Shown here one piece after another: positions 1 through 64,000 of a stretch of DNA of 64,000 nucleotides. A model generated the notes under the pieces. The model did no database searches and was not told where the DNA came from. It saw only the letters and a program-made list of their open reading frames with translations. Origin of the DNA: Chryseobacterium sp. StRB126 (lineage in GTDB: Bacteria; Bacteroidota; Bacteroidia; Flavobacteriales; Weeksellaceae); the NCBI RefSeq assembly GCF_000829375.1, contig NZ_AP014624.1:1302001-1366000 (forward strand). Reading direction: 5' to 3'. A program made the translations under genes and the position numbers. Position 1 is the stretch's first letter. Each line of letters starts with the position of its first letter.

Positions 1-2
1 TA

Positions 3-179
3 AAAGGCTCTGTTGGTGGAGTATCGGCCCTAATTGAACTTCAGAAGAGTGTAAGTGAAGGATTTACTCAAAGAGAATCCGCGATTGAGATCATTAAAGA
101 AATCTATGGAATTAGTGCTGATCTCGCTGAGAAAATGATTGGACAACCTAAAAATAAAGTAGATGACCCCACTTTGTAA
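3..179 (+). CDS. 3' end of a phage structural gene, possibly portal protein (5' truncated by window)
   Basis: An open frame enters from the left edge and ends at TAA 177-179. The 58 visible residues contain GGVSALIELQKSVSEG followed by a helix with ESAIEIIKEIYGIS. From memory this resembles the C-terminal tail of portal-type proteins in Bacteroidetes phages, where a repeated 'GG(V)..I..I..SVSEG' element is followed by 'EIYG'. Its stop overlaps the start of the next gene at 163, which indicates translational coupling in a phage late operon. The catalytic or structural core is outside the window, so the portal assignment is only a guess; a head-morphogenesis protein is the alternative. Confidence 0.5.
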   Translation, partial: KGSVGGVSALIELQKSVSEGFTQRESAIEIIKEIYGISADLAEKMIGQPKNKVDDPTL

Positions 180-756
180 CATAGAGGCAAATTTAATTTC
201 CAAAAGTGATTTTGAATGCATTGGACAAGTTGCGAAACATTGTGATTGGGAGCAGTTATGTGTATTTATCAGAGAGCAAACTAACTTATGGCTAATCCCA
301 AAAATAGGGTATTGTCTAATAAGCAAAATTAATTCAGATCCGGAAAACGAATTAATTAAAAAGATTTGGTGTGGATCTGAGTATCAATGTGCAGGAAAGC
401 TAAAGGTTCATTTTGGATTAAAAAGGGTTATTATTCATGCTAGTTATGCAGCTTACATCTTTAGACATGGATATGTGGATACTGCAGTAGGGGTCGTTCA
501 AAAGATTAATCAAGATAGTGTTGCTGCACCAATTAACGAACTTAAATCAATAATGAATGAGCACTATAAAAACGCTGAGATTTACCTGGATATGGTTAAG
601 GATTATTTATGTACAGTAAAAGATGAAGAACAAATAAAAGATTGCATCCAATTCAATTGTAAAAATTGCGGATGCGGGGGTATAAACAATAACAACGAAA
701 TTCAAAATAGAAATCCTATCGGAAGAAATATAACAAAGTGGAATTATGATGATTGA
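163..756 (+). CDS. Phage protein, probable head-tail connector/adaptor-like
   Basis: This 197-residue protein has a helical central part (around residues 85-150) with HFGLKRVIIHASYAAYIFRH and TAVGVVQKINQDS, followed by a long helix ending in VKDYLC and a cysteine cluster CKNCGCGG near residue 166. The layout resembles connector-like proteins of flavobacterial phages, in which a helical 'YARYI...TPFGVV.K' segment is followed by a Cys-rich tail. The similarity is remembered, not computed. The gene overlaps the preceding frame by 17 bases and the following tail gene by 11 bases, so it belongs to the same late operon. The Cys cluster could bind a metal. The family is not firmly recognised. Confidence 0.5.
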   Translation: MTPLCNIEANLISKSDFECIGQVAKHCDWEQLCVFIREQTNLWLIPKIGYCLISKINSDPENELIKKIWCGSEYQCAGKLKVHFGLKRVIIHASYAAYIFRHGYVDTAVGVVQKINQDSVAAPINELKSIMNEHYKNAEIYLDMVKDYLCTVKDEEQIKDCIQFNCKNCGCGGINNNNEIQNRNPIGRNITKWNYDD

Positions 757-2608
757 TAAAAAACCGATACAAGATATGCCTAATAAGGCATTTGGAGATA
801 AGCATTTTGCTTCAGAATTCAATACAGTAAAACAATTTTTACTAAAAACAGCTGATGCTGTAAATGAAATTCCAGCAATGATTGCGTCAGATTCTAAGGG
901 TGAAGCAACTCCAACAAGTTCACCAACACCTTGGGCGCCAGGCGATCCTGCACTATTTGAAAAGTGGGAAGTAAAAGTAGCGGGTACCTATACTAATTTT
1001 AAAGATGAAAATAATCAATTTATAATCATTACTGAAGATGATTTTAAAGATAGTATAGTTCAGATTTGGGTAACAAATGGAGTAGCCAAGAAAGAAATAA
1101 TTAAACTGCCTGAAGTTGATTATAATATGAGTGCTTTAGATCCTGATTCTATAGATAAGGCAGAAACGGGCAAAAGTGTTTCTACTTATTTTAAAAGTCA
1201 AATTATACCACCAAAACAAACTTCATTTCTTAAAGAAGATGAAATAAACCTTTTCGATAAAAACGCAATTTCTATTGGTTATCTAAATAACGGTGTTTTT
1301 TCGCCTAACACGAGTTATTTAACTTCTGACTATATTCCAGTTGTTTCAGGGGATGTTATAAGAACGCAAACATACATTAATTGGGCGTGTTATGATGCCA
1401 ATCAAAATTTAATAATATATGATACTGTTCCGGGGGCAGGCGAAGAGTTTACAATACCTAATGATCCTCTAATTGCGTTCGTAAGAACAGACGCTCAAAT
1501 AGGATATAAGGATAGTCTTATGATTGTTAAAAACATACCTTATCCGCCTCAATATGTACCATACGGAGATAATGTAATTGACTATAAAGATGAAAACTTT
1601 AAATCACTAATTGTAAGTACTGTAAGAGAAAATCAATTAGCATTACGTGAGAAACATCTTAACCTGCTTGATACAAGTAAACTCATTAATGGTTTTATGC
1701 GAGCAGATGGATCTATCGATCCTAATGCAGGCGCAAAATTGACTGATTATATTCCTGTAACGCCGGGAAAAAGATATATAGCACCTGGAAGTTGGGACTC
1801 TGGATATTTTGATCAGAACAAGGGAAATTTTCAGTTAGTTACTGGAGTTGGTGGGAATTTTTTAATTCCTAACGGCGTCTATTTCATGCGGGTTGCAATA
1901 CCTGCATCTGCATTAATGCCTGATTCCATGATTTACGAAACTACCCAAAATCCTGTTGACTTCATTCCTTACGAACTGGCTAATATTGTATCAGAATTAC
2001 CTGCAGAACAATTGCGCCCCTTGTGCTCGCCAATAAGAGGCAAAAAATGGGGGAATATAGGAGATTCTATTGCGAATTTCGGAGTCGGATACAAGGTAAT
2101 TATTCCATCTCAGTCAAATTGTGAAACATTTAATTACGCGGTAGATGGCGCTAGTTATGCACCTAAATCGGGTCAAACGATGGTAATATCAGAAGCATAT
2201 GTAAACATGGCTAATGACCTTGATATTATTACCGTGCATGCAGGTGTCAACGATGTAACTGCCGGGACTCCAATTGGAACTAATTCTGATACCACTAATG
2301 TTACTTTTAAAGGTGCTTTGAACGTTACATTTAAAGGATTAATAAAAAAATATCTTGGAAGAAAAATAGGTATTATAACGCCGATTCAACGAGAGGGGAA
2401 CTCTTATTTACTTCCGTATGTTGATGCGATTAAGGAAATTGCAAAGATTTACGGATTGCCCGTTCTGGACCTTAATAGTAGTTGTGGTCTTACTCCGGAT
2501 ATTCCAGAAGTTAAAGCGGCTTACTTTGATAATATTGGCTTACACCCTAATCGCGATGGACATAAAGTTTTCGCTAATAAAATACAAACATTTTTAGAAT
2601 CCTTATAA
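746..2608 (+). CDS. Phage tail/receptor-binding protein with C-terminal SGNH hydrolase domain
   Basis: The 620-residue protein is likely a tail or baseplate component that hydrolyses ester groups, for example O-acetyls on surface polysaccharide. Two similar middle segments (about residues 165-235 and 308-375) each contain NLxD followed by SDYIPVVSGD or TDYIPVTPGK, so they look like a duplicated beta-rich module. The C-terminal domain (about 425-620) has the SGNH blocks: NIGDSIANFG (Ser441), HAGVNDV (Asn502) and GLHPNRDGHK (His600). The acidic residue normally three positions before the His is Ile597 here, with Asp595 two residues further upstream. The start at 746 overlaps the upstream gene; Met at 749 is an alternative. 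Lysis genes follow after four bases. Confidence 0.8.
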   Translation: MMIDKKPIQDMPNKAFGDKHFASEFNTVKQFLLKTADAVNEIPAMIASDSKGEATPTSSPTPWAPGDPALFEKWEVKVAGTYTNFKDENNQFIIITEDDFKDSIVQIWVTNGVAKKEIIKLPEVDYNMSALDPDSIDKAETGKSVSTYFKSQIIPPKQTSFLKEDEINLFDKNAISIGYLNNGVFSPNTSYLTSDYIPVVSGDVIRTQTYINWACYDANQNLIIYDTVPGAGEEFTIPNDPLIAFVRTDAQIGYKDSLMIVKNIPYPPQYVPYGDNVIDYKDENFKSLIVSTVRENQLALREKHLNLLDTSKLINGFMRADGSIDPNAGAKLTDYIPVTPGKRYIAPGSWDSGYFDQNKGNFQLVTGVGGNFLIPNGVYFMRVAIPASALMPDSMIYETTQNPVDFIPYELANIVSELPAEQLRPLCSPIRGKKWGNIGDSIANFGVGYKVIIPSQSNCETFNYAVDGASYAPKSGQTMVISEAYVNMANDLDIITVHAGVNDVTAGTPIGTNSDTTNVTFKGALNVTFKGLIKKYLGRKIGIITPIQREGNSYLLPYVDAIKEIAKIYGLPVLDLNSSCGLTPDIPEVKAAYFDNIGLHPNRDGHKVFANKIQTFLESL

Positions 2609-2612
2609 TGAA

Positions 2613-2924
2613 ATGGCAGATCCAAATACTAATCAAATCGGACGGATTCAGCAGCTTATCACAAAGAATCCTATCGCATTCGTTGCTGCAGTTTTCTTTG
2701 TTATGTTTTGGATCACCTACTTCATAAATATCAATAAAAATAATGATTCAGAAGAGTACTGGAAAGGATTGTATGAGAAAGAGAAATGGGAAAAAGACGC
2801 TTTGAAAGATCAGTTATTAAAAAAGGCCGGATATATTGAGAAAGAGACTATAAAAAAAGCAGATAGCACCCTTCGGGAAAAAACTCAAGAACAGGCCAAA
2901 ATAATTTTAAATCAAGCAAAATGA
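2613..2924 (+). CDS. Small phage membrane protein in the lysis block (holin or spanin candidate)
   Basis: The 103-residue product has one hydrophobic segment near residues 24-40 (AFVAAVFFVMFWITYF), followed by a charged, probably coiled-coil tail with many Lys and Glu residues. There is no signal cleavage site, so an inner-membrane anchor with the coil on one side is the simplest topology. It begins four bases after the tail gene and its stop overlaps the start of the next gene (ATGA-type, 2921-2924). Position next to a lysozyme suggests a lysis role such as holin or inner-membrane spanin subunit, but no family is recognised. Ordinary holins usually have two or more membrane segments, which argues for caution. 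Confidence 0.6.
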   Translation: MADPNTNQIGRIQQLITKNPIAFVAAVFFVMFWITYFININKNNDSEEYWKGLYEKEKWEKDALKDQLLKKAGYIEKETIKKADSTLREKTQEQAKIILNQAK

Positions 2925-3607
2925 AAAAGAATACATTTATAGCGATTTTGGTTTTGGCAGTTTTAGTTTTAGCCGCAAACCTTTTTACGGGATGGTTTAC
3001 TTTAAGTAAAAACGACAGAATTGTTGAAGACTCAAAGCATAAAAGTGATAGCATTGCTTTGTATACGTGGATGAATCGAATTGATAGCACCCTGCATGGA
3101 AAATTTGAAGAAAAAGAAGGTGATTTAATTCAGAATCATGTTACTAAAAACTATAACACTTATGTTCAGGATACTTTAGCTCCAGCTCTTAATATTGCTA
3201 CTGAAAAGATAGACGAATTAACAAGGGCTAAATTCATTTTAGAAGGACAATTAAAAGCAAGTAAGGAACAAAGGGAAAAGGACCGTATTTATTATGAAAA
3301 TAAATATATGCAGATCGTTTCCAATACGGCTGACAGTACTGTAAATTATAAATACAATGCAGTCGTTGACGTTGTTAAGTACAATGAAAGAAAATGGCTT
3401 TTAGGACCCGATAAAACGTACATCGATATTTCTTCTCCAGATAGAAACATGAAGATTAATGGTGTCGAACATTTCAAAAAGAGGATAGATATAAAACCTA
3501 AAAAAATAGGTTTTGGAATTCAGGCAGGTTATTATTATGTGCCAGGAGTAAATCAATTTTATCCGGGCCTTGGATTAGGTATTTCTTACAATTTAATCAG
3601 GCTATGA
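2921..3607 (+). CDS. Phage membrane-anchored coiled-coil protein with barrel-like C-terminus (DUF6808-like, spanin candidate)
   Basis: The 228-residue protein starts with a membrane segment (residues 6-27, FIAILVLAVLVLAANLFTGW). A long helical, charged region follows, about residues 35-125, that could span the periplasm. The last 35 residues read like amphipathic outer-membrane beta strands: GFGIQAGYYYVPGVNQF and YPGLGLGISYNL. The shape, inner-membrane anchor plus rod plus outer-membrane-seeking end, fits a one-piece spanin, though this is inference; such C-termini also occur in DUF6808 phage proteins of Bacteroidetes. Start and stop codons overlap both neighbours by four bases, so it is tightly coupled in the lysis block. 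Confidence 0.6.
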   Translation: MKKNTFIAILVLAVLVLAANLFTGWFTLSKNDRIVEDSKHKSDSIALYTWMNRIDSTLHGKFEEKEGDLIQNHVTKNYNTYVQDTLAPALNIATEKIDELTRAKFILEGQLKASKEQREKDRIYYENKYMQIVSNTADSTVNYKYNAVVDVVKYNERKWLLGPDKTYIDISSPDRNMKINGVEHFKKRIDIKPKKIGFGIQAGYYYVPGVNQFYPGLGLGISYNLIRL

Positions 3608-3699
3608 TCGACATCCTATTCAAAATAACACTTTACACATTGGGTGCCGAAACCGGGTTCTGCGGGAAAATAATAATTGACGAAATACTTAAGAAATGA
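3604..3699 (+). CDS. 31-residue phage ORF between DUF6808-like gene and lysozyme
   Basis: The frame ATG 3604 to TGA 3697-3699 encodes 31 residues (MIDILFKITLYTLG, then a GFCGK element and IIIDEILKK). Its ATG overlaps the preceding stop (ATGA at 3604-3607) and its TGA overlaps the lysozyme ATG (3696-3699), so ribosomes would pass through all three genes. This double overlap is the main evidence that it is real. The N-terminal half is amphipathic or hydrophobic and could lie along a membrane. No family is recognised; a lysis accessory peptide is possible. Confidence 0.5.
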   Translation: MIDILFKITLYTLGAETGFCGKIIIDEILKK

Positions 3700-4136
3700 A
3701 AACATCACAAAAAGGAATAGACTTAATATTGTCATTCGAAGGGTTCAGCGCTAAGCCTTATCTGGACTCTGCAGGGATTCCAACCATTGGCTATGGAAAC
3801 ACTTATTATCCGGGAGGTAAAAAGGTAACAATGAAAGATACGACTATTACGAAAGAAAAAGGCGCGGAACTCTTTGCGTTAGTATTGCCAACTTATGAGA
3901 AGGTTGTAAGTTCTAAAGTGAAAGTGGCTTTGACTCAGAATCAATTTGATGCTTTAGTATCTCACGCTTATAACACAGGAGGATCAGATGGTTTGTTTTC
4001 TTTAATCAATAAAAAAGCAGAGGAAGATGAGATCAGAAAGTGGTTCACTACAAAATATATTACAGCCGGAGTAAAAGTTTTGAACGGGCTAATCCGAAGA
4101 AGAAAGGCGGAAGCTGATTTGTTCTTTGCGAAATAA
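3696..4136 (+). CDS. Phage lysozyme (endolysin), glycoside hydrolase family 24
   Basis: This 146-residue enzyme should cleave the beta-1,4 bond between N-acetylmuramic acid and N-acetylglucosamine to release phage progeny. It shows the GH24 active-site pattern: Glu15 in SFEGFSAKPYLDSAG, Asp24 in the same segment and Thr30 in IPTIGYG, i.e. the E-x8-D-x5-T spacing of T4-type lysozymes. The later motifs NQFDALVSHAYNTG and GLIRRRKAEADLF are also characteristic. Length is normal for the compact lambdoid or T4-like enzymes. No signal peptide is visible, so release would depend on a holin. It closes the late operon and is followed by a hairpin terminator at 4142-4159. Confidence 0.92.
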   Translation: MKTSQKGIDLILSFEGFSAKPYLDSAGIPTIGYGNTYYPGGKKVTMKDTTITKEKGAELFALVLPTYEKVVSSKVKVALTQNQFDALVSHAYNTGGSDGLFSLINKKAEEDEIRKWFTTKYITAGVKVLNGLIRRRKAEADLFFAK

Positions 4137-4141
4137 AAATT

Positions 4142-4159
4142 CCCCACTGTTAGGTGGGG
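4142..4159. terminator. Bidirectional terminator after lysozyme
   Basis: The hairpin CCCCAC-TGTTAG-GTGGGG lies between convergent genes. A-rich sequence on the left gives a U tract for the reverse strand, and T-rich sequence on the right serves the forward strand. Confidence 0.75.
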
Positions 4160-4165
4160 TTATTG

Positions 4166-4381
4166 CTATTTTATTACAACAAATCCATTATATGGTCGTC
4201 CTGACGTTATTCGTACTGCATTTTCAATAATTTCAACACCTCCAATAACTTGATGGGTTGAGCCATCTTTAATCATATAGGTTTGTACAATTGGTTTGTC
4301 TTCAGAGTGGTCAATTGTAATGTCAATTTTAAAATCATCAGCATCCTGCTGCCAATCTGCTTCTGTGAAATTTTGTGTCAT
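4166..4381 (-). CDS. Hypothetical prophage protein, 71 residues
   Basis: The frame encodes a small acidic soluble protein (starts MTQNFTEADWQQDADDF, ends GRPYNGFVVIK). It contains alternating polar and hydrophobic residues typical of a beta-rich fold and no membrane segment. It is convergent with the lysozyme gene, from which a bidirectional hairpin separates it. Because it is read against the late operon it may be expressed in the lysogen, as prophage cargo often is, but nothing in the sequence proves this. No family is recognised. Confidence 0.55.
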   Translation of the reverse strand: MTQNFTEADWQQDADDFKIDITIDHSEDKPIVQTYMIKDGSTHQVIGGVEIIENAVRITSGRPYNGFVVIK

Positions 4382-4453
4382 GATCTAATTTTTAATTGTT
4401 AAGGGGCCAATATACAAACAATTAAAACACACGCATTACGGATTCCCGTAGAA

Positions 4454-4471
4454 TTATGACTACAGTCATAA
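4454..4471. promoter_or_regulatory. Inverted repeat, probable operator
   Basis: TTATGACT-AC-AGTCATAA is a perfect 8-bp inverted repeat with a 2-bp centre. It lies 10 bp upstream of a perfect forward promoter box (4482-4489), where it would overlap the -33 region. That position suits a repressor operator. Confidence 0.5.
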
Positions 4472-4481
4472 ATCGGCTACA

Positions 4482-4489
4482 TAAATTTG
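4482..4489 (+). promoter_or_regulatory. Promoter -7 box (TAAATTTG)
   Basis: TAAATTTG matches the Bacteroidetes TAnnTTTG box exactly. No clear -33 TTTG is seen; the inverted repeat at 4454-4471 occupies that area. The nearest feature downstream is a terminator at 4535-4558, with no ORF between them. Confidence 0.5.
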
Positions 4490-4494
4490 TATAT

Positions 4495-4562
4495 ATTAGA
4501 GTCTCGAATAATTTATTTCTATCAACACTTTTTTAACCTTCTGGTGCCCTGGGAGGTTTTTT
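4495..4562 (+). ncRNA. Candidate small RNA of about 65 nt in the prophage
   Basis: A forward promoter box (4482-4489) is followed by about 40 bases without any start codon and then by a terminator: stem AACCTTC / GGAGGTT at 4535-4558 with a T tract running to 4562. The T tract reads only in the forward direction, so it is not simply the terminator of the reverse gene ending at 4561. The transcript would overlap the 3' end of that reverse gene by a few bases. Promoter, operator-like repeat and terminator together suggest a small regulated RNA. No family is recognised and expression is unproven. Confidence 0.4.
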
Positions 4563-4791
4563 ATTTGGTAAGCACTTCCTGATTAAGCGGTATTTTCTGT
4601 AGTGAATATCTGTTGTCTAGTTTAAATTTGAAATATGACGACTTTTTGAATTCTCTGTAAAAATAATCATAAGCCTTTTTACTCTTAAGTTCGGCGGGGA
4701 ATGAGTCGTAAAACTTTTGCAGATTGGTTTCAATTGCAATCACTTTTTCCTCAAAAATAACAACATATATGTTCGATAACTTTTTATTCAT
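4561..4791 (-). CDS. Hypothetical prophage protein, 76 residues
   Basis: The 76-residue, lysine-rich product starts MNKKLSNIYVVIFEEKVIA and contains two short helical stretches (ETNLQKFYDSFPAELKSKK and YDYFYREFKKSSYF). It has no membrane segment or recognised domain. It has its own perfect reverse -7 box (4807-4814, TACTTTTG read in reverse) and is divergent from the YopX-like gene across a region with TGCAAAA repeats. A small early regulatory or host-directed protein would fit this place, but the sequence gives no direct clue. Confidence 0.55.
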   Translation of the reverse strand: MNKKLSNIYVVIFEEKVIAIETNLQKFYDSFPAELKSKKAYDYFYREFKKSSYFKFKLDNRYSLQKIPLNQEVLTK

Positions 4792-4806
4792 ACGACAATT
4801 CTACAT

Positions 4807-4814
4807 CAAAAGTA
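4807..4814 (-). promoter_or_regulatory. Reverse promoter -7 box (TACTTTTG)
   Basis: The reverse complement reads TACTTTTG, a perfect TAnnTTTG box, 15 bases before the ATG of the 76-residue reverse gene. Confidence 0.5.
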
Positions 4815-4834
4815 CAAAATAAGGCGTAAATAAT

Positions 4835-4880
4835 TGCAAAATATTTTAATATGCAAAATAATTCTACTATATTTGCAAAA
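4835..4880. repeat. Three TGCAAAA direct repeats in the divergent prophage control region
   Basis: TGCAAAA occurs at 4835-4841, 4852-4858 and 4874-4880, at 17 and 22 base steps. The third copy overlaps the end of the forward promoter box. The set lies between two divergent promoters and could bind a phage regulator, or may just reflect AT-rich composition. Confidence 0.35.
4868..4875 (+). promoter_or_regulatory. Forward promoter -7 box (TATATTTG)
   Basis: A perfect TAnnTTTG box lies 25 bases before the ATG of the YopX-family gene at 4901. It probably drives the run of small genes from 4901 to 6219. Confidence 0.55.
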
Positions 4881-4900
4881 GAAACATAAACAAAATAGTC

Positions 4901-5299
4901 ATGAAAGAAATAAAATTCAGATTTTGGGATGTAAAAGAATTTCTTTTTATCCCATGGATTAGCATACGATCAGCCAATCTATACGATTATCTAAATAAAA
5001 ACGAAAGCATTAACCCACAACAATACATTGGCGAAAAAGACAAAAACGGAGTTGAAATTTACGACGGAGATATTTTTAAGTTTTATGTTGGAAGCCGTGC
5101 ATTAAGAAAGGTCATTTTTCAATCAGGATCGTTTGGAGTAGTTGGCGTTACAGATGATAGAGAAAAAACATTTACTGAATTCATACCATTCGCAACGATG
5201 AATCAGAGTCTTATTGAACAGGGCATTTATGATGAAATAAACTCACTTATTGAAGTGGTTGGAAATATTCATGAAAACCCAGAATTATTAAAAGCTTAA
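4901..5299 (+). CDS. YopX family phage protein
   Basis: The 132-residue protein matches the YopX layout (named after phage SPbeta YopX). An N-terminal MKEIKFRFWDVKEF is followed by QYIGEKDKNGVEIYDGD near residues 45-60, a variable beta-rich core, and the C-terminal IEVVGNIHENPEL. These motifs are highly characteristic of small early proteins of phages and mobile elements in Firmicutes and Bacteroidetes. Its biochemical role is unknown; the family folds as a beta-barrel. It heads a forward operon of four small genes (next gene 3 bases after its stop) behind a perfect promoter box at 4868-4875. Confidence 0.88.
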   Translation: MKEIKFRFWDVKEFLFIPWISIRSANLYDYLNKNESINPQQYIGEKDKNGVEIYDGDIFKFYVGSRALRKVIFQSGSFGVVGVTDDREKTFTEFIPFATMNQSLIEQGIYDEINSLIEVVGNIHENPELLKA

Positions 5300-5302
5300 C
5301 CT

Positions 5303-5818
5303 ATGAAATTAATCCCCCTTTCGGACTTTATTCTGGAACAAAAAAGAAAAACGACGTCTGAGACAGACTATGTAAAACCGTTGAAATTAATTTTCAATTA
5401 TGCAGAATTTCTAAAACAGCCATTGACGCTGGGAATGTTTGTGCCTGTTGATAAACATGGGGTTGTGTTGGAGCCTTTACAATTTTGCTGCACAAGTTCT
5501 GATTGCGGATGCATGGGAATGCCTGTAAATGTAAGTGCTCAGGAAGAAATTGATGAATATTATGAAGCGAATGATAAGGTTTTACTCAAAGGAGTACTGC
5601 GAGTTAATAAAACGCCATATAAAGCAACTAAAAGAAATCTTATTGATTTGGTATCAGGCGAAAAATTTATGCGAATTTACACTGAACTTACATATTGGAC
5701 TGGAGAAATTGAAAAACAATATTTTGATGGCAAAAATAATTTGAAAGTTGAAGATTTAATAAAGTTTGATTTAACATTAACCCCTTCCGCTTTAGAGGCT
5801 ATAGGAATAAAAGTGTAG
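5303..5818 (+). CDS. Hypothetical phage protein with Cys cluster, 171 residues
   Basis: A soluble protein of 171 residues that begins MKLIPLSDFILEQKRKT. A cysteine group, CCTSSDCGCMGMP at about residues 53-65, could bind a metal or be structural. The rest mixes beta strands and helices and ends in TLTPSALEAIGIKV. It starts three bases after the YopX-like gene and is followed after three bases by the next small gene, so it is an operon member. A short frame in another phase inside it (5535-5744) is a shadow. No family is recognised. Confidence 0.6.
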   Translation: MKLIPLSDFILEQKRKTTSETDYVKPLKLIFNYAEFLKQPLTLGMFVPVDKHGVVLEPLQFCCTSSDCGCMGMPVNVSAQEEIDEYYEANDKVLLKGVLRVNKTPYKATKRNLIDLVSGEKFMRIYTELTYWTGEIEKQYFDGKNNLKVEDLIKFDLTLTPSALEAIGIKV

Positions 5819-5821
5819 AGT

Positions 5822-6004
5822 ATGGGAGCTAAAAAAACAAAATCAGAGAAAATGGCTGAAGCAGTTGGAGATGCATATGATGAAAGAACAAATAAATTAG
5901 ATGTACTAACATTCGCTTTATGGATAATGGCAAAAGGGACAAGATATAAGGCAGATGCAGAAGATATTATTAAGAAGATAAACCCTAAATTTTTTCAAGA
6001 TTAA
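5822..6004 (+). CDS. Hypothetical phage protein, 60 residues
   Basis: The small basic protein starts MGAKKTKSEKMAEAVGDAYD and appears fully helical, with LTFALWIMAKGTRYKADAED in the second half. The length and helical pattern recall short DNA-binding or assembly helper proteins, but no helix-turn-helix can be assigned. The ATG lies three bases after the preceding stop, which supports translation as part of the early operon. Confidence 0.5.
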   Translation: MGAKKTKSEKMAEAVGDAYDERTNKLDVLTFALWIMAKGTRYKADAEDIIKKINPKFFQD

Positions 6005-6024
6005 CCTCCATAAAATATAATAAG

Positions 6025-6219
6025 ATGAAGGAGAAAACAATTTTTAACATTCAGGATTTATTAGAGCATTATGAAAATAGAAAACTTGATTTACAATCTG
6101 ATTATGTCAATAGAGAATTACGTAGTCAGGGCAATATAATTCATGAACAAATTAAAGAGACTCAGGTGAAGATCAAGGAATTGAAAGGCTGTATTAAATG
6201 GCTTCAAAATATAAATTAA
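6025..6219 (+). CDS. Hypothetical phage protein, 64 residues, coiled-coil-like
   Basis: The product is almost wholly helical and charged (NIQDLLEHYENRKLDLQSD and IHEQIKETQVKIKELKG), with a heptad-like spacing that suggests a short coiled coil. It is the last gene of the forward operon that starts at 4901; a terminator hairpin follows at 6258-6277. No family is recognised. Confidence 0.5.
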   Translation: MKEKTIFNIQDLLEHYENRKLDLQSDYVNRELRSQGNIIHEQIKETQVKIKELKGCIKWLQNIN

Positions 6220-6257
6220 GAACTCATTAATTTGAGTTTTCATGGTTATTAGTTTTT

Positions 6258-6277
6258 ATCCTCGGTTTTCCGGGGAT
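6258..6277 (+). terminator. Terminator of the YopX-containing operon
   Basis: Stem ATCCTCGG / CCGGGGAT around a TTTT loop is followed by a run of T ending at 6282. One G-T wobble pair is present. Confidence 0.75.
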
Positions 6278-6342
6278 TTTTTATTTAAAACATTATATTT
6301 ACAATATCATTCTCAACATAAATTGAGTTTAATTAGTTTTTC

Positions 6343-6364
6343 ATCCCTGGCATAGTCCGGGGAT
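6343..6364 (+). terminator. Second terminator-like hairpin, unexplained
   Basis: Stem ATCCCTGG / CCGGGGAT with loop CATAGT is followed by TTTTTAT. It lies only 65 bases after another terminator, with no ORF between, so a separate short transcript may end here. The 3' arm is the same as that of the preceding terminator. Confidence 0.5.
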
Positions 6365-6445
6365 TTTTATGTGGATAACTTTTTAATGCGTCAAGTTCTG
6401 TCGCCATGCGGGTTTTGCTTTGCTGTAATAATTGTAAATTTAATT

Positions 6446-6781
6446 ATGCAAATTTCCGGAATCGTTTTTAAAATCTTTGAAGAGTCAGAAAAGGATGATT
6501 TAACAGAAAGAATCATCAGGATAAGGTCTTTTGAAAAAAATCAAGAGCTGGATATTTACGCGTATAATAAACTTGCATTTAGGACCGGATTCCTAAATGT
6601 AGGTGAGCAAGTTACATTTGAGCTTGTTTTAAGAGGCATTCCCGTGGGTAAAAAACAAGAAACACAAATAGTATTAGCAAAACCAATAAAACCGGATTTG
6701 ATACTGACAAAGGATCATCCTATTGAGGGGGTTGAATGGATAAGAAGGGATTCAAGCCAAGAACGCCAAAATAAAAAATGA
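6446..6781 (+). CDS. Hypothetical prophage protein, possibly DUF3127-like (OB-fold)
   Basis: I prefer the ATG at 6446, giving about 111 residues beginning MQISGIVFKIFEESEKDD. The in-frame ATG at 6371 would begin inside the sequence just after a terminator and adds a Cys-containing hydrophobic stretch of no clear role. The chain has beta-strand alternation and the segment VGEQVTFELVLRGIPVG. This recalls the EGDxVxVxFxLxGR turn of DUF3127, small single-strand-DNA-binding-like proteins of Bacteroidetes phages and plasmids. That match is weak and from memory. The gene converges with the integrase, with 12 bases between them. Confidence 0.5.
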   Translation: MQISGIVFKIFEESEKDDLTERIIRIRSFEKNQELDIYAYNKLAFRTGFLNVGEQVTFELVLRGIPVGKKQETQIVLAKPIKPDLILTKDHPIEGVEWIRRDSSQERQNKK

Positions 6782-6793
6782 TTATATAAGGCG

Positions 6794-7990
6794 TCAGATT
6801 TTAGACGCCTTAATTGAATCAATTATTTCTTTGTGAACTTTATCTTTTATATGATCTGGAAATCGGCCCTCATAAATTGAATGCGTATCATTCTGTGCAT
6901 GTCCTGTTATCTCTTTTATTATATCTCTATTCAAGTACAATTCCTTTCCTCCGATATTTATAAAAGAATATCTGGGTGACTTAGAGAAGGTTTCTGTTTT
7001 AATTTTAAGATCTTCAGCTATTTTTCTAAATCCATCAATATATTTTTGCCTATAAGGCTTGTAAACGTATTTATGAATTGGTGTTATGAATTCTGATCCA
7101 GGTTCATCAAAATAATCAATAATTTCCTGAGCTTCTTCAAAAATATAGTTATCAATAACTTCCTGAGTATTTCCTTTAAAACGGATAAATTTAACTCGAT
7201 TATCTTTAATGTGTTCTTTTTTTAAAGAGGCAATATCAATAAAATCTAGCCCCCCCAAGTAAAAACAAAGCATAAAATATCTATAGTAATTATGATCTAC
7301 TTGATTGCCAGCTATAATTTTCATTTCCTTAAGAGATAAATATTTGTCTTTAGTATTTTTGCTTGAAGTTTTAATTCCATGAAAAGGGCTAACTGAAGTT
7401 TCAGGTTTATATATCCCTCTTTTTACAGCTTGGTTATATACAGCTCTAAGATTTGCTATGTAAGCATTTATGCCTCCATCTTTACATTTTTTAGACTTTT
7501 CTAATCTAAATTTATATAAAAAGTTATAATCTATTTCTGAAAACTTAAGAGTCTTTTTATAGGATTTAAAAACATTTAAATTGTCAGTATACTTAGTAGC
7601 TGTTCCTCCGGTCTTAATATCTGTTTTAGAAGTATTATCCCGATGGATTTCTAATTCTTTAATCCTTACATCCCAAAAGTCATAAACACTATCTGATGTT
7701 TCTTTTCCAAGAATAATGCTTTCTATTTCCGGAGCAGTTCTTTTATCTCTTGAATTTATAAGATTTAGAATCTTTCTGTCTTTTTCTAATAGAAAATCTG
7801 AAATAGCAATATATAAAGGATGACTTTTTTTAGGCATTTCTTTTTTGAAGTCCCAATCTTTTACTAATGAAGAATATTGTGTAAAAGGATATTTTCTATC
7901 TTTAGCAGAAATATATATATAAAGTCTTAACGGATGCTCTCCTGTAGTCTTTAGTGTAGTTTTAGTATCTAAGTAAAATCTGATTTTCAT
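6794..7990 (-). CDS. Phage integrase, tyrosine recombinase with altered active site
   Basis: The 398-residue protein should integrate and excise the prophage. Residues 1-90 resemble the Bacteroidetes arm-binding region (TTLKTTGEHPLRLYIYISAK). A SAM-like core-binding domain follows (about 115-205) and the catalytic domain covers about 215-398. The C-terminal end has ITGHAQNDTHSIYEGRF, supplying the usual second His and the nucleophilic Tyr. The segment FYLGGLDFIDIASL aligns with the TGLRxSEL box of XerD-type enzymes but carries Asp where the first catalytic Arg is expected. The HxxR box appears as KSPR, a KxxR variant. It lies 145 bases from tRNA-Ser, transcribed towards the prophage. Confidence 0.88.
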   Translation of the reverse strand: MKIRFYLDTKTTLKTTGEHPLRLYIYISAKDRKYPFTQYSSLVKDWDFKKEMPKKSHPLYIAISDFLLEKDRKILNLINSRDKRTAPEIESIILGKETSDSVYDFWDVRIKELEIHRDNTSKTDIKTGGTATKYTDNLNVFKSYKKTLKFSEIDYNFLYKFRLEKSKKCKDGGINAYIANLRAVYNQAVKRGIYKPETSVSPFHGIKTSSKNTKDKYLSLKEMKIIAGNQVDHNYYRYFMLCFYLGGLDFIDIASLKKEHIKDNRVKFIRFKGNTQEVIDNYIFEEAQEIIDYFDEPGSEFITPIHKYVYKPYRQKYIDGFRKIAEDLKIKTETFSKSPRYSFINIGGKELYLNRDIIKEITGHAQNDTHSIYEGRFPDHIKDKVHKEIIDSIKASKI

Positions 7991-7999
7991 GATATTCTA

Positions 8000-8021
8000 T
8001 TGTGTAAAAATTGTGTAAAAA
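8000..8021. repeat. Tandem direct repeat, possible integrase arm sites or integrase regulation
   Basis: TTGTGTAAAAA occurs twice without a gap (8000-8010, 8011-8021), 10 bases before the integrase start codon. The position, between integrase and the predicted attachment site, suits arm-type recombinase binding or autoregulation. Confidence 0.45.
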
Positions 8022-8104
8022 TGGATTGATATATCCTTATTTTGTACCCAATAAAACTAGTAATAAAAATCAGTAGATTAAAAAATAAATATGTATTAAA
8101 AACA

Positions 8105-8129
8105 AAAAGCACTGATAATCAGTGCTTTT
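8105..8129 (-). terminator. Terminator of tRNA-Ser, inside the predicted attachment region
   Basis: Stem AAAAGCACTGA / TCAGTGCTTTT with a 3-base loop lies just downstream of the tRNA on the reverse strand and ends in a U tract. It lies between the tRNA and the integrase, so it may come from host or phage DNA. Confidence 0.7.
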
Positions 8130-8134
8130 CTTTG

Positions 8135-8221
8135 CAGAAAGGAAGGGATTCGAACCCTCGATACAGTTACCCGTATACTACCTTTCCAGGGTAGCTCCTT
8201 CAACCACTCGGACACCTTTCT
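8135..8221 (-). tRNA. tRNA-Ser(GGA)
   Basis: The reverse strand folds as an 87-nt class II tRNA. The acceptor arms AGAAAGG and CCTTTCT pair fully. The T arm contains GGTTCGAATCC. The anticodon stem CTACC / GGTAG encloses loop CTGGAAA, giving anticodon GGA (codons UCC, UCU). A long variable arm, as expected for serine, lies between the anticodon and T arms. The CCA end is not encoded (GCA follows). The 3' end faces the integrase, so the 3' half or the bases after it are the likely attachment site of the prophage. This is inference, because the other junction is outside the window. Confidence 0.95.
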
Positions 8222-8266
8222 TTTTGAGATTGCAAAAATAGACTATTTTCTTTAAATACCAAATTT

Positions 8267-9295
8267 TTAGTGTAATTTTTCAGCAGTAATTTCTCCGCAA
8301 AGGCTTTGAGTAAAGTTCTCCGCGAAACTTCCGGAGTAATTAGGATTGTCAATTAAGTGCATCGCTTTGGTAATAGCTGTTTCTGCCGTCATATCTCTTC
8401 CGCTAATTGCTCCGATTCTGGAGAAAATATTACTGTTTTCGTATTTACCGAATGAAATACCACCGGAAATACATTGGCTTACCACAACAATCTCAGTACC
8501 GTTATTTCTGATCTCCTGAAGCGTTTCCTGAGTTTTTTCACTGCTGAAAATAGTTCCGGAACCAAAAACCTGTAGAATCAGGACCTTCATTTTAGGAATT
8601 TCCCTGAAATGGCTCAGATGCATTCCCGGGAAAATTCTCCAGAAAAGAACATCCTCAGAGATATGTTCGTCAACATGAAACTCAACTGTTGGATCACAAC
8701 GGAAAAGATTGTCATTGATAATATTTAAATGAACACCTGATTGTCCAAGAATAGGGTAGTTCGGGCTTGCATAGGCATCAAAATATTCAGCAGAGTATTT
8801 CAGTGTTCTGTTTCCTCTTAATAATTTATACTCAAAATAGATGGCCACCTCCTGAATGACAGCCTCATCGTTTTCATATAGACTTGCATAGTAAAGACTC
8901 GTAAGAAGGTTTTCTTTGGCATCAGTTCTCAGATCCCCAATAGGCAACTGTGAACCAGTCATAATTACAGGTTTTCTTAATCCTTTTAACATGAAGCTTA
9001 ATGCTGAAGCAGTGTAAGACATGGTATCCGTTCCGTGAAGGATCAGAAATCCATCATAATCATTGTAATTATCGTGGATGTAATTGGCAATCACTCTCCA
9101 TTCTTCAGGTCCCATGTCCGAAGAGTCCAGTGGTTTGGCAAAAGGATGTACGAAAACTTCACATTCCATAAGCTTCATTTCAGGCATCTTTTCGAAGATA
9201 TTACCAAAATCAAAGGCACGGAGACTTCCGGTTTCATAATCTTTTTCCATACCGATGGTTCCTCCGGTATAGATGAGCAGGACTTTTCTTTTCAT
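8267..9295 (-). CDS. ansA: Type I (cytoplasmic) L-asparaginase
   Basis: The 342-residue enzyme hydrolyses L-asparagine to aspartate and ammonia. The N-terminal LLIYTGGTIGME holds the first active-site Thr, and LILHGTDTMSYTASAL (about residue 85-100) holds the second Thr-Asp pair. A later RGNRTLKYSA and the C-terminal SGGISFG stretch fit the fold. No signal peptide is present, so it is the cytoplasmic kind used in nitrogen use. A reverse -7 box, TAATTTTG, lies at 9342-9349. asnB, which makes asparagine, is found at about 45-47 kb. The gene is divergent from the trmH-like gene. Confidence 0.95.
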   Translation of the reverse strand: MKRKVLLIYTGGTIGMEKDYETGSLRAFDFGNIFEKMPEMKLMECEVFVHPFAKPLDSSDMGPEEWRVIANYIHDNYNDYDGFLILHGTDTMSYTASALSFMLKGLRKPVIMTGSQLPIGDLRTDAKENLLTSLYYASLYENDEAVIQEVAIYFEYKLLRGNRTLKYSAEYFDAYASPNYPILGQSGVHLNIINDNLFRCDPTVEFHVDEHISEDVLFWRIFPGMHLSHFREIPKMKVLILQVFGSGTIFSSEKTQETLQEIRNNGTEIVVVSQCISGGISFGKYENSNIFSRIGAISGRDMTAETAITKAMHLIDNPNYSGSFAENFTQSLCGEITAEKLH

Positions 9296-9341
9296 GTATT
9301 ATTTTTAATTAAGAATTGAATCCCGGTTAAGGATCATAGCC

Positions 9342-9349
9342 CAAAATTA
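9342..9349 (-). promoter_or_regulatory. Promoter -7 box of ansA
   Basis: The reverse strand reads TAATTTTG, a perfect TAnnTTTG box, about 47 bases upstream of the ansA start codon. Confidence 0.5.
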
Positions 9350-9455
9350 CGTTAATTTGCAAAGATTTGAAAATGAATGGAACACTTAGGGTGAAATTTT
9401 ATAAGAATAAGATGAATTCTAAAGGTTACATAAGGCTATTGAAAAAAATAACTAA

Positions 9456-10136
9456 ATGCAGATGAAAGATTTAGCGCAAACTTATGAATATTTAAAACAG
9501 TTTTTAACGGACGAAAGATTATCAAAAATTGAACACTTTTCACAAGAAAGTTCAGATTTTGTACTTCCGGTGGTAGAAGATATTTACCAGTTCCGGAATG
9601 CCGCAGCCATTGTACGTTCTGTAGAAGCTTGCGGTTTTCATAAAGTAGTGGCTTTGCAGGAAGAATATAGTTTTGAACCTAACCTTCGGGTAACCAAAGG
9701 AGCAGATACCTGGGTTGAAGTTGAAAAACTTCCCCGAAATATGGAATCTTTTCAGGAAATTAAAGACAGAGGCTATAAGATTGTAGTGGTTTCGCTGGAA
9801 AATAATGCGAAAATGTTGCCTGAATACGAGATTACAGAGCCTATAGCGTTGGTATTCGGAACAGAAATGGAGGGTGTTTCTCAGGAAATTCTGGATTTTG
9901 CAGATGAAACGCTGGCGATTCCGATGTATGGTTTTACACGAAGCTTTAATGTTTCCGTAGCCGCTTCCATTTGTATGTACGAATTGAAACAAAAACTGAT
10001 AAAATCTGGCGTTGATTATAAACTAAATGAAGAAAAATTGTTGCGAATGAAGATTTTGTGGACAGTAAATTCCATAAGAAGCGGACAGCAAATTTTTGAG
10101 AAATATCTGAAAGAAAATAATATTGATTGGAAATAA
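9456..10136 (+). CDS. trmH: SpoU/TrmH family tRNA/rRNA 2'-O-methyltransferase
   Basis: The 226-residue protein should transfer a methyl group from S-adenosylmethionine to a ribose 2'-OH, most likely G18 of tRNA. It has the SPOUT trefoil-knot motifs: motif 1 near residue 45 (EDIYQFRNAAAIVRSVEACG), motif 2 PIALVFGTEMEGVS (about 128-142) and motif 3 IPMYGFTRSFNVSVAASI (about 155-172). There is no N-terminal L30e-like domain of the RlmB type, so the TrmH subgroup is the better guess, with rRNA targets not excluded. It has a C-terminal helical tail like that of TrmH. A terminator follows at 10155-10178. Met at 9462 is an alternative start. Confidence 0.85.
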   Translation: MQMKDLAQTYEYLKQFLTDERLSKIEHFSQESSDFVLPVVEDIYQFRNAAAIVRSVEACGFHKVVALQEEYSFEPNLRVTKGADTWVEVEKLPRNMESFQEIKDRGYKIVVVSLENNAKMLPEYEITEPIALVFGTEMEGVSQEILDFADETLAIPMYGFTRSFNVSVAASICMYELKQKLIKSGVDYKLNEEKLLRMKILWTVNSIRSGQQIFEKYLKENNIDWK

Positions 10137-10154
10137 TCAATGAAGAGTATAGAA

Positions 10155-10178
10155 AAAGGAGGTTGAAAAACCTCCTTT
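10155..10178 (+). terminator. Terminator after the trmH-like gene
   Basis: Stem AAAGGAGG / CCTCCTTT with a short loop TTGAAAAA, followed by ATTATATTT. Confidence 0.8.
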
Positions 10179-10211
10179 ATTATATTTAGTAATTATCTAT
10201 TACATGTGATA

Positions 10212-10336
10212 TGTCATTCTGAATGTAACGCAGTGGAGTGAAGAATCTAAGTAAAGGAAGAGATTCTTCCTTCGTCAGAAACCGAAGATTATCTCCTGTT
10301 AGTTGATGAATGTTATTTCGACGTAGTCAATCACAG
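10212..10336. repeat. Dispersed intergenic palindromic repeat, copy A
   Basis: The element runs from GTCATTCTGA to GACGTAGTCAATCAC and contains GAGTGAAGAATCTAAG and AGATTCTTCCTTCGTCAGAA. Closely related blocks occur at 48999-49089, and the opening motif recurs near 37813. Sequences like GTCATTCTGA...AAGAATCT are common between genes of Bacteroidetes genomes. No ORF is present; the surrounding gap is otherwise featureless. Confidence 0.65.
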
Positions 10337-10365
10337 TGTATATTAAATAATATGAATTTTAAGAC

Positions 10366-11061
10366 CTAAATCATATTATAATAATTCCAAGCAGCTACAA
10401 ATACACCAGCTGTTTCGGTTCTTAACCTTTGATTTCCTAATGAAACTGCTTTGATCTTATGTTCAGCCAGAAATGCAATTTCTTTTTCAGAAAAGTCCCC
10501 TTCGGGACCAATTAGAAAGGTCACCTCTTCCATAGGAGGAATGCTTTTAAGTTCCATTCTTTCCAGATCCTCGTGGCAATGGGCAACAAAAGTACTTTCA
10601 GAATTAATACTTTTCAGAAAATCAGAAAGTTTTACCGTATCATTGATAACCGGGAAATGAAATCTCAAACTTTGTTTAGATGCTGCAATAGCCTGTTTTC
10701 TGATCTTATCAATATTGAGATTTTTACGTTCTGTTTTTTCTGTAGCAATAATGCTTATCTCAGAGATCCCCATTTCTACAGCCTTTTCCACAAAAAACTC
10801 TATACGGTCAATATTTTTGGTAGGGGCTATGGCAATATGAAGTTTAGGAGTAAAGCCCGGGAGATCGTTTTTAATTTCTGAAACTTCAATGCCGGCTCTT
10901 TTTCCTTCTATAACAAGTTTTCCGGAAGCTAAAGCTCCATTTCCATCAGTCACATAAATTTCTTCTCCTTCCTTCATTCGAAGAACTTTTACAATGTGCT
11001 GTTGTTCCTCGTCGTTAATGATGACTTTATTGCCTGTTATTTCTCCGTAAAATAATTTCAT
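10366..11061 (-). CDS. rsmE: 16S rRNA m3U1498 methyltransferase RsmE
   Basis: The 231-residue protein methylates N3 of U1498 in 16S rRNA using S-adenosylmethionine. A PUA-like N-terminal domain (residues 1-70) is seen as EQQHIVKVLRMKEGEEIYVT. The SPOUT catalytic domain contains APTKNIDRIEFFVEKAVEMG, SKQSLRFHFPVI, FLIGPEGDFSEKEIAF and the knot motif SLGNQRLRTETA. All RsmE landmarks and the usual length are present. It is the third gene of a reverse operon, overlapping the preceding unknown gene by four bases (11058-11061). Confidence 0.95.
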   Translation of the reverse strand: MKLFYGEITGNKVIINDEEQQHIVKVLRMKEGEEIYVTDGNGALASGKLVIEGKRAGIEVSEIKNDLPGFTPKLHIAIAPTKNIDRIEFFVEKAVEMGISEISIIATEKTERKNLNIDKIRKQAIAASKQSLRFHFPVINDTVKLSDFLKSINSESTFVAHCHEDLERMELKSIPPMEEVTFLIGPEGDFSEKEIAFLAEHKIKAVSLGNQRLRTETAGVFVAAWNYYNMI

Positions 11062-11453
11062 ATATCCTGAGTTAAGAATGCCACTCCTGTTTTTATTGTG
11101 GTGTAAATATCTGTATCACATTCGCGGTAGCTGCACATATATATTTCTTCTATCCACTTATCATTAATGAAAATCAGATTTAAATATTCCTGTTTTCTTA
11201 GGTTATTTTTAATGGATAAATAGTCACCTTCTTTTGGAGTATAAGGAAAACTAAAAAGGTTTTCAGCGTTTATTTTTTCAATAATCTCCTCTTTTATATC
11301 CTGAATATATCCTGTTTCAGAGCTTGATGGAAAATAATCAGTAGCGTTTTCCGAACTTTCATTTTTTCCTGTAACAGTTTCTAAAACCCAATAATATTTT
11401 GAGTTTTTTTTAGAATGTGTTCCCAGTATTTTTTCTTCTAAGAGTATTTTCAT
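11058..11453 (-). CDS. Hypothetical protein between tsaD and rsmE
   Basis: A 131-residue soluble protein that starts MKILLEEKILGTHSKKNSK and contains EEIIEKINAENLFSFPYTP. No catalytic motif, signal peptide or membrane segment is visible. It overlaps tsaD by four bases and rsmE by four bases, so it is translationally coupled to two RNA-modifying enzymes, but nothing in its own sequence ties it to RNA. No family is recognised. Confidence 0.7.
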   Translation of the reverse strand: MKILLEEKILGTHSKKNSKYYWVLETVTGKNESSENATDYFPSSSETGYIQDIKEEIIEKINAENLFSFPYTPKEGDYLSIKNNLRKQEYLNLIFINDKWIEEIYMCSYRECDTDIYTTIKTGVAFLTQDI

Positions 11454-12466
11454 AAGTCATATTTTGCAGTAGCAGAAGTTCTAAGGTCTGTAAATTCACC
11501 TCTTTCGAATTTCAGCTGTGCTACCATGGCAATCATGGCTGCATTATCAGTGGTATATTCAAATTTTGGAATATAGATATTCCAGCCTAATTTTTCTTTG
11601 TTGTCTTCCATAGCCTTTCTTAATGCAGAATTGGCAGACACTCCGCCTGCAATGGCTACGTCTTTTACATTAAGGTCTTTGGCTGCTTTTTCAAGCTTAT
11701 TCATTAAGATTTCAATGATGCATTTCTGTACAGAAGCACAAAGGTCGTTGAGATTTTCCTTAACGAAATCCGGATTCTTTCTGACTTCTTTCTGGATGAA
11801 ATATAAAACGGACGTTTTAATTCCGCTGAAAGAGTAGTCGTAGTTCTCCAGTTTGGGTTTATTAAATTTAAAAGCATCAGGATTTCCTTCTTTGGCGAGC
11901 CTGTCAATAATAGGCCCGGCAGGATAATCCAGATCGAATATTTTTCCGATTTTGTCAAAAGCTTCTCCGGCGGCATCATCGGTTGTTTTTCCAATGATTT
12001 CCATGTCAAAATAATCCTTAACCAATACAATCATAGTATGCCCCCCACTTACGGTAAGACACAGGAAAGGAAAAGTAGGCGGCACAGGATTTGCATCCTC
12101 GATGAAATGGGCCAGAATGTGAGCTTGAAGGTGATTAACTTCAATTAACGGAATATTAAGACTCATAGCCAGAGACTTAGCAAATGATGTTCCTACAAGA
12201 AGTGATCCCAAAAGTCCGGGGCCGCGTGTAAATCCTATAGCAGAGATTGCATTTTGTTGTATATTTGCTTTGGTAAAAGATTTTTCAACAACGGGGATTA
12301 TATTTTGTTGATGGGCTCGCGAAGCCAATTCAGGGACCACGCCTCCATATTCTTTATGGATAGCCTGGTTCGCAGCAATATTTGAAAGAATAGAATTCCC
12401 CTTGATGATAGCTGCTGAGGTGTCGTCGCAAGACGATTCAATACCTAAAATTATAGAGTCGCTCAT
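11450..12466 (-). CDS. tsaD: tRNA N6-adenosine threonylcarbamoyltransferase TsaD
   Basis: TsaD transfers the threonylcarbamoyl group from threonylcarbamoyl-AMP to A37 of tRNAs reading ANN codons, working with TsaB and TsaE. The 338-residue protein has the ASKHA/ATPase fold markers: IILGIESSCDDTSAAI at the N-terminus, the metal-binding EVNHLQAHILAHF near residue 110, LCLTVSGGHTMIVLV, and DDAAGEAFDKIGKIFDL. Length is standard. The predicted -7 box (12475-12482) lies within the first codons of the divergent TamB-like gene. It heads the operon with the 131-residue protein and rsmE. Confidence 0.97.
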   Translation of the reverse strand: MSDSIILGIESSCDDTSAAIIKGNSILSNIAANQAIHKEYGGVVPELASRAHQQNIIPVVEKSFTKANIQQNAISAIGFTRGPGLLGSLLVGTSFAKSLAMSLNIPLIEVNHLQAHILAHFIEDANPVPPTFPFLCLTVSGGHTMIVLVKDYFDMEIIGKTTDDAAGEAFDKIGKIFDLDYPAGPIIDRLAKEGNPDAFKFNKPKLENYDYSFSGIKTSVLYFIQKEVRKNPDFVKENLNDLCASVQKCIIEILMNKLEKAAKDLNVKDVAIAGGVSANSALRKAMEDNKEKLGWNIYIPKFEYTTDNAAMIAMVAQLKFERGEFTDLRTSATAKYDL

Positions 12467-12470
12467 AATA

Positions 12471-15400
12471 ATGGCAAAGTTAGAGAATAATAACGAGAAT
12501 GAGAATAAAAAATCAGTAGCTGAAAACCTAGGGGATCAGGTACAGAAGACTGTTGAAAATGTAGAGGAAAAGGTACGGGAAACAGTGAAAGAAGCATCTG
12601 AGCTTGCTTCAGATGCCATTAATCATCCTGTAGAGACTGCTGAAGAGTTTGGTAAACAAGCCATGAAAGATGTCACCAGCTACACCTGGTGGGCAAAGCT
12701 TCTTCTTATTCTTTTTTGGTTAGGTATTGTTCTTATTGGAGGAATCCTTATTACCATCAACCTTCCGGTCACCAAGCAATGGGCAGCAGATCAGGCTTTG
12801 AAGCTTGTAAACAATGATTTTAAATCCGGATTTTCTACAGAAAGTGTAGATGTAAACTATTTCGGAGATGTTACCATAAAAGGTTTAAAAGTAAAAGATT
12901 ACAAAGGGTTAAACTTTATTCAGGCTCGAGAATTCCGTGCTGATTCAGACTGGATATCTCTTGCAGTGAATGCTATTTCCGGGAAAAGTAATTCTTTAAG
13001 TTTTAATTCCCTTACACTGGTTAATGCGGATGTAAAAGTTATTACTTATAAAGGAGACAGTATCTCCAATTTTGTCCGATTCACAGAATTATTTGATGAT
13101 GGAAAGAAAAGAGATCCTAAAAAACCTCCTTTTCAACTGAATTCAAGAGTACAGATCATAGATTCTAAAGTATCTATCGTTAATCAAAACTCTGAGGGAG
13201 ATCATGGAAAGTGGCTTACCGCAACAAAATTTAATTTAAAAGCTCCCAATGTGAAGGTCGTTGGCCCTAATATTACGGCGCTTATTAATAATATGTCCTT
13301 TGTAACCTCCAGATGGGGGAAGTCTCATATTGTAGATACCTTTTCAACAGAACTGTCTTTAACCAAGCAGTTTTTGTCATTAAAAGACCTTACCTTAAAT
13401 ACAGATCATACTTTACTTCAGGGAGCTATTAAATTCAATCTTCATGATGGTTCATGGGCTGATTTTGCAGATAAGGTTCGCTGGGATATGAATATTAATC
13501 AGGGAAGTCAGGTAAGTGGTTATGATATCAGCTATTTTGTGACCAATTGGGATAATATCAAACCGTTCAATCTTTCAGGGAAAATGACGGGGCCTTTAAA
13601 CAAATTCCATTTAGAAAATTTCTTGATCCGAAATCCTGATGTGAATATTGCCACCCAAACAATGAAAGTGGATAATCTGCTGAATGGGCATTTTTCTATT
13701 GAAACTAAAAATCTTTCCACCGATTTTACCTATAAAGACCTGAAGGCAATGATGCCAACATTTATCTCCAGCAAGATGAAAAATTTTGCAGATGATTTTG
13801 GAAAACTGAAATATAACGGAACAGCAAAGGTAAACCCGGATCAAATTTATGTTGATAATGGAAGTCTAATCACGGGAATAGGACAGGCAAAGATTTCTAA
13901 ACTTTCTTTAACGGGTTATAGTACGGCTATGCCTAAATATTCAGGCCATCTTGATGTAAAGGATCTTAATACGTCCGTAATTACTAAAAATAAATCGGTT
14001 GGACTTATTTCCGGTAATTTTGATCTTAACGGGCAGAGTTTTGATGTAAATACGATGCGTCTTACCACCAAATCTCAGATTGCCAGTATTGAAATTATGG
14101 ATAAGGTTATCAATAATCTTTATTTAGATGGATTGTTAGACCATAAAAAATATAACGGACTGATCACCGTGAATGATGAGCAGGCGAAAGCTACGATTAA
14201 AGGGTTAATAGACTTCAGTACATCTAAAATTATGATGGATGTTAATGCGGATGTTACCCAGCTGAACATGAATTATTTTACCAATAAACCTGGAAGTCAG
14301 ATGGTAAGCGGACAGGTTGAAGGTAAAATGTCTATGTCATCCATTAATGACCTTACCTTAGATGTTAGTGCTAATAATCTTTACTTTGCCACAGCTACAC
14401 AGAAATACAATATTCCTTCAGCAAAATTAAAAACCTTTATTGAAGCAGGTGGACGCGTTATTGATGTGGATGCACCGGGAGCAGCAAACGGGAAAATATC
14501 CGGAAAATATAACTTGGGAGATCTCGTAGGAATGGTAGAGAATGGAGTAGGAAGAATTCTTGTAGGGCCACCGCCAAGAAAATTATACAGAGGTCAGAAT
14601 TTTGCCATGAAATTTGATGTTCAGCAAGGATTAGTCAACTATTTCTTGCCGGATCTTAAATTACCTAACGGAGCTGCAGTGGAAGGTGAATATGACGGGG
14701 ACTCAAATAACCTGATTCTGAACCTTGATGCCACTGCCCTGAAATATATTATGACCAAAGAAGAGGAACTCACTGATGCTGATAAAGCTTTAGCAGCTTC
14801 GAATCCTGACTACCAGATCAACAACAGAAAGAATCTCAGCAAAGACAGCGCTATGGTTGATAGTGTTAAAGTAAGGATTAACACTGCCAATCTTGCTCAG
14901 CAGCTGTATGCAAGAATCAATAGATTAGAGTACAATAAAAATATCATTAAAGATTTAGAACTTAAAGGGAATAACGAAAACGGAAATACCCTTCATCTTG
15001 CCACTGTATTCAAGCATGGAAGTCCGGATGATGAGATTAATGAGAAACTGAAGGAGTATGCTATTAATGTAGATCAGTCTACCGATGCAGCAGGTGATTA
15101 TGTTTTCAGATTCGAACCTACTGAAGTGAAATTCAATGAAGTTTCCTGGGCTATTGATACGAGCCCGGAATTGAATCATTCTATTACTTATAGGAAGAAT
15201 ACCGGAGATTTTGATATTAGGAATCTGAGGATTTATTCTGATAAGAGTGCTCTGTTTATAAAAGAGGCCGAATTTAAATCTATCAAGGATTTTTATGTAG
15301 ATGCTGATATCAGCGATTTCGCGATAGAAAAACTGCTGGAAATGCAGTCTGGTGGTAACAGTATGGATATAAAAGGTCTGGCTAACGGAAGTGTAAAGAT

Positions 15401-17273
15401 CAAGATGGATAAAAGCACTTTACAACCTCTGGTAGATCTTACAGTAGATGATATTAAAATGAATGGGAATGATATGGGAGATATTTCCATTTCAGCAACC
15501 AACGGGTTCTCACTAAATGTATATGATATTGATGTAAAGGTTCATTCTGCAGGAATCTTAGGAAATAACAGTTTAAATCTTACAGGGACTGTTAATAACA
15601 ATTCAGCGTCCCCGGATATTGATCTGACGGCAGAAATGCGTGATTTTGATCTGGCGTTTACCCAGCAGTTCGTTCAGACTATTTTTGGGAATCTCAGAGG
15701 TAAGGCAACGGGTGATCTTAAGATTAACGGAAAACTTAATAACCTTGATTATAGTGGCGATATCGCTTTGAAGGATTTTGGATTAAAACTTCTGTTTACA
15801 GGAGTAGACTATTCATTTGATGATAATGTAATCCAATTAACGAAGGGGCTTGCCATTCTTAACAATATTGAAGTACATGATGGAAGAACCAATTCCAAAG
15901 GAAATATTTCCGGGGCGATCAGGTTTGAAACACTTTCTTCCATGGGGATTGATCTGATCATGAGGGCAGATAATCTTTTAGTGCTAAACTCTACACAGAA
16001 GGATTCTGATCTGTTTTGGGGAAGAGTTTACGGTCAGGGTGATTTGTATGTATCCGGTCCTGTGTCCGGACTAAGTATAACGACTCCTAATATGAGAGCA
16101 CTTAACGGAAGTACCTTTACTTTTAACTCGAGTTCCACTTCAAATGTTGAAGAGTTCAAGATGCTGAGATTCCTGAAAGAAGGAAAAGACGGTTTGGTAA
16201 CGTTGGAAGAAAAGAAAAAAACAGGTGCCAATATGTATATTGATTTCAATTTGGCAGTAGATAAAGGAACTACGGTAAATGTATTGATTGGAGATGATGT
16301 AGGAAGTATCACTGTAAAAGGAACAGCAGATCCGTTGAGGTTCCAGATGAGCCGACAGGGAAATATTGCCATGAACGGTACCTATAAGGTTGATAACGGA
16401 ACATTCGTATCCAAAGCGATCCTTAACAAAACCTTCCAGATCCAGAAAAACAGCAGCATCAGATGGGATGGTGATGCGATGAAGCCGGCACTGGATATTA
16501 CAGCTAATTATGTAAGAATGGTTTCCAATGCGGGGGAATATCTGAGTATGGGTAAACTACAGCCTATAAGTATTCTGTTACAGGCTAATATTACTGAGTC
16601 TTTGATAGATCCTAAAGTGGAATTGAATGTTACGGCAATGGATGTTTCCAGCCAGGTAAGAGAAACGCTGGCTGCCAAAATGAGCCAGGAAGGAGAAAAA
16701 GTACTTCAGTTCGGTTCCGTTCTTCTACTGAGTACCTTTAATGTTTCCAATACCGGAGGAGTAGATGTGAATATGGGTAACGTCGCAGAATCACAAGGAT
16801 ATAACATGCTTCTGAAACAGCTTGGATCGGTTCTTAATACCATGAGTAATGAATTCCAGATCGACCTGAACTATGTGAAAGGTGACCAAAATTCAAATAC
16901 GGCAGACAGAGCGAATGCGGGAGTTAGCGTAGCCCTTTCACCAAGGATAAATATCAAGACCGGATTGGGTATTCCATTATCCAAAACAGAAGCAAATGCT
17001 ACCGGAGCACAGAACAATTATCTTTCAGGAGAAGGGTCTATAGAGTATGATTTGTCTAAGAAGAATGACGGTACTTTGGTGGTAAGAGGATATTCTAAAC
17101 CTACGAACATTGGAATGATCAGTACAAACGGAACTGCTAATCAAGCCTATGGAGTAGGGGTGATGTGGAGTAAAAGCTTCAATTCTTTGTTTAAAAAGAA
17201 GAAAAAAGACAAAAAAGTGTCTCCCGAGAAAACGGAAATAAAAACAGATTCTATAAAATCAAATGCTAAATAA
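12471..17273 (+). CDS. TamB-like translocation/assembly module protein (DUF490)
   Basis: The ATG at 12471 gives 1,600 residues. The cytoplasmic N-terminus is charged and helical (VQKTVENVEEKVRETVKEAS); a membrane anchor follows at about 78-100 (AKLLLILFWLGIVLIGGILI). More than 1,000 residues of repeated beta-strand, AsmA/TamB-type sequence follow. The final 350 residues match the DUF490 domain, with FQIQKNSSIRWDGD, VELNVTAMDVSSQV and EFQIDLNYVKGDQNS. TamB-like proteins bridge inner and outer membranes and take part in lipid transport or outer-membrane protein insertion; TamB function in this phylum is inferred. The longer frame from 12402 would overlap tsaD. Divergent spacing to tsaD is four bases. 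Confidence 0.9.
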   Translation: MAKLENNNENENKKSVAENLGDQVQKTVENVEEKVRETVKEASELASDAINHPVETAEEFGKQAMKDVTSYTWWAKLLLILFWLGIVLIGGILITINLPVTKQWAADQALKLVNNDFKSGFSTESVDVNYFGDVTIKGLKVKDYKGLNFIQAREFRADSDWISLAVNAISGKSNSLSFNSLTLVNADVKVITYKGDSISNFVRFTELFDDGKKRDPKKPPFQLNSRVQIIDSKVSIVNQNSEGDHGKWLTATKFNLKAPNVKVVGPNITALINNMSFVTSRWGKSHIVDTFSTELSLTKQFLSLKDLTLNTDHTLLQGAIKFNLHDGSWADFADKVRWDMNINQGSQVSGYDISYFVTNWDNIKPFNLSGKMTGPLNKFHLENFLIRNPDVNIATQTMKVDNLLNGHFSIETKNLSTDFTYKDLKAMMPTFISSKMKNFADDFGKLKYNGTAKVNPDQIYVDNGSLITGIGQAKISKLSLTGYSTAMPKYSGHLDVKDLNTSVITKNKSVGLISGNFDLNGQSFDVNTMRLTTKSQIASIEIMDKVINNLYLDGLLDHKKYNGLITVNDEQAKATIKGLIDFSTSKIMMDVNADVTQLNMNYFTNKPGSQMVSGQVEGKMSMSSINDLTLDVSANNLYFATATQKYNIPSAKLKTFIEAGGRVIDVDAPGAANGKISGKYNLGDLVGMVENGVGRILVGPPPRKLYRGQNFAMKFDVQQGLVNYFLPDLKLPNGAAVEGEYDGDSNNLILNLDATALKYIMTKEEELTDADKALAASNPDYQINNRKNLSKDSAMVDSVKVRINTANLAQQLYARINRLEYNKNIIKDLELKGNNENGNTLHLATVFKHGSPDDEINEKLKEYAINVDQSTDAAGDYVFRFEPTEVKFNEVSWAIDTSPELNHSITYRKNTGDFDIRNLRIYSDKSALFIKEAEFKSIKDFYVDADISDFAIEKLLEMQSGGNSMDIKGLANGSVKIKMDKSTLQPLVDLTVDDIKMNGNDMGDISISATNGFSLNVYDIDVKVHSAGILGNNSLNLTGTVNNNSASPDIDLTAEMRDFDLAFTQQFVQTIFGNLRGKATGDLKINGKLNNLDYSGDIALKDFGLKLLFTGVDYSFDDNVIQLTKGLAILNNIEVHDGRTNSKGNISGAIRFETLSSMGIDLIMRADNLLVLNSTQKDSDLFWGRVYGQGDLYVSGPVSGLSITTPNMRALNGSTFTFNSSSTSNVEEFKMLRFLKEGKDGLVTLEEKKKTGANMYIDFNLAVDKGTTVNVLIGDDVGSITVKGTADPLRFQMSRQGNIAMNGTYKVDNGTFVSKAILNKTFQIQKNSSIRWDGDAMKPALDITANYVRMVSNAGEYLSMGKLQPISILLQANITESLIDPKVELNVTAMDVSSQVRETLAAKMSQEGEKVLQFGSVLLLSTFNVSNTGGVDVNMGNVAESQGYNMLLKQLGSVLNTMSNEFQIDLNYVKGDQNSNTADRANAGVSVALSPRINIKTGLGIPLSKTEANATGAQNNYLSGEGSIEYDLSKKNDGTLVVRGYSKPTNIGMISTNGTANQAYGVGVMWSKSFNSLFKKKKKDKKVSPEKTEIKTDSIKSNAK
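12475..12482 (-). promoter_or_regulatory. tsaD promoter -7 box inside the TamB-like gene start
   Basis: The reverse strand reads TAACTTTG, a perfect TAnnTTTG box, eight bases before the tsaD ATG. These bases are also codons 2-4 of the divergent TamB-like frame. Confidence 0.45.
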
Positions 17274-17355
17274 TCGGAATATTTTAATGATTTTTATCAT
17301 CCGTGTTAATTATTGTTAATATTTGATATATATTTTTTAGTTAAATTATTTTTCG

Positions 17356-17363
17356 TAAATTTG
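17356..17363 (+). promoter_or_regulatory. Promoter -7 box of the Lrp-type regulator
   Basis: TAAATTTG matches TAnnTTTG exactly and lies 44 bases before the regulator ATG. The -33 element is not clear. Confidence 0.55.
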
Positions 17364-17407
17364 CAAAAAATACATAGATTTTTTAAAGAAATTGTAATTT
17401 AACTAAT

Positions 17408-17878
17408 ATGAACTATCAACTGGACGAAATAGACAAGAAGATTCTTGATTTCTTAGTAGAAAACACAAGAATGCCTTTTACAGAAATTGCTAAGCAGATG
17501 GATGTTTCTGCTGGGACAATTCACGTAAGAGTGAAAAAGATGGAAGATGCAGGTATTATTTTGGGATCATCTCTAAGCATCGATTATGGTAAGCTGGACT
17601 ATCATTTTACAGCTTTCATTGGAATCCTTTTGACAAAATCAAACCGTACTCAGGAAGTATTAAAAGAATTGTCAGTTATTCCTAACGTAATTGAAGCTAG
17701 TGTTATTTCCGGGAAATATAATATTTTCTGTAAAGTAAGAGCTAAGAATACGGATGATGCTAAAAGAATTATCTATCAGATTGACGACATTCAGGACGTA
17801 ATGAGAACTGAAAGTATGATCTCTATGGAAGAATTCCTAAGTGATAAAAATAGACTGATTAACGCAATCTCTATTTAA
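17408..17878 (+). CDS. Lrp/AsnC family transcriptional regulator
   Basis: A 156-residue regulator of the feast/famine family. Residues 5-55 form the winged helix-turn-helix (DEIDKKILDFLVENTRMPFT, then EIAKQMDVSAGTIHVRVKKM). Residues about 65-145 form the RAM effector-binding domain (VIEASVISGKYNIFCKVRA), which binds amino acids and assembles octamers. Length is typical. It is transcribed alone from a promoter box at 17356-17363 and ends at a terminator (17904-17935). The DNA targets and ligand cannot be read from the sequence. ansA and asnB in the same window make amino-acid control plausible but not shown. Confidence 0.93.
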   Translation: MNYQLDEIDKKILDFLVENTRMPFTEIAKQMDVSAGTIHVRVKKMEDAGIILGSSLSIDYGKLDYHFTAFIGILLTKSNRTQEVLKELSVIPNVIEASVISGKYNIFCKVRAKNTDDAKRIIYQIDDIQDVMRTESMISMEEFLSDKNRLINAISI

Positions 17879-17903
17879 TTCAAATTTTAAACGAATTACT
17901 ATA

Positions 17904-17935
17904 AAAGAACTTATGAAATTTCTCATAAGTTCTTT
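17904..17935 (+). terminator. Terminator of the Lrp-type gene, fused to the next promoter
   Basis: A 13-bp stem AAAGAACTTATGA / TCATAAGTTCTTT is followed by ATTTTTG. The last bases of the terminator are also the start of the promoter box at 17935-17942. Confidence 0.8.
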
Positions 17936-17942
17936 ATTTTTG
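17935..17942 (+). promoter_or_regulatory. Promoter -7 box for a possibly leaderless gene
   Basis: TATTTTTG is followed by only five bases (TACCT) before the ATG at 17948. The transcript probably starts at or near the start codon. The sequence around it, TTTATTTTTGTACCTATGGA, is identical to that before recR (59337 onwards). Confidence 0.5.
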
Positions 17943-17947
17943 TACCT

Positions 17948-18325
17948 ATGGAAGAATACAGCTATTTTGACGAGGATCCGAAGAAAGGATGGGGATTTGT
18001 ACTGGCATTTGCTGCCTTAATGTTGTTTACCTTAATGGGACTGGGAATAGATGTTGATGAATATCTTCAGCATGAATATCTTGAAATCCCGAGATGGTAT
18101 TTTTATGTCATCTTTTCAATCGATGCACTGATGGTGATAGGCCTTGTATTGATGTTCTTTTACAAAAAAATAGGAATCATTATATTCCCGGTTTTATTGG
18201 TGCTGCATTTCTTTATGCACAACTACTATCTGTCTACCTTCCTGTATACAGATGTTACCAATCTTTTCCTTTTTACAGGTTTTGGAATGCTGGCCATTAT
18301 TCCGAAGTGGAAATTTTTTAAATAA
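17948..18325 (+). CDS. Small integral membrane protein
   Basis: A 125-residue protein with three or four membrane segments: about 15-35 (GWGFVLAFAALMLFTLMGLG), 50-72, 75-95 and 105-122. It starts MEEYSYFDEDPKKG. No transporter or enzyme signature is seen and no family is recognised. It follows the Lrp-type gene but has its own promoter box and a terminator before it, so it is likely a separate unit. It converges with the SPASM maturase gene. Confidence 0.75.
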   Translation: MEEYSYFDEDPKKGWGFVLAFAALMLFTLMGLGIDVDEYLQHEYLEIPRWYFYVIFSIDALMVIGLVLMFFYKKIGIIIFPVLLVLHFFMHNYYLSTFLYTDVTNLFLFTGFGMLAIIPKWKFFK

Positions 18326-18383
18326 GAGTTTTTACCTCTCTTATTTCTATATAATGAAATAGCTTTTAAACATCGTTTAAAAG

Positions 18384-19463
18384 CTATTTTAGTTTATGTA
18401 ACTCATAATGATGAATGGCTTTCTGTTTTAGCGGATTTTTACTCCATTCTTTCCATTCATTGGTATAAGGATTGTAACCACACTTTAAAGGCTTTGATAT
18501 ATCCAGGTTTTCCGGAGTATAATGGGATCGTTCTGTATAAGCCCTGCAATCTGTACAGATATACCTGAATTCGCAATCTTTACAGCCTTCTATGCTGTCT
18601 TTGGTGATATTCCAATATTTTTTGAAACCGGGCTGTTCCAATGCTTCTTCCAGACTCGAATTGTAAATGTTTCCAAAGCTTTCTGGCATTAAAGGGCAGT
18701 TTTTGATATTTCCTTCTATATCTATTCCGATTTTCTTGTGTAAACAAGAATTATAATTGATAGCTTCTAGTACCTTTGGGAGATTGGTATTGAAATACTT
18801 CATATCCACCTTTCCGCAGGATGATATTTTGATGGGTTCTTTTACAAAGTTCAGATTGAACTTAAATTCATTTTTTGTTTTGAAAGGCTTCTTAGGACTC
18901 TGATAAAAAATAAGGCTATAAATTCTTTCTGTTGCATGGTCCAGTTTCTGAATAAGTGAGTGATCTATTTCGCTGTGAAAAGGAGAAATGATTTCTATTC
19001 CTGCAAGTACAGATGAGGTGAAGGTATAATCTATACTGATAAGTTCCTCTAAGGGTAACGGTTTTGAACTATAAATTACTAAATTTCTGATCTCAAGATT
19101 CTCTATAGAGTTTTTAAGCCTCTTTAAAAGGCTTATATCTTCAATTTCGATAAAGAGATCATTAATACGATTAGGTTCGGAATATTCGTAAGATAAGGCC
19201 GGAAAATTCAGGTCCCAGTCATTCTCTGTAATAAACCCATATTCGTTTTCCAATAGGATATCTAAATACTGCAGAACAATGTCCTGAGATTCTTTATCAT
19301 ATGTTTCCAGGATTTCCTCAATAGAATTCTTTTTCAGCTCTTCAATCAGATCATAAAATTCTAATGGATAAAGTTCAGATGTGTTTCTCTGGAGATCTGA
19401 AACTAAGATTCTATTAGCTCCTTTTGTAATTAAAATAGTACTGAATATATTAAAGTATCTCAT
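18384..19463 (-). CDS. SPASM-domain peptide maturase, grasp-with-spasm RiPP system
   Basis: The 359-residue protein probably acts with the ATP-grasp enzyme on the precursor peptide. The N-terminal part begins MRYFNIFSTILITKGANRIL. It is helical and has no CxxxCxxC radical-SAM motif anywhere. The C-terminal SPASM region contains NCPLMPESFGNIYNSSLEEA, CKDCEFRYICTDCRAYTERS and PLKCGYNPYTNEWKEWSK, giving enough cysteines for an auxiliary iron-sulfur cluster. Proteins with this architecture are named 'SPASM domain peptide maturase, grasp-with-spasm system' in public annotation; the reaction is not established. Start overlaps the 60-residue gene by four bases. It is the last gene of the operon. Confidence 0.85.
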   Translation of the reverse strand: MRYFNIFSTILITKGANRILVSDLQRNTSELYPLEFYDLIEELKKNSIEEILETYDKESQDIVLQYLDILLENEYGFITENDWDLNFPALSYEYSEPNRINDLFIEIEDISLLKRLKNSIENLEIRNLVIYSSKPLPLEELISIDYTFTSSVLAGIEIISPFHSEIDHSLIQKLDHATERIYSLIFYQSPKKPFKTKNEFKFNLNFVKEPIKISSCGKVDMKYFNTNLPKVLEAINYNSCLHKKIGIDIEGNIKNCPLMPESFGNIYNSSLEEALEQPGFKKYWNITKDSIEGCKDCEFRYICTDCRAYTERSHYTPENLDISKPLKCGYNPYTNEWKEWSKNPLKQKAIHHYELHKLK

Positions 19464-19642
19464 AAGAATCTTACCAGGAATTTGTAAGGTTTTGATGGTG
19501 TGTAAAAATCCGTCTGATATTTTTCACTTGCTATGGTTGTATTTGCAATAGACTTCTCTCTTTCTTTATTCTTTATCATTTCCATGTAGTTATAAATAAG
19601 AGGAAGCGGATGTTTTTCCTTGGGAGTAAAGTTCTTTTTCAT
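19460..19642 (-). CDS. 60-residue protein of unknown function coupled to both RiPP maturases
   Basis: The frame begins MKKNFTPKEKHPLPLIYNYM and ends in TPSKPYKFLVRFL. It is basic, lacks a GG leader and has no cysteine. ATGA-type overlaps join it to the ATP-grasp gene upstream (19639-19642) and the SPASM gene downstream (19460-19463), so it is very likely translated. It could be a substrate-delivery partner like the RRE peptides of other RiPP systems, a chaperone, or a second unusual substrate; none of these is shown by the sequence. No family is recognised by me. Confidence 0.6.
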   Translation of the reverse strand: MKKNFTPKEKHPLPLIYNYMEMIKNKEREKSIANTTIASEKYQTDFYTPSKPYKFLVRFL

Positions 19643-20541
19643 AAATAATTAGCGATTTCTTTTTCTAATGAATAGTTACAGATAACGGAATGTCCAAGAA
19701 ATTGACCTATGGCATTTACTTCTAAAAAATAAAACTTATCCCGGCCTTTGATGAGATCTAATGAACCGCAATTGAGGTCCAGAGACAGCATCAGCAAATG
19801 GATTCTTTCTTCAATACTTTTAGGGAGCTGATAAGGCACATTTCTGTTGGGGTTTTTATGGTTATACTTCCTGAAATCAATTTTGGTCTGTTCATCATTT
19901 TGCGAAAAGATCGCTGTTGACCAAACCTTCCCGTTCAGATAAAAGCTCCTGATTTCAAAATCTTTTTCAATTTTTTCCTGAAAGAATGTGATAAAGAAAT
20001 TTCCCTTTTGAGGTTCCTTCACTATTGAAGTATACATCATTCCTGTGGAGTCTTGAGTAATATTTTCTGCTCTGGGATTTCCGCCAATGGTTTTGATGAT
20101 GGTTTGATGGATTACTACTTCGTTGGTATTCTCAGCAAGAAAATAATCCGGAACCTCTAAACCCACTTTTTTTGCCTGCTCCAATACCAAGAGCTTATTT
20201 ACATCACTATTACTTTCTTTATTGATATGTCTTTTAGATTCTAATGTTTTTCTCACATAATCTTCCAGCCAGTGTTGATATTCATTCATATTAAGATTAA
20301 TGGATTCATTTTCGTAGCGCAACCTTCTGAAATTTAATCCTCCGTTTCTGTACCACACGCTGGTTATTTCATCAATATAGAATCTATTTCTTTTACTTAC
20401 CAGAAGAAGTCTCTTTTGTTCCGTTTTAATCTCAAAAATTTCATCTTCATGTACACGAATGAATTTTTTGTTCATGGCCAGAAGGTATTTGATCACTTCA
20501 TTGGTTGTATTTTCTTTATTTTCAGAAATAATGAGAATCAT
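19639..20541 (-). CDS. ATP-grasp peptide maturase, grasp-with-spasm RiPP system
   Basis: The 300-residue enzyme is an ATP-grasp ligase like those that install omega-ester or omega-amide bonds in microviridin-type peptides (graspetides). It carries a pre-ATP-grasp region (about 1-95), a central EVPDYFLAENTNEV segment, and the late ATP-grasp core with FEIRSFYLNGKVWS, LNCGSLDLIKGRDKFYFLE and VNAIGQF, in which Glu and Asn bind the metal ions. The SLD(F/L) and LEVNAxGQ pattern is shared with MvdC/MvdD-type enzymes. Assignment to the grasp-with-spasm group rests on that fold and on the SPASM partner two genes downstream. It overlaps the pseudogene-like lipoprotein frame by four bases. Confidence 0.88.
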   Translation of the reverse strand: MILIISENKENTTNEVIKYLLAMNKKFIRVHEDEIFEIKTEQKRLLLVSKRNRFYIDEITSVWYRNGGLNFRRLRYENESINLNMNEYQHWLEDYVRKTLESKRHINKESNSDVNKLLVLEQAKKVGLEVPDYFLAENTNEVVIHQTIIKTIGGNPRAENITQDSTGMMYTSIVKEPQKGNFFITFFQEKIEKDFEIRSFYLNGKVWSTAIFSQNDEQTKIDFRKYNHKNPNRNVPYQLPKSIEERIHLLMLSLDLNCGSLDLIKGRDKFYFLEVNAIGQFLGHSVICNYSLEKEIANYL

Positions 20542-21444
20542 TTTTGTTGTTTTTTAAGCTTATCGAAAAAATCTTTTGCAATCTTCATAGAGGTTTTCAT
20601 TCTGGGGAAACCTATGGCAGCACGGTTTTTATCAATTCTTGCAGAATCAGCAGCATTTAGGTTAGCCTCACTATAACGCATAAATATTCCATACATCGTT
20701 ACTCCATTATTTACATATTGATATTTATCTACCATTTCGATATAATCTCTTGGTGTGCATTCTCCGGATTTAACATAGGGTAGTAATTCCTTTTTGAAGT
20801 ATTCATAGTACTTCGTATAGGCCATATGGTTGAGCATAGTCCCCATAGACATGAGTTGGCCTTCTCTTCCCCGATGTCCTTTTTTTTTGTAATGATGGAT
20901 ACCCATAATTTTTTAAAGTCCATATTAAAAGCTCTGCATTTTTTTTGTCATTCATTTCAACAGTTTCTTTGATATGCCTGTTGTATTGGTCTCGTGTAAA
21001 AGCGATAGAGAATGAATCCACCAAAACCTGATTAAGGCTTTTTTTCCATTGTTGAAATTTTTGTTCCACCTGTACACTATCTATTCCGTGTCTTTTATAT
21101 AACTGGAAAAAATCAGATTCAGGTCTCCAGTAAGGTCCGGTTTGGGCTATTAGTTTATCCAGACTTTTTATTCCTCCAAAATTCTTATGGTATTTATCAG
21201 CCATTTTAATATAAACTTCATATTCAGTGATTCTTTCATTCTGAACTGGAGGATATTGCCTAAATAATTTTTTGTATTGTTTAATGGTAGCCAGAGTATC
21301 CTTTTGAACCCTGTGAATACTGTCAATAGTATAAACTTTATTGTAATAATCAATATAATTAAGTTCTCTGTTTTTGCAGGAAAAGACAGCTAAGCTGATT
21401 ATTAATAAAGTAAAAAGGTAATGCCTGTGCTTATAATTTTTCAT
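20538..21444 (-). pseudogene. Frameshifted paralog of the cluster lipoprotein
   Basis: Two frames (21444 down to 20803, and 20906 down to 20538) together match the intact 301-residue neighbour nearly end to end. The first begins MKNYKHRHYLF with a lipobox-like FSCKN, and the second ends AKDFFDKLKKQQK. The switch occurs at a run of nine A residues on the coding strand (T run at 20880-20888). Removing one A would join LKNYGYPSLQKK to GHRGREGQL and restore one protein of about 302 residues. The break may be a sequencing error, phase variation, transcriptional slippage or true decay. The stop overlaps the ATP-grasp start, so reading-through matters for coupling. Confidence 0.8.
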
Positions 21445-21674
21445 AAAGTTTTGTGTTGGTTTAGGTTAATAAATATAAATCTAAAATCTGTGATAAAATT
21501 ATTTTTTGAATTCTGACTTACATTTTTATCTTTCAGAGTTTTGATTCTATGAAAAACTATTTATTGGGCTTACAGATAGTAACTATTTTAACTTTAACAA
21601 CTTTATCTTCGGGAATGTGATGAATGTCATGTATAACTGAAATGTATTTAATGTTTTGTAATTATAGATAGCCA

Positions 21675-22580
21675 TTAGTGTTTTTGTTGCTTTTTAAGCT
21701 TATCGAAAAAAACTTTTGCAATCTTCATAGAGGTTTTCATTCTGGGGAAACCTATGGCAGCACGGTTTTTATCAATTCTTGAAGAATCAGCAGCATTTAG
21801 GTTTGACTCATCATAACGTATAAATATCCCGTACATCGTTATTCCATTATTCATATACTGATATTTATCTACCATATCAATATAATCCCTAGGAGTGCAT
21901 TCTCCGGATTTTACATATTTCAGTAATTCTGTTTTTAGGAATTCATAATATGGGGTATAAGCCATATGATTAAGTATGTCTATCATTGGCATAAAGACAC
22001 CATGGTTTCCGGTGAGTCCTATTTTCTGTTTTGATGGATATCCATAATTTTTAAGCGTCCATAGTAAAAGTTCAGCATTTTTTTTATCATTCATTTCAAC
22101 AGTCTCTTTGATATGCCTATTGTACTGATCTCTTTTAAAAGCAATGCTGAATGAATCTAATAAAACCTGATTAAGACCTCTTTTCCACTCTTGGTACTTT
22201 TGTTCCACCTGTACACTATCTATTCCGTGTTTTTTATATAGCTTAAAAAAATCAGATTCAGGACGCCAATAAGGTCCTGCCTGTGCGATTAATTTATTCA
22301 GACTTTTCATTCCTCCAAAGCTTTTATGGTATTTATCTGCCATTTTAATATAGGCTTCGAATTCTCTAATTCTCTCATTTTGAATCGGAGGATATTGCCT
22401 AAATAATTTTTTGTATTGTTTAATGGTGGCTAAAGTATCTTTATGGATTCTATGAATACTGTCTATGGTGTAAACTTTATTGTAATAATCAATATAATTA
22501 AGTTCTCTGTTTTTACAGGAAAAAGGAAGATAGCCTACCATTAAAATAGATAAGGAGACTATAAAAGTATTATTTCTCAT
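21675..22580 (-). CDS. Putative lipoprotein of the RiPP cluster, intact copy
   Basis: The 301-residue protein begins with a signal peptide and lipobox (ILMVGYLPFSCKN, Cys22), so it is probably exported and lipid-anchored. The rest is soluble and helical, with NYIDYYNKVYTIDSIHRIHK, ESDFFKLYKKHGIDSVQVEQ and a conserved C-terminal GFPRMKTSMKIAKVFFDKLK. No known catalytic motif is visible. It is a tandem paralog of the frameshifted frame at 20538-21444, with a 230-base gap that shows no clear promoter. The cluster context suggests a role in receiving, binding or protecting against the modified peptide, but this is guesswork. Confidence 0.75.
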   Translation of the reverse strand: MRNNTFIVSLSILMVGYLPFSCKNRELNYIDYYNKVYTIDSIHRIHKDTLATIKQYKKLFRQYPPIQNERIREFEAYIKMADKYHKSFGGMKSLNKLIAQAGPYWRPESDFFKLYKKHGIDSVQVEQKYQEWKRGLNQVLLDSFSIAFKRDQYNRHIKETVEMNDKKNAELLLWTLKNYGYPSKQKIGLTGNHGVFMPMIDILNHMAYTPYYEFLKTELLKYVKSGECTPRDYIDMVDKYQYMNNGITMYGIFIRYDESNLNAADSSRIDKNRAAIGFPRMKTSMKIAKVFFDKLKKQQKH

Positions 22581-22624
22581 AAAGTAGATTATTTAATGGT
22601 AAAAGTGAATTATTTAAAATATAA

Positions 22625-22659
22625 AACTCTCTTGGGACTAAATTAAGCCCCAAGGAGTT
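22625..22659 (-). terminator. Hairpin between precursor gene and the downstream RiPP genes
   Basis: The reverse strand forms stem CTTGGG / CCCAAG (22631-22636 and 22649-22654), extended by AACT / AGTT outside, followed by GTTTTAT. It lies 33 bases after the precursor stop. A leaky terminator here would give more precursor mRNA than maturase mRNA. Confidence 0.5.
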
Positions 22660-22691
22660 GAACTGTTATTAAATTCTAATAACTAAATTTT

Positions 22692-22889
22692 CTATAATCC
22701 TTGACAGCCAGTTCCTACATATAATGTACTCTGGAGATCTTTACCTTTCCAGGTTTTTTTATCATAACACGTTGCATTTTCTGAAGCTGTGTATGTATTA
22801 CCACCTTGAACTAATTTTAAATCTTCTCTTTGTAATTTCTTGTTTTCTGTAGAAGAGAAATTTCTCTTCATTCCAACTAATTTTTTCAT
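22692..22889 (-). CDS. RiPP precursor peptide, GG leader (grasp-with-spasm modified peptide)
   Basis: I choose the ATG at 22889, giving 65 residues; the longer in-frame start at 22982 adds an unrelated N-terminus. The leader, residues 1-30, reads MKKLVGMKRNFSS, then ENKKLQREDLKLVQGG. It ends in the Gly-Gly site cut by C39-type peptidases. The core, residues 31-65, starts NTYTASENATCYDKKTW and contains Glu37, Asp43 and Asp51 as possible donors. Thr, Ser and Lys are possible acceptors for omega-ester or amide links; Cys41 and Cys62 are also present. The leader resembles flavobacterial 'MKKL..MKRNFSSLE..KL' precursors. The gene is upstream of both maturases on the same strand. Confidence 0.85.
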   Translation of the reverse strand: MKKLVGMKRNFSSTENKKLQREDLKLVQGGNTYTASENATCYDKKTWKGKDLQSTLYVGTGCQGL

Positions 22890-23002
22890 TTTTGATATTT
22901 TTTTGTTGATTAAATTATGGTCTGCCATATAATCCCTGGCATTGGGTGATGTATTCTTATGTTTAATTTGTACTGTACACATACAATTTAAATACAGAAT
23001 TT

Positions 23003-23027
23003 CATCAACGTTGATGCTTCAAAACTA
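23003..23027 (-). promoter_or_regulatory. Precursor promoter box with palindromic operator candidate
   Basis: The reverse strand has TAGTTTTG (23020-23027), a perfect TAnnTTTG box. Directly downstream lies the perfect 14-bp palindrome CATCAACGTTGATG (23003-23016), which covers the predicted transcription start. The untranslated leader would be about 120 bases. An operator at the start site suits repressor control. Confidence 0.45.
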
Positions 23028-23496
23028 AAAATAAATACATCACTTAATTGTGATAATTGTTGTAATTTATTTGTAAATTTTATAACATATTTCTGTAATA
23101 TGTATAGGATGTATATTGAATTTATCCTGTTGATTTTTAGGGAGTTTTAATGAAAGTAAAGAAACTTTAAAATGATATGAATTATCATGTGAGAAGAAAT
23201 GGAAAAAAATAAATTAATAAAAATGGAAAACAGTATTATTTTCTATTGTACATAAAATATACACAAAAGTTAATTTGCATGCATGCTCTTAAATTGTGCA
23301 AAATTATAATGATTGTTAGGGAAGTATTTAATATATGAATAAATAATATTCTAAAGGGCTATATGCCTATGTGGTTTAAAAAGATTTCTAATATACAGGC
23401 AGCCAGGATATCTGGAGTTCATAAGCATACCTAAATTCAAGATTTATTGATAAGTTGGGACAAATAATTCGCGTATTCGTTACTGAACATTGTGAT
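23028..23496. other. Intergenic, no gene seen
   Basis: This AT-rich stretch between the RiPP promoter and the TPR regulator's stop has no frame longer than about 25 codons that looks coding, and no hairpin with a clear T tract. A weak 23-codon frame near 23363 is not supported by a ribosome site or neighbours. Confidence 0.6.
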
Positions 23497-25344
23497 TTAT
23501 TCAGAAAGTACTCCCTGAAAGAAAGTTTCCAGAGCTATATTTTCGTCCAGTCCTAATTTCTTTTTCAGGCGGTATTTGGTCATTCTTACACTTTTAGGTT
23601 CCACATTCAGAAGGTTGGCAATTTGTTTGGTATCCATTCCCAGATAAATATAGGCACAATATTTAAGGTCTAGTGGTGTTAGTTTCTGTTTAGCTTTTTC
23701 ATTGATGTTTTTGAAGAAATCAGGATGCAATTCCTGAATGGTAAATCTGATCTTTTCAAAATCATTATCTACACGGTTCTGTTCTTTTACAACCTGACTG
23801 ATATTAATATCTGTGTCCGAAAGCTGAGTCTGAAGCTGCTGGAGCACTTCATTTTTATGCTGAATATGGAGCTGGCTGGCTAGAACTTCACTCTGAAGCT
23901 TCTGCTGTCGTAAGGTAAGAAGTTCCTGTTCCGCTTTTAATCTGGCTTGTTCTTCTTTCTGAAGTTTGATCAGCATTTCTGTTTCGTGTTTTTCGGTATT
24001 GAGCTTCTTTTCTCTTTCTATGGAGTAACGTAGTTTGTAATGATAGGAGCGGAACATAAAAAATGCTCCAATTAATCCTATAATTCCCAGCCCTATATAC
24101 AGAAACTTTTCTTTTTTAAGGCTTAATGTTTTTTCTGTAAGAGCTTTTAATTCAGTCTCTTTTTTCTGTGATTGAAACTGAGCTTCCAGTCTTTTTGCTG
24201 TTTCTGCCTGTCCTTCGTTATAAAGAAGATTATTGTATTCTGCTACTTTCGTCTGATATTCGTAGGCTTTTTGGTAGTTTTTCTGTTTTTCATATAGTTT
24301 GGAAAGATCAGTGACTACATTAATCATTACAGGATAGTACACAGGCTTCTGAGTCAATAGAATCTGTTCTGCTTTTAAAAGATATTTTTCAGATAAGGCG
24401 TCATTCCGGTCACGGGTGGCAAGATTGCTGAGAATGCCGAGTGCACCCGCCTGGATTCCCTGATTTAAAGTGGTATGTTGGGTAAGGGTAAGAATTTCAT
24501 TAGCCTTATCCTGAATTTCCTTGCGGATTTCCGGAGTCATAACCGGATAGCTCAGGTAGTAATTGGCTAGGTTTAATAGAGCTAATGCATGAGCATGGGC
24601 TGAAACCTGCCCTGGAAACTGTTGATAAAGCGAAACTGCTTTTTTACACATCTCTATAACAAGCTTTAAATCTTTTAAATCTCCGGTTTTTTCATAAGGA
24701 AAGTAATAACAGACCGCCATGGCAGAATAAGCCGAACTCAGCATGTTTTTACTCCCAGATTTTTGAGCCAATTCCACCGCTTTCTGAGCATACACTGTGG
24801 CGTTTTTTGCATCATTCCATTCAGAGTGGATGCCGTATAGAAGATAATTGAGTTTTGCGTTCAGTAGAACTTCTGAGGGAAGTTTTTCAACCTGTGGAAG
24901 TGTTTTCTGAATAAGCTTTATGGTATTTTCAGATTCACCCAGAGTATTATTATAGTAGATATTCAGATAAGCAGCATATAGTGAAGCTGTTTTATCATTT
25001 GTTTTTTGAGCGGCTGTATTAGCATCATCAATAAGCTGTGGAACCTTATCATATTGAGATTGGTTGAGCTTTATAATTCCATTCTGAACCAAAGCCTTTA
25101 CTTCTTCCGTATAATTATGTTCATTTTTGGCCAGTTTTAATTGTTCCTGAACATATTTTTCAGCAACAGGATATTGGTCACTGACTCTGTAATATTCTGT
25201 AAGTTCATTATAAATTTTAAACTTTTCCTCAGCAGAATTGTTGCTCTTCAATTGATTTTTAAGACCATCAATGAATGTATTTTGTGCCGGGCAAAAAATA
25301 CAGATAAAGAATATAAAGTATAAAAAAGAGAAGTGCAGTTTCAT
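23497..25344 (-). CDS. TPR repeat, membrane-anchored regulator with LuxR-type HTH
   Basis: Start chosen at 25344 (MKLHFSFLYFIFFICIF), which gives a normal signal-peptide-like N-terminus and 615 residues; the track start adds five residues. Periplasmic tetratricopeptide-like helices run from about 25 to 365 (KNYQKAYEYQTKVAEYNNLL). A membrane segment is at about 395-415 (LYIGLGIIGLIGAFFMF), then a coiled coil rich in Gln and Glu. The C-terminus is a helix-turn-helix like those of two-component regulators (LTPLDLKYCAYIYLGM, then IANLLNVEPKSVRMTKYRLK). Such one-protein sensors are common in Bacteroidetes; the signal and targets are unknown. It is divergent from the gene run at 25567. Confidence 0.9.
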   Translation of the reverse strand: MKLHFSFLYFIFFICIFCPAQNTFIDGLKNQLKSNNSAEEKFKIYNELTEYYRVSDQYPVAEKYVQEQLKLAKNEHNYTEEVKALVQNGIIKLNQSQYDKVPQLIDDANTAAQKTNDKTASLYAAYLNIYYNNTLGESENTIKLIQKTLPQVEKLPSEVLLNAKLNYLLYGIHSEWNDAKNATVYAQKAVELAQKSGSKNMLSSAYSAMAVCYYFPYEKTGDLKDLKLVIEMCKKAVSLYQQFPGQVSAHAHALALLNLANYYLSYPVMTPEIRKEIQDKANEILTLTQHTTLNQGIQAGALGILSNLATRDRNDALSEKYLLKAEQILLTQKPVYYPVMINVVTDLSKLYEKQKNYQKAYEYQTKVAEYNNLLYNEGQAETAKRLEAQFQSQKKETELKALTEKTLSLKKEKFLYIGLGIIGLIGAFFMFRSYHYKLRYSIEREKKLNTEKHETEMLIKLQKEEQARLKAEQELLTLRQQKLQSEVLASQLHIQHKNEVLQQLQTQLSDTDINISQVVKEQNRVDNDFEKIRFTIQELHPDFFKNINEKAKQKLTPLDLKYCAYIYLGMDTKQIANLLNVEPKSVRMTKYRLKKKLGLDENIALETFFQGVLSE

Positions 25345-25447
25345 GAAGTGAAAGTACAAAAATTGCGGATACCCATCAATGATTCAAGTTAAAAAATGAA
25401 AATGTAGTCGGATTTTAAATAGTTGTTAATTAGTTGTTTGTGATGAG

Positions 25448-25467
25448 TTGTAGACACTTTGTAGACA
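25448..25467. repeat. Direct repeat TTGTAGACA at one-helical-turn spacing
   Basis: TTGTAGACA occurs at 25448-25456 and 25459-25467, 11 bases apart. A related TTGTAGTTG follows near 25492. The pair is upstream of the nine-gene run starting at 25567 and could be a regulator site. Confidence 0.4.
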
Positions 25468-25566
25468 TTGTTTTTTTGGGGTGAAGTTGTTTTGTAGTTG
25501 CATGAAAAACTGGAGTTATGTTTTTCCGTTGCAATTTTGAAACAGGAAAAAATCAAAAAAATTATC

Positions 25567-25887
25567 ATGGACAACAAAACATTATCTATCGTATCATACA
25601 TTACCATTATCGGATGGTTGATTGCTTTTATATCAGGAAAAGATAAAACAGACAGCCTTTTAAGATATCATCTTAAACAGTCATTGGGAGTTGTTATTCT
25701 TTCTTTTATTCTCTCAACTATTCTTGGAATTTTGATTTCGGTTACACATCTTGGTATACTGGGTATAATTGCTGTTCTGCCATTGGTACTGATGATTATT
25801 GGTGCTATTAATGCTGCTAATGAGGTTGAAAAACCTTTGCCGTTAATCGGAAAAATGATTGAAGATAAATTTTCATTTATCAGTTAG
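25567..25887 (+). CDS. DUF4870-like small membrane protein
   Basis: The ATG at 25567 is preferred (MDNKTLSIVSYITIIGW); the upstream in-frame ATG at 25498 adds a polar stretch that breaks the family pattern. The 106-residue product has three membrane segments: about 5-20, 40-65 (LGVVILSFILSTILGILI) and 70-90. It matches the Tic20/DUF4870 layout, including GKDKTDSLLRYHLKQSLG in the first loop. It heads a forward run of nine genes that ends near 30377. The family function is unknown. Confidence 0.8.
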   Translation: MDNKTLSIVSYITIIGWLIAFISGKDKTDSLLRYHLKQSLGVVILSFILSTILGILISVTHLGILGIIAVLPLVLMIIGAINAANEVEKPLPLIGKMIEDKFSFIS

Positions 25888-25907
25888 AGTGTCGAATACT
25901 TACAGGG

Positions 25908-26381
25908 ATGGAAGAATTTAAACATTTAAAAAGAGAAGGAACAGAATATCAGGTAAAGCAATACCTGTCTTTACAGCATATTATAGTGATTGCTTGGCTT
26001 CTGATTTCGATTATTGTGATGGTTAATACCAGTTATCTGAAAACAGGAATCATTATGTTGATATTTTCATTGTTGCTGACGATTGTTTCCTTTATGCCAC
26101 CAAAGGTTTGTTTTGATCCAGCGTTAAATTGTCTTACTATTCTTAACCGAGGCTTAAACCATCGGAAATTTACTTATGATCTTAAAGATTTTGAAGGATT
26201 TGAGTTGCAGATCATGTATATTGGCTTCATTCCTTTAGGGTGTTATTTATATGGGAATTTTAAGAATGTATCCCGTTTCAAGCGTCCGGTTATATCTCAA
26301 TCCTTCAGTAAGAAAACCATGCAGGAAGTGGTGAATGAACTGGAGGATCTTAATATAAAGCCCAACATAACATCTATTTAA
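25908..26381 (+). CDS. Two-membrane-segment protein with PH-like C-terminal domain
   Basis: The 157-residue protein has two adjacent membrane segments (about 27-42 and 48-64, LKTGIIMLIFSLLLTIVSF) and a cytoplasmic beta-rich domain. The motif FTYDLKDFEGFELQI, then YIGFIPLG, is repeated in the protein at 29402 (TYDLKDFTNFHV, then YMGFI), so the two are paralogs. The fold of such proteins resembles bacterial PH domains, but this is inference. It lies 20 bases after the DUF4870-like gene. Confidence 0.7.
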   Translation: MEEFKHLKREGTEYQVKQYLSLQHIIVIAWLLISIIVMVNTSYLKTGIIMLIFSLLLTIVSFMPPKVCFDPALNCLTILNRGLNHRKFTYDLKDFEGFELQIMYIGFIPLGCYLYGNFKNVSRFKRPVISQSFSKKTMQEVVNELEDLNIKPNITSI

Positions 26382-26397
26382 CTTTTAATATTAGACT

Positions 26398-27354
26398 ATG
26401 AAAAAATCATTGCTCATCGCAGGAATACTTAGTATTGGTATTTCTCTGACTTCCTGTGATAAACTGGAGAAGATTAAAGAAAAACTGTCACAAAGTGGAA
26501 ATAGTACACAAGTAAACCCTTTCAGTGTTAATTCAGGAGATGAAAACAGAGATATAGTTTCCTTTAATAATAAGGTGGTGAAAATGGATGAGGCCCAGGC
26601 AGAATTCATTAAAAACTTTCAGGAATCACTGGCTCAAATGGAAGAGTATGTGAAAAATGTTACAGCCAATCCACAATATTCAGGCATGTCTCCAATATTT
26701 ACACCTACCATCATGATGTGGATTAACCAGGAGATTAAAGCTCCTAATGTATTGGGAAAAAACTATCAGGTTCTGGTAGATAAAATGAAAGATACAGCTA
26801 CTCAGTTACAGGCCCTGAAGAAAGATCTGGAAACCTATAAAACAGCAGAAGACTGGAAGGATGATAAAGGAAAGAAAATCAATGAAATTAGTGAAAAAGC
26901 CAATAAACTGATACAGGAAAACCGTAATACGGCCAACGAGCTGTTTTCCAAACTCTCTCCAAAAGCAGATAAAGCTGAAATGGAAATTCTTAAAGACCAT
27001 CCATTAAAAGATCATATCATTCAGTCTAAAGAAGCTATGGAGCTTACTCAAAAGATTGTTGATGATTCTTATAATATTACAGATTTGAATGCCTACAAGC
27101 ACAAATTTGCACAACAATATCAGCAGATGGAAAAGCTATACACCAGGAATATTGATGAAAAAATTCCATATTCAGAAAAGCAGAAAGAAAGCAGTTACAC
27201 TGCACTTAATAATGCTTTGAATGATTTTCTGGGTAAGATGAGAATTGTGCAGCGAAGTCTGAATGAAAACAGCAGTGAACTGAATCACGATCTTGATGAT
27301 CTTGAAAGTGAAGCCGGCACTGTTCTTAACCGTTACAATAATTTTGTAGATTAA
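26398..27354 (+). CDS. DUF3829 (YiiG-like) lipoprotein
   Basis: The 318-residue protein has a lipoprotein signal (MKKSLLIAGILSIGISLTSC, Cys20). The remainder is helical: IVSFNNKVVKMDEAQ, MKDTATQLQALKKDLETYK and SSYTALNNALNDFLGKM. The helical pattern and the NKVV segment recall DUF3829, also known as YiiG family, periplasmic proteins of unknown function. It is the third gene of the run and follows its neighbour by 16 bases. Confidence 0.72.
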   Translation: MKKSLLIAGILSIGISLTSCDKLEKIKEKLSQSGNSTQVNPFSVNSGDENRDIVSFNNKVVKMDEAQAEFIKNFQESLAQMEEYVKNVTANPQYSGMSPIFTPTIMMWINQEIKAPNVLGKNYQVLVDKMKDTATQLQALKKDLETYKTAEDWKDDKGKKINEISEKANKLIQENRNTANELFSKLSPKADKAEMEILKDHPLKDHIIQSKEAMELTQKIVDDSYNITDLNAYKHKFAQQYQQMEKLYTRNIDEKIPYSEKQKESSYTALNNALNDFLGKMRIVQRSLNENSSELNHDLDDLESEAGTVLNRYNNFVD

Positions 27355-27375
27355 TAACCCTTACAATATAATACT

Positions 27376-27552
27376 ATGAAAAAGACACTAAGCATTATCA
27401 TGATTATCATAGGTTTTTGCCTGATCGTTATTATAAAAATAGGTCCGTCTAAAGAGACGTCCTGGCTCTTTACTTATGGCGACTTGATTCCAATGGTCGT
27501 TGCGGCAGTCATTATAATTCCCGGTTGGATTATGTATAAAAAAAGCAGATAA
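27376..27552 (+). CDS. 58-residue membrane protein
   Basis: The frame ATG 27376 to TAA 27550-27552 is preceded closely by the DUF3829 gene. It encodes two hydrophobic segments, MKKTLSIIMIIIGFCLIVII and LIPMVVAAVIIIPGWIMY, separated by about 20 polar residues. The short spacing and the two good membrane spans support a real gene. Function is unknown. Confidence 0.65.
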   Translation: MKKTLSIIMIIIGFCLIVIIKIGPSKETSWLFTYGDLIPMVVAAVIIIPGWIMYKKSR

Positions 27553-27665
27553 CTTCAAAATTATAAAATAAGCTAGCTATAATCGTGAATTTGGCTGGAC
27601 TATTAATGAATATATCAACATGATAAGGGTAATTTTACCGCCCCATTTAAATCAAGAAACAGAGC

Positions 27666-28208
27666 ATGGATTTTGAGATGTTGAAACAACAGATAGAAGA
27701 AGCTGCAAAAAAAGCCTTTTTAGAAATGTTTGAAAAGCATGGTGCTGAAAATATTTACAGCTTTGCTTTATATAGTGATGAGGGAGCAATGACTGTTTGC
27801 CCTTCTTCCAATACATTGGAAACACTTAAGAATATAGATAAGGATGATGCTGTGTACTATAAATTTGAACCTGCAGAATGGACGTATGAAATGAAAGGTG
27901 CAGATCAGGAATTTAATGAAATTTGTGACCACCTGAGAGCAGAGCTTGAGAAGTATGAAGATGAGGGTGAATATGAAGAATGGTTTCAGGAATTTCAAAC
28001 CAGACTTTATACCAGCTGTATTGAAGTTTTGGAAAAGCTTAAAAATGAGAACTTTTTTAAAAATATTATAGGGAAAGATATTTTCTTGATTTTCACCGTT
28101 TCAGATTATGAATTTGAGAAGCAAGATCTGAAAAATATAATTATCAGACTTAATGATAATGAGCATAAAAGTGAATATCTGGATTGGATGGAAACCTGGG
28201 GCAATTGA
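27666..28208 (+). CDS. DUF4303-like protein, possible immunity-type protein
   Basis: The 180-residue protein has the DUF4303 features: an N-terminal helical segment (IEEAAKKAFLEMFEKHGAEN), the strand IYSFALYSDEGAMTVCPSSN, a Glu-rich middle with EPAEWTYEMKG, and the C-terminal GKDIFLIFTVSDYEFE. Members of this family are found near polymorphic-toxin immunity proteins, and many appear in clusters like this. No toxin gene is within the window, so immunity is inference. Start at 27666 is preferred; Met at 27678 is an alternative. Confidence 0.7.
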   Translation: MDFEMLKQQIEEAAKKAFLEMFEKHGAENIYSFALYSDEGAMTVCPSSNTLETLKNIDKDDAVYYKFEPAEWTYEMKGADQEFNEICDHLRAELEKYEDEGEYEEWFQEFQTRLYTSCIEVLEKLKNENFFKNIIGKDIFLIFTVSDYEFEKQDLKNIIIRLNDNEHKSEYLDWMETWGN

Positions 28209-28244
28209 AAGGATGAAGAAAAAAAACACATTTCATTATATAAT

Positions 28245-28784
28245 ATGAAGCAGAATAAAATAATTGTCTCAGACACATCTTACAACAGTAATGATCCTTA
28301 TGATTTGATCCTTTCCAATATTTCAGTGGTGAATCTCCTGAACGAAGAAGAATTTGAAGTCGAAAACATGCACGAAGATTCCATCATCAGCTATTATCTT
28401 GATTACTACCTGGCGCAATATTCCAATGGGAATTTTTCCCAGTTTGTATGGAATTCTGGGTGGTCACCGGAGCTCAATAGAGATATTGAAGAAGGGTTAA
28501 GAAAAATAGGGGCACAAAAACACCTTGCTCTTTTTCTTGAGCAAAGTTCACTGGTAGAAAGACTGGAAGATGGAGAATTAGAAGAATATCTGAAAAGAGA
28601 ATACTTTGGACCCAATAAAACCAGAGATAAACTGAAAAATAGTTCATTTTACAGCTTAGAAGAAGATTTAATTATATTACATTCGCAGTGGTTGAGGAAT
28701 CATCAGGATTTACAGGTTTTACCTCTTGAAGAGATGTTTTCAGAACTAGAAAAACTAGTCGGTAGAAAAATTAACAGACCATAA
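28245..28784 (+). CDS. DUF4375/DMP19-like protein
   Basis: The 179-residue protein contains the conserved YYLDYYLAQYSNGNFSQFVW, then NSGWSP, of the DUF4375/DMP19 family. Neisseria DMP19 is a DNA-mimic protein that binds a regulator, and related proteins occur in immunity loci. The C-terminal half has LEEDLIILHSQWLRNH. The acidic composition is consistent with the family. Spacing to the neighbour on each side is 20-40 bases, so it is part of the same forward run. Confidence 0.8.
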   Translation: MKQNKIIVSDTSYNSNDPYDLILSNISVVNLLNEEEFEVENMHEDSIISYYLDYYLAQYSNGNFSQFVWNSGWSPELNRDIEEGLRKIGAQKHLALFLEQSSLVERLEDGELEEYLKREYFGPNKTRDKLKNSSFYSLEEDLIILHSQWLRNHQDLQVLPLEEMFSELEKLVGRKINRP

Positions 28785-28805
28785 TCATTTAAACGGAATC
28801 AGTCT

Positions 28806-29354
28806 ATGGAACGCCTTAAAAAACTCAATATTGAATTAAAAAAATATCTGGAAGAAACCAGTGTACAGCTTACAGAAGACCTGATTCATCTGTTGAATGG
28901 AGAGAATATCAGCTATGTGGATCACAAAGGAAAGTCTGATATCAAGGCATTCTATTTCGAGTATGAATATGAATATCTGAATATTGTATTCTGGGGGGTA
29001 GATAGAAAAGGTAACATTGCTACCAATACTGTTTCTTTACCCACTAACAAGGTCGGCAGTATTGAAAAAAACGGAGATTGGAATGCTCTGATCCCGGAAA
29101 AAATATGGAATATCGTCTCAGATTTTCAGGATCATTACGAAGGAGATGATTTTGATGATATTCTGGATGAATATGATGATGAAAAATATAAACTGTTTGA
29201 ACAATGGTTTTTTGATTGCTGGAAGAAAGCATCGGAACAAACTAAAATAAAAATGGACGCCTATTTTTCTATTCATGATACCTATTTCAGAACAGACTTA
29301 AATACTCTGAAAATGATTAATGAAGATGAAATAGCACAACGCTACCAACCATAA
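28806..29354 (+). CDS. Hypothetical acidic protein, 182 residues
   Basis: A soluble protein with a helical N-terminus (MERLKKLNIELKKYLEETSV). A beta-rich middle follows (FYFEYEYEYLNIVFWGVDRK), then the acidic segment DDFDDILDEYDDEKYK near residue 118. The pattern is like small immunity or nucleic-acid-mimic proteins but no family is recognised. It begins 21 bases after the DUF4375 gene and precedes two membrane proteins. Confidence 0.65.
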   Translation: MERLKKLNIELKKYLEETSVQLTEDLIHLLNGENISYVDHKGKSDIKAFYFEYEYEYLNIVFWGVDRKGNIATNTVSLPTNKVGSIEKNGDWNALIPEKIWNIVSDFQDHYEGDDFDDILDEYDDEKYKLFEQWFFDCWKKASEQTKIKMDAYFSIHDTYFRTDLNTLKMINEDEIAQRYQP

Positions 29355-29401
29355 GAAGATTAATCTTTGTAATACTTAAATCACTATATAAATAAATTAT
29401 T

Positions 29402-29881
29402 ATGAATTCATACAAATTTTACAAACAGGAAGGAAATCTGTACATTTTTAAAAATCAACCGGTTTTTGTCTCTGTTTTATGTCTTTTCTTTTTAATAATA
29501 GCAGGACTTGTCTTTAAGGATGTAAGGATCTTAAGTCTTATTCTCATTGCATTGGTAGTGCTTATTGCTATCAATTTCTTTACAAAGAAATTTGTCATCG
29601 ATATGGATCGAAAAACCATTACCGGGAAACATACCATTTTTGTTCCGGCCAAAACCTATGATTTAAAGGATTTTACCAATTTCCACGTGCTGGCAACAAA
29701 GTATATGGGTTTTATTACAACTAATGTGATACTGTCTATTTATTTTGAAGTAGATGGAAAAGAAAAGCATCTGACCATCGGACAGGCTCTGACGCACAAA
29801 GGAATCCAAAAGATGGTGAATGAAACTGAAGATATCATGAAAATTAATGAACCAGGGAATGAATATAACAGACCGTTATAA
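29402..29881 (+). CDS. Two-membrane-segment protein with PH-like domain, paralog of the 25908 gene
   Basis: The 159-residue protein has two membrane segments (about 20-36 and 42-60, LSLILIALVVLIAINFF), then a beta-rich domain with ITGKHTIFVPAKTYDLKDFT and YMGFITTNVILSIYF. The DLKDF and YxGFI motifs match those in the gene at 25908, which indicates duplication. Its 3' end overlaps the next gene by up to 35 bases, depending on the start chosen. Function is unknown. Confidence 0.7.
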   Translation: MNSYKFYKQEGNLYIFKNQPVFVSVLCLFFLIIAGLVFKDVRILSLILIALVVLIAINFFTKKFVIDMDRKTITGKHTIFVPAKTYDLKDFTNFHVLATKYMGFITTNVILSIYFEVDGKEKHLTIGQALTHKGIQKMVNETEDIMKINEPGNEYNRPL

Positions 29882-30377
29882 ATTTGAAGAGAACGGTAGC
29901 GAAATCAGCATAATGCCCAATTATGATTTTTTGAAAGCTTTGGTATGGTGGCTGGTATTGGGAGGTATTGCTCTTCCCGTGATGGTCTATTACTTTATGG
30001 ATAAAATGTCTGGAGATCAGTTTAAAATAGGCCTGATGATATGGGCAATTTATATGATCTATTTCCTGTTTGACCTTTTTTTCAGAATCCCTGTAAAATA
30101 TATTTTTGATAAATCGGAGAAGTGTATTTACAAAAAATGGATGCTCTCCAAAAAGATCATGACGTTTGATGAAATGACTTATTTTATCAATGATGAAAGG
30201 GGCGGATATTATTATTCCATTGGAAAGAAGCGTAACCAGTTTGTGAAAAATTATAGAATCAGCAATTACTTTTCAGGCTCAAAGAAATCCATTGAGAGAG
30301 AAGATGATTATATAAAGGAAATATTACATCCAATCCTGACTGCCGTGGGAATTCCTTTGAATAAACCGGAACAATAA
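29847..30377 (+). CDS. Membrane protein, last gene of the 25.6-30.4 kb run
   Basis: The 176-residue protein overlaps the end of the preceding gene; Met at 29859 is an alternative start. It has two membrane segments (about 30-48 and 55-72, LMIWAIYMIYFLFDLFF) followed by a soluble domain with PVKYIFDKSEKCIYKKWML and MTYFINDERGGYYYS. The order of elements, two spans then a beta-rich tail, suggests a distant relation to the two PH-like paralogs of the run. A hairpin-rich repeat follows at 30437. Confidence 0.65.
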   Translation: MNQGMNITDRYKFEENGSEISIMPNYDFLKALVWWLVLGGIALPVMVYYFMDKMSGDQFKIGLMIWAIYMIYFLFDLFFRIPVKYIFDKSEKCIYKKWMLSKKIMTFDEMTYFINDERGGYYYSIGKKRNQFVKNYRISNYFSGSKKSIEREDDYIKEILHPILTAVGIPLNKPEQ

Positions 30378-30436
30378 AAAAACAAATGAAAAGTAGGGTA
30401 AGAACTACAACCATGATAACTATAAGCATGACCATT

Positions 30437-30489
30437 CCCCTCCGCTGGAGGGGTGGCAAAAATTCAAAGAATTTTTGACGGGGTGGTTA
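30437..30489. repeat. Composite hairpin repeat element
   Basis: Hairpin CCCCTCC-GCT-GGAGGGG (30437-30453) is followed by hairpin CAAAAATTC-AAA-GAATTTTTG (30457-30477) and then GACGGGGTGG. Two perfect stems in tandem with GGGGTGG at both ends look like a mobile or structural intergenic repeat. I remember similar sequences between genes in Chryseobacterium and Flavobacterium. Confidence 0.55.
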
Positions 30490-30537
30490 AAACATTGTAC
30501 AAAACTCCAACATTGAATCACTCATTCAATAAAAGAC

Positions 30538-30566
30538 TGCGGGCTGTTTCGAAGAAACAGCCCGCA
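30538..30566. terminator. Strong hairpin without a T tract
   Basis: A perfect 13-bp stem TGCGGGCTGTTTC / GAAACAGCCCGCA with a three-base loop lies after the gene run. No run of T follows, so it may act as a structural transcript end rather than a classic terminator. Confidence 0.5.
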
Positions 30567-30672
30567 ATTTGTTTATAAAAAAATGACTTTAAGTTAAATT
30601 TAGTATTCTTTATTTTTTGTAAAATTGCAATATTATATTAATTAATTCAAATAAATTCATTTATTATTGGTT

Positions 30673-30710
30673 TTTTTTTATTAATATTTTTTTATTAATA
30701 TTTTTTTTAT
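30673..30710. repeat. 14-bp AT tandem repeat upstream of the T9SS gene
   Basis: The unit TTTTTTTATTAATA occurs at 30673-30686 and 30687-30700 with a partial third copy. Such a tract can vary in length. The gap 30567-31136 otherwise holds no supported gene; a 68-residue frame at 30739 has no ribosome site or family and is left out. Confidence 0.5.
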
Positions 30711-31136
30711 ACATTTAATGTAGTGAAATTGAATAAGTGTGTTTACTTTAGATGTGACACCAAAAACTATGATTATGAGAATCAATAATTTTTTACCTTT
30801 TTTTCTCATTTCTATAAGTGATTCACTATTGAATGGTATTTTACCCGATTGTTTAATAGGTTTATTTACACTTAATTTTAAAAATAATGAACCTAAAATA
30901 CTTAATACAATGATTAAAAAAGTTAATTATTACGCTTGGTGTTAGTTGTTTTTTAATCAATTTGTGTACAGGTAGGTATTGAAATTAAAAATTGCCAGAA
31001 AGTTTTCAATGTAGCTGGTTTAAAACATGTTCTTTCCAGGTGATAGAATGTTGCTTGTATCTCTTTTTTTTATTTCACTCAGTATTTATATTTAAAATTT
31101 GACTTAAAAAAAACTAAAACCCAAAACCTCAATATT

Positions 31137-32405
31137 ATGAAAATTTATGTATTAGCAGTTTGTATTCTTAGAAAGGCAATGCTGCTGCCTTTATTGATGT
31201 TTATTGCAAGCACGCTGGTGTATGCACAACAGGTTTATGTAAGCAGCCAGAGTTCTCAAATTTATGGAGTTTGTTTTGCTTGTTCCGTCCAAGATCCGGA
31301 AAATGCAATTGGGTCTGATGAAAGCAATTATGCTTTCATGCGAATACCACTGGGAGCGTTTGCGAGTATTGAGCAAACCCTGATTTTTCCTTCGGTAAAA
31401 ACCTACTCGAAAGTGGTCATAGGTATTGGCACCAATCAGGCTGGTTTATCAGTGCAATTACTGGGAGGTGTTTCTGTGGAAACTTTTAACGGAAACGTTT
31501 CAAACAATGATTACAGAATTGTTAACAATGAAATCCTTAAAATTGGAGCTACTGATCCCAGTAAAGGGACTATAGAATTTACAACCAACAAGCCTTATGA
31601 CCGGATTGTATTGAGATTTACTTCTGGGGTAGGTCTTAATGGAGGGCTTCAGATCTATTATACCTATCAGCTTGATAAAGTCTATGCAAGTAGTGAGACT
31701 CGTATTATTAAATGCCCAGGCTGTTCCGTTCAAAATCCACAAAATGCAGTAGGTCCCAATGAAAACGATTTCTCTAAATTGATTGCACCTTCTTCTGGGT
31801 CTTTTTATTCGGTTGAACAGGCTCTTCACTTTCCTAATGAAAAAACCTTTACTAAACTTGTGATTGGTGTTGGTAGTGATAGTAAGCCAATTGATCAGGT
31901 AATTGATAAAGAGGTTAAGATTAATACAAATATTACCGGTGAGGTTCTTGTTGAATTAATCATGGGTAGATTGAAAAAAGACCCTCAAGATCCTTATAAA
32001 GGAGTTATCGAATTTATAACCTCATACCCGTATGATCAGGTTGTTTTAAATTTGTCTGTGAGTCCTAATTCTGCAAGAGATTTAAAAATCCATTATGCCT
32101 ATCAGGAAAATGTTTATCAGCCTGTAACGGTAGCTTCTGCCAATGCAATGAAAACCGTACCTATAGAAAAAGTCTTAACTGTATTTCCTAATCCTACCAC
32201 GGGGTCGGTTACCTTACAGGGAAATGTCGATTTTACAGACGCGGATATTTTCATCAACAATACTTTGGGGAAAGAAGTGTTCCGTTCAAAATTCAGATCC
32301 AAAACCATTGATTTGCCGGCAACATTACCTGGAGGAATCTATATGCTCAGTGTGCAAACAAAGGATAGGGAAATCTATACCCATAAGATTATTCTGACAA
32401 GATAA
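31137..32405 (+). CDS. Secreted surface protein with T9SS type A sorting domain and duplicated module
   Basis: The 422-residue protein starts with a signal peptide (about 1-31, LLPLLMFIASTLVYAQ). Two copies of a beta-rich module follow, about residues 31-180 and 181-330. Each has VY(V/A)SS..., a cysteine pair (CFACSVQDPENAIG and CPGCSVQNPQNAVG), FxSxEQxLxFP, and YDxxVL near its end. The C-terminal 75 residues are a T9SS type A sorting signal: VFPNPTTGSVTLQG, GKEVFRS, GGIYMLSV and KIILTR. The protein is thus probably exported by type IX secretion to the surface. Function of the module is unknown; carbohydrate or adhesin binding is possible. Confidence 0.88.
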   Translation: MKIYVLAVCILRKAMLLPLLMFIASTLVYAQQVYVSSQSSQIYGVCFACSVQDPENAIGSDESNYAFMRIPLGAFASIEQTLIFPSVKTYSKVVIGIGTNQAGLSVQLLGGVSVETFNGNVSNNDYRIVNNEILKIGATDPSKGTIEFTTNKPYDRIVLRFTSGVGLNGGLQIYYTYQLDKVYASSETRIIKCPGCSVQNPQNAVGPNENDFSKLIAPSSGSFYSVEQALHFPNEKTFTKLVIGVGSDSKPIDQVIDKEVKINTNITGEVLVELIMGRLKKDPQDPYKGVIEFITSYPYDQVVLNLSVSPNSARDLKIHYAYQENVYQPVTVASANAMKTVPIEKVLTVFPNPTTGSVTLQGNVDFTDADIFINNTLGKEVFRSKFRSKTIDLPATLPGGIYMLSVQTKDREIYTHKIILTR

Positions 32406-32515
32406 ATTTTATGGGTCTTATCTAAGCTAATAGGGTTCTGATTTTTCGGAAAAGAAATTGGAGGGGATCTCTAAAAGCTTTGGATTGAAATAATTATTTT
32501 TAACAGAATAAAAAC

Positions 32516-32540
32516 AAAGCCGTCCCACTGAGACGGCTTT
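32516..32540. terminator. Bidirectional terminator
   Basis: AAAGCCGTC / GACGGCTTT forms a 9-bp stem between the T9SS gene and the transketolase genes. T-rich flanks are present on both strands. Confidence 0.8.
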
Positions 32541-32565
32541 TATCTTATAATTTGAAAAGATTTTC

Positions 32566-33513
32566 TTAGTTAGCTAAAATTCTCTTTACAGCTTCTTTCA
32601 CTGCTTCAGCATCAATCTTATACTTCTTCATCAACTCAGCAGGTGTTGCAGATTCTCCGAAAGTATCGTTTACCGCAACAAATTCCTGTCTTGTAGGTCT
32701 TTTTCTTGCAAGCATTCCTGCAACAGACTCTCCTAACCCTCCAAGGTAGTTGTGCTCTTCAGCAGTTACAATCTTCCCTGTTTTTTCAACAGATTTTAAG
32801 ATGATCTCTTCATCAAGAGGTTTAATCGTGTGGATGTTGATAACCTCACAAGAAATACCTTCTTTTTCAAGCTCGTCAGCAGCTACAAGAGACTCCCATA
32901 CAAGGTGTCCTGTTGCAACAATTGTTACATCAGTACCTTCCTGAAGCATAATTCCTTTTCCGATTTCGAAAGGCATATCTTCAGGCATAAATACAGGAAC
33001 AGTTGGTCTACCGAATCTTAAATATACAGGACCTTCAAAGTCAGCAATTGCAAGAGTGGCTGCTTTTGTCTGGTTGTAGTCACAAGGGTTAATTACAGTC
33101 ATTCCAGGAAGCATTTTCATCATCCCGATATCTTCCAATACCTGGTGAGTAGCTCCATCTTCTCCTAATGTAAGACCTGCGTGAGATGCACAGATTTTCA
33201 CATTCTTTCCAGAGTAAGCAATAGACTGACGGATTTGGTCATATACTCTCGAAGTAGAGAAGTTAGCGAAAGTTCCTGTGAAAGGAATTTTTCCAGTGAT
33301 GCTAAGACCTGCAGCAAGTCCCATCATGTTAGCCTCTGCAATACCTACCTGAATGAATCTTTCGGGAGCTTTTTCAATGAATTTCTCCATTTTTAAAGAT
33401 CCGATAAGGTCTGCACAAAGTGCTACTACATTAGGGTTTTTGTCAGCAAGCTCAGCTAATCCGGCTCCGAATCCTGAACGTGTGTCCTTTTTTTCTGTAT
33501 ATGTATATTTCAT
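32566..33513 (-). CDS. Transketolase, C-terminal subunit (split enzyme)
   Basis: The 315-residue protein is the pyrimidine-binding and C-terminal half of a split transketolase of the pentose phosphate pathway. It carries FIQVGIAEANMMGLAAGLS (the Glu that activates thiamine diphosphate), GLTLGEDGATHQVLEDIG (the central transketolase box) and the C-terminal ITAEEHNYLGGLGESV. The N-terminal half lies upstream on the same strand, 41 bases away. Together they would form the normal two-chain enzyme common in Bacteroidota and archaea. A terminator follows on the reverse strand. Confidence 0.93.
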   Translation of the reverse strand: MKYTYTEKKDTRSGFGAGLAELADKNPNVVALCADLIGSLKMEKFIEKAPERFIQVGIAEANMMGLAAGLSITGKIPFTGTFANFSTSRVYDQIRQSIAYSGKNVKICASHAGLTLGEDGATHQVLEDIGMMKMLPGMTVINPCDYNQTKAATLAIADFEGPVYLRFGRPTVPVFMPEDMPFEIGKGIMLQEGTDVTIVATGHLVWESLVAADELEKEGISCEVINIHTIKPLDEEIILKSVEKTGKIVTAEEHNYLGGLGESVAGMLARKRPTRQEFVAVNDTFGESATPAELMKKYKIDAEAVKEAVKRILAN

Positions 33514-33554
33514 TTTTATTTTTATTAATCGAGATGTTAACGGATGGTTAGATA

Positions 33555-34406
33555 TTAGTAGTCAGCAGGAGCTTCTAAATACAATTGTTTGAATGCTGTT
33601 TCCAATTGCTCATCATTAGGAGCTTTACCATGCCAAGCGTGAGATCCCATCATGAAATCTACTCCAGCACCCATTTCTGTGTGAAGGATGATTGCTACAG
33701 GTTTTCCTTTTCCTGTTTCAGTTTTTGCTCTTTCAAGAATACCGATTACAGCCTCAAGGTCGTTACCATTCTTTTCTTCTAAAACGATCCATCCGAAAGC
33801 TTCAAGTTTAGCATGAAGATTTCCAAGGCTTAATACATCATCTGTATCACCGTCAATCTGACGTCCGTTATAATCGATTGTAGAAATGATGTTGTCTACT
33901 TTTTTAGCCGCCGCAAACATTAGTGCTTCCCAGATCTGACCTTCCTGAAGTTCACCATCTCCGTGAAGAGTGTAAACAAGAGACTGGTCTCCATCCATTT
34001 TTTTACCTAAAGCAGCTCCTAAAGCTACAGAAAGACCTTGTCCTAAAGAACCTGAAGCAATTCTGATTCCTGGAAGACCTTCGTGAGTAGTAGGGTGCCC
34101 CTGTAATCTTGAATCAAGCTTTCTGAAAGTGCTCAATTCCTCTACCGGAAAGAAGTTGAATCTTGCCAAAGTAGAGTAGTACACAGGAGAAATGTGCCCG
34201 TTTGATAGATAAAAATGATCTTCATTCTTACCTTCCATCGTAAAAGGAAGATGATAGTTCATCACCTTTCCGTAAAGTGCTGTAAAGTATTCTGTACAGC
34301 CTAAGCTTCCTCCCGGGTGTCCTGAATTTACAGCGTGAACCATTCTTAAAATGTCTCTTCTGATCTGTGTAGTAAGAGATTTTAACTCTTCGATACTTTT
34401 ACTCAT
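33555..34406 (-). CDS. Transketolase, N-terminal subunit (split enzyme)
   Basis: The 283-residue subunit binds the diphosphate of thiamine diphosphate. It has GHPGGSLGCTEYFTALYG, the glycine-rich ASGSLGQGLSVALGAALG and the metal and cofactor motif HGDGELQEGQIWEALM, GDGx(n)N type, ending at DYNGRQIDG. Length is that of split N-terminal subunits. It precedes the C-terminal subunit in a two-gene operon. A hairpin at 34464-34491 separates it from the upstream gene. Confidence 0.93.
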   Translation of the reverse strand: MSKSIEELKSLTTQIRRDILRMVHAVNSGHPGGSLGCTEYFTALYGKVMNYHLPFTMEGKNEDHFYLSNGHISPVYYSTLARFNFFPVEELSTFRKLDSRLQGHPTTHEGLPGIRIASGSLGQGLSVALGAALGKKMDGDQSLVYTLHGDGELQEGQIWEALMFAAAKKVDNIISTIDYNGRQIDGDTDDVLSLGNLHAKLEAFGWIVLEEKNGNDLEAVIGILERAKTETGKGKPVAIILHTEMGAGVDFMMGSHAWHGKAPNDEQLETAFKQLYLEAPADY

Positions 34407-34463
34407 TATATCTGATTTATTTGCACGCGAATTTACAATTTTTTACCGGCTTACGGAAATACA

Positions 34464-34491
34464 AAAATCCGGATATAAAAACCCGGATTTT
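34464..34491 (-). terminator. Terminator of the 172-residue reverse gene
   Basis: Stem AAAATCCGG / CCGGATTTT is followed on the reverse strand by TTTTTG. It lies between that gene and the split transketolase. Confidence 0.75.
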
Positions 34492-34516
34492 GATCGATTT
34501 GAATATTTTCCTGCTT

Positions 34517-35035
34517 TTAACAGCCTTCGTTGATGTAAACTGTAACTTCTGTAACAATATTATTAACAAATTTAAATGTTAACTGTGTTCCGGCATCATA
34601 GTCCTCAATATTAAAGTATCCCGCATCTTTAATGCGTTTACCATTGTCATCTACCTCCGGACGAACACTAAATATAGGATAGTTTTTGTAAGTATTGATA
34701 AGTTCATCTCTGCTACTTCCAACACCCATTCCGCTTTTGGTTCTGAATTTTTTACTGGTGGTTGTCATTCCTGCGATTGTAACGGCATCAGGTTTTGCAT
34801 CGCCACCATAGCCTTGGAAGATTTCAATATTGATAAGCTCTCCATTGTATTTCACCCCATTCTTTTGTTCCCCATCAGAAATTTTCAGTTTAGTCCCTGC
34901 CATTTTTTCAATTTCACTTTTTTCCATAAAGATTTTGTAAGGCCCTATTCTCAACGTGGACAATTCAAAATTTTCCTGAGCTGTCAAAGAACCGAATGTT
35001 AACACCAAAATGAAAAATGAAATAATTTTTCTCAT
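34517..35035 (-). CDS. Hypothetical exported protein, 172 residues
   Basis: A signal peptide (MRKIISFFILVLTFGSLTAQ) is followed by a beta-rich soluble domain with TLRIGPYKIFMEKSEIEKMA, GYGGDAKPDAVTIAGMTT and TQLTFKFVNNIVTEVTVYI. The pattern of paired strands recalls small periplasmic domains that bind peptides or sugars, but no family is recognised. It has no overlap with neighbours; its terminator is at 34464-34491. Confidence 0.75.
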   Translation of the reverse strand: MRKIISFFILVLTFGSLTAQENFELSTLRIGPYKIFMEKSEIEKMAGTKLKISDGEQKNGVKYNGELINIEIFQGYGGDAKPDAVTIAGMTTTSKKFRTKSGMGVGSSRDELINTYKNYPIFSVRPEVDDNGKRIKDAGYFNIEDYDAGTQLTFKFVNNIVTEVTVYINEGC

Positions 35036-35064
35036 AATTAATTACAATATGTTTTTTGAAATTT

Positions 35065-35754
35065 TTATTTTTTTCTTAATGTTTTATGGATTGCATTTTT
35101 AATCATTGGTTCCATGATTGCATACCCTGCAGGAACCGGATGGATACCATCTTTTGAAAGTCCTTCGCGCATTCCACCTTTTGCATCACGCATCGCAGTA
35201 TTATAATCTACAAACATGAGTCTGTTATTATTCGCGTATTGCTTTAATCTGTTGTTTAGGGCATCTACTTTTTGGGGTACGTCCGTTATTTCTTTGCGCC
35301 ATGGAAATGCGGCGGCAGGTAATACGGAAGCAATGATTACTTTAATTCCGTTGTTTTGAGCAATATCAGCCATAGCTTTGATATTATTAAAAGTAAAATC
35401 AGCATCATAAATGCCTGTATTCTGAGCAATATCATTGGTTCCTGCATTAATGATCACCAGCTTTGGTTTTAAAGCGACAACATCATTCTGAAAGCGTAAC
35501 AACATCTGTGACGTAGTTTGTCCGCTGATTCCTCTGCCCGTAAAATTGTTTTCAGAGAAAAACTCAGGATGACTCTTTACCCAGCCTTCTGTAATGGAAT
35601 TGCCCATAAAGACAACATCCACGTTTTTCTTTGAATTTAAAATACTTGTATTTTCATCTTTATACCTTGTAAGATTGGCAAAATCAATAGCATTCTGTGC
35701 GTCTGCAGATGTACCTGCAAACAAGCTAAAGGCCAGAAAAATGAATAATTTCAT
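35065..35754 (-). CDS. Exported SGNH/GDSL hydrolase
   Basis: The 229-residue protein has a signal peptide (MKLFIFLAFSLFAGTSADAQ) and the SGNH catalytic blocks: VVFMGNSITEGW (nucleophile Ser), RGISGQTTSQMLLRF (Gly block), NAGTNDIAQN (Asn block) and KDGIHPVPAGY (Asp and His). Length and motifs fit periplasmic acetylhydrolases or lipases active on carbohydrate esters. The gene follows the sodium:solute symporter by 26 bases on the same strand, which suggests joint use of a sugar or ester substrate. Confidence 0.92.
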   Translation of the reverse strand: MKLFIFLAFSLFAGTSADAQNAIDFANLTRYKDENTSILNSKKNVDVVFMGNSITEGWVKSHPEFFSENNFTGRGISGQTTSQMLLRFQNDVVALKPKLVIINAGTNDIAQNTGIYDADFTFNNIKAMADIAQNNGIKVIIASVLPAAAFPWRKEITDVPQKVDALNNRLKQYANNNRLMFVDYNTAMRDAKGGMREGLSKDGIHPVPAGYAIMEPMIKNAIHKTLRKK

Positions 35755-35780
35755 TGCTGATATTTTGGGGTTACTATGGG

Positions 35781-37340
35781 TTAAACGATTCTTAAATGCT
35801 GCTTATCCTTCATCATCCATAATCCAATAAAGGTCAATAATCCATTAAGAACAATCAGTTCCACACCAATTCTGTAATCCGTATAAGAAGTAACCGCAAA
35901 ATTGATTAAATAAGTGATAATAGGAGCCAGAATTGTTACCATAAGAATAGCGTATTTTTTGGAAATCTGAAACTTGGTGAAAATCCCGAAAGCAAAAAGT
36001 CCTAATAGAGGTCCGTACGTATATCCCGCAATTTCCATAATCAGGTAGACAATAGATTTGTCATTCAGTGCTTTGAAAACCATGATTAGAATGAAGAACA
36101 TAACAGTGAATGTTAAATGCACTTTCATACGAAGTCTTTTCTTTTCTTTTTCAGTTTTGGTTTTATCTTCGTTAAGGTTTAATAAATCTACACAATAGGA
36201 GCTTGTTACCGCTGTTAATGCTCCATCCGCAGATGGGAATAACGCTGAAATCAATCCGATGATGAAAATAACGGAAATGGCCATTGGGAAATATCCATTA
36301 AGAGATAAAGCAGGGAAAAGATCATCTCCCATGATATTCTTGATGTTTCCTGCAGCATCTTTGAAACCGAAGATATTGCTCACAGGATCAGTTCCGGTAG
36401 TTCCATATTCTGCACCATACTGTAAGGCGAAAAGATAAAGTAATCCTCCTAAAAATAAGAAAGCAAGGTTAACCAATAGAAGGGTTCCTGCAAAAGTTAA
36501 CATGTTTTTCTTTGAATTTTTAAGGTTGTCTACAGAGATATTTTTCTGCATCATTTCCTGATCCAGTCCGGTCATGGCAATCGTAATGAAGATTCCGCCC
36601 AGAATGGTTTTAAGGAAGAATGTTTTGGAATTAGGGTCAAAATTGATGAAGTGAGTATAGTTTTTCTGCTCTAAAATTGTATACGCTTCACCAAAAGACA
36701 GATTTAGATTGGATAGAATATAGACAATACAAGCCACTAAACTGATAATCATGAAAGAAGTCTGCAAGGTATCTGTAATCACAATGGTTTTTACACCTCC
36801 TTCAAAAGTATAGAGAAGAACCATCAGTAAAAGAATCATGGAAGTTACCCAAAATGGAACTCCTAATCCTTCAAGAAGGAAAATCTGCAACACATTTACC
36901 ACCAGATATAATCTTGCTGTAGCGCCAATAGCCCTTGAAATAATAAAGAATATGGATCCGATTTTATGCGCTTCCAAATTGAATCTTTTTCCCAAATACG
37001 TATAAATAGAAGTAAGGTTCATCTTATAATACAATGGCAGAAGAATGGCAGCAACAATAAAATATCCTATAAAGAAGCCAATCACCATCATGTAATATTC
37101 AAAACCACCATAAATATATTCGGAGCCGGTCATTTTACCGACTGTTCCTGGAACTGAAATAAAGGTAACCCCACTTAAACTGGTACCTATCATTCCGAAT
37201 GCAACGAGCCACCATTTACTTTTTTTATTACCGATAAAGAAGGACTGATTGTCAGAATTCCGGCTGGTGAAATATGAGATCACCAAAAGGCCGATGAAGT
37301 AGATAAAGACAAACAGCAAAAGGATAGTTCCTGGATTCAT
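35781..37340 (-). CDS. Sodium:solute symporter (SSS family)
   Basis: The 519-residue integral protein has at least 13 membrane segments. It starts MNPGTILLLFVFIYFIGLLV, with the SSS hallmarks ISYFTSRNSDNQSFFIGNKK after helix 1, GMIGTSLSGVTFISVPG in the helix 1-2 region, and ALFPSADGALTAVTSSYC near the middle. SSS transporters couple Na+ entry to uptake of sugars, sialic acids, amino acids or vitamins. The substrate cannot be read here; coupling to the SGNH hydrolase hints at a sugar or sialic acid-type compound. Confidence 0.93.
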   Translation of the reverse strand: MNPGTILLLFVFIYFIGLLVISYFTSRNSDNQSFFIGNKKSKWWLVAFGMIGTSLSGVTFISVPGTVGKMTGSEYIYGGFEYYMMVIGFFIGYFIVAAILLPLYYKMNLTSIYTYLGKRFNLEAHKIGSIFFIISRAIGATARLYLVVNVLQIFLLEGLGVPFWVTSMILLLMVLLYTFEGGVKTIVITDTLQTSFMIISLVACIVYILSNLNLSFGEAYTILEQKNYTHFINFDPNSKTFFLKTILGGIFITIAMTGLDQEMMQKNISVDNLKNSKKNMLTFAGTLLLVNLAFLFLGGLLYLFALQYGAEYGTTGTDPVSNIFGFKDAAGNIKNIMGDDLFPALSLNGYFPMAISVIFIIGLISALFPSADGALTAVTSSYCVDLLNLNEDKTKTEKEKKRLRMKVHLTFTVMFFILIMVFKALNDKSIVYLIMEIAGYTYGPLLGLFAFGIFTKFQISKKYAILMVTILAPIITYLINFAVTSYTDYRIGVELIVLNGLLTFIGLWMMKDKQHLRIV

Positions 37341-37902
37341 GCTTAGATTTTAAATTTTAGCAAATATATAAAAAAGAACCATCGTGAATCGTGAATTTAG
37401 TTCAGAGGCAATTTTTATACAATTACTTTTGGAAAGTAACCTAAGCTTGGGATAAAACCTATATTTTTCAGAAAGGTTTGAAGCTGGGAGCTGGGAGCAG
37501 GATGTTATGAAGCTCACAAAAGCAATTGTTCTCTATATTTTTTACCATTTTTTAGGGATAACGAATAACAATTCCCTTCATCAAATCGATTGAAAATCGA
37601 TTCACTCTTAGCTCGCTTAAAAATATAACATCAAGTTAATAAAAACTTTGCGTTAAAAAAGCATCAGGCATTAAAAATAAAAAATTCTGCATAAAAAACT
37701 TCCAGCCATTGCTGAGTGAAACGCCTTTGCGACCCATTTGAAATATTCTATTAAAAAAACTTTGCGACTCTAGCGTTAAAAATAAAGGAACTATATGAAA
37801 AATTTGCACTACTGTCATTCTGACGAAGGAAGAATGACAGAGTCGTAATGATAGCATTGCAAGATAATTATATATAACTGCCCCAAAAAAATCAGCATAA
37901 AA
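37341..37902. repeat. Repeat-rich intergenic region
   Basis: No coding frame is supported (the 73-residue reverse frame at 37636 has no signal of its own). The region has repeat-like pieces: GAAGCTGGGAGCTGGGAGC at 37480-37498, two AACTTTGCG copies with GTTAAAA nearby (about 37645 and 37759), and GTCATTCTGACGAAGG at 37814-37829. The last matches the dispersed repeat seen at 10212 and 48999. Confidence 0.5.
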
Positions 37903-37931
37903 AAACCTTCCAGATTTACTCTGAAAGGTTT
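37903..37931 (-). terminator. Terminator of the 37.9-40.9 kb operon
   Basis: Stem AAACCTTCCAGA / TCTGAAAGGTTT (one mismatch on the forward strand, a wobble in reverse RNA) is followed by TTTTTTTATG on the reverse strand. Confidence 0.7.
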
Positions 37932-37955
37932 GTATTGTAAGGGTGGAAACAGTGA

Positions 37956-38243
37956 TTAATTCACTAAAACATCCTGCAATTCTTCACTCTTTTGGAAACT
38001 GGCTTTAGCAAAAGGACAAAGAGGAATGATTTTCTTCCCGTTCTTTCTTGCAAAATTTACAGCAGCCAAAAGCATTTCCTTACCTACACCTTTTCCGTTG
38101 TAGGCTTCTTCCACCTCCGTGTGGTCTATAATAAATCTTTCTTCTCCTGCCCAGGTATACGTCATCATTCCTGCGCGTTTTCCATCTATGAAAGCTTCAA
38201 AACTTCCGTGTTTCTCGTCGTTGTTTTGTTTTACTTCGATCAT
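37956..38243 (-). CDS. Small GNAT N-acetyltransferase (YjdJ/GCN5-like)
   Basis: The 95-residue protein has the compact acetyltransferase fold: EAFIDGKRAGMMTYTWAGEE in the N-terminus, IIDHTEVEEAYNGKGVGKEM (acetyl-CoA pyrophosphate loop) and FARKNGKKIIPLCPFAK. The NGKGVGKEML loop is the family marker. The substrate is unknown. A paralog lies at 40942-41253. It is the last gene of a reverse run that starts with the pirin gene at 40893. Confidence 0.9.
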   Translation of the reverse strand: MIEVKQNNDEKHGSFEAFIDGKRAGMMTYTWAGEERFIIDHTEVEEAYNGKGVGKEMLLAAVNFARKNGKKIIPLCPFAKASFQKSEELQDVLVN

Positions 38244-38246
38244 GTT

Positions 38247-38642
38247 TTATGAGAATTTAGTTAGTATTTCTATATCGTTGGTTAATATTTTATGTACGGG
38301 GCAGGCATCAGCAATGGTATGCAGTCTTTTCAACTGTTCATCATCCAAAACTCCATCAAAGCTGATCTCTCTTTTGAATATTGCTCTTTTGGTTAATGGG
38401 TAGTTTTCAAGTTCTACTTCCACATTGATGTTTTCCACATCCCATTCCTTTCTTTCGATGTACATTCTTAGGGTTGCTGCGGTACAGCTTGCCAAAGAAG
38501 TAGCCAGAATTTCCATGGGATTGAAACCTTTGTTCTGTCCGCCTTTATCTATAGGTTCATCGGTAATGATTGTATTTTCTCCCGCTGTTACCTCTGTATA
38601 GTATTTTGTTTTTCCTAAACTTGCTTTTACCGTTACTGCCAT
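38247..38642 (-). CDS. OsmC-like hydroperoxide-type protein
   Basis: The 131-residue protein belongs to the OsmC/Ohr family, thiol peroxidases that reduce organic hydroperoxides. The N-terminal strands include KYYTEVTAGENTIITDEP, and GFNPMEILATSLASCTAATL places the first catalytic Cys in the helix. The second Cys is in LHTIADACPVHKILTND. It is adjacent to the Fer4_19-type gene, sharing one base with its stop, consistent with a redox operon. Confidence 0.93.
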   Translation of the reverse strand: MAVTVKASLGKTKYYTEVTAGENTIITDEPIDKGGQNKGFNPMEILATSLASCTAATLRMYIERKEWDVENINVEVELENYPLTKRAIFKREISFDGVLDDEQLKRLHTIADACPVHKILTNDIEILTKFS

Positions 38643-38860
38643 TATTTTCCAGTATTGAATTTATAACTTAATGCTCCAGATGGGCATTGATCTATCTGTT
38701 TTTTTAATTCTTCAGGGGTTGCATTTTCTGCTTTTATCCAGGGTCTGTCTTTTGGATTGTAGACTTTGGGAAGCATTTTTACACATACAGCCGAGTGGAT
38801 ACACTTTTGAGGCTGCCAGATGACAGTAATGTCGCCGTTAGGATATTCGTGTGTTTCCAT
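38642..38860 (-). CDS. Divergent single-cluster ferredoxin-like protein (Fer4_19)
   Basis: The 72-residue protein has the Fer4_19 pattern: an N-terminal beta strand (DITVIWQPQKCIHSAVCVKM) with two Cys, and IDQCPSGALSYKF with a third. Canonical ferredoxins have four Cys per cluster, so this mono-cluster type with three visible Cys may have a non-Cys ligand. It lies one base from OsmC on the same strand. Such proteins often accompany OsmC and GNAT genes in stress operons. Confidence 0.88.
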   Translation of the reverse strand: METHEYPNGDITVIWQPQKCIHSAVCVKMLPKVYNPKDRPWIKAENATPEELKKQIDQCPSGALSYKFNTGK

Positions 38861-38861
38861 A

Positions 38862-39440
38862 TTAATTGTCTTTTAATGATTTTTCGATTCTTTGGTCCGG
38901 AATCAGCCATATAAGAGCCACTATATAATAAAAACCTATGGCAATATAAGGATAAAAAAATGAAATAGCGATTCCCAAAATATAAAAAATAATAGATATA
39001 TTCTCCTTATACTTTGCGTGTATAGCCTCCTTCAGCTTTGAGTTTTCACCTTCACACCGGATAATAACATTCTCCAGAATGCTGTAGGCAATTGCACATA
39101 ATACGAGGACGATACCATAGGTGGCTACAGGGTTTTCTGCAAAACCGGTAGTGCCAATCCATTCTGTGGCAATAGGCATCATAGAAAGCCAGAATAATAA
39201 ATGAAGATTGGCCCAGAGAATGCCTCCGTTTACCTTTTTCACCGCCTGAAATAGGTGATGATGGTTATTCCAGTAAATACCTACATAAATGAAACTGAAA
39301 ATATAAGCTAAAAATTTAGGAAGAAGCGGTTTGAGACTGGCCCAGCTGCCTCCTTCAGGTACTTTCAGTTCAAGAACCATGATAGTAATGATGATTGCCA
39401 GAACCCCATCGCTGAAAGCTTCTAATCTTCCCTTAGTCAT
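38862..39440 (-). CDS. TMEM175-like (DUF1211) potassium channel-type membrane protein
   Basis: I choose the ATG at 39440 (MTKGRLEAFSDGVLAIIITI), the canonical family start, over the one at 39470. The 192-residue protein has six membrane segments and the TMEM175 signature FSDGVLAIIITIMVLEL in helix 1. Bacterial TMEM175 homologs form tetrameric K+ channels. The gene starts within the end of the FMN reductase gene (stop at 39433), an eight-base overlap, so it is in the same operon. Confidence 0.9.
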   Translation of the reverse strand: MTKGRLEAFSDGVLAIIITIMVLELKVPEGGSWASLKPLLPKFLAYIFSFIYVGIYWNNHHHLFQAVKKVNGGILWANLHLLFWLSMMPIATEWIGTTGFAENPVATYGIVLVLCAIAYSILENVIIRCEGENSKLKEAIHAKYKENISIIFYILGIAISFFYPYIAIGFYYIVALIWLIPDQRIEKSLKDN

Positions 39441-39972
39441 TGGTTTTAATTTGGTATTTAAAATTTTCAATTTTTGCTTTCAGCTCACTGAGGATATCAG
39501 GATTAATGACTCCACTTTCAAGATCAAAATTCTCATAGAATTTCGGCAATGAAAAAGTGTCCTTGATATCTGCTGCAAATTGGGGAAAGAATGTCTTGGC
39601 TGTATTCATAACATTTCCACCACCATACCCTCCGGGAGAAGTACTCATCAGAAGCATCGGTTTGTTTTGAAATACCTTCACATTAATCCTTGATGCCCAA
39701 TCAAAAACATTTTTAAAAGCGGCACTGTACGATCTGTTGTGTTCTGCAAGAGAACAGATGATAACATCACATTCCTCAATGACCTTTAAAAAATGATGAG
39801 CTTCATCCGGAAACCCTTTCTTTTCAAGATCTACAGAGAAAACAGGCATCGTGAAGTCATTCAGGTCAATGAGGTTGATCTCTTCTTCCTGAAAATCCTT
39901 TAAAACAAACTTTACCAGTTCTCTGTTAATAGAAGTAGAGGAGCTGCTTCCTGCAAATGCTAATATTTTCAT
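39433..39972 (-). CDS. NADPH-dependent FMN reductase
   Basis: Start chosen at 39972 (MKILAFAGSSSSTSINRELV), the usual flavodoxin-like opening; five residues longer is the alternative. The 179-residue protein has the FMN-binding GSSSSTSIN loop, the CDVIICSLAEHNRSYSAAFK stretch near residue 75 (flavin contact), and MLLMSTSPGGYGGGN near residue 110. These are hallmarks of the NAD(P)H:quinone/FMN reductase family (SsuE/azoreductase type). It follows the pirin gene by 21 bases. Confidence 0.9.
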   Translation of the reverse strand: MKILAFAGSSSSTSINRELVKFVLKDFQEEEINLIDLNDFTMPVFSVDLEKKGFPDEAHHFLKVIEECDVIICSLAEHNRSYSAAFKNVFDWASRINVKVFQNKPMLLMSTSPGGYGGGNVMNTAKTFFPQFAADIKDTFSLPKFYENFDLESGVINPDILSELKAKIENFKYQIKTND

Positions 39973-39993
39973 GGTTTTTCTTATCAAATGAAA

Positions 39994-40893
39994 TTATTTT
40001 CTGTTTAAAATCGCTTTCGGTAGTGGAACATATTCTTGTTCATCACCCGGAACCAAAGGAAATGCCTCATGATTTTGATCGTTCCAGTTTACTTTAGCCT
40101 GGTCAATCACTTCCTTGTCAGAATTTACAAAGTTCCAGAAGATAAAACGTTCCTCATCAAAAGGCTCACCACCGAAAAGATATACCGTACCGTTTTCGCT
40201 CATATCAAACTCACAAAGCTTGGTATCTTTCGCGATCATCAGTTGTTTTGAACCATAAGAGTTCCCTTCGGTAGTTACTGTTCCATCCAAAACATACATG
40301 GCCGCTTCTCCATACAGATCTTTTCCAATGCTTATTTTCTTAGCCTCTTTGGTTTTGATCTCGATGAAAAATAATTTACTGTGTACAGGAACAGGAGAGG
40401 TTTTTCCAAATGCTTCTCCGGCAATTAATTTATATTGAATCCCATCTTCCTCCCAAACCGGAATTTCATCCGCTTCAATATGATGGAAAGTAGGTTCAGA
40501 TTGTTCAAGATGTTTAGGAAGACCTACCCATATCTGGAATCCGTGAAGTCTCTTGTCACTGTGTCTTAAATATTCGGGAGTTCTTTCAGAATGTACCACT
40601 CCTTTTCCGGCCGTCATCCAGTTAACTGCACCAGGTTTGATCTCAAGAGCACTTCCAATACTGTCTCTGTGAAAAATAGAGCCTTCAAGCAGATAAGTCA
40701 ATGTAGATAATCCGATATGTGGATGTGGCGGCACGTCAAGATTTTGATAATCCTTTAATTCTGAAGGTCCCATGTGGTCGATAAAAACAAAAGGTCCCAC
40801 CGCTCTTTTTTCACGGAACGGAAGAAGTCTTCCTACCAGAAAATTTCCGATGTCTGCTGCTTTTTCTTCGATGATAAGTCCAATATTTGACAT
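39994..40893 (-). CDS. Pirin family protein, copy 1
   Basis: The 299-residue bicupin has the pirin markers: VGPFVFIDHMGPSELK, the metal-site HPHIGLSTLTYLLEGSIFH (His and Glu ligands), VNWMTAGKGVVHSERTPEYL and a C-terminal cupin ending in FGGEPFDEERFIFWNFV. Pirins are iron-binding nuclear or cytoplasmic proteins, some with quercetinase activity. It heads the reverse run that continues with the FMN reductase. It is a distant paralog of the pirin at 41476. Confidence 0.93.
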   Translation of the reverse strand: MSNIGLIIEEKAADIGNFLVGRLLPFREKRAVGPFVFIDHMGPSELKDYQNLDVPPHPHIGLSTLTYLLEGSIFHRDSIGSALEIKPGAVNWMTAGKGVVHSERTPEYLRHSDKRLHGFQIWVGLPKHLEQSEPTFHHIEADEIPVWEEDGIQYKLIAGEAFGKTSPVPVHSKLFFIEIKTKEAKKISIGKDLYGEAAMYVLDGTVTTEGNSYGSKQLMIAKDTKLCEFDMSENGTVYLFGGEPFDEERFIFWNFVNSDKEVIDQAKVNWNDQNHEAFPLVPGDEQEYVPLPKAILNRK

Positions 40894-40941
40894 AATGATG
40901 TAATGCTTTTAATGTTAGTTTAAATAAAAGATGATGAAAAT

Positions 40942-41253
40942 TTACAGTTTATCGTATCCATCAAACTTTTCATCTACAATACGTTTCCACTCCGAATGCT
41001 TTTTGATAAAGGCAAAAACGTATGGACAAAAAGGGAGAAGTTTTTTACCGCTTTCTTCAATATAGTGTAATGTTTTTTCCACAACAGCAGATGCAGCTCC
41101 TGTTCCTCCAAGTTCCGGATCTGCTTCAGTGTGTATTAATGCAATCTGGTGAGTAGTTTCGCGATAATCAATGAAGGCATAATGCCCATTAAATTCTATT
41201 TGAAATCTTTTTTCGGTTTTTACAAGAGGTATGTTTTCAAATTCAGGTTTCAT
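40942..41253 (-). CDS. Small GNAT N-acetyltransferase, second copy
   Basis: The 103-residue protein parallels the one at 37956: the acetyl-CoA loop reads DPELGGTGAASAVVEKTLHY and the end EESGKKLLPFCPYVFAFIKK. The fold core is preserved but the GKGVGKE loop is replaced by GGTGAAS. The substrate is unknown. It is the sole gene between a hairpin at 41330 and the pirin start at 40893 and may be transcribed on its own. Confidence 0.85.
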   Translation of the reverse strand: MKPEFENIPLVKTEKRFQIEFNGHYAFIDYRETTHQIALIHTEADPELGGTGAASAVVEKTLHYIEESGKKLLPFCPYVFAFIKKHSEWKRIVDEKFDGYDKL

Positions 41254-41329
41254 AATTTTTTATATTAAAAGTTTATTAAAGATCTTGGGTTGAAGAGATT
41301 AATATTACTTTAAATGTCGCTGAGAAAAC

Positions 41330-41362
41330 AAACCTTATAGGTTTTCGAAGCCTATAAGGTTT
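41330..41362 (-). terminator. Long hairpin after the second pirin gene
   Basis: A 12-bp stem AAACCTTATAGG / CCTATAAGGTTT with loop TTTTCGAAG lies in the 222-base gap. It is probably a terminator or repeat; similar AAACCTTATAGG palindromes recur in related genomes by memory. Confidence 0.6.
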
Positions 41363-41475
41363 ATATCCCCAAACATTATTTAACATTAATCTTTACACTT
41401 CAATCCGATATAATGATATATAAAGTTAGTAAAAAAGAGACTATTTAAGATTAAGGAAAATTTAATTCTCTCCTT

Positions 41476-42351
41476 TTAATCTTCAAGGTACCCGAATTTT
41501 CCGGTATTAAAATCCTCAAAAGCCTGCATAATTTCCTCTCTTGTATTCATCACGAAAGGGCCATGAGGAAAGATCGGTTCATTGATTGGCTCTCCGCTGA
41601 TGATTAAAACAATTGAATCTTCTTTTGCTTCAATAGTGAAAGACTCACCTTCATTTTTAAATAGAACCAGATGATCTGCTTTACCATGTTCTTCTCCATT
41701 GATGGTAATATTTCCTTCAATCACCAAAGCAGCAGTATTAAAGTGAGCAGGAAAATTAAATTCTGCCTTACCACCGGCTTTAAGCTTTGCGTTCATCATA
41801 TGAACAGGAGTGAAGGTAAAAGCAGGGCCTTTGTGTCCATTAAATTCTCCGGCAATGACTTCTACATGCCCATTGTCACCAAGGTCAACTTTTTCCATCT
41901 TGGAATTTTCAATCGCCTGGTATTTAGGATTACTCATCTTATCTTTTGCGGGAAGATTTACCCAAAGCTGAACCATTTGAAAGATTCCGCCTTCTTTAGC
42001 CCATTCCGTTTCATGATATTCTTTGTGAAGAACTCCCTTGGCAGCCGTCATCCACTGTACATCACCTTCTCCGATGACACCGCCGCCGCCTGCACTGTCA
42101 TGATGCTCTACTTTACCGCTATAGGCTATGGTTACTGTTTCAAAACCTCTGTGTGGATGAACACCTACACCTCTTGGTCTGTCAGAACCATTGAAATGAA
42201 ATTTTGAATTATAATCAAGCATAATGAACGGATCCATTCTCTTCATATCTAATCCCTGTACACCAGGAATAAAATTATGAACTCTAAAACCGTCACCTAC
42301 AAAGTGGGCAGGTCTTGGAGATACTACCATTTCTACTTTTTTAGTTGCCAT
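41476..42351 (-). CDS. Pirin family protein, copy 2
   Basis: The 291-residue bicupin has FVGDGFRVHNFIPGVQG at the N-terminus, DPFIMLDYNSKFHF, the metal-site HPHRGFETVTIAYSG, and VQWMTAAKGVLHKEYHETEW. The C-terminal cupin ends SGEPINEPIFPHGPFVMNTR. Two pirin paralogs in the same neighbourhood suggest a response to redox or aromatic stress, but the physiological substrate of each is unknown. Confidence 0.93.
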   Translation of the reverse strand: MATKKVEMVVSPRPAHFVGDGFRVHNFIPGVQGLDMKRMDPFIMLDYNSKFHFNGSDRPRGVGVHPHRGFETVTIAYSGKVEHHDSAGGGGVIGEGDVQWMTAAKGVLHKEYHETEWAKEGGIFQMVQLWVNLPAKDKMSNPKYQAIENSKMEKVDLGDNGHVEVIAGEFNGHKGPAFTFTPVHMMNAKLKAGGKAEFNFPAHFNTAALVIEGNITINGEEHGKADHLVLFKNEGESFTIEAKEDSIVLIISGEPINEPIFPHGPFVMNTREEIMQAFEDFNTGKFGYLED

Positions 42352-42475
42352 AATATTGTTGATTTTATGTAAACAAAATTACCATACTTATAAGGCAAAT
42401 GCATTGATCTGTGATAAGTTCGTATAAGAGTAGAAAGGGAGAATGTAAAGAGGTTGAAAAAGCTGTAATCTTTAC

Positions 42476-43879
42476 TTATTCATCTTTCGATTTCATATTC
42501 TTTCCATCCGAAATATGGAGTCTTCTAAACACGAATCCTGATAAGATCGTTAATATTCCCACTGTGAGAAAAGTATATCGGAAGGCGTTGTGGGTTTCAC
42601 CCTGGATGAGGTCTGAACCTTCATATAATTTTAAAACGATCAGCCCGAAAGCAATTCCAAAGCCTATGGCGAGCTGCTGATTAACTGATATTAAAGAATT
42701 ACCGCTGCTGGTCTGGAAATTTCGGAGATCCGCAATAGAAATTGTGTTCATGGAAGTAAACTGGATAGAGTTGAAAAATCCAAGTACTGCAATAATAGGA
42801 ACAAACCAATATAATGAAGTATGGATATCAGGAATAGCCAGCATACAGATCAAGGTTCCGATGATAAAAGTATTGATCATTAATGTTTGTCGATATCCAT
42901 ATTTATCCAGAATTTTGATAACAGATGATTTTCCGAATATAGCAGTCAGAGCCATCGGAGCAATAATCCATCCCGAAGTTACGGCAGACTGTTTATAAGC
43001 AATCTGAATCATCAGTGGAAGAAGCAAAGGAATAGAACTGATTCCTAATCTTGTTGCTAGATTTCCCACAATACCCACACGAAAAGTTCTTACCTGAAAG
43101 AGGTTTAATGGAAAAATAGGATGACCTCCTTTTTTGGCATGTTTATAATAATAATAAAGAAACAGGAACCCAAGGATAAATACAATGAGAACCGGGGTGA
43201 TATTCTGCATATCTCCAAACAGCTCCAGTGAAATGGAGAGCAGGAGAGAGGCTGCAGCGAAAATGAAGAAACCTTTTAAATCAAAATCTACATCATCAGA
43301 TTTATAATCGGGCATAAATTTTAATCCTAAGATAATTCCTAAAAAACCAATAGGAATATTGATGAGAAATATCCAATGCCATGACAGATAATCCACCATA
43401 TAACCACCTACCAATGGCCCAAGAACAGGACCGATAAGTGCAGGGATAATTGCAAAGTTCATGGCTTTCAGTAATTCACTCTTATCAAAGGTTTTAATGA
43501 GTGCCAGTTTTCCGACCGGTGTCATCAAACTTCCTCCAACTCCCTGGATGACTCTTGAAATAACAAGATGGGTAAGGTTTTGGGATAATGAACAGAATAA
43601 AGAACCTAAACTGAATAATATCAAAGAAAAAATAAATATTTTCTTAGTTCCAAACCGGTCTGCTAAAAATCCACTTGCCGGCATAAAAACGGCCAATGTC
43701 AATACATAACTGATAATGGCGTTCTGCATATTCAGCGGAGACTCGTGAAGATCCTTGGCGATAGATGGAAGAGAAGTATTCAGAATGGTTGAATCCAGCA
43801 TTTGCATAAAAATAGCAGTAGCCAGAATCAGAGGAAGAATTTTCTTTATGGATGTCTGTTGAGGGTTTGTTTCTGTCAT
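42476..43879 (-). CDS. MFS drug exporter, DHA2 family (EmrB/QacA type)
   Basis: The 467-residue protein has about 14 membrane segments. The first one carries FMQMLDSTILNTSLPSIA, the DHA2 motif (D1), and the loop 2-3 motif GFLADRFGTKKIFIFSL (motif A). Motif C-like stretches (IPALIGPVLGPLVGGYM) and WHWIFLINIPIGFLGI follow. Such pumps export antibiotics, dyes or bile salts using the proton gradient. It is preceded by its own short upstream gap and may be linked in function with the pirin pair. Confidence 0.93.
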   Translation of the reverse strand: MTETNPQQTSIKKILPLILATAIFMQMLDSTILNTSLPSIAKDLHESPLNMQNAIISYVLTLAVFMPASGFLADRFGTKKIFIFSLILFSLGSLFCSLSQNLTHLVISRVIQGVGGSLMTPVGKLALIKTFDKSELLKAMNFAIIPALIGPVLGPLVGGYMVDYLSWHWIFLINIPIGFLGIILGLKFMPDYKSDDVDFDLKGFFIFAAASLLLSISLELFGDMQNITPVLIVFILGFLFLYYYYKHAKKGGHPIFPLNLFQVRTFRVGIVGNLATRLGISSIPLLLPLMIQIAYKQSAVTSGWIIAPMALTAIFGKSSVIKILDKYGYRQTLMINTFIIGTLICMLAIPDIHTSLYWFVPIIAVLGFFNSIQFTSMNTISIADLRNFQTSSGNSLISVNQQLAIGFGIAFGLIVLKLYEGSDLIQGETHNAFRYTFLTVGILTILSGFVFRRLHISDGKNMKSKDE

Positions 43880-43985
43880 TTTGTATAGGCTGGAATATTC
43901 AAAAATTTCCAGACTTATTTTATTTGAAGAAAAGAGCTTGCTTTAAGCAGTTTGATTCTTAGATAAAGAAATCCATATAAAATTA

Positions 43986-44017
43986 AAAAAGTCCTGCGAA
44001 ATATCACAGAACTTTTT
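43986..44017 (-). terminator. Terminator of the 270-residue reverse gene
   Basis: In reverse-strand RNA AAAAAGTTCTGTGA pairs with TCGCAGGACTTTTT through two G-U wobbles, followed by T-rich sequence. Confidence 0.7.
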
Positions 44018-44020
44018 GAT

Positions 44021-44833
44021 TTATTTTTTAGGTTTTTCTACTCCTTTCCATTCGTCACCGGCTTTTCTATACTGGCTCAAAGTGAAATTTTTGAAATCCT
44101 TTGTTTTATATTCAATATTATCAGTATTCTGCTCGAAAGGCATGATGTAATAATATTCTACGTCTGTTTTATCAGATTTGTTCCCTTTTTTTACCGTTGG
44201 AACATATTTTGAAAATTTATAGCTTGGAAGGTATTGTCTTAATCTTGTGTAGAACGATTTGTCCTCTTTTTCACTAGGAATAATATCTACAATGTTAAGA
44301 TCATCTTTTTTCTTATCCACCCAAAGATAATACGTTTTTTCCTCTCCTAAATTTCTGTTGAAAGAATTGAAGGCAAATAATTCCTTAGGAACCAGTTCTT
44401 TAATTTTTTCAGGATCTACCTTGGTGTAGAATTGTCCTTTTGATGGGTCAACATACGTCTCAAGGTTGTACATTAATACAGAATTGTTCTCAAAGTTTTT
44501 GTTTTTGAAGTATTGATTTAAAGATAATTCTGCAGTAGCTCTAAGTTCTTTATCTCTTTTATCCAGTTTTTTTGTTGGATTCTGAGGGTTTACGTATTTT
44601 ACAAATTCATACAGCACTACCGGCTTTATATCCTTAAGGTGAGGATAGGTTTTAAGCTGCTCAGCTTTTACCAGCCAGTAAAACTGTTGATAATAGTCAT
44701 CCTTATCAGCATCTTTCACGCTTTTATAAGCTAAAGCAAGCTTTTTTGAGTTCAGATATTTGCCATATTTTCCCTGTCCAAAAGCAAAACTGATGAATAA
44801 TAAGGCAAATAAAACAGTAAGGTTTCTTCTCAT
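44021..44833 (-). CDS. Hypothetical exported protein, 270 residues
   Basis: Start chosen at 44833 (MRRNLTVLFALLFISFAFGQ), which opens with a clean signal peptide; the longer frame from 44863 adds polar residues before it. The mature part is helical with KYLNSKKLALAYKSVKDADK and LRATAELSLNQYFKN and is probably periplasmic. No catalytic motif or lipobox is seen, and I do not recognise the family. It is a single-gene unit ending in the hairpin at 43986. Confidence 0.75.
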   Translation of the reverse strand: MRRNLTVLFALLFISFAFGQGKYGKYLNSKKLALAYKSVKDADKDDYYQQFYWLVKAEQLKTYPHLKDIKPVVLYEFVKYVNPQNPTKKLDKRDKELRATAELSLNQYFKNKNFENNSVLMYNLETYVDPSKGQFYTKVDPEKIKELVPKELFAFNSFNRNLGEEKTYYLWVDKKKDDLNIVDIIPSEKEDKSFYTRLRQYLPSYKFSKYVPTVKKGNKSDKTDVEYYYIMPFEQNTDNIEYKTKDFKNFTLSQYRKAGDEWKGVEKPKK

Positions 44834-45182
44834 TTTTTTATAATTGATATTTTCGTTTTCCAAATATAATTATTTATTAGATATTATTTTTGATTGTCAG
44901 TTAAATTATGCCATATTGTTATAGTTAATTCAAAAAATAATCCCGTATTGCTACAGGATTAATAAATTATTATAGAAAGGTCAAAAACAAGAGGAATAAG
45001 AATGTTATTTTACATTGTAAATGTTGGTAATGAATTTTGCTTTGCAAGTAAATCATGAATGGATTTAGTATCACGATACCTTTAAACCTCAAACCTTAAG
45101 TTTTGAACATCTCAAATTAATAGGATAACAATTTGACCGCTCATCATTCATTCTAATCCTAAAATTCCCTTACTCTCATGCC
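44834..45182. other. Intergenic, one terminator-like hairpin
   Basis: The gap before asnB's stop contains AATCC / GGATT arms with the loop between them at about 44939-44961, a weak hairpin. No supported coding frame is seen. Confidence 0.5.
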
Positions 45183-46850
45183 TTAATACGATGTTTCATG
45201 CACTTTCACTGCTCTTCCGCTTGGGTCGTTCATTTTTTTGAAAGCCTCATCCCATTCCAATGCGATAGGAGTGGAGCATGCTACAGACGGAACTGAAGGA
45301 ACCGTGGCTGCTGCTGTTTCACTTGGGAAGTGCTCTTCAAAAATAGTTCTGTATCTGTATTCTTCTTTGTTTTGAGGAGTGTTTAACGGGAATCTGAATC
45401 TTGCGTTAGCCATCATCTCATCTGTAACCTCTTTCTCAGCAACTTCTTTTAGAGTATCAATCCATGAATATCCTACACCGTCTGAAAACTGTTCTTTTTG
45501 TCTCCATGCAATAGAGGCAGGAAGGAGATCTTCAAATGCTTTTCTTAATACCCATTTTTCAATTTTTCCTTCAGGTACATTAATCATTTTATCTTTTGGG
45601 TTAAGCATCATGGCAATATCCATAAATTCTTTGTCTAGAAAAGGAACCCTTCCTTCTATTCCCCAGCTCATTAAAGCTTTGTTAGCTCTCAGACAGTCGT
45701 ATAGGTGAAGCTTTCCAAGTTTTCTTACTGTTTCATCATGGAATTCTTTAGCGTTAGGAGCTTTATGGAAATACAAATATCCACCGAATAATTCATCAGA
45801 ACCTTCTCCGGATAATACCATTTTAATACCCATTGATTTGATTACTCTTGCTAAAAGATACATCGGGGTGGAAGCTCTGATGGTTGTTACATCATAAGTT
45901 TCCAGATGATAAATTACGTCACGTACAGCATCCAATCCTTCCTGAACCGTAAAATTAACCTCATGGTGTACAGATCCGATATGTTCCGCTGCTTTTTGTG
46001 CCGCAGCTAAATCAGGAGATCCTACAAGACCTACAGCAAAACTGTGTAATCTTGGATACCATGCTTCCTGAGTATCACCACTTTCAATTCTTTGTCTGGC
46101 AAATTTTGCGGTTATTGCTGAAATAACAGAAGAATCTAATCCACCGGAAAGCAATACTCCGTAAGGTACATCACTCATTAGTTGTCTGTGAACTGCGTCT
46201 TCAAGGCCTTTTCTCAATTTGGAAATATCCGTTTCGTTCTCTTTTACGTGGTCAAAACTTTCCCATTCTCTGGTGTACCACTGCTGAAGCTCACTTCCGT
46301 CCTTGCTGTATACCAAATGTCCGGGTAAGAAGGTTTCAATAGTTTTGCATACACCTTCCAGAGCTTTTAATTCAGAAGCTACATAATAGTTTCCGTTCTT
46401 ATCCCAGCCTTGATAAAGTGGACAGATTCCCATGTGGTCACGGGCAATCAGGTACACTTCATTTTCAGTATCGTATAATGCAAATGCGAAAATTCCATTT
46501 AGTTTTTCAACAAAATCTTTTCCATATTTTCTATAAAGTGCCAGAATAACCTCACAATCAGATTGAGTCTGAAACTCATAATCAGGAAATTCTTCTTTTA
46601 ATTCTCTATGGTTGTAGATTTCACCGTTTACGGCTAATACTACTTTTCCGTCTTTAGTAAATAAAGGTTGTTTTCCGGATGTTGGATCTACAATGGCAAG
46701 TCTCTCATGGGAGAAAACTACTTTTTCATTCTGAAAGACTCCACTCCAATCCGGTCCTCTGTGACGGATCTTTTTTGACATTTCTAAAACCTGAGGCCTT
46801 AATATCTCAGTTTTTTGCTTGGCATCGAATAAACATACAATTCCACACAT
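45183..46850 (-). CDS. asnB: Asparagine synthase (glutamine-hydrolysing)
   Basis: The 555-residue enzyme makes asparagine from aspartate, glutamine and ATP. Cys2 (MCGIVCLFDAKQK) is the nucleophile of the N-terminal glutaminase domain, with RHRGPDWSG and AVNGEIYNHREL. The C-terminal synthetase domain has VLLSGGLDSSVISAITAK (ATP pyrophosphatase P-loop), GEGSDELFGGYLYFHKA and PFLDKEFMDIAMML. It has a near-leaderless promoter at 46870-46877. ansA, the opposing activity, is in the same window at 8.3 kb. Confidence 0.96.
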   Translation of the reverse strand: MCGIVCLFDAKQKTEILRPQVLEMSKKIRHRGPDWSGVFQNEKVVFSHERLAIVDPTSGKQPLFTKDGKVVLAVNGEIYNHRELKEEFPDYEFQTQSDCEVILALYRKYGKDFVEKLNGIFAFALYDTENEVYLIARDHMGICPLYQGWDKNGNYYVASELKALEGVCKTIETFLPGHLVYSKDGSELQQWYTREWESFDHVKENETDISKLRKGLEDAVHRQLMSDVPYGVLLSGGLDSSVISAITAKFARQRIESGDTQEAWYPRLHSFAVGLVGSPDLAAAQKAAEHIGSVHHEVNFTVQEGLDAVRDVIYHLETYDVTTIRASTPMYLLARVIKSMGIKMVLSGEGSDELFGGYLYFHKAPNAKEFHDETVRKLGKLHLYDCLRANKALMSWGIEGRVPFLDKEFMDIAMMLNPKDKMINVPEGKIEKWVLRKAFEDLLPASIAWRQKEQFSDGVGYSWIDTLKEVAEKEVTDEMMANARFRFPLNTPQNKEEYRYRTIFEEHFPSETAAATVPSVPSVACSTPIALEWDEAFKKMNDPSGRAVKVHETSY

Positions 46851-46869
46851 ATTTTTATTATTTATGAGA

Positions 46870-46877
46870 CAAAAGTA
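46870..46877 (-). promoter_or_regulatory. asnB promoter -7 box
   Basis: The reverse strand has TACTTTTG, a perfect box, with a TTG about 20 bases upstream as -33 element. It leaves a leader of about 15 bases, so the structured region at 47003 is not part of the asnB mRNA. Confidence 0.6.
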
Positions 46878-47002
46878 AAAGGGATGTTTATAAATAACAA
46901 TAAAAAATGTTTGTAAATTAATATTTTTAACTAAATAAATTATTTAATAGAAAAATATTAACTATTTGCAAGAATTAATATGTTTTTGATTAATTTTTTT
47001 CG

Positions 47003-47165
47003 TTGGGCTAAAATTACTGTATCCTCTATACAAAATAAAAATGACATATTTCTTAATATATGATAATTTATTATGTGAATTTTAGCCCTTACTTTGTGGC
47101 TCGAAATAATTTTTTTTCATCATTTGTGTTTTTACCTTCTTGCAATTCTCATGCAAGAAGGTTTT
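47003..47165 (+). ncRNA. Candidate structured small RNA
   Basis: An 11-bp long-range stem, GGGCTAAAATT (47006-47016) with AATTTTAGCCC (47079-47089), closes a 62-base loop. The transcript would end at the perfect terminator ACCTTCTTGCA / TGCAAGAAGGT (47134-47162) followed by TTTGTTTTTA. A near-consensus -7 box (TAATTTTT, 46991-46998) and TTTG at 46966 sit just upstream, so the predicted start falls at about 47003, right at the stem. No ORF is present, and asnB is read the other way. The shape, one long closing stem around an open bubble, resembles 6S RNA. A 6S-Flavo identity is only a guess. Confidence 0.5.
47134..47162 (+). terminator. Terminator of the candidate small RNA
   Basis: Stem ACCTTCTTGCA / TGCAAGAAGGT with loop ATTCTCA and a downstream TTTGTTTTTA. 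No protein-coding gene precedes it on this strand. The stretch from 47166 to 47540 holds nothing else I can support. Confidence 0.8.
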
Positions 47166-47540
47166 GTTTTTATAGGGTTTTAACAAGCCCTTTGCTAGTA
47201 AGTTAAAATCTTGTTTTTCTTACTAACTATACTATTCCGACTTTGAAATGATTTTCCGCCCTTAAAAACAGGGAGAAGCATTGTCAGTCGGTGATGTCAT
47301 GAGTAATCGTTTTGTGGGAATTTTTTCTAGAATAAGAATATTACTTGGTATCCTTAGAACTGTATAGATGCAGATAAGGTTAAGAAGATAGCTCAAGAGT
47401 TAGGTTCTTGTATTCATAATTATAATTTGCTATAAAGTCATTGAAATTTATCAGTATATCCTATAACATCAAAACGGTTAATCTATAGAGTTTAGTAGAG
47501 AATAGTGGCAAAATGTTACATAATTGTCTAAAAAAGGAAA

Positions 47541-47564
47541 AAAACTACTCAAAGGAGTAGTTTT
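47541..47564 (-). terminator. Terminator of rsmB
   Basis: Stem AAAACTACTC / GAGTAGTTTT with loop AAAG; the reverse strand continues with seven T residues. It lies 25 bases after the rsmB stop. Confidence 0.8.
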
Positions 47565-47589
47565 TATATGTAGAGGTATGTAATGTTAA

Positions 47590-48795
47590 TTAAGAAACTC
47601 TCTCAATCAATGCCATATAGAATCCATCGTATCCTTCGCTTGGCATTACCTTCTCATCCTTAATCATTTTAAATCCAGGGTTGTTTTTAATGAATTCATC
47701 TACCTGAAGGTTGTTTTCAGAAGGTAAGATAGAACATGTTGCATATACCATCTTTCCACCTTTTTTAAGCATCTTGGAATAATCCTGAAGAATCTGCTGT
47801 TGTTCTTTTTTGATTCTGTCAATAAAGTCCTGGTCGATTTTCCACTTACTGTCCGGGTTTCTTTTCAAAACTCCAAGACCTGAACATGGTGCATCAATTA
47901 ATAGTCTGTCTACTTTATCATGAAGACGCTTGATAACCTTGTTGTCAGAGATCATACGGGTTTCAATATTGTGGGCTCCGGCTCTTTTAGCACGGCGCTT
48001 CAATTCAGCCAATTTCCACTCGAAAATATCCAAAGCTACAATTTGACCTTTGTTTTGCATTAATGCTGCCAGGTGAAGTGTTTTTCCTCCTGCACCAGCA
48101 CATGCATCCACAACTCTTTGCCCTTCTTTTACGTCAAGGAAATATCCGATCTTCTGAGAAGAAGCATCCTGAACTTCAAACAATCCTTCTTTAAAAGCTG
48201 TAGTAAGGAAAACATTCTTTTTCTCTTCCAACTGTACCGCATCAGGATAGTTTTTGATAGGAAAGGATACAACACCTTCGTCTGAAAGGTCAGAAATAAG
48301 TTCCTTTGTCGTTGTTTTTAATGAGTTTGCTCTTAAAACAGTAGGGGCCTGCTCATTCAAAGCAAGCATTTCTCTTTCCCATTTAGCACCCAATTCTTTT
48401 TCCAACGTTTCCGCCAACCAGTCCGGGATAGAATATTCTATGGCTTTGGTAGGAACTGTATTCTTTTTAAGTTTGGTAAGAATGTCTGCAATTTTGATTC
48501 CGTCAAACTCTTCAAACTTTTTATAGTTGGTCTTGCTCCAAAGAAGATAAGCAATGATAAGTTTATAAATATTGTTGGGTTTTACTCCTTCGCCCATATA
48601 ATATTCAAGGCGTTTTTTCCAACGGATAATATTGTAGAAAATCTCAGAAACAACAGCTCTGTCCTGGCTTCCCCATTTTCTGTTTGCCTTTAAAAGTCTT
48701 TCAATAACTTTATCGGCATATTTGTTTTTTTCAAAAAATGTTTCCTGTAAGGCATCGTGAATTCCGATTGCCAAGTTTCTGTGAATAAGTTCCAT
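47590..48795 (-). CDS. rsmB: RsmB/NOP family 16S rRNA m5C methyltransferase
   Basis: The 401-residue enzyme methylates C5 of cytosine, in bacteria usually C967 of 16S rRNA. The N-terminal NusB-like region spans about 1-140 (SQDRAVVSEIFYNIIRWKKR). The SAM-binding core has VVDACAGAGGKTLHLAALM (motif I), RLLIDAPCSGLGVLKRNPD (motif IV with Cys) and KMVYATCSILPSENNLQVD (motif VI with the catalytic Cys). The whole matches Sun/RsmB proteins; because the target is not visible, another m5C site is possible. It stands alone with a terminator. Confidence 0.92.
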   Translation of the reverse strand: MELIHRNLAIGIHDALQETFFEKNKYADKVIERLLKANRKWGSQDRAVVSEIFYNIIRWKKRLEYYMGEGVKPNNIYKLIIAYLLWSKTNYKKFEEFDGIKIADILTKLKKNTVPTKAIEYSIPDWLAETLEKELGAKWEREMLALNEQAPTVLRANSLKTTTKELISDLSDEGVVSFPIKNYPDAVQLEEKKNVFLTTAFKEGLFEVQDASSQKIGYFLDVKEGQRVVDACAGAGGKTLHLAALMQNKGQIVALDIFEWKLAELKRRAKRAGAHNIETRMISDNKVIKRLHDKVDRLLIDAPCSGLGVLKRNPDSKWKIDQDFIDRIKKEQQQILQDYSKMLKKGGKMVYATCSILPSENNLQVDEFIKNNPGFKMIKDEKVMPSEGYDGFYMALIERVS

Positions 48796-48998
48796 AAGTT
48801 TGCTTCGCTGTTTGAATCTGCAAAAATACGAATTAAAGTTGAGAGTTGAAGATTGAGTTGGAGAGTTTGAAGGTGGGAGGGTTTTAGAGTGAATAGTTAG
48901 TTTGTGATATTTATGAGCTTTTAAATTATAGCAATTATATATTAATCTCCTGATTTTAATAGTATGACCCAGCCATCTGAATACAGGCTGAAAGTCTG

Positions 48999-49089
48999 TG
49001 AACGTAGTTCAGAAGTGAAATGAAGAATCTAAGCCATATATGAGATTCTTCCTTCGTCAGAAATCGAAGATTTGACGTAGTCAATGACA
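48999..49089. repeat. Dispersed intergenic palindromic repeat, copy C
   Basis: It shares TGAAGAATCTAAG, GAGATTCTTCCTTCGTCAGA and GACGTAGTCAATGACA with copy A at 10212-10336, in the same order. Between the rsmB start and 49402 no other feature is seen apart from AT-rich DNA and the promoter at 49380. Confidence 0.65.
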
Positions 49090-49379
49090 ATGGTGTAAAA
49101 TTGTATATAAATTTTAATGTAGAATTTGCAAAGATTTTTCTGAATATTCAATTTTTTTACTCAGTTATAAAGGCCTTTTATTCAGAGATGAATGAACTCC
49201 TGTTTTGCTTAAATGAAAAATCTTTACGAAAAAAATATACACGGTTTATCTGTATACTTTATTTTCTTTACATTTAGCTTAGTTATCTTATCGTAATTCC
49301 CTTGTTGGTGTATAATTAAAATCTGTTTATTATCTACTATCCTGACTTTTATCTCTTGACTTCAACCTTTAAAAAGCCC

Positions 49380-49387
49380 TACCTTTG
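49380..49387 (+). promoter_or_regulatory. Promoter -7 box of the PhnA-like gene
   Basis: TACCTTTG is a perfect box, with TTG at 49356-49358 as possible -33 element, and 14 bases separate it from the ATG. Confidence 0.6.
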
Positions 49388-49401
49388 CAAAAAATTAAAA
49401 T

Positions 49402-49746
49402 ATGAGTGATACAGTACTTTGTCCAAAATGTAGCTCCGAGTTTACATACCCGAACGATAACATGATGGTATGTTCTCAGTGTTTCTACGAGTGGAATCCT
49501 GAAGAAGCGGCTTCAGAAGCAGCAAACGAGGGGAAAATATTGGACTCTAACGGAAATGAACTTCAGGATGGTGATTCTGTAGTGGTAGTAAAAGATCTTC
49601 CTGTAAAAGGAGCACCAAAACCGGTAAAAGCTGGTACTAAAGTAAAAAATATCCGTCTAAGACCGGGAAGCGATCACAATATCGATTGTAAGATTGATGG
49701 TTTCGGAGCAATGGCTTTAAAGTCGGAATTTGTGAAGAAAGCATAA
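49402..49746 (+). CDS. PhnA/YjdM-like zinc-ribbon protein
   Basis: The 114-residue protein matches YjdM/PhnA: an N-terminal zinc ribbon ([14 protein letters not shown], then [14 protein letters not shown]) with four Cys, and the C-terminal SH3-like domain with [37 protein letters not shown] and [10 protein letters not shown]. It is often annotated as alkylphosphonate utilisation protein, although direct catalytic evidence is thin for this family. It stands alone; a distant hairpin terminator lies at 49893. Confidence 0.93.
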
Positions 49747-49892
49747 GTAGAATTCACTTTTGATATCGGTTAAGGACCATAAAAAAAGGAAAAAATTGGA
49801 CAGTGTAATCTTTCAAAGACTTAATTGCAAGATTGCTAATGTCCGTCTAAAAGGCAGAAAGAGAAATAACCAATAATTTCCTTATGCTGTGG

Positions 49893-49942
49893 AAATACAA
49901 ATGTAAGAAAAAGTTTAATAACAGATTCTTATGTTTGTATTT
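49893..49942 (+). terminator. Terminator about 150 bases after the PhnA-like gene
   Basis: AAATACAAATGTAAGAA pairs with TTCTTATGTTTGTATTT through 17 positions with two G-T wobbles and a 16-base loop, followed by eight T residues. No ORF lies between the gene and the hairpin. The rest of the gap to 50055 is empty. Confidence 0.65.
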
Positions 49943-50055
49943 TTTTTATTGATAAGTATAAGTAAATGTATGAGTTATGTGTTTTTTTTTGTAAGCCTGT
50001 GAAGGTTATGCCAGGGCTTAAACAGCAGAGTTTTGCTATCTCAATTTTCTGAAAT

Positions 50056-50991
50056 TTAAATAAATGAAATACTGACAGAACCTTGTAGTTTATCATCAGT
50101 ATACATTACCAATTCTTTATTCTTCACTTTAATTTTATTCCAATAATGATTCCCTGCAAATCTGCTTTCTAACACTTCGGCTTCGATACCATTTTCAGCC
50201 ACTTTTATTCCTTTTGGATAATAGAAAAATTTTGAAAGCTGGAAGTCTGCCGTTTCAGCTTCATTAAAGATATTCACTTCACCAAATAATTTGGCAACAT
50301 AGGAATTGTATGGATTTTTGTAGGTTTCTTCCGGATTCTCATTCTGAATAAGTCTTCCATTCTGAAGAATAACAATCTGATCCAGCCATGGCATGATATC
50401 CTGAAGTTCGTGAGTAGAAATAACCAGAGAGATCTGATGTTCCTTCACATATCGGAAAAGTCTTTCTCTAAGCTCAATCTTTCTTGGAAAATCAAGGTTA
50501 CTGAAGGGTTCATCAAGAATAAGTAGTTTAGGCATCACAGAAAGCGCTCTTGCGATGGCTACTCTTTGCTGCTGTCCGCCACTTAAATACTTAGGAAGTA
50601 CATCAGCAAACTCCTGAAGACCTACTACTTCAAGAAGCTCTATGACGGTTTCTCTTTTTTTTGTTAAATTGATATTCGAAATAAATTTACCTACATTTTC
50701 AGCAACGGTAGCATAAGGCATCAGGTCGAAACTCTGTGCTACAAACTTCATTTCAGCTTCTCCGGGAACCAGGTTTCCTTTGGGACCCAAGAGTTGGGTT
50801 CCATCAAAAATAATCTCCCCACTTTCCCAATCAAGCAGTCCATATACAAGGCTTAAAAGGGTAGATTTTCCGCATCCACTTTCTCCTGCCAGGGCAATGA
50901 TTTTATTGGCCTCAAATCTTAAATTAAGGTTTTGAAACAACGGTTTTTCTTTGGTGTGAGAGAAGAATAAATTGTTTATTTCTAAAAGCAT
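50056..50991 (-). CDS. ABC transporter ATP-binding protein, no permease nearby
   Basis: The 311-residue ATPase has Walker A GESGCGKSTLLSLVYG, the Q loop FVAQSFDLMPYATVAENV, signature LSGGQQQRVAIARAL, Walker B LLILDEPFSNLD and a switch His in ISTHELQDIM. The last 70 residues form a small beta-rich TOBE-like domain (IEAEVLESRFAGNHYWNKIK), usual in ATPases of importers for anions, polyamines or sugars. No permease or binding protein gene is next to it in this window. A box TACATTTG (reverse, 50996-51003) leaves only four bases before the ATG. Confidence 0.9.
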   Translation of the reverse strand: MLLEINNLFFSHTKEKPLFQNLNLRFEANKIIALAGESGCGKSTLLSLVYGLLDWESGEIIFDGTQLLGPKGNLVPGEAEMKFVAQSFDLMPYATVAENVGKFISNINLTKKRETVIELLEVVGLQEFADVLPKYLSGGQQQRVAIARALSVMPKLLILDEPFSNLDFPRKIELRERLFRYVKEHQISLVISTHELQDIMPWLDQIVILQNGRLIQNENPEETYKNPYNSYVAKLFGEVNIFNEAETADFQLSKFFYYPKGIKVAENGIEAEVLESRFAGNHYWNKIKVKNKELVMYTDDKLQGSVSISFI

Positions 50992-50995
50992 ATTA

Positions 50996-51003
50996 CAAAT
51001 GTA
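50996..51003 (-). promoter_or_regulatory. Promoter -7 box, possibly leaderless, of the ABC ATPase
   Basis: The reverse strand reads TACATTTG and is followed by TAAT and the ATG. The transcript would start at or next to the start codon. Confidence 0.45.
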
Positions 51004-51066
51004 AGGTTTTTATGAAAACATAATTTTTTTTATTATATTAGCGGGAGTAATAAAAATAAATCAAAA

Positions 51067-51726
51067 ATGAGAAAAAAACTGTTTTCGTTAGCTATTCCTG
51101 CTTTATTCGTTGCTGCTGTAATGGTTTCTTGTAAAAAAGACAAACCGCTTACGAGTGACAGTAATGAGGTGACAACAACCAAGGATGGTAACCAGTACAC
51201 TTTGGATACGCTAAACAGTAAGGTTGAATGGAAAGGATATAAAGTATTTAAATCTGAGAATACAAGCCACTTCGGAACTATTAAGTTTGAAAGTGGAGAT
51301 GTAACGGTAAAGGACGGAAAACTTGAAAGCGGTAAATTTGTTGCTGATATGAATTCCCTGACCTCTGTAGACTTGAAAGATAGTCCGGAAGATATGGGGA
51401 AATTAAACGGTCACCTTAAAAGTGGCGATTTTTTTGAAGTAGAAAAATTCCCAACAGCTTCTTATGAAATCACAAAGGTTACTCCTGCTACAGAAGGTGA
51501 TTATAATACTCTTTTGGATGGTAATTTAACGATTAAAGGAATTACAAAACCAGTTCAGTTTAAAGCTAATGTTTCTGTGAAAAACGGGGAAGTAAGTGTT
51601 GCTACTGAGCCTAAAGATATCAAAAGAGAAGAGTTTGGCGTGAAGTTCCAGGCTCCAGCTGAAAACGGGGTGATTAAAGATGAGGTAACTCTTCAAATCA
51701 ACGTTAAAGCTTTAGAAAAGAAATAA
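51067..51726 (+). CDS. YceI family lipoprotein
   Basis: The 219-residue protein has a lipoprotein signal peptide ending AAVMVSCKKD (Cys22). The mature part is a lipocalin-like barrel of the YceI family: YTLDTLNSKVEWKGYKVF, SHFGTIKFESGDVTV, SPEDMGKLNGHLKSGDFFEV and LDGNLTIKGITKPVQFKAN. YceI proteins bind polyisoprenoids or related lipids in the periplasm. It stands alone between the reverse ABC gene and a terminator at 51759. Confidence 0.93.
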   Translation: MRKKLFSLAIPALFVAAVMVSCKKDKPLTSDSNEVTTTKDGNQYTLDTLNSKVEWKGYKVFKSENTSHFGTIKFESGDVTVKDGKLESGKFVADMNSLTSVDLKDSPEDMGKLNGHLKSGDFFEVEKFPTASYEITKVTPATEGDYNTLLDGNLTIKGITKPVQFKANVSVKNGEVSVATEPKDIKREEFGVKFQAPAENGVIKDEVTLQINVKALEKK

Positions 51727-51758
51727 TTTTTTTATTTAAGTGAAATAAGTGATTGAAG

Positions 51759-51782
51759 TCTGCCTCCCGAAAAAGAGGCAGA
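51759..51782 (+). terminator. Terminator of the YceI gene
   Basis: TCTGCCTC / GAGGCAGA stem with a short A-rich loop, then a run of seven T residues. Confidence 0.85.
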
Positions 51783-51820
51783 TTTTTTTATGACGGACTT
51801 ATTATTCAACTTAAAAGTCG

Positions 51821-51828
51821 TATTTTTG
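51821..51828 (+). promoter_or_regulatory. pheS promoter -7 box
   Basis: TATTTTTG, a perfect box, precedes the pheS ATG by 25 bases. Confidence 0.6.
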
Positions 51829-51853
51829 CAAAACATTTTGAAAGGGTAAAATA

Positions 51854-52864
51854 ATGATAGAAAAGATAGAAGAACTACTGATCGAAGTAAACGGCTTTAA
51901 TGCTACCTCTAAGGAAGAGATAGAGAACTTCCGTATTAAGTACAACGGTAAAAAAGGAGTTCTGAATGATTTTTTTGAAAAATTTAAAGAAGTTCCTAAC
52001 GACCAGAAGAAAGAATTCGGACAAAAGATCAACACTTTGAAGCAAGCAGTTGCTGTAAAATTAGAAGACTTAAAGAGTGCTTCTGCATCCTCTGTTGTAG
52101 TAGAAAAAGAAGATCTTACAAGACCTGCCTTTCCATTGGAATTGGGGTCAAGACATCCGATCAACCTGGTTAAAAACAGAATTATTGAAATTTTTAAATC
52201 GATTGGATTTGCTGTAGCAGATGGTCCTGAGATTGAAGATGACTGGCATAACTTCACCGCATTGAATCTTCCGGAATATCACCCGGCAAGAGATATGCAG
52301 GATACGTTCTTCATTGAGCAGAATCCGGATATACTTTTGAGAACGCATACTTCTTCTGTACAAACCCGCTTTATGGAAGAAAATCAGCCGCCAATCAGAA
52401 TTTTATCTCCGGGAAGAGTGTTCAGAAATGAAGCAATTTCTTCACGTTCACACTGTATCTTCCACCAGATTGAAGGATTATATATTGATGAAAATGTAAG
52501 CTTTGCAGATTTAAAGCAAACCATCCAGTTCTTTACCACTGAACTTTTCGGAAAATCTAAGATCAGAATGAGACCTTCTTATTTCCCATTCACAGAGCCA
52601 AGTGCTGAGATTGATGTATATTGGGGATTAAACTCTGAAACAGACTACAGAATTACAAAAGGAACCGGTTGGTTAGAAATCATGGGTTGTGGTATGGTAG
52701 ATCCTGCCGTATTAAAGAATGTAAATATTGATTCTGAGAAATATTCAGGATATGCATTCGGAATGGGGATTGAAAGAATTACAATGCTTCTTTACCAAAT
52801 GAGCGACATCAGAATGTTCTTTGAAAATGATATAAGAACCTTGGAGCAATTCAAGACTCTATAA
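51854..52864 (+). CDS. pheS: Phenylalanine--tRNA ligase alpha subunit
   Basis: The 336-residue subunit carries the class II synthetase catalytic core, charging tRNA-Phe with phenylalanine. The N-terminal coiled-coil arm is seen as [17 protein letters not shown]. Motif 1 lies around [20 protein letters not shown], motif 2 in [15 protein letters not shown] and [20 protein letters not shown], and motif 3 in [20 protein letters not shown], which holds the ATP-binding Arg. Length fits alpha. The beta subunit pheT is not adjacent, which is common in this phylum. Confidence 0.97.
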
Positions 52865-52870
52865 TAAAAC

Positions 52871-52894
52871 AAACCTCCGGAGCTCCGGAGGTTT
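52871..52894. terminator. pheS terminator
   Basis: AAACCTCCGG-AGCT-CCGGAGGTTT, a perfect 10-bp stem followed by TTGTTTTT. Confidence 0.85.
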
Positions 52895-53096
52895 TTGTTT
52901 TTAATTACTGACCTAAGAAACAAAACGTAATTAAAAACAGATCTTATTGAAAAATTTACACGTGTCTGTTTCTTATATCCATACTTCGGTTGGAATCCGC
53001 TAGGTATCTCAGAGAAGTATTGACATGCCGCAGCTCTTTGTCTGCCTCTATAATTAAGACAATCTGTATTGAAGATCTATTACATTCAAAATAAAA

Positions 53097-53122
53097 AATG
53101 CCTGTAAAAAACTACAGACATT
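53097..53122 (-). terminator. Terminator of the DUF3108-type gene
   Basis: In reverse-strand RNA AATGTCTGTA pairs with TACAGGCATT through one wobble, followed by TTTTTTATT. Confidence 0.7.
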
Positions 53123-53150
53123 GTACATTAAAAAAATTGGCTATATCCGT

Positions 53151-53921
53151 TTACTTGGTAAACTTTAAAGGATATTTTACGTTTTTGTAATCATCAATAC
53201 TTGCTTTAAGCGACCCTACTGCTAATTCTGCTTTCAAGAGCATTGGTAAGTGGTTGGCATCATTCGAAACCCACATGGTTACCCCTTCTTTTTCCTTAAA
53301 TACTCTTCCGCTTTTTACAGACGGAATAATTTTTAAACAATTGATGGTACCAAATTTTGTTTTTAAGTTCTCAGTTCCTGTCACTCTAAGCTGGAAAGGG
53401 AACATCTCATCATCAATCCATACATTCATATTGATTACCGTTCCTACTTTTAATTCATCCGGACTTTTGCTTCTTAAATAATAAAAACATGAAAGCATAT
53501 CCTGAACACCCTTCACAGACTTGATTATCTTTGACCCATTGGCAGGTGTTTTCTTATCAGTTAAAATTAAAGTATTGTTATCGTGATTGAAGGCTGTTTC
53601 AAAATGTTGACGGTAACCTCCTTCACGAACATTTCGGACATAGTAGCTTGGCAATCCGCTTGCGCTATCAATAAAACTTTCATAGAGGTCTTCTACTTTG
53701 AAGAAAGCCTTTACAGCACCTGTAGTTTCTCCGGTACCTTTTACATACAGATGAGGAGCACCCTTATAGGTGGTCTTTTTAGTAGTAAGGTTGGCTGTTC
53801 CTGCATTTAAGAAGCCATAATGGATTCTAAGCGTGATGGATTCCCCATCTGCAATGTTATCAATCTGGGCAGACCCTAAAAAGAATATAAATACTGCAAA
53901 AAGGTTTAAAATTTTCTTCAT
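53151..53921 (-). CDS. DUF3108 periplasmic protein
   Basis: The 256-residue exported protein has a signal peptide (MKKILNLFAVFIFFLGSAQ) and the DUF3108 fold features: ESITLRIHYGFLNAGTANL at the N-terminus, PHLYVKGTGETTGAVKAFFK, and DMLSCFYYLRSKSPDELKVG near the middle. The end has GVTMWVSNDANHLPMLLKAE. These proteins form an outer-membrane-like beta-rich domain of unknown role, widespread in Bacteroidetes and Proteobacteria. It stands alone with a terminator on its strand. Confidence 0.92.
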   Translation of the reverse strand: MKKILNLFAVFIFFLGSAQIDNIADGESITLRIHYGFLNAGTANLTTKKTTYKGAPHLYVKGTGETTGAVKAFFKVEDLYESFIDSASGLPSYYVRNVREGGYRQHFETAFNHDNNTLILTDKKTPANGSKIIKSVKGVQDMLSCFYYLRSKSPDELKVGTVINMNVWIDDEMFPFQLRVTGTENLKTKFGTINCLKIIPSVKSGRVFKEKEGVTMWVSNDANHLPMLLKAELAVGSLKASIDDYKNVKYPLKFTK

Positions 53922-54032
53922 AGTATGACATTTACAAAAACACTGCCAAATTTAATATCTTAAATAATAGATATTTGATAAATCTCAGCTTTTTATTTAG
54001 AATCAATTAAATATGCTTCGCATTAAAATTAG

Positions 54033-54040
54033 TAAATTTG
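54033..54040 (+). promoter_or_regulatory. Promoter -7 box of the reductase-ferredoxin pair
   Basis: TAAATTTG, a perfect box, lies 32 bases before the reductase ATG. Confidence 0.6.
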
Positions 54041-54072
54041 CAGTTACATGTATAATTAAATTATCTTAAATT

Positions 54073-55128
54073 ATGATAACCACTGATATATTGATCATAG
54101 GGGCGGGGCCTACAGGACTTTTTGCAGTTTTTGAAGCGGGTCTTTTAAAAATGAAGTGCCACATTATTGATGCACTTCCACAACCGGGAGGGCAATTGGC
54201 TGAACTTTATCCTAAGAAACCTATTTTTGATATTCCTGGGTATCCTTCAGTGAATGCTGGAGAATTAGTGGATAATTTGATGGAGCAGATCAAGCAGTTC
54301 CAGCCTGGATTCACTTTAGGTGAAACGGCTGTTTCTTACAAAAAGGTTGATGAGGAGTGGTTTGAAGTGGTAACCAACAAAGGTACTGTTCATAGATGTA
54401 AAGCGATTGCTATTGCAGGTGGATTGGGAACTTTTGAGCCTAGAAAACCTACTTTCGAAAATGTAGCTGATTATGAAGAAAAAGGTCTTGAATATTTCGT
54501 TAAAGAGCCTGAGCACTTCAGAAATAAAAAAGTAGTAATTGCCGGAGGTGGAGATTCTGCCCTTGACTGGAGTATCTTCCTTTCTAACGTAGCAAGTGAA
54601 GTCACTTTGATTCACAGAAGAAATGAGTTCAGAGGAGCTTTGGATTCTGTAGAAAAAGTTCAGGATCTGAAAAACGAAGGGAAAATTAAATTAATTACTC
54701 CTGCTGAAGTTACCGGTATCAGAGGTGATGGAAAAGTAGAAGCCATCACTGTACAGAAAGATGGTGAGGATGCTTTTGAAATTGAAACAGATTACTTCAT
54801 TCCATTATTCGGATTGACTCCAAAATTAGGGGAGATTGGAAACTGGGGATTAAATATTGAGAAGAATGCGATTGTGGTGAACAACGCTCTAGATTATCAG
54901 ACTAACATCGACGGTATTTACGCAATTGGAGATATCAATACATATCCTGGTAAATTGAAGTTAATTCTTTGTGGTTTCCATGAGGCTACTTTAATGTGTC
55001 AGAGTGTTTATAACAGACTGAATCCTGGTAAAAAATTCGTATTAAAATATACAACCGTAAGTGGAGTAGACGGATTTGACGGAAGCCGTAAAGAAGCAGA
55101 GAAGGCTGTTGTGAAAAAAATTGACTAA
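54073..55128 (+). CDS. Ferredoxin--NADP reductase, thioredoxin-reductase-like (YumC type)
   Basis: The 351-residue flavoprotein has an N-terminal FAD-binding ILIIGAGPTGLFAVFEAG, then PGGQLAELYPKKPIFDIPG. The NAD(P)-binding VVIAGGGDSALDWSIFLS follows, then the C-terminal FAD motif GIYAIGDINTYPGKLKLILC. No CxxC redox motif is present, which separates it from thioredoxin reductase and matches the YumC/ferredoxin-NADP reductase group. The next gene is a 2Fe-2S ferredoxin, its likely electron partner, 12 bases after the stop. Confidence 0.93.
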   Translation: MITTDILIIGAGPTGLFAVFEAGLLKMKCHIIDALPQPGGQLAELYPKKPIFDIPGYPSVNAGELVDNLMEQIKQFQPGFTLGETAVSYKKVDEEWFEVVTNKGTVHRCKAIAIAGGLGTFEPRKPTFENVADYEEKGLEYFVKEPEHFRNKKVVIAGGGDSALDWSIFLSNVASEVTLIHRRNEFRGALDSVEKVQDLKNEGKIKLITPAEVTGIRGDGKVEAITVQKDGEDAFEIETDYFIPLFGLTPKLGEIGNWGLNIEKNAIVVNNALDYQTNIDGIYAIGDINTYPGKLKLILCGFHEATLMCQSVYNRLNPGKKFVLKYTTVSGVDGFDGSRKEAEKAVVKKID

Positions 55129-55140
55129 TTTTGCAGAATT

Positions 55141-55470
55141 ATGTCAGATATTAATATTAAAATCACCGACAGAGAAGGTGTAACCCACGATGTTATTGCT
55201 CCAACGGATATGTCCATGAACTTAATGGAAATTATCCGTTCTTATGAATTGGCTGAAGAAGGTACTATTGGTGTATGCGGCGGAATGGCGATGTGTGCTT
55301 CATGCCAGGTTTATGTAATCAATGATCCTGGTCTTGAACCCATGGGCGATGAAGAAGATGCCATGCTTGCTGAAGCTTTCCACGTGAAAGATAACAGCCG
55401 ATTAGGTTGCCAGTTGCATATTGCAGATGCCATGGAAGGGCTTGAAGTGGAAATTGCTCCTTATCCTTAG
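55141..55470 (+). CDS. 2Fe-2S ferredoxin
   Basis: The 109-residue protein is an adrenodoxin-like 2Fe-2S ferredoxin. Cluster ligands are in GVCGGMAMCASCQVYV, with C-x5-C-x2-C spacing, and the fourth Cys is in SRLGCQLHIADAMEGLEVEI. It sits 12 bases after the reductase gene and is probably reduced by it. Downstream electron acceptors are not indicated by the local sequence. Confidence 0.95.
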   Translation: MSDINIKITDREGVTHDVIAPTDMSMNLMEIIRSYELAEEGTIGVCGGMAMCASCQVYVINDPGLEPMGDEEDAMLAEAFHVKDNSRLGCQLHIADAMEGLEVEIAPYP

Positions 55471-55494
55471 AAAATATTTTTTAATCTTAATAAG

Positions 55495-55523
55495 AAACCC
55501 GTTCGAGTTTTTCGTACGGGTTT
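55495..55523 (+). terminator. Terminator of the ferredoxin operon
   Basis: AAACCCGT / ACGGGTTT stem, inner pairs CGA / TCG, followed by TGTTTTTA. Confidence 0.75.
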
Positions 55524-55545
55524 TGTTTTTATATTGAACAAGAGT

Positions 55546-56127
55546 TTATATTTCCTCTTTAGAAATCCACTTTCCAACTGTAGGAGCCTCATAGTTTCTC
55601 ATCTTTTCAAGCAGATTGTCAATATTATCACTAATCAAAAGCATATCCCGGTTTACAGCCTTTAAAAAACCTTTATTTACCATATTCTCAACCAAATTAA
55701 TCAGGTCATTGTAGAATCCGTCAATATTCAAAATACCAATAGGCTTTTTGTGTAGACCGAGCTGTGCCCAGGTAATCATTTCGAAGAATTCTTCCAAAGT
55801 TCCATAGCCACCGGGAAGAACAATGACCCCATCACAAAGCTCACTCATTTTGGTTTTTCTCTCGTGCATGGTTTCCACAAGGATAAGCTCTGTTAAGTTT
55901 TTATGGGCAATTTCTTTAGATTTTAAAAATTGGGGAAGAACACCGGTAACTTTTCCATTTTCACTTAATGCACCATTAGCTATTGTTCCCATCAAACCGG
56001 TTTCAGAACCACCGTAAATAAGCTGTATATTTTGTTTTGCTAAAGTCTGTCCCAGCAAAAATGCCTGTTCTTCATAAATCTTATCCGACCCGAAACTTGA
56101 GCCGCAGAATACTGTAATACTTTTCAT
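55546..56127 (-). CDS. LOG family protein (TIGR00730-type, cytokinin riboside 5'-monophosphate phosphoribohydrolase-like)
   Basis: The 193-residue Rossmann-fold protein has VFCGSSFGSDKIYEEQA at the N-terminus, QLIYGGSETGLMGTIANGA, and the LOG motif VLPGGYGTLEEFFEMITWAQ. The PGGxGTxxE motif binds the nucleotide phosphates. Bacterial members hydrolyse nucleotide 5'-monophosphates such as AMP, or cytokinin nucleotides; the native substrate is not visible. It converges with the ferredoxin gene. Confidence 0.95.
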   Translation of the reverse strand: MKSITVFCGSSFGSDKIYEEQAFLLGQTLAKQNIQLIYGGSETGLMGTIANGALSENGKVTGVLPQFLKSKEIAHKNLTELILVETMHERKTKMSELCDGVIVLPGGYGTLEEFFEMITWAQLGLHKKPIGILNIDGFYNDLINLVENMVNKGFLKAVNRDMLLISDNIDNLLEKMRNYEAPTVGKWISKEEI

Positions 56128-56316
56128 ATTTAAATGTTTTTCCCATTAAAGCTAAAGAAGTTAGTAAAATATTCGTAAGTGTTTTTTAAATGTTACGTTC
56201 TTTTAACCTGTGGAGAACTAATTATTTTTAATGGGTTAATATTGGATTTAATGGTTTAAATTAAAAATATCCAAAATCAAAAGACTTTGGATATTTACTA
56301 TCGTTATTTTATTATT

Positions 56317-57759
56317 CTATTTCTGAGGAATATTTGCTAAAATATCTTTCAGGAAGCTCCAGAATTTCTGAGCAGATGGAATGTTCGCTTTCTCATCAGG
56401 AGAGTGTGCCCCTCTGATGGTTGGTCCGAAACTTACCATTTCTATTTCAGGATAATTAGCTCCGATGATACCACATTCTAAACCTGCGTGACAAGCTACT
56501 ACATGAGGTTTCTCATTGAATTTCTCTGTATAGATCTTTTCCATGATCTGTACAATTTCAGATCCTGGTCTTGGTTTCCATCCTGGGTATGAACCACTGA
56601 ATACTACATTCATTCCGGCTAATTCTGCTACAGACTTCAACTGTTCTGCTGTTGAATATTTAGAAGAATCTACCGAAGATCTTGTAAGGTTAAGGATCTT
56701 TAATTCTCCATCTTTCAATTCAACTCTGGCAACGTTGTTAGAAGCTTCCACAAGATCTGCTACATCAGGACTCATTCTGTACACTCCGTTATGAAGAGCC
56801 TTTAAAGTAAGGATTACTTTTTTAGAATCAGCTTCTGAAATCGCTTTGTCAGAAGATGTAGAATTCTCAATATTGATTTGAAGACCTGCTTCTACAGAAG
56901 CAAATTCTTCTAAAATTTCTGTTTTAAGAACAGTAACTTCCTGGATGAACTCCTGTGCATTTCTTACAGAGATGACAGCAACACCTTCTCTTGGAATAGC
57001 ATTTCTTAATCCACCACCATCAATAGAGATCAGTTCTATATTTTGATTTTCTAATCCTTTATAAAGAAGTCTTCCCAGGATAATGTTGGCGTTTCCGAAA
57101 CCTTTATGGATATCCATTCCTGAGTGTCCACCCTGTAACCCTTTTACTTCAATTCTTACAACTTGTCCTTTTGAAACTTCTACTGCATAGTTTTGAGTGA
57201 TGGTAACATCAACACCTCCGGCACAGCCTATGTCAATTTCATCGTCTTCTTCCGTATCAAGGTTTAATAAGATTTCTCCGGTAAGCTGCCCTGGTTTTAA
57301 ACCAATAGCTCCTGTCATTCCTGTTTCTTCATCAATGGTGAACAAAGCTTCCAATGCAGGGTGCGGAATGTCTGAACTCTCAAGGATAGACATAATGGTA
57401 GCTACACCTAAGCCATTGTCAGCTCCCAAAGTAGTTCCTTTTGCTTTTACCCAGTCCCCATCAATTTCCATTTTGATTCCTTCTGTCTCAAAATCGAAAT
57501 TAACGTCATTGTTTTTCTGGCAAACCATATCCAAATGCGACTGAAGGACAATAGCTTTACGGTTTTCCATTCCTGCAGTGGCAGGTTTTTTAATAATTAC
57601 GTTTCCTACTTCATCTACAGTGGTTTCTAAGCCTAGATCTTCACCAAATCCTTTGATGAAAGCAATTACTTTTTCCTCTTTTTTAGATGGTCTTGGAACT
57701 GCATTTAATTTGGAGAAATTTTTCCAGATTATCTGCGGCTCTATGTTAGATAATGCCAT
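56317..57759 (-). CDS. pepD: Aminoacyl-histidine dipeptidase (PepD)
   Basis: The 480-residue metallopeptidase of the M20 family hydrolyses dipeptides such as carnosine-type Xaa-His. It has IVLQSHLDMVCQKNNDVNFD (first metal His and Asp), KGTTLGADNGLGVATIMSI, and DEETGMTGAIGLK (Glu ligand). The lid domain carries QVVRIEVKGLQGGHSGMDIH, and the C-terminal portion HAGLECGIIGANYPEIEMVS. Length and motifs are those of E. coli PepD. It is the single gene of its unit. Confidence 0.95.
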   Translation of the reverse strand: MALSNIEPQIIWKNFSKLNAVPRPSKKEEKVIAFIKGFGEDLGLETTVDEVGNVIIKKPATAGMENRKAIVLQSHLDMVCQKNNDVNFDFETEGIKMEIDGDWVKAKGTTLGADNGLGVATIMSILESSDIPHPALEALFTIDEETGMTGAIGLKPGQLTGEILLNLDTEEDDEIDIGCAGGVDVTITQNYAVEVSKGQVVRIEVKGLQGGHSGMDIHKGFGNANIILGRLLYKGLENQNIELISIDGGGLRNAIPREGVAVISVRNAQEFIQEVTVLKTEILEEFASVEAGLQINIENSTSSDKAISEADSKKVILTLKALHNGVYRMSPDVADLVEASNNVARVELKDGELKILNLTRSSVDSSKYSTAEQLKSVAELAGMNVVFSGSYPGWKPRPGSEIVQIMEKIYTEKFNEKPHVVACHAGLECGIIGANYPEIEMVSFGPTIRGAHSPDEKANIPSAQKFWSFLKDILANIPQK

Positions 57760-57881
57760 TGAAATTTATTTTTCTCAAATTTACAAAATAAAAAATGCTT
57801 CCGTAGAATACAGAAGCATTTTTATGGGTTATAAAAGAATGAATAAGCAAATTTTTCTGTAAGTCTATTCATTTTTTGTTG

Positions 57882-58373
57882 TTAACATCCACATTCTCCA
57901 TAGATGGGTGTTGTAATGACACTGCCGTCCGGCTTTTCAATCGTTAGGGTGCCTTCAAAGAGTAGAGCTTCTTCGCCTTTAATCTTTTTACCTTTTACGG
58001 AGATTTTGTAATCATTATTTTCTATTTCCTTGGTCAATTCTTCATCTACTTCCATATCACTTGAAGAGATCAGGTTCATAGCGAGTCTTTTACCATCCAG
58101 TTTCATGTAAGCCGTTTTTCCGGCATCATCTGCATAGATGTATTTTTCAGCTTCAAAATCAGCTTTGTTTCTTGCAAAATAACATGAACATTCTTTGATT
58201 TCTTCAGGGAATGAAATGGTTTCAATCTGAATTTTTCCGGAAGGAATACTAGCTGTAGCAGAATCTTTAGCAATGTTTGATGAATCAGTGGTAGTGTTTG
58301 CAGATACTGTTTCTTTGTCTTTTTTACAGGCAACTAGAAGAAATGCAGAAAATAAAATGATTAAGTATTTCAT
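57882..58373 (-). CDS. Hypothetical lipoprotein, 163 residues
   Basis: The signal peptide ends FLLVACKKD (Cys16), a lipobox, so the protein is likely lipid-anchored. A Ser/Thr-rich linker (TTDSSNIAKDSATASIPSG) precedes a beta-rich domain with EEIKECSCYFARNKADFEAE and, near the end, IYGECGC. The cysteines (CSC near residue 60, CGC at the end) may form disulfides. No family is recognised. It lies 20 bases after the next gene's stop on the same strand and may be cotranscribed. Confidence 0.75.
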   Translation of the reverse strand: MKYLIILFSAFLLVACKKDKETVSANTTTDSSNIAKDSATASIPSGKIQIETISFPEEIKECSCYFARNKADFEAEKYIYADDAGKTAYMKLDGKRLAMNLISSSDMEVDEELTKEIENNDYKISVKGKKIKGEEALLFEGTLTIEKPDGSVITTPIYGECGC

Positions 58374-58393
58374 GTGTTTGTGGTTTTGAAATG

Positions 58394-58999
58394 TTAGCCT
58401 CTTGCTCTTTCAAGAAGGGTCATCATTAATAAGGAAAGGATTACTAAACTTTCTTCCTCATCATCAATGTCGATCAATCTGTCTAATTGAAATCTTCTTC
58501 CAAAGAATGAAGGCATTTTTTTAAGTTTGAAGTATGCTTTTCCATCAATACCGGTAACAGTATAAGATGGGTTCAGGAAGTATCCGGTAAACATTCCGAT
58601 AATTGGAAGTTCGCCTACGAAGCTGTCCCAGAATCTTACCCATGCACTGTCTTCCTGTACTTTGAATTTAGGTTGATCTTTAGCATCAAGGATATCATAG
58701 CTTGCTTTCCAGATGGAGCGCATTCCTTTTCTCGCCAATCTACCATAGTTTTTGTTGTCTACAATATCATTTAAAGAATAAGAGGCATTAAAATCAATCC
58801 ATTTATTGGCTCTGATTCTGAAAAGTTCTTTTGATTTGCTTTCGTCATTGAAAACAATAACGTCTTCTTTCAGTTTGAACATTTTCTGACGTACGTAGGC
58901 TACGTAATTCCCATTTTTGTCAGTGATGTTGAAGTCACTGGCTAATGTCGAAATTTTAAACTTGAAATCCAGTGGATAATTTAGGTTGTTAAGTACCAT
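58394..58999 (-). CDS. LURP-one/tubby-C-like protein
   Basis: The 201-residue protein has a predicted tubby-type beta-barrel with LDFKFKISTLASDFNITDKN, YVRQKMFKLKEDVIVFNDES and, further on, RIRANKWIDFNASYSL. A hydrophobic patch GELPIIGMFTGYFLNPSYTV follows. The scheme matches LOR/LURP-one-related proteins, often membrane-associated lipid binders. No enzyme motif is seen. It is preceded by a perfect promoter box at 59038-59045 and followed by the lipoprotein gene. Confidence 0.75.
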   Translation of the reverse strand: MVLNNLNYPLDFKFKISTLASDFNITDKNGNYVAYVRQKMFKLKEDVIVFNDESKSKELFRIRANKWIDFNASYSLNDIVDNKNYGRLARKGMRSIWKASYDILDAKDQPKFKVQEDSAWVRFWDSFVGELPIIGMFTGYFLNPSYTVTGIDGKAYFKLKKMPSFFGRRFQLDRLIDIDDEEESLVILSLLMMTLLERARG

Positions 59000-59037
59000 G
59001 TGTTAGTTTATTTTTTTTTCATATTTAATTTGAGCCG

Positions 59038-59045
59038 CAAATATA
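59038..59045 (-). promoter_or_regulatory. Promoter -7 box of the LURP-one-like gene
   Basis: The reverse strand reads TATATTTG, a perfect box, about 39 bases before the ATG. Apart from this and the recR promoter, the gap 59046-59337 has no feature I can support. Confidence 0.55.
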
Positions 59046-59337
59046 ATGGTTTTTTTATAGTTATGGGGCAAAAGGATGGAATAGGTATTTAAAATATCAA
59101 AGAGAGACATTATTATATAGGAAATTTGAAAAAGAGAGATAATAGATGAAAAATAAGAGACAAGGACTATAAAAATGACAAAGGTTGTCTTTAAATTCTA
59201 AATATGAATAGTAAATGAGTACAGTCTGCACAAATTAAGGACCGATGTGGGTTGACAATTGACCATTCACTTTATCGTCCATATTCCCAACCCCAAAAAC
59301 TCCCCTTCCGGATAGATCATTTTCCTTAAATATTGTT

Positions 59338-59345
59338 TATTTTTG
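59338..59345 (+). promoter_or_regulatory. recR promoter -7 box, possibly leaderless
   Basis: TATTTTTG ends five bases before the ATG at 59351. The context TTTATTTTTGTACCTATGGA is identical to that at 17934-17953. Confidence 0.5.
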
Positions 59346-59350
59346 TACCT

Positions 59351-59962
59351 ATGGATTACCCGAGTAAAGTGTTGGCAAAAGCGGTTGATGAAATTTCAGG
59401 GTTGCCTGGAATCGGAAGAAAAACAGCTTTGAGATTAGCATTACATTTATTAAAGCAGCCCAATTCCAGAGCGGTGAGCCTTGGAAATTCCCTGATTAAT
59501 CTTGTCAATGAAATAAAATACTGTAAAGAATGTCATAATTTTTCTGATTTTGACATCTGTGACATCTGCAGCAATGAGAAAAGAAGCGGTGAGCTGATTT
59601 GTATTGTTGAAGACGTACGGGATGTAATTGCCATTGAAAATACAGGAAAATATGGTGGAAAGTATCTGATTTTGGGTGGAAAGATCTCTCCCATGGAAGG
59701 AGTAGGACCAAGCCAGCTGAATATTCCAAGTATTGAAAGAAAGCTGAATGAAGGAACGGTAAAAGAGTTTATCTTCGCCTTGAGTGCTACCATGGAAGGG
59801 GATACCACTGCTTATTATATTTATAAAAAGTTTAAAAACTTTAACGTGAATTTTTCAAGCATTGCAAGGGGAATTTCAGTAGGAGATGAGCTGGAATATG
59901 CGGATGAAATTTCACTCGGAAGATCTATTATCAACAGGTTACCCTACAACGAAAAGGATTAA
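59351..59962 (+). CDS. recR: Recombination protein RecR
   Basis: I choose ATG 59351 (MDYPSKVLAKAVDEISGLPG); the upstream ATG at 59333 lies within the promoter. The 203-residue protein works with RecF and RecO to load RecA at gaps. It has the helix-hairpin-helix SGLPGIGRKTALRLALHLL, the zinc finger CKECHNFSDFDICDIC (four Cys), and the Toprim domain with IVEDVRDVIAIENTG and the C-terminal GISVGDELEYADEISLGRSI. Length is standard. The glycosyltransferase gene follows after one base. Confidence 0.97.
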   Translation: MDYPSKVLAKAVDEISGLPGIGRKTALRLALHLLKQPNSRAVSLGNSLINLVNEIKYCKECHNFSDFDICDICSNEKRSGELICIVEDVRDVIAIENTGKYGGKYLILGGKISPMEGVGPSQLNIPSIERKLNEGTVKEFIFALSATMEGDTTAYYIYKKFKNFNVNFSSIARGISVGDELEYADEISLGRSIINRLPYNEKD

Positions 59963-59963
59963 T

Positions 59964-60797
59964 ATGAAGCTGTCTATTATTATTGTTAATTACAATGTTA
60001 CCCAATTACTCAGAAATTGCCTTTTATCTATTCAGAAATATGTAAGAGAAGTAGTGTATGAGGTGATTGTGATAGACAATGCTTCTACAGACAGTTCATG
60101 GAAGAACCTTATTTCAGAATTTCCTGAAGTGCATTTTATTCCTTCGGAAATTAACGGAGGTTTTTCAAAGGCTAATAATCAGGCAATACAGGCTGCAAAA
60201 GGCGAGTATGTATTACTTTTAAACCCTGATACGGAGTTGGAAGGTTTTTATATGAAGGATCTTTTAGATTTTTCGGATAAACAGCCGGATTTCGGATGCC
60301 TTGGCATACGGATGCACGATGCAGAAGGATATTTCCTGCCGGAAAGCAAACGTTCGGTGCCGGATATGTTCAATTCTTTTGAAAAGCTGTTCACCAATTT
60401 TAAGAAAAATAACTCCAAGTCTTATTACAGGAATGATATTGAAGAAACTGCTGTAGCTGAAGTGGAAGTAATGACAGGCGCATTTTTACTGCTGAAAAAA
60501 GAGGTTTATAAAAAGGTTGGAGGATTGGATGAAGCCTATTTTATGTACGGTGAGGATATCGATCTCTGCTATACTTTAATAAGAAGCGGATATAAGAATT
60601 ATTATTATGGCCAGGCTTCTATTCTTCACCACAAAGGAGAAAGTACAGTGAGAAATGATGTTTATCTGAGTCGTTTCTATGGTGCTATGCATATCTTCAT
60701 CAGTAAGTATTATAAAGAATCAAAACCGATGCAGTATTCCTTTTTAAAAGCAGGGCTAAAGCTTCGTTACCAGATTGAGAAGATTAAGCTGAAGTAA
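59964..60797 (+). CDS. Glycosyltransferase family 2
   Basis: The ATG at 59964 is preferred (MKLSIIIVNYNVTQLLRNCL), giving 277 residues; the upstream frame overlaps recR. It has the GT-A features: the N-terminal nucleotide-binding strand, VIVIDNASTDSSWKNLISEF, GFSKANNQAIQAAKGEYVLL, the metal-binding LLNPDTELE and the acceptor-side GAFLLLKKEVYKKVGGLDEA with the base region FMYGEDIDLCYTL. The family transfers sugars such as rhamnose or glucose to surface polymers; donor and acceptor are unknown. It starts one base after recR. Confidence 0.9.
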   Translation: MKLSIIIVNYNVTQLLRNCLLSIQKYVREVVYEVIVIDNASTDSSWKNLISEFPEVHFIPSEINGGFSKANNQAIQAAKGEYVLLLNPDTELEGFYMKDLLDFSDKQPDFGCLGIRMHDAEGYFLPESKRSVPDMFNSFEKLFTNFKKNNSKSYYRNDIEETAVAEVEVMTGAFLLLKKEVYKKVGGLDEAYFMYGEDIDLCYTLIRSGYKNYYYGQASILHHKGESTVRNDVYLSRFYGAMHIFISKYYKESKPMQYSFLKAGLKLRYQIEKIKLK

Positions 60798-60910
60798 ATA
60801 GGCTGGAAGCTGGAAGAGAGAAGTTGGAAGATATGGATGAGTGCAATGCTTATCATCTGCTTTATAACTTCCTTACAATATAAATTAAACTATGAAAATA
60901 TAGGCAATAA

Positions 60911-60937
60911 AAAAGCAACTCACATTGAGTTGCTTTT
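60911..60937. terminator. Bidirectional terminator between the GT2 gene and secG
   Basis: GCAACTCA / TGAGTTGC with a three-base loop, flanked by AAAA and TTTTT on each side. Confidence 0.85.
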
Positions 60938-60959
60938 TATATGTAGAAAAATAATCTTC

Positions 60960-61316
60960 TTATTTAGCCGGTGCAACCGGTGCTGGAGCCGGAGTAGTGG
61001 TTGTTGAAGAAGCCGGAGCAGATTGTTTTGCCGGAGCTTCTTTTTTAGCTGGTTGTTGTTGAGCTGGAGCCACTTGTGATGGTTTACCAGTAATAACAAC
61101 GCTTAAAAGGATAAGAACGATGATAGTTCCGCCTAGAGTCCATGTTGCTTTTTCCATGAAATCATTGGTTCTCTGTACTCCGAACTGTGCAGAAGATGCC
61201 CCTCCGAAAGTACTGGAAAGACCTCCACCTTTTGGGTTTTGAGCCATAACAACAATCACCAATAAAACACTGGCAATCATAATAAGAACCATCAATAGTG
61301 TAAATATAGTATCCAT
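60960..61316 (-). CDS. secG: Preprotein translocase subunit SecG with long Ala/Pro-rich tail
   Basis: The 118-residue protein has two membrane segments (about 1-20, MDTIFTLLMVLIMIASVLLV, and about 54-72, WTLGGTIIVLILLSVVI) with the SecG loop QNPKGGGLSSTFGGASSAQF between them. SecG assists SecYE in protein export. The last 40 residues are rich in Ala, Pro, Lys, Ser and Thr, a long tail absent from compact E. coli-type proteins but often seen in flavobacteria. A hairpin at 60911 terminates it. Confidence 0.95.
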   Translation of the reverse strand: MDTIFTLLMVLIMIASVLLVIVVMAQNPKGGGLSSTFGGASSAQFGVQRTNDFMEKATWTLGGTIIVLILLSVVITGKPSQVAPAQQQPAKKEAPAKQSAPASSTTTTPAPAPVAPAK

Positions 61317-61572
61317 TAATTCTGATATCTTTTTGAATGGGCAAATTTAATCTTTTTTTACTGAACAACAAAAAAAGATATCGGTAAATATGGCAAAATC
61401 GCAAAAAAATAAAAATCAAACAATGATTTTAAGCTTAAAACAAAGGAGAATACAAATAGAAAGTTAAGAATGTTTAAAACAGATGTTTGAATTATTTTAA
61501 GTTTTCTCACCGGTTTTGGAGATAACGCAGATTCTTTATAGTACTTAGATTTTCTAAATGAGAGAAGAAACA
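61317..61572. other. Intergenic between secG and the M16 pair
   Basis: About 250 bases of AT-rich DNA; reverse frames at 61358 and 61162 are shadows or lack support. No hairpin or promoter box of note was found apart from the terminator at 61573. Confidence 0.5.
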
Positions 61573-61605
61573 AAAAAGACTATCCCGAATTGAGATAGCC
61601 TTTTT
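61573..61605 (-). terminator. Terminator of the M16 operon
   Basis: AAAAAGGCTATCTC pairs imperfectly with GGGATAGTCTTTTT on the reverse strand, followed by TTG. Confidence 0.7.
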
Positions 61606-61625
61606 CTATAAAATTGTTTTGTTTA

Positions 61626-63656
61626 TTATTTAAAATCAGAATCTTTAGCCTGATTAAGCTGGTAAGACTGTACAGCCAGATTAATTTCCATGCCACCCAT
61701 ATTCTGGATAATAGTGAATGGAAGTTTCACTCCGGATACCTCTTTATAATCAGAGAAATTCGTAGGCATAGAACCTCCTTCTCCAACTTTTATTTCACCG
61801 GTTTTTAAACCTGTTTTTAGGCTGTAATAATAGGTTTGTTTTGGTCCTTTTACTACATAAGAATCTTCATTGTTATATTTTTCGATTCCTGCCAGCTTTA
61901 ATTCTGTGGATTTAGCGAAAGCAAGTTCCGGGAAAAGTTCCGGTTCTGCCATAGAGGCTTTTTGCTTGTCATTTAAAGGGATTTTTTGTCCTTGTGCTTC
62001 AGCATATCCGTCTTTACCATCAAAAACGATCTTTTGAAGCGTATTGCCCATCATTTTCATTTCCATCATCATTTTTCCGCCTTTCCCCTGAATAAGTTTC
62101 ATGCTCATATCCATTCCCTGAACTTTGGTAGTGGCATCAGCTGTAATGGAAGCTACTTTCTGCACAGCAGCTAAACCACCAATGGCATTGATGTATTTAT
62201 CTGCCACAGAACCAATGGTTACATTTGCATCAACTTTTTGAGCTGTCGGTTTTGCTACCGGATTGGCTTCTTTATCAAAATATTTTACAGGATATCCCAG
62301 ATTTTCAAGTCCCTCAGCAATATCAGATGCTTTTCCTGCAATAAAGATTCGGCTCTGGTTCGGAAGGATTGTTGCTTTTACTGCGTTAGAAACATCTGCA
62401 GCAGTAACTTTATCAATAGATTTTAAATAATTGGTATAGAAATCTGCAGGAAGATCCTGAACTTTTTGATTCAATGCAAACTTGGCGATAGTTTCAGGTT
62501 TTTCCAAAGACATAATGAAAGAACCTTTCAATTTAGCCTTAGCATTTTCAAGTTCTTCCGGTTTAACCGTAGAAATAGCATTCAGCTCATTCATCATTTC
62601 TTTAACAGCCTTATCCGTAACCTCATTTCTTACGCTGGTTTCAGCTGAAAAATCAGGAGAATACTTGCTGGCATTCATGCTTGAATAGGCGCCGTAAGTA
62701 AATCCGTTCTTTTCTCTAAGATTCATGAAAAGTCTGGCTTCACCACCACCACCAAGAATATAGTTGGCCATTGTAGCAGGGAAGTAATGTGGGTCTTTCA
62801 TCTTAAGATTGTTAAGATTGCTCACAGACAGTACAGATTGTACAGCAGACGGTACATCAACCACATTGATCTCTGTTTTGGAAACATTAGAAGCAGGTTC
62901 TAAAGCGGCAAACTTGGTGTTTGATTTTTTCCAGCTTCCAAAAGCTTTTTCAACCATAGGTTTGATTTGGTCGAATTTTACATCTCCTACAATCACTAAA
63001 TAAGCATTATCCGGAGCGTAGTATTTATTGTAAATATTTTGAATATCTGCCAGTTGAATTTTATTGATAGATTCAATAGTTTCAAATTCCCCTCTTGAAG
63101 TATTTTTTCCATACATCAAAGCGTTGGATACTCTTTCAGCAATGGAAGAGGCATTTTTTTCATCCGCTTTTAATCCTTCAATGATTCTTTCTTTTCCATT
63201 CTTAATTTCTTCTGCTGAAAATTTTGGATTCACGATGGCATCCGCCATTAATCCCAATACTTCAGGGAAATATTTTGAAAGAGAATTCGAAGAAGCTCCG
63301 TTAGAAGAGAAGTTGATATTAGCTCCCAGAAAGTCAACCTTTTTATTAAAATCATCCTTGCTTAGGTTGGTGGTTCCGTTATCAAGCTGTTCTGCCATCA
63401 ATTGGCTTACCCCGGCTATATTTCCTTCATAGTAAGGAGGCCTGTCCATGGAAAGAGTGGTATTTACCCTTGGAAGTTTGTTGTTCTCAACCACCATTAC
63501 GGTTAACCCGTTGCTGAGCTGAAAAGTTTTTGGTTTAGCAATATTAATCGCAGGAGTAGGTCCCGGTTTAGGCATTGCATTAAGGTCAATTTTTTGGGCA
63601 GAAAGCATTCCTGCAAATAAAAATGCCGCTGCTATATAAGTGAATTGCTTTTTCAT
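61626..63656 (-). CDS. M16-family protein lacking the zinc motif, with a LolA/LolB-like C-terminal domain
   Basis: The 676-residue exported protein (signal MKKQFTYIAAAFLFAGMLSA) has the two-domain M16 fold. The zinc site HxxEH expected in the first domain is absent: the place reads GVSQLMAEQLDNGTT. In the second domain LREKNGFTYGAYSSMN keeps the Arg and Tyr of the substrate pocket. It thus looks like the non-catalytic partner of a heterodimeric M16 peptidase. After about residue 455 a domain with ADKYINAIGGLAAVQ and KIVFDGKDGYAEAQGQ, and the end FTIIQNMGGMEINLAV, resembles LolA/LolB-type lipoprotein carrier folds. The catalytic partner gene follows upstream, seven bases away. Confidence 0.85.
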   Translation of the reverse strand: MKKQFTYIAAAFLFAGMLSAQKIDLNAMPKPGPTPAINIAKPKTFQLSNGLTVMVVENNKLPRVNTTLSMDRPPYYEGNIAGVSQLMAEQLDNGTTNLSKDDFNKKVDFLGANINFSSNGASSNSLSKYFPEVLGLMADAIVNPKFSAEEIKNGKERIIEGLKADEKNASSIAERVSNALMYGKNTSRGEFETIESINKIQLADIQNIYNKYYAPDNAYLVIVGDVKFDQIKPMVEKAFGSWKKSNTKFAALEPASNVSKTEINVVDVPSAVQSVLSVSNLNNLKMKDPHYFPATMANYILGGGGEARLFMNLREKNGFTYGAYSSMNASKYSPDFSAETSVRNEVTDKAVKEMMNELNAISTVKPEELENAKAKLKGSFIMSLEKPETIAKFALNQKVQDLPADFYTNYLKSIDKVTAADVSNAVKATILPNQSRIFIAGKASDIAEGLENLGYPVKYFDKEANPVAKPTAQKVDANVTIGSVADKYINAIGGLAAVQKVASITADATTKVQGMDMSMKLIQGKGGKMMMEMKMMGNTLQKIVFDGKDGYAEAQGQKIPLNDKQKASMAEPELFPELAFAKSTELKLAGIEKYNNEDSYVVKGPKQTYYYSLKTGLKTGEIKVGEGGSMPTNFSDYKEVSGVKLPFTIIQNMGGMEINLAVQSYQLNQAKDSDFK

Positions 63657-63663
63657 GGGTAAA

Positions 63664-64000
63664 TTATTTTTTCTCAGGAACGTAGTTGATGATGATTCTT
63701 TGATTGGAATTCAGATACTTTTTAGCCGCATTTTGAATATCCTGTTTAGTGATAGATCTGTAGATATCAATTTCCTTATTGATAAGATTGGTATTTCCCA
63801 TCAATACATGGTTGGTCGCTAAAGAAGCTGCGATTCCCTGAATACTGGAGTTCTGATTCACAAACTGGTTTTCGAACTGGTTTTGAATCTTTTGATAATC
63901 CTCATCAGAAATTAAAGTCGTCTGAAGTCTTTTAATCTCTGCATCAATATCAGTCTGTAAAGTCTGCTTAGATGTTTGCCCCATCGGAATAGCAAAAAAT
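63664..64000 (-). CDS. M16 peptidase, C-terminal part (truncated by window edge)
   Basis: The reverse frame continues beyond the right edge; an internal Met at 63984 is not the start, since in-frame codons FFAIP precede it. The visible residues include a helical region (EIKRLQTTLISDEDYQKIQN), VNQNSSIQGIAASLATNHVL and the C-terminal end AAKKYLNSNQRIIINYVPEK. These are typical of the end of M16 (insulinase-type) peptidases. It is probably the zinc-bearing partner of the gene just downstream, but the HxxEH region lies outside the window. Confidence 0.8.
   Translation of the reverse strand, partial: FFAIPMGQTSKQTLQTDIDAEIKRLQTTLISDEDYQKIQNQFENQFVNQNSSIQGIAASLATNHVLMGNTNLINKEIDIYRSITKQDIQNAAKKYLNSNQRIIINYVPEKK

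Follow-up and report, generated by a model that had tools for sequence, protein, structure and literature searches.

The closest described loci are those of branch 5 (Makarova 2022, PMC8939145), and the portions of that paper available to us report 190 of them, in almost all of which a cluster-23 lipoprotein and a small protein named LPL occur. In the same portions, the SPASM protein is called a radical SAM enzyme, LPL is said always to lie directly upstream of the SPASM gene, the small proteins of other loci are called unrelated, and whether LPL meets the ATP-grasp enzyme is left open. The available portions of a second paper (Carter 2026, PMC13097080) describe DUF6624 as frequent in groups 18, 20, 23, and 42, with group 14 not named among them, and provide in rosaritide (MirB/MirC) a precedent for a graspetide synthetase that depends on a co-encoded partner protein, although MirC is PPIase-like rather than LPL or SPASM. 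The microviridin and chryseoviridin systems (MdnC, 5ig9; CdnC, 7mgv) have an ATP-grasp enzyme homologous to the one described here, and precursors with a KKPFFASFLEKQ leader occur in the same genus. For the product chemistry of a grasp-with-spasm system, no report was found in the papers surveyed.

Identity and layout of the locus

The window, a stretch of 64,000 nucleotides of Chryseobacterium sp. StRB126 DNA (NZ_AP014624.1), carries a six-gene block whose ORFs all lie on the minus strand at the coordinates first reported for them (Table 1). The family profile searches that the first-pass annotation had proposed bore out its naming of the block as grasp-with-spasm, as the ATP-grasp and SPASM proteins exceeded the curated NCBIfam cut-offs of 230 bits (TIGR04192) and 175 bits (TIGR04193) and the precursor exceeded the 40 bits of TIGR04139. 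An ATP-grasp gene and a small ORF stood beside the SPASM gene in 62/62 loci examined, which indicates an association beyond chance. When the loci were divided by TIGR04193 score, rather than by a tree, into a window type (42 loci) and a divergent type (20 loci), LPL was detected in 42/42 window-type loci by a profile built from 36 of these, and the lipoprotein, by its own profile, was found in 40 of the 42 window-type loci but in only 1 of the 20 divergent ones. The expectation that the neighbors would be conserved was borne out. Grasp-with-spasm is common in the genus, with TIGR04193 over the cut-off in 73 of 98 genomes. We conclude from sequence comparison that the block is a grasp-with-spasm graspetide locus for which family membership and synteny are both demonstrated.

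Table 1. Features of the grasp-with-spasm block, in window coordinates
Feature	Position	Strand	Evidence
Graspetide precursor, 65 aa	22692..22889	-	TIGR04139 45.1 bits; ATG at 22889
Terminator-like hairpin between precursor and lipoprotein A	22631..22654	-	Terminator scan and RNA fold
Lipoprotein A, intact, 301 aa	21675..22580	-	39-sequence alignment; DUF6624 profile comparison
Lipoprotein B, paralogue of A, broken by frame change	20538..21444	-	ORFs; DNA alignment with A; intact relatives
ATP-grasp graspetide synthetase, 300 aa	19639..20541	-	TIGR04192 343.9 bits; PDB relatives
LPL-type small protein, 60 aa	19460..19642	-	LPL profile; position; covariation
SPASM-domain protein, 359 aa	18384..19463	-	TIGR04193 419.3 bits; PF13186 23.9 bits
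Terminator-like hairpin 3′ of SPASM gene	18355..18391	.	Terminator scan

By its parts, the locus matches Carter group 14 and Makarova branch 5, an assignment made by gene content and not by a tree. It shares with branch 5, as described in the available portions of PMC8939145, the ATP-grasp enzyme, the SPASM protein of TIGR04193, LPL, a lipoprotein that fits the description of cluster 23, diverse GG precursors, and an origin in Bacteroidetes. The lipoprotein and the 60-residue protein had been taken for unrecorded extras, but both fit by description parts already in print there. The window locus differs from branch 5 in having no adjacent transporter gene and in a duplicated lipoprotein, one copy of which is broken. 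No Rfam family was found between 17000 and 26000.

The precursor, a GG-leader peptide of the length originally proposed, consists of the leader MKKLVGMKRNFSSTENKKLQREDLKLVQGG, with GG at residues 29 and 30, and a 35-residue core in which Thr, Ser, Lys, Asp, and Glu all occur. The core has two cysteines only, and CxxCx5CxxC, the name motif of the TIGR04139 family, is absent from the precursor. The leader signature was present in 41/42 window-type loci, the exception being L093.

A terminator scan of the window returned 7 terminator-like sites where 2.9 were expected. One, between the precursor and lipoprotein A, gave an RNA fold z of −4.8, and a terminator-like hairpin followed 39 of 42 precursors, as counted by a hairpin pattern without a shuffled control (z-scores in this survey used mononucleotide shuffles). 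Transcription of the six genes may therefore be nonuniform, and more precursor than enzyme may be made. Another hairpin lies between the SPASM gene and the convergent gene at 17948 to 18325. The three four-base overlaps on which the first-pass annotation had based a single translation unit are real (20538 to 20541, 19639 to 19642, and 19460 to 19463), but the first of them joins the ATP-grasp start to no more than the 3′ fragment of lipoprotein B, as that gene is split by a frame change. Lipoprotein B is present as two overlapping ORFs, 21444 to 20803 (213 aa) and 20906 to 20538 (122 aa), and DNA alignment with lipoprotein A placed the change of frame close to a stretch of nine consecutive A, with mutation, sequencing error, and slippage as candidate causes. 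Thus, of the two paralogous lipoproteins claimed, A is intact and B is not.

The SPASM-domain protein, LPL, and their ATP-grasp neighbor

The SPASM domain was confirmed by PF13186 (cut-off 21.5 bits) and by TIGR04085 (32.3 bits; cut-off 27). Seven cysteines (C240, C256, C294, C297, C303, C306, and C328) form the seven-cysteine pattern of a SPASM domain. The radical-SAM motif CxxxCxxC, which such enzymes require for their SAM-binding cluster, was found in 0/120 homologues listed and 0/63 locus ORFs, and it is not in the window protein, the eight cysteines of which all lie at residue 216 and beyond. We conclude from these counts that the radical-SAM motif is missing from the SPASM protein, and the name "SPASM-domain maturase" overstates the protein for that reason. 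A structural model and fold searches divided the protein into an N-terminus (residues ~2 to 78), a beta-alpha part (~100 to 210), and the C-terminal SPASM domain. The N-terminus is perhaps RRE-like; an RRE (PqqD-like) domain consists of three strands and three helices that bind a leader, and the supposed RRE strands of the model are at low pLDDT. The predicted order of RRE-like, beta-alpha, and SPASM parts is shared with CteB and other RRE-radical SAM-SPASM enzymes, but the window protein differs from that type in the missing motif and a short beta-alpha region. A PDB sequence search with the SPASM profile returned nothing convincing. Together, the data suggest that the SPASM protein is probably an adaptor.

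The window LPL protein carries HPLPLIYNYME, with the N-terminal LPL motif, and a C-terminal end of the PxKxLxRLL type. It agrees with the LPL family in motif, in a length of ~60 aa, and in its position between the ATP-grasp and SPASM genes, the family, for which there is no public HMM, being compared by its description in PMC8939145. With SPASM starts set mechanically at the first start codon, LPL lay within 60 nt of the SPASM gene in 36/42 loci and apart from it in 6/42, where it was still beside the ATP-grasp gene. In four loci (L057, L063, L065, and L092), another gene lies between LPL and SPASM and LPL is retained, and two loci (L064 and L117) each encode two ATP-grasps and two LPLs with one SPASM protein. 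We note that the SPASM gene of L073 has an apparent frame change near its start, which makes its distance to LPL uncertain. We conclude from gene arrangement that LPL is coupled more strongly to ATP-grasp than to SPASM, and we propose that LPL is a partner of the ATP-grasp enzyme.

With motif patterns that were written after the sequences had been inspected, LPh was found in 41/42 and the C-terminal motif in 42/42 window-type loci, and in 10/21 and 12/21 divergent cases, respectively; none of 2,000 shuffles equaled this. Leaders in this comparison were ended at the first GG, by which some were shortened. Motifs of the LPL type were also found in 16 of 17 sister-branch small proteins (15 distinct). 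Because the motifs recur in divergent and sister-branch loci, the view that the small proteins of other loci are unrelated to LPL (Makarova) is rejected in part. Our results thus disagree with the available portions of PMC8939145 on three points: the radical SAM identity of the SPASM protein, the constant upstream position of LPL, and the unrelated small proteins.

The ATP-grasp protein has the PDB relatives 5ig9 (E = 5.2e-15), 7m4s, CdnC 7mgv, and 5ig8. The leader-binding acids of MdnC are E191 and D192, and the corresponding loop aligns poorly; within it, position 176 is E in 26/41 and position 178 is E or D in 38/41 window-type sequences, and the window protein has Q at 178. The microviridin-type leader motif is not in the window precursor leader, and its role may be taken by LPL. 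Identification of the LPL motif with the PFFARFL leader by resemblance was rejected as not significant. The best 8-residue segment against the in-genus leader motif placed a Pro on the motif's Pro in 38/42 LPLs and gave median scores of 12 for LPL and 4 for precursors, with a median p of 0.20 for LPL, and only 8/42 LPLs scored above shuffled versions of themselves at p < 0.05. When the query was lengthened to 12 residues, precursors had the higher median (13 versus 10) and p < 0.05 was reached by 8/42 precursors and 5/42 LPLs. The resemblance alone therefore proves nothing.

Divergent, exported relatives of DUF6624

Lipoprotein A has a signal-peptide-like start with Cys22, a helical N-terminus, and a C-terminus like DUF6624. 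The lipidation residue Cys22 is invariant in 39/39 aligned proteins, which marks the family as lipoproteins by sequence alone. Comparison by hhalign with a DUF6624 set that includes four proteins from grasp loci gave a probability of 98.7 and an E value of 1.5e-16 over 118 columns, and a profile of ten DUF6624 proteins without those four still matched the lipoprotein at an E value of 6.6e-8. Eight of the ten are separated from every TIGR04193 match listed for their genome, either by 160 kb or more or by being on a different contig, one of the eight coming from a genome without a listed match; for the two from G008 and G018, the comparison covered part of the matches. The Pfam scan assigned the lipoproteins to no family: PF20329 (DUF6624; gathering score, 27 bits) gave no match to lipoprotein A at E ≤ 1 and was not among the matches listed for the other 38 aligned lipoproteins (25 of 30 families). 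The window thus holds a DUF6624-like form below the Pfam cut-off, a point of difference from Carter group 14 as far as PMC13097080 was available. A PDB sequence search with the lipoprotein profile returned nothing convincing. We conclude from the profile comparisons that the lipoproteins are related to DUF6624, as a divergent and exported form. Cluster 23 is described as a lipoprotein of the ATP-grasp locus in which His and Arg are conserved, and the window family, with C22, H205, and R273, fits that description.

Proposed mechanism and its meaning

The explanation that we favor, at somewhat better than even odds, combines a nonradical SPASM adaptor, ATP-grasp cyclization, an LPL partner, and an exported lipoprotein. 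The RRE-like N-terminal domain of the adaptor would grip the conserved leader and deliver the core to the ATP-grasp enzyme, which, partnered by LPL, would spend ATP to join Thr and Ser hydroxyls to Asp and Glu acids, and possibly Lys as amides; side-chain ester and amide rings are thus the predicted product chemistry. A C39 transporter would cleave after GG and export the product; it would be encoded at a different locus, as no such gene is adjacent here. Outside the cytoplasm, the lipoprotein would meet and fit the finished core, most likely for immunity or capture; that it is an enzyme for extracellular processing is less likely. A more specific version, a split-leader system, is tentative: the precursor's own leader would have lost the ability to activate the ATP-grasp enzyme and would only dock on the RRE of the SPASM pseudoenzyme, a dead relative of radical-SAM enzymes, while LPL would switch on the ATP-grasp enzyme in trans, its LPxxF/Y replacing the PFFARFL-type motif, and a single adaptor could then work with two ATP-grasp/LPL pairs, the arrangement encoded in L064 and L117.

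The reading in PMC8939145, as far as available, makes the SPASM protein a working second maturase that forms C-C, C-O, or thioether links, and LPL would then be its PqqD-like chaperone. Consistent with such an enzyme, the SPASM pattern is kept in 120/120 homologues listed, 27/38 cores have at least one Cys, the best Foldseek match of the SPASM model is the thioether enzyme CteB, and LPL is usually close to SPASM. We nevertheless consider it improbable, as no member tested has the radical-SAM motif, 11/38 cores have no Cys, LPL is apart from SPASM in some loci and outnumbers it in two, and among 19 sister-branch relatives four of the seven SPASM cysteines remain in 16, one remains in 1 (L164), and none remain in 2. 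Less probable still is that LPL is a mere translational coupler between its neighbors, or a stray ORF, with no role as a protein; its 60 codons and the four-base overlaps at both ends in the window would suit a coupler, but the protein-level motif conservation and the retention of LPL where another gene separates SPASM argue against it.

For the lipoprotein, a biosynthetic or processing enzyme outside the cytoplasm is a possible but doubtful alternative, suggested for DUF6624 in PMC13097080 and for cluster 23 in PMC8939145. Fifteen DUF6624 proteins have an invariant N, G, QH, DR, both Q and the G of QxYGxQ, and R, and the window family keeps N168, G180, H205, D238, Y250, and R273, invariant or at least 90% conserved. 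The window protein, however, has neither the Q of QH, the R of DR, nor either Q of QxYGxQ, and Foldseek matches of its model were weak (none at E ≤ 0.001) and mostly to helical-repeat proteins.

The absence of the radical-SAM motif from the SPASM protein, the kinship of the lipoprotein with DUF6624, and the coupling of LPL to ATP-grasp were not seen in the papers surveyed. Should the SPASM protein prove to be a pseudoenzyme, efforts to detect a second cross-link in these peptides would seek something absent. If LPL is a trans-acting leader, it would represent a natural separation of leader and substrate in ATP-grasp macrocyclization that would be useful for peptide engineering. Finally, the kinship with DUF6624 connects two uncharacterized protein groups from separate papers.

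Family membership and neighbourhood of the locus

The first-pass annotation had read the locus as a grasp-with-spasm cluster, and HMM search bore this out, with the curated cut-offs of TIGR04192 (ATP-grasp), TIGR04193 (SPASM) and TIGR04139 (precursor) all passed. The three four-base overlaps that it described are present in the ORF positions. Of its two paralogous lipoproteins, the first, here called lipoprotein A, is intact, as are the copies in relatives, but a frame change adjoining a run of nine A interrupts the second gene and could be a mutation, a sequencing error or a slippage site. The named close protein relatives came from Chryseobacterium. Matches to TIGR04193 above its cut-off were present in 73 of the 98 genus genomes and, phylum-wide, in 10 of 296 genomes, five of the ten outside the genus.

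Coordinates of the features (window positions unless a genome position is given)
Feature	Position	Strand
Cluster: 65-aa precursor, two lipoprotein genes, ATP-grasp, 60-aa protein, SPASM-domain protein	22889 to 18384	minus
Lipoprotein A, 301 aa	21675-22580	minus
Second lipoprotein gene	20538-21444	minus
620-aa protein upstream of the precursor	23497-25359	same as precursor
Window in the 5.5-Mb genome	1302001-1366000	
Second grasp-with-spasm locus (L035)	G000:C1:943000-962000	
PF12559 precursor match	G000:C1:4265373-4265570	

Synteny was compared across 62 loci, namely 60 from the genus (40 high-scoring and 20 lower-scoring among the TIGR04193 matches listed), a second locus in the same genome and the window locus, which divide by TIGR04193 score into 42 window-type and 20 divergent loci. 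The proposed conserved neighbourhood held, as ATP-grasp accompanied SPASM in 62/62 loci, and a small ORF lay between them in all 62. LPL, the small protein of 60 aa in the window, was found by profile in all 42 window-type loci, 36 of them profile seeds. The lipoprotein profile matched 40 of the 42 (exceptions, L069 and L086) and 1 of the 20 divergent loci, the precursor leader signature appeared in 41/42 window-type loci, and a terminator-like hairpin followed the precursor in 39/42. In L118 (genome G095), an apparent decayed cassette, ATP-grasp and lipoprotein fragments lie between intact LPL and SPASM. In a sister branch of ATP-grasp and SPASM-like loci (L161-L179), the SPASM protein has lost at least three, and at most all seven, of its cluster-binding Cys.

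Parts of this synteny are already in print for 190 branch-5 loci (Makarova et al. 2022, PMC8939145), and thus the locus type is known. From its component parts we infer that the window locus is a branch-5 locus and that its lipoprotein falls in cluster 23. Three proposals, a SPASM protein without the radical-SAM motif, a lipoprotein-DUF6624 link and LPL-ATP-grasp coupling, were not found in the literature searched, in which subscription journals were thinly covered; the missing motif may already be on record elsewhere.

The second locus, at ~946-956 kb, neighbors a C39 transporter, HlyD and a VKOR-thioredoxin-like protein and contains two further Cys-rich GG peptides. No transporter was found beside the window locus in the stretch examined; PF03412 had two matches in the genome, one within the second locus, and a C39 transporter lay inside the fetched stretch at 17 of 62 loci. 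The 620-aa upstream protein, which by eye looks TPR-like and has an HTH-like region at its C-terminus, is a candidate regulator with a relative upstream in 12/62 loci, window counted. Near divergent loci L097-L116 are VKOR-like proteins, LytTR regulators, a lantibiotic-dehydratase C-terminal domain protein and Porph_ging proteins. The genome also has a microviridin/chryseoviridin-type precursor match (PF12559), a type matched in 78 of 96 genus genomes.

Relationship of the lipoprotein to DUF6624

PF20329 (DUF6624) gave no match to lipoprotein A at E 1. Profile comparison, however, linked the lipoprotein to DUF6624 (98.7%, E 1.5e-16, 118 columns), and DUF6624 matches above and below cut-off adjoin SPASM genes in several genus genomes (e.g., L097, L098 and L112). 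A DUF6624 profile built from ten proteins encoded outside these loci and searched against 8377 ORFs at E <= 1e-3 matched 52. Of these, 45 were among the 50 lipoprotein ORFs, six were proteins encoded upstream of ATP-grasp in divergent loci, and the last, in L113, was encoded downstream; reversed sequences gave zero matches. Lipoprotein residues N168, G180, H205, D238, Y250 and R273 correspond to invariant or nearly invariant positions of DUF6624, but the window protein lacks the Q of QH, the R of DR and both Q of QxYGxQ.

Carter 2026 (PMC13097080), the only paper naming DUF6624 found by literature search, reports it in other graspetide groups. Counting against universality, a DUF6624-type protein occurs in 7/20 divergent and 1/19 sister-set loci. 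Within the genus, 39 of the 40 genomes searched carry PF20329 matches; several of the proteins read are longer and have a signal-like start and a repeat-like N-terminus. Covariation with the core (partial r) was 0.58 for the lipoprotein, 0.37 for ATP-grasp, 0.25 for LPL and 0.02 for SPASM; without four near-duplicates, the lipoprotein value became 0.54 and the SPASM value -0.01. The pattern, although confounded by gene order, fits an encounter of the lipoprotein with the finished peptide.

Partner of the LPL protein

Makarova et al. (PMC8939145) favor LPL as a PqqD-like helper of SPASM, their account leaving an ATP-grasp role open. Consistent with the helper role, LPL lies <=60 nt from SPASM in 36/42 loci and overlaps it in four, where the gap to ATP-grasp is 21 to 55 nt. 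On the other side, all 43 profile-found LPLs (42 loci) start <=55 nt from an ATP-grasp stop, and in 6/42 loci a distance of 70 to 958 nt separates LPL from the SPASM ORF, across an intervening gene in L057, L063, L065 and L092 and a shorter gap in L073 and L087. Loci L064 and L117 each combine a single SPASM with two ATP-grasps and two LPLs (tblastn, fetched stretch), with two precursors in L064 and one recognised in L117. Across 38 of the 42 loci (excluding L062, split ATP-grasp; L069 and L086, lipoprotein absent; L093, precursor absent), LPL distances covaried with ATP-grasp at 0.67 given SPASM but with SPASM at 0.16 given ATP-grasp (p 0.007). The LPL motifs recur: the LPh motif in 10/21 divergent small proteins (shuffle mean, 0.6), the C-terminal motif in 12/21 (shuffle mean, 1.6) and [LF]PxxF/Y in 16/17 sister-set small proteins. 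These comparisons thus make ATP-grasp the more probable partner of LPL.

Graspetide leaders carrying PFFARFL initiate catalysis (PMC8939145), and a leader can work as a separate peptide in vitro (PMC13003496). LPL showed no significant resemblance to the PFFARFL motif; the window precursor lacks that motif, which fits a leader supplied in trans. A role for LPL as the activating leader, acting in trans, would go one step beyond the partnership with ATP-grasp and, as part of the whole split-leader reading, we consider it rather unlikely.
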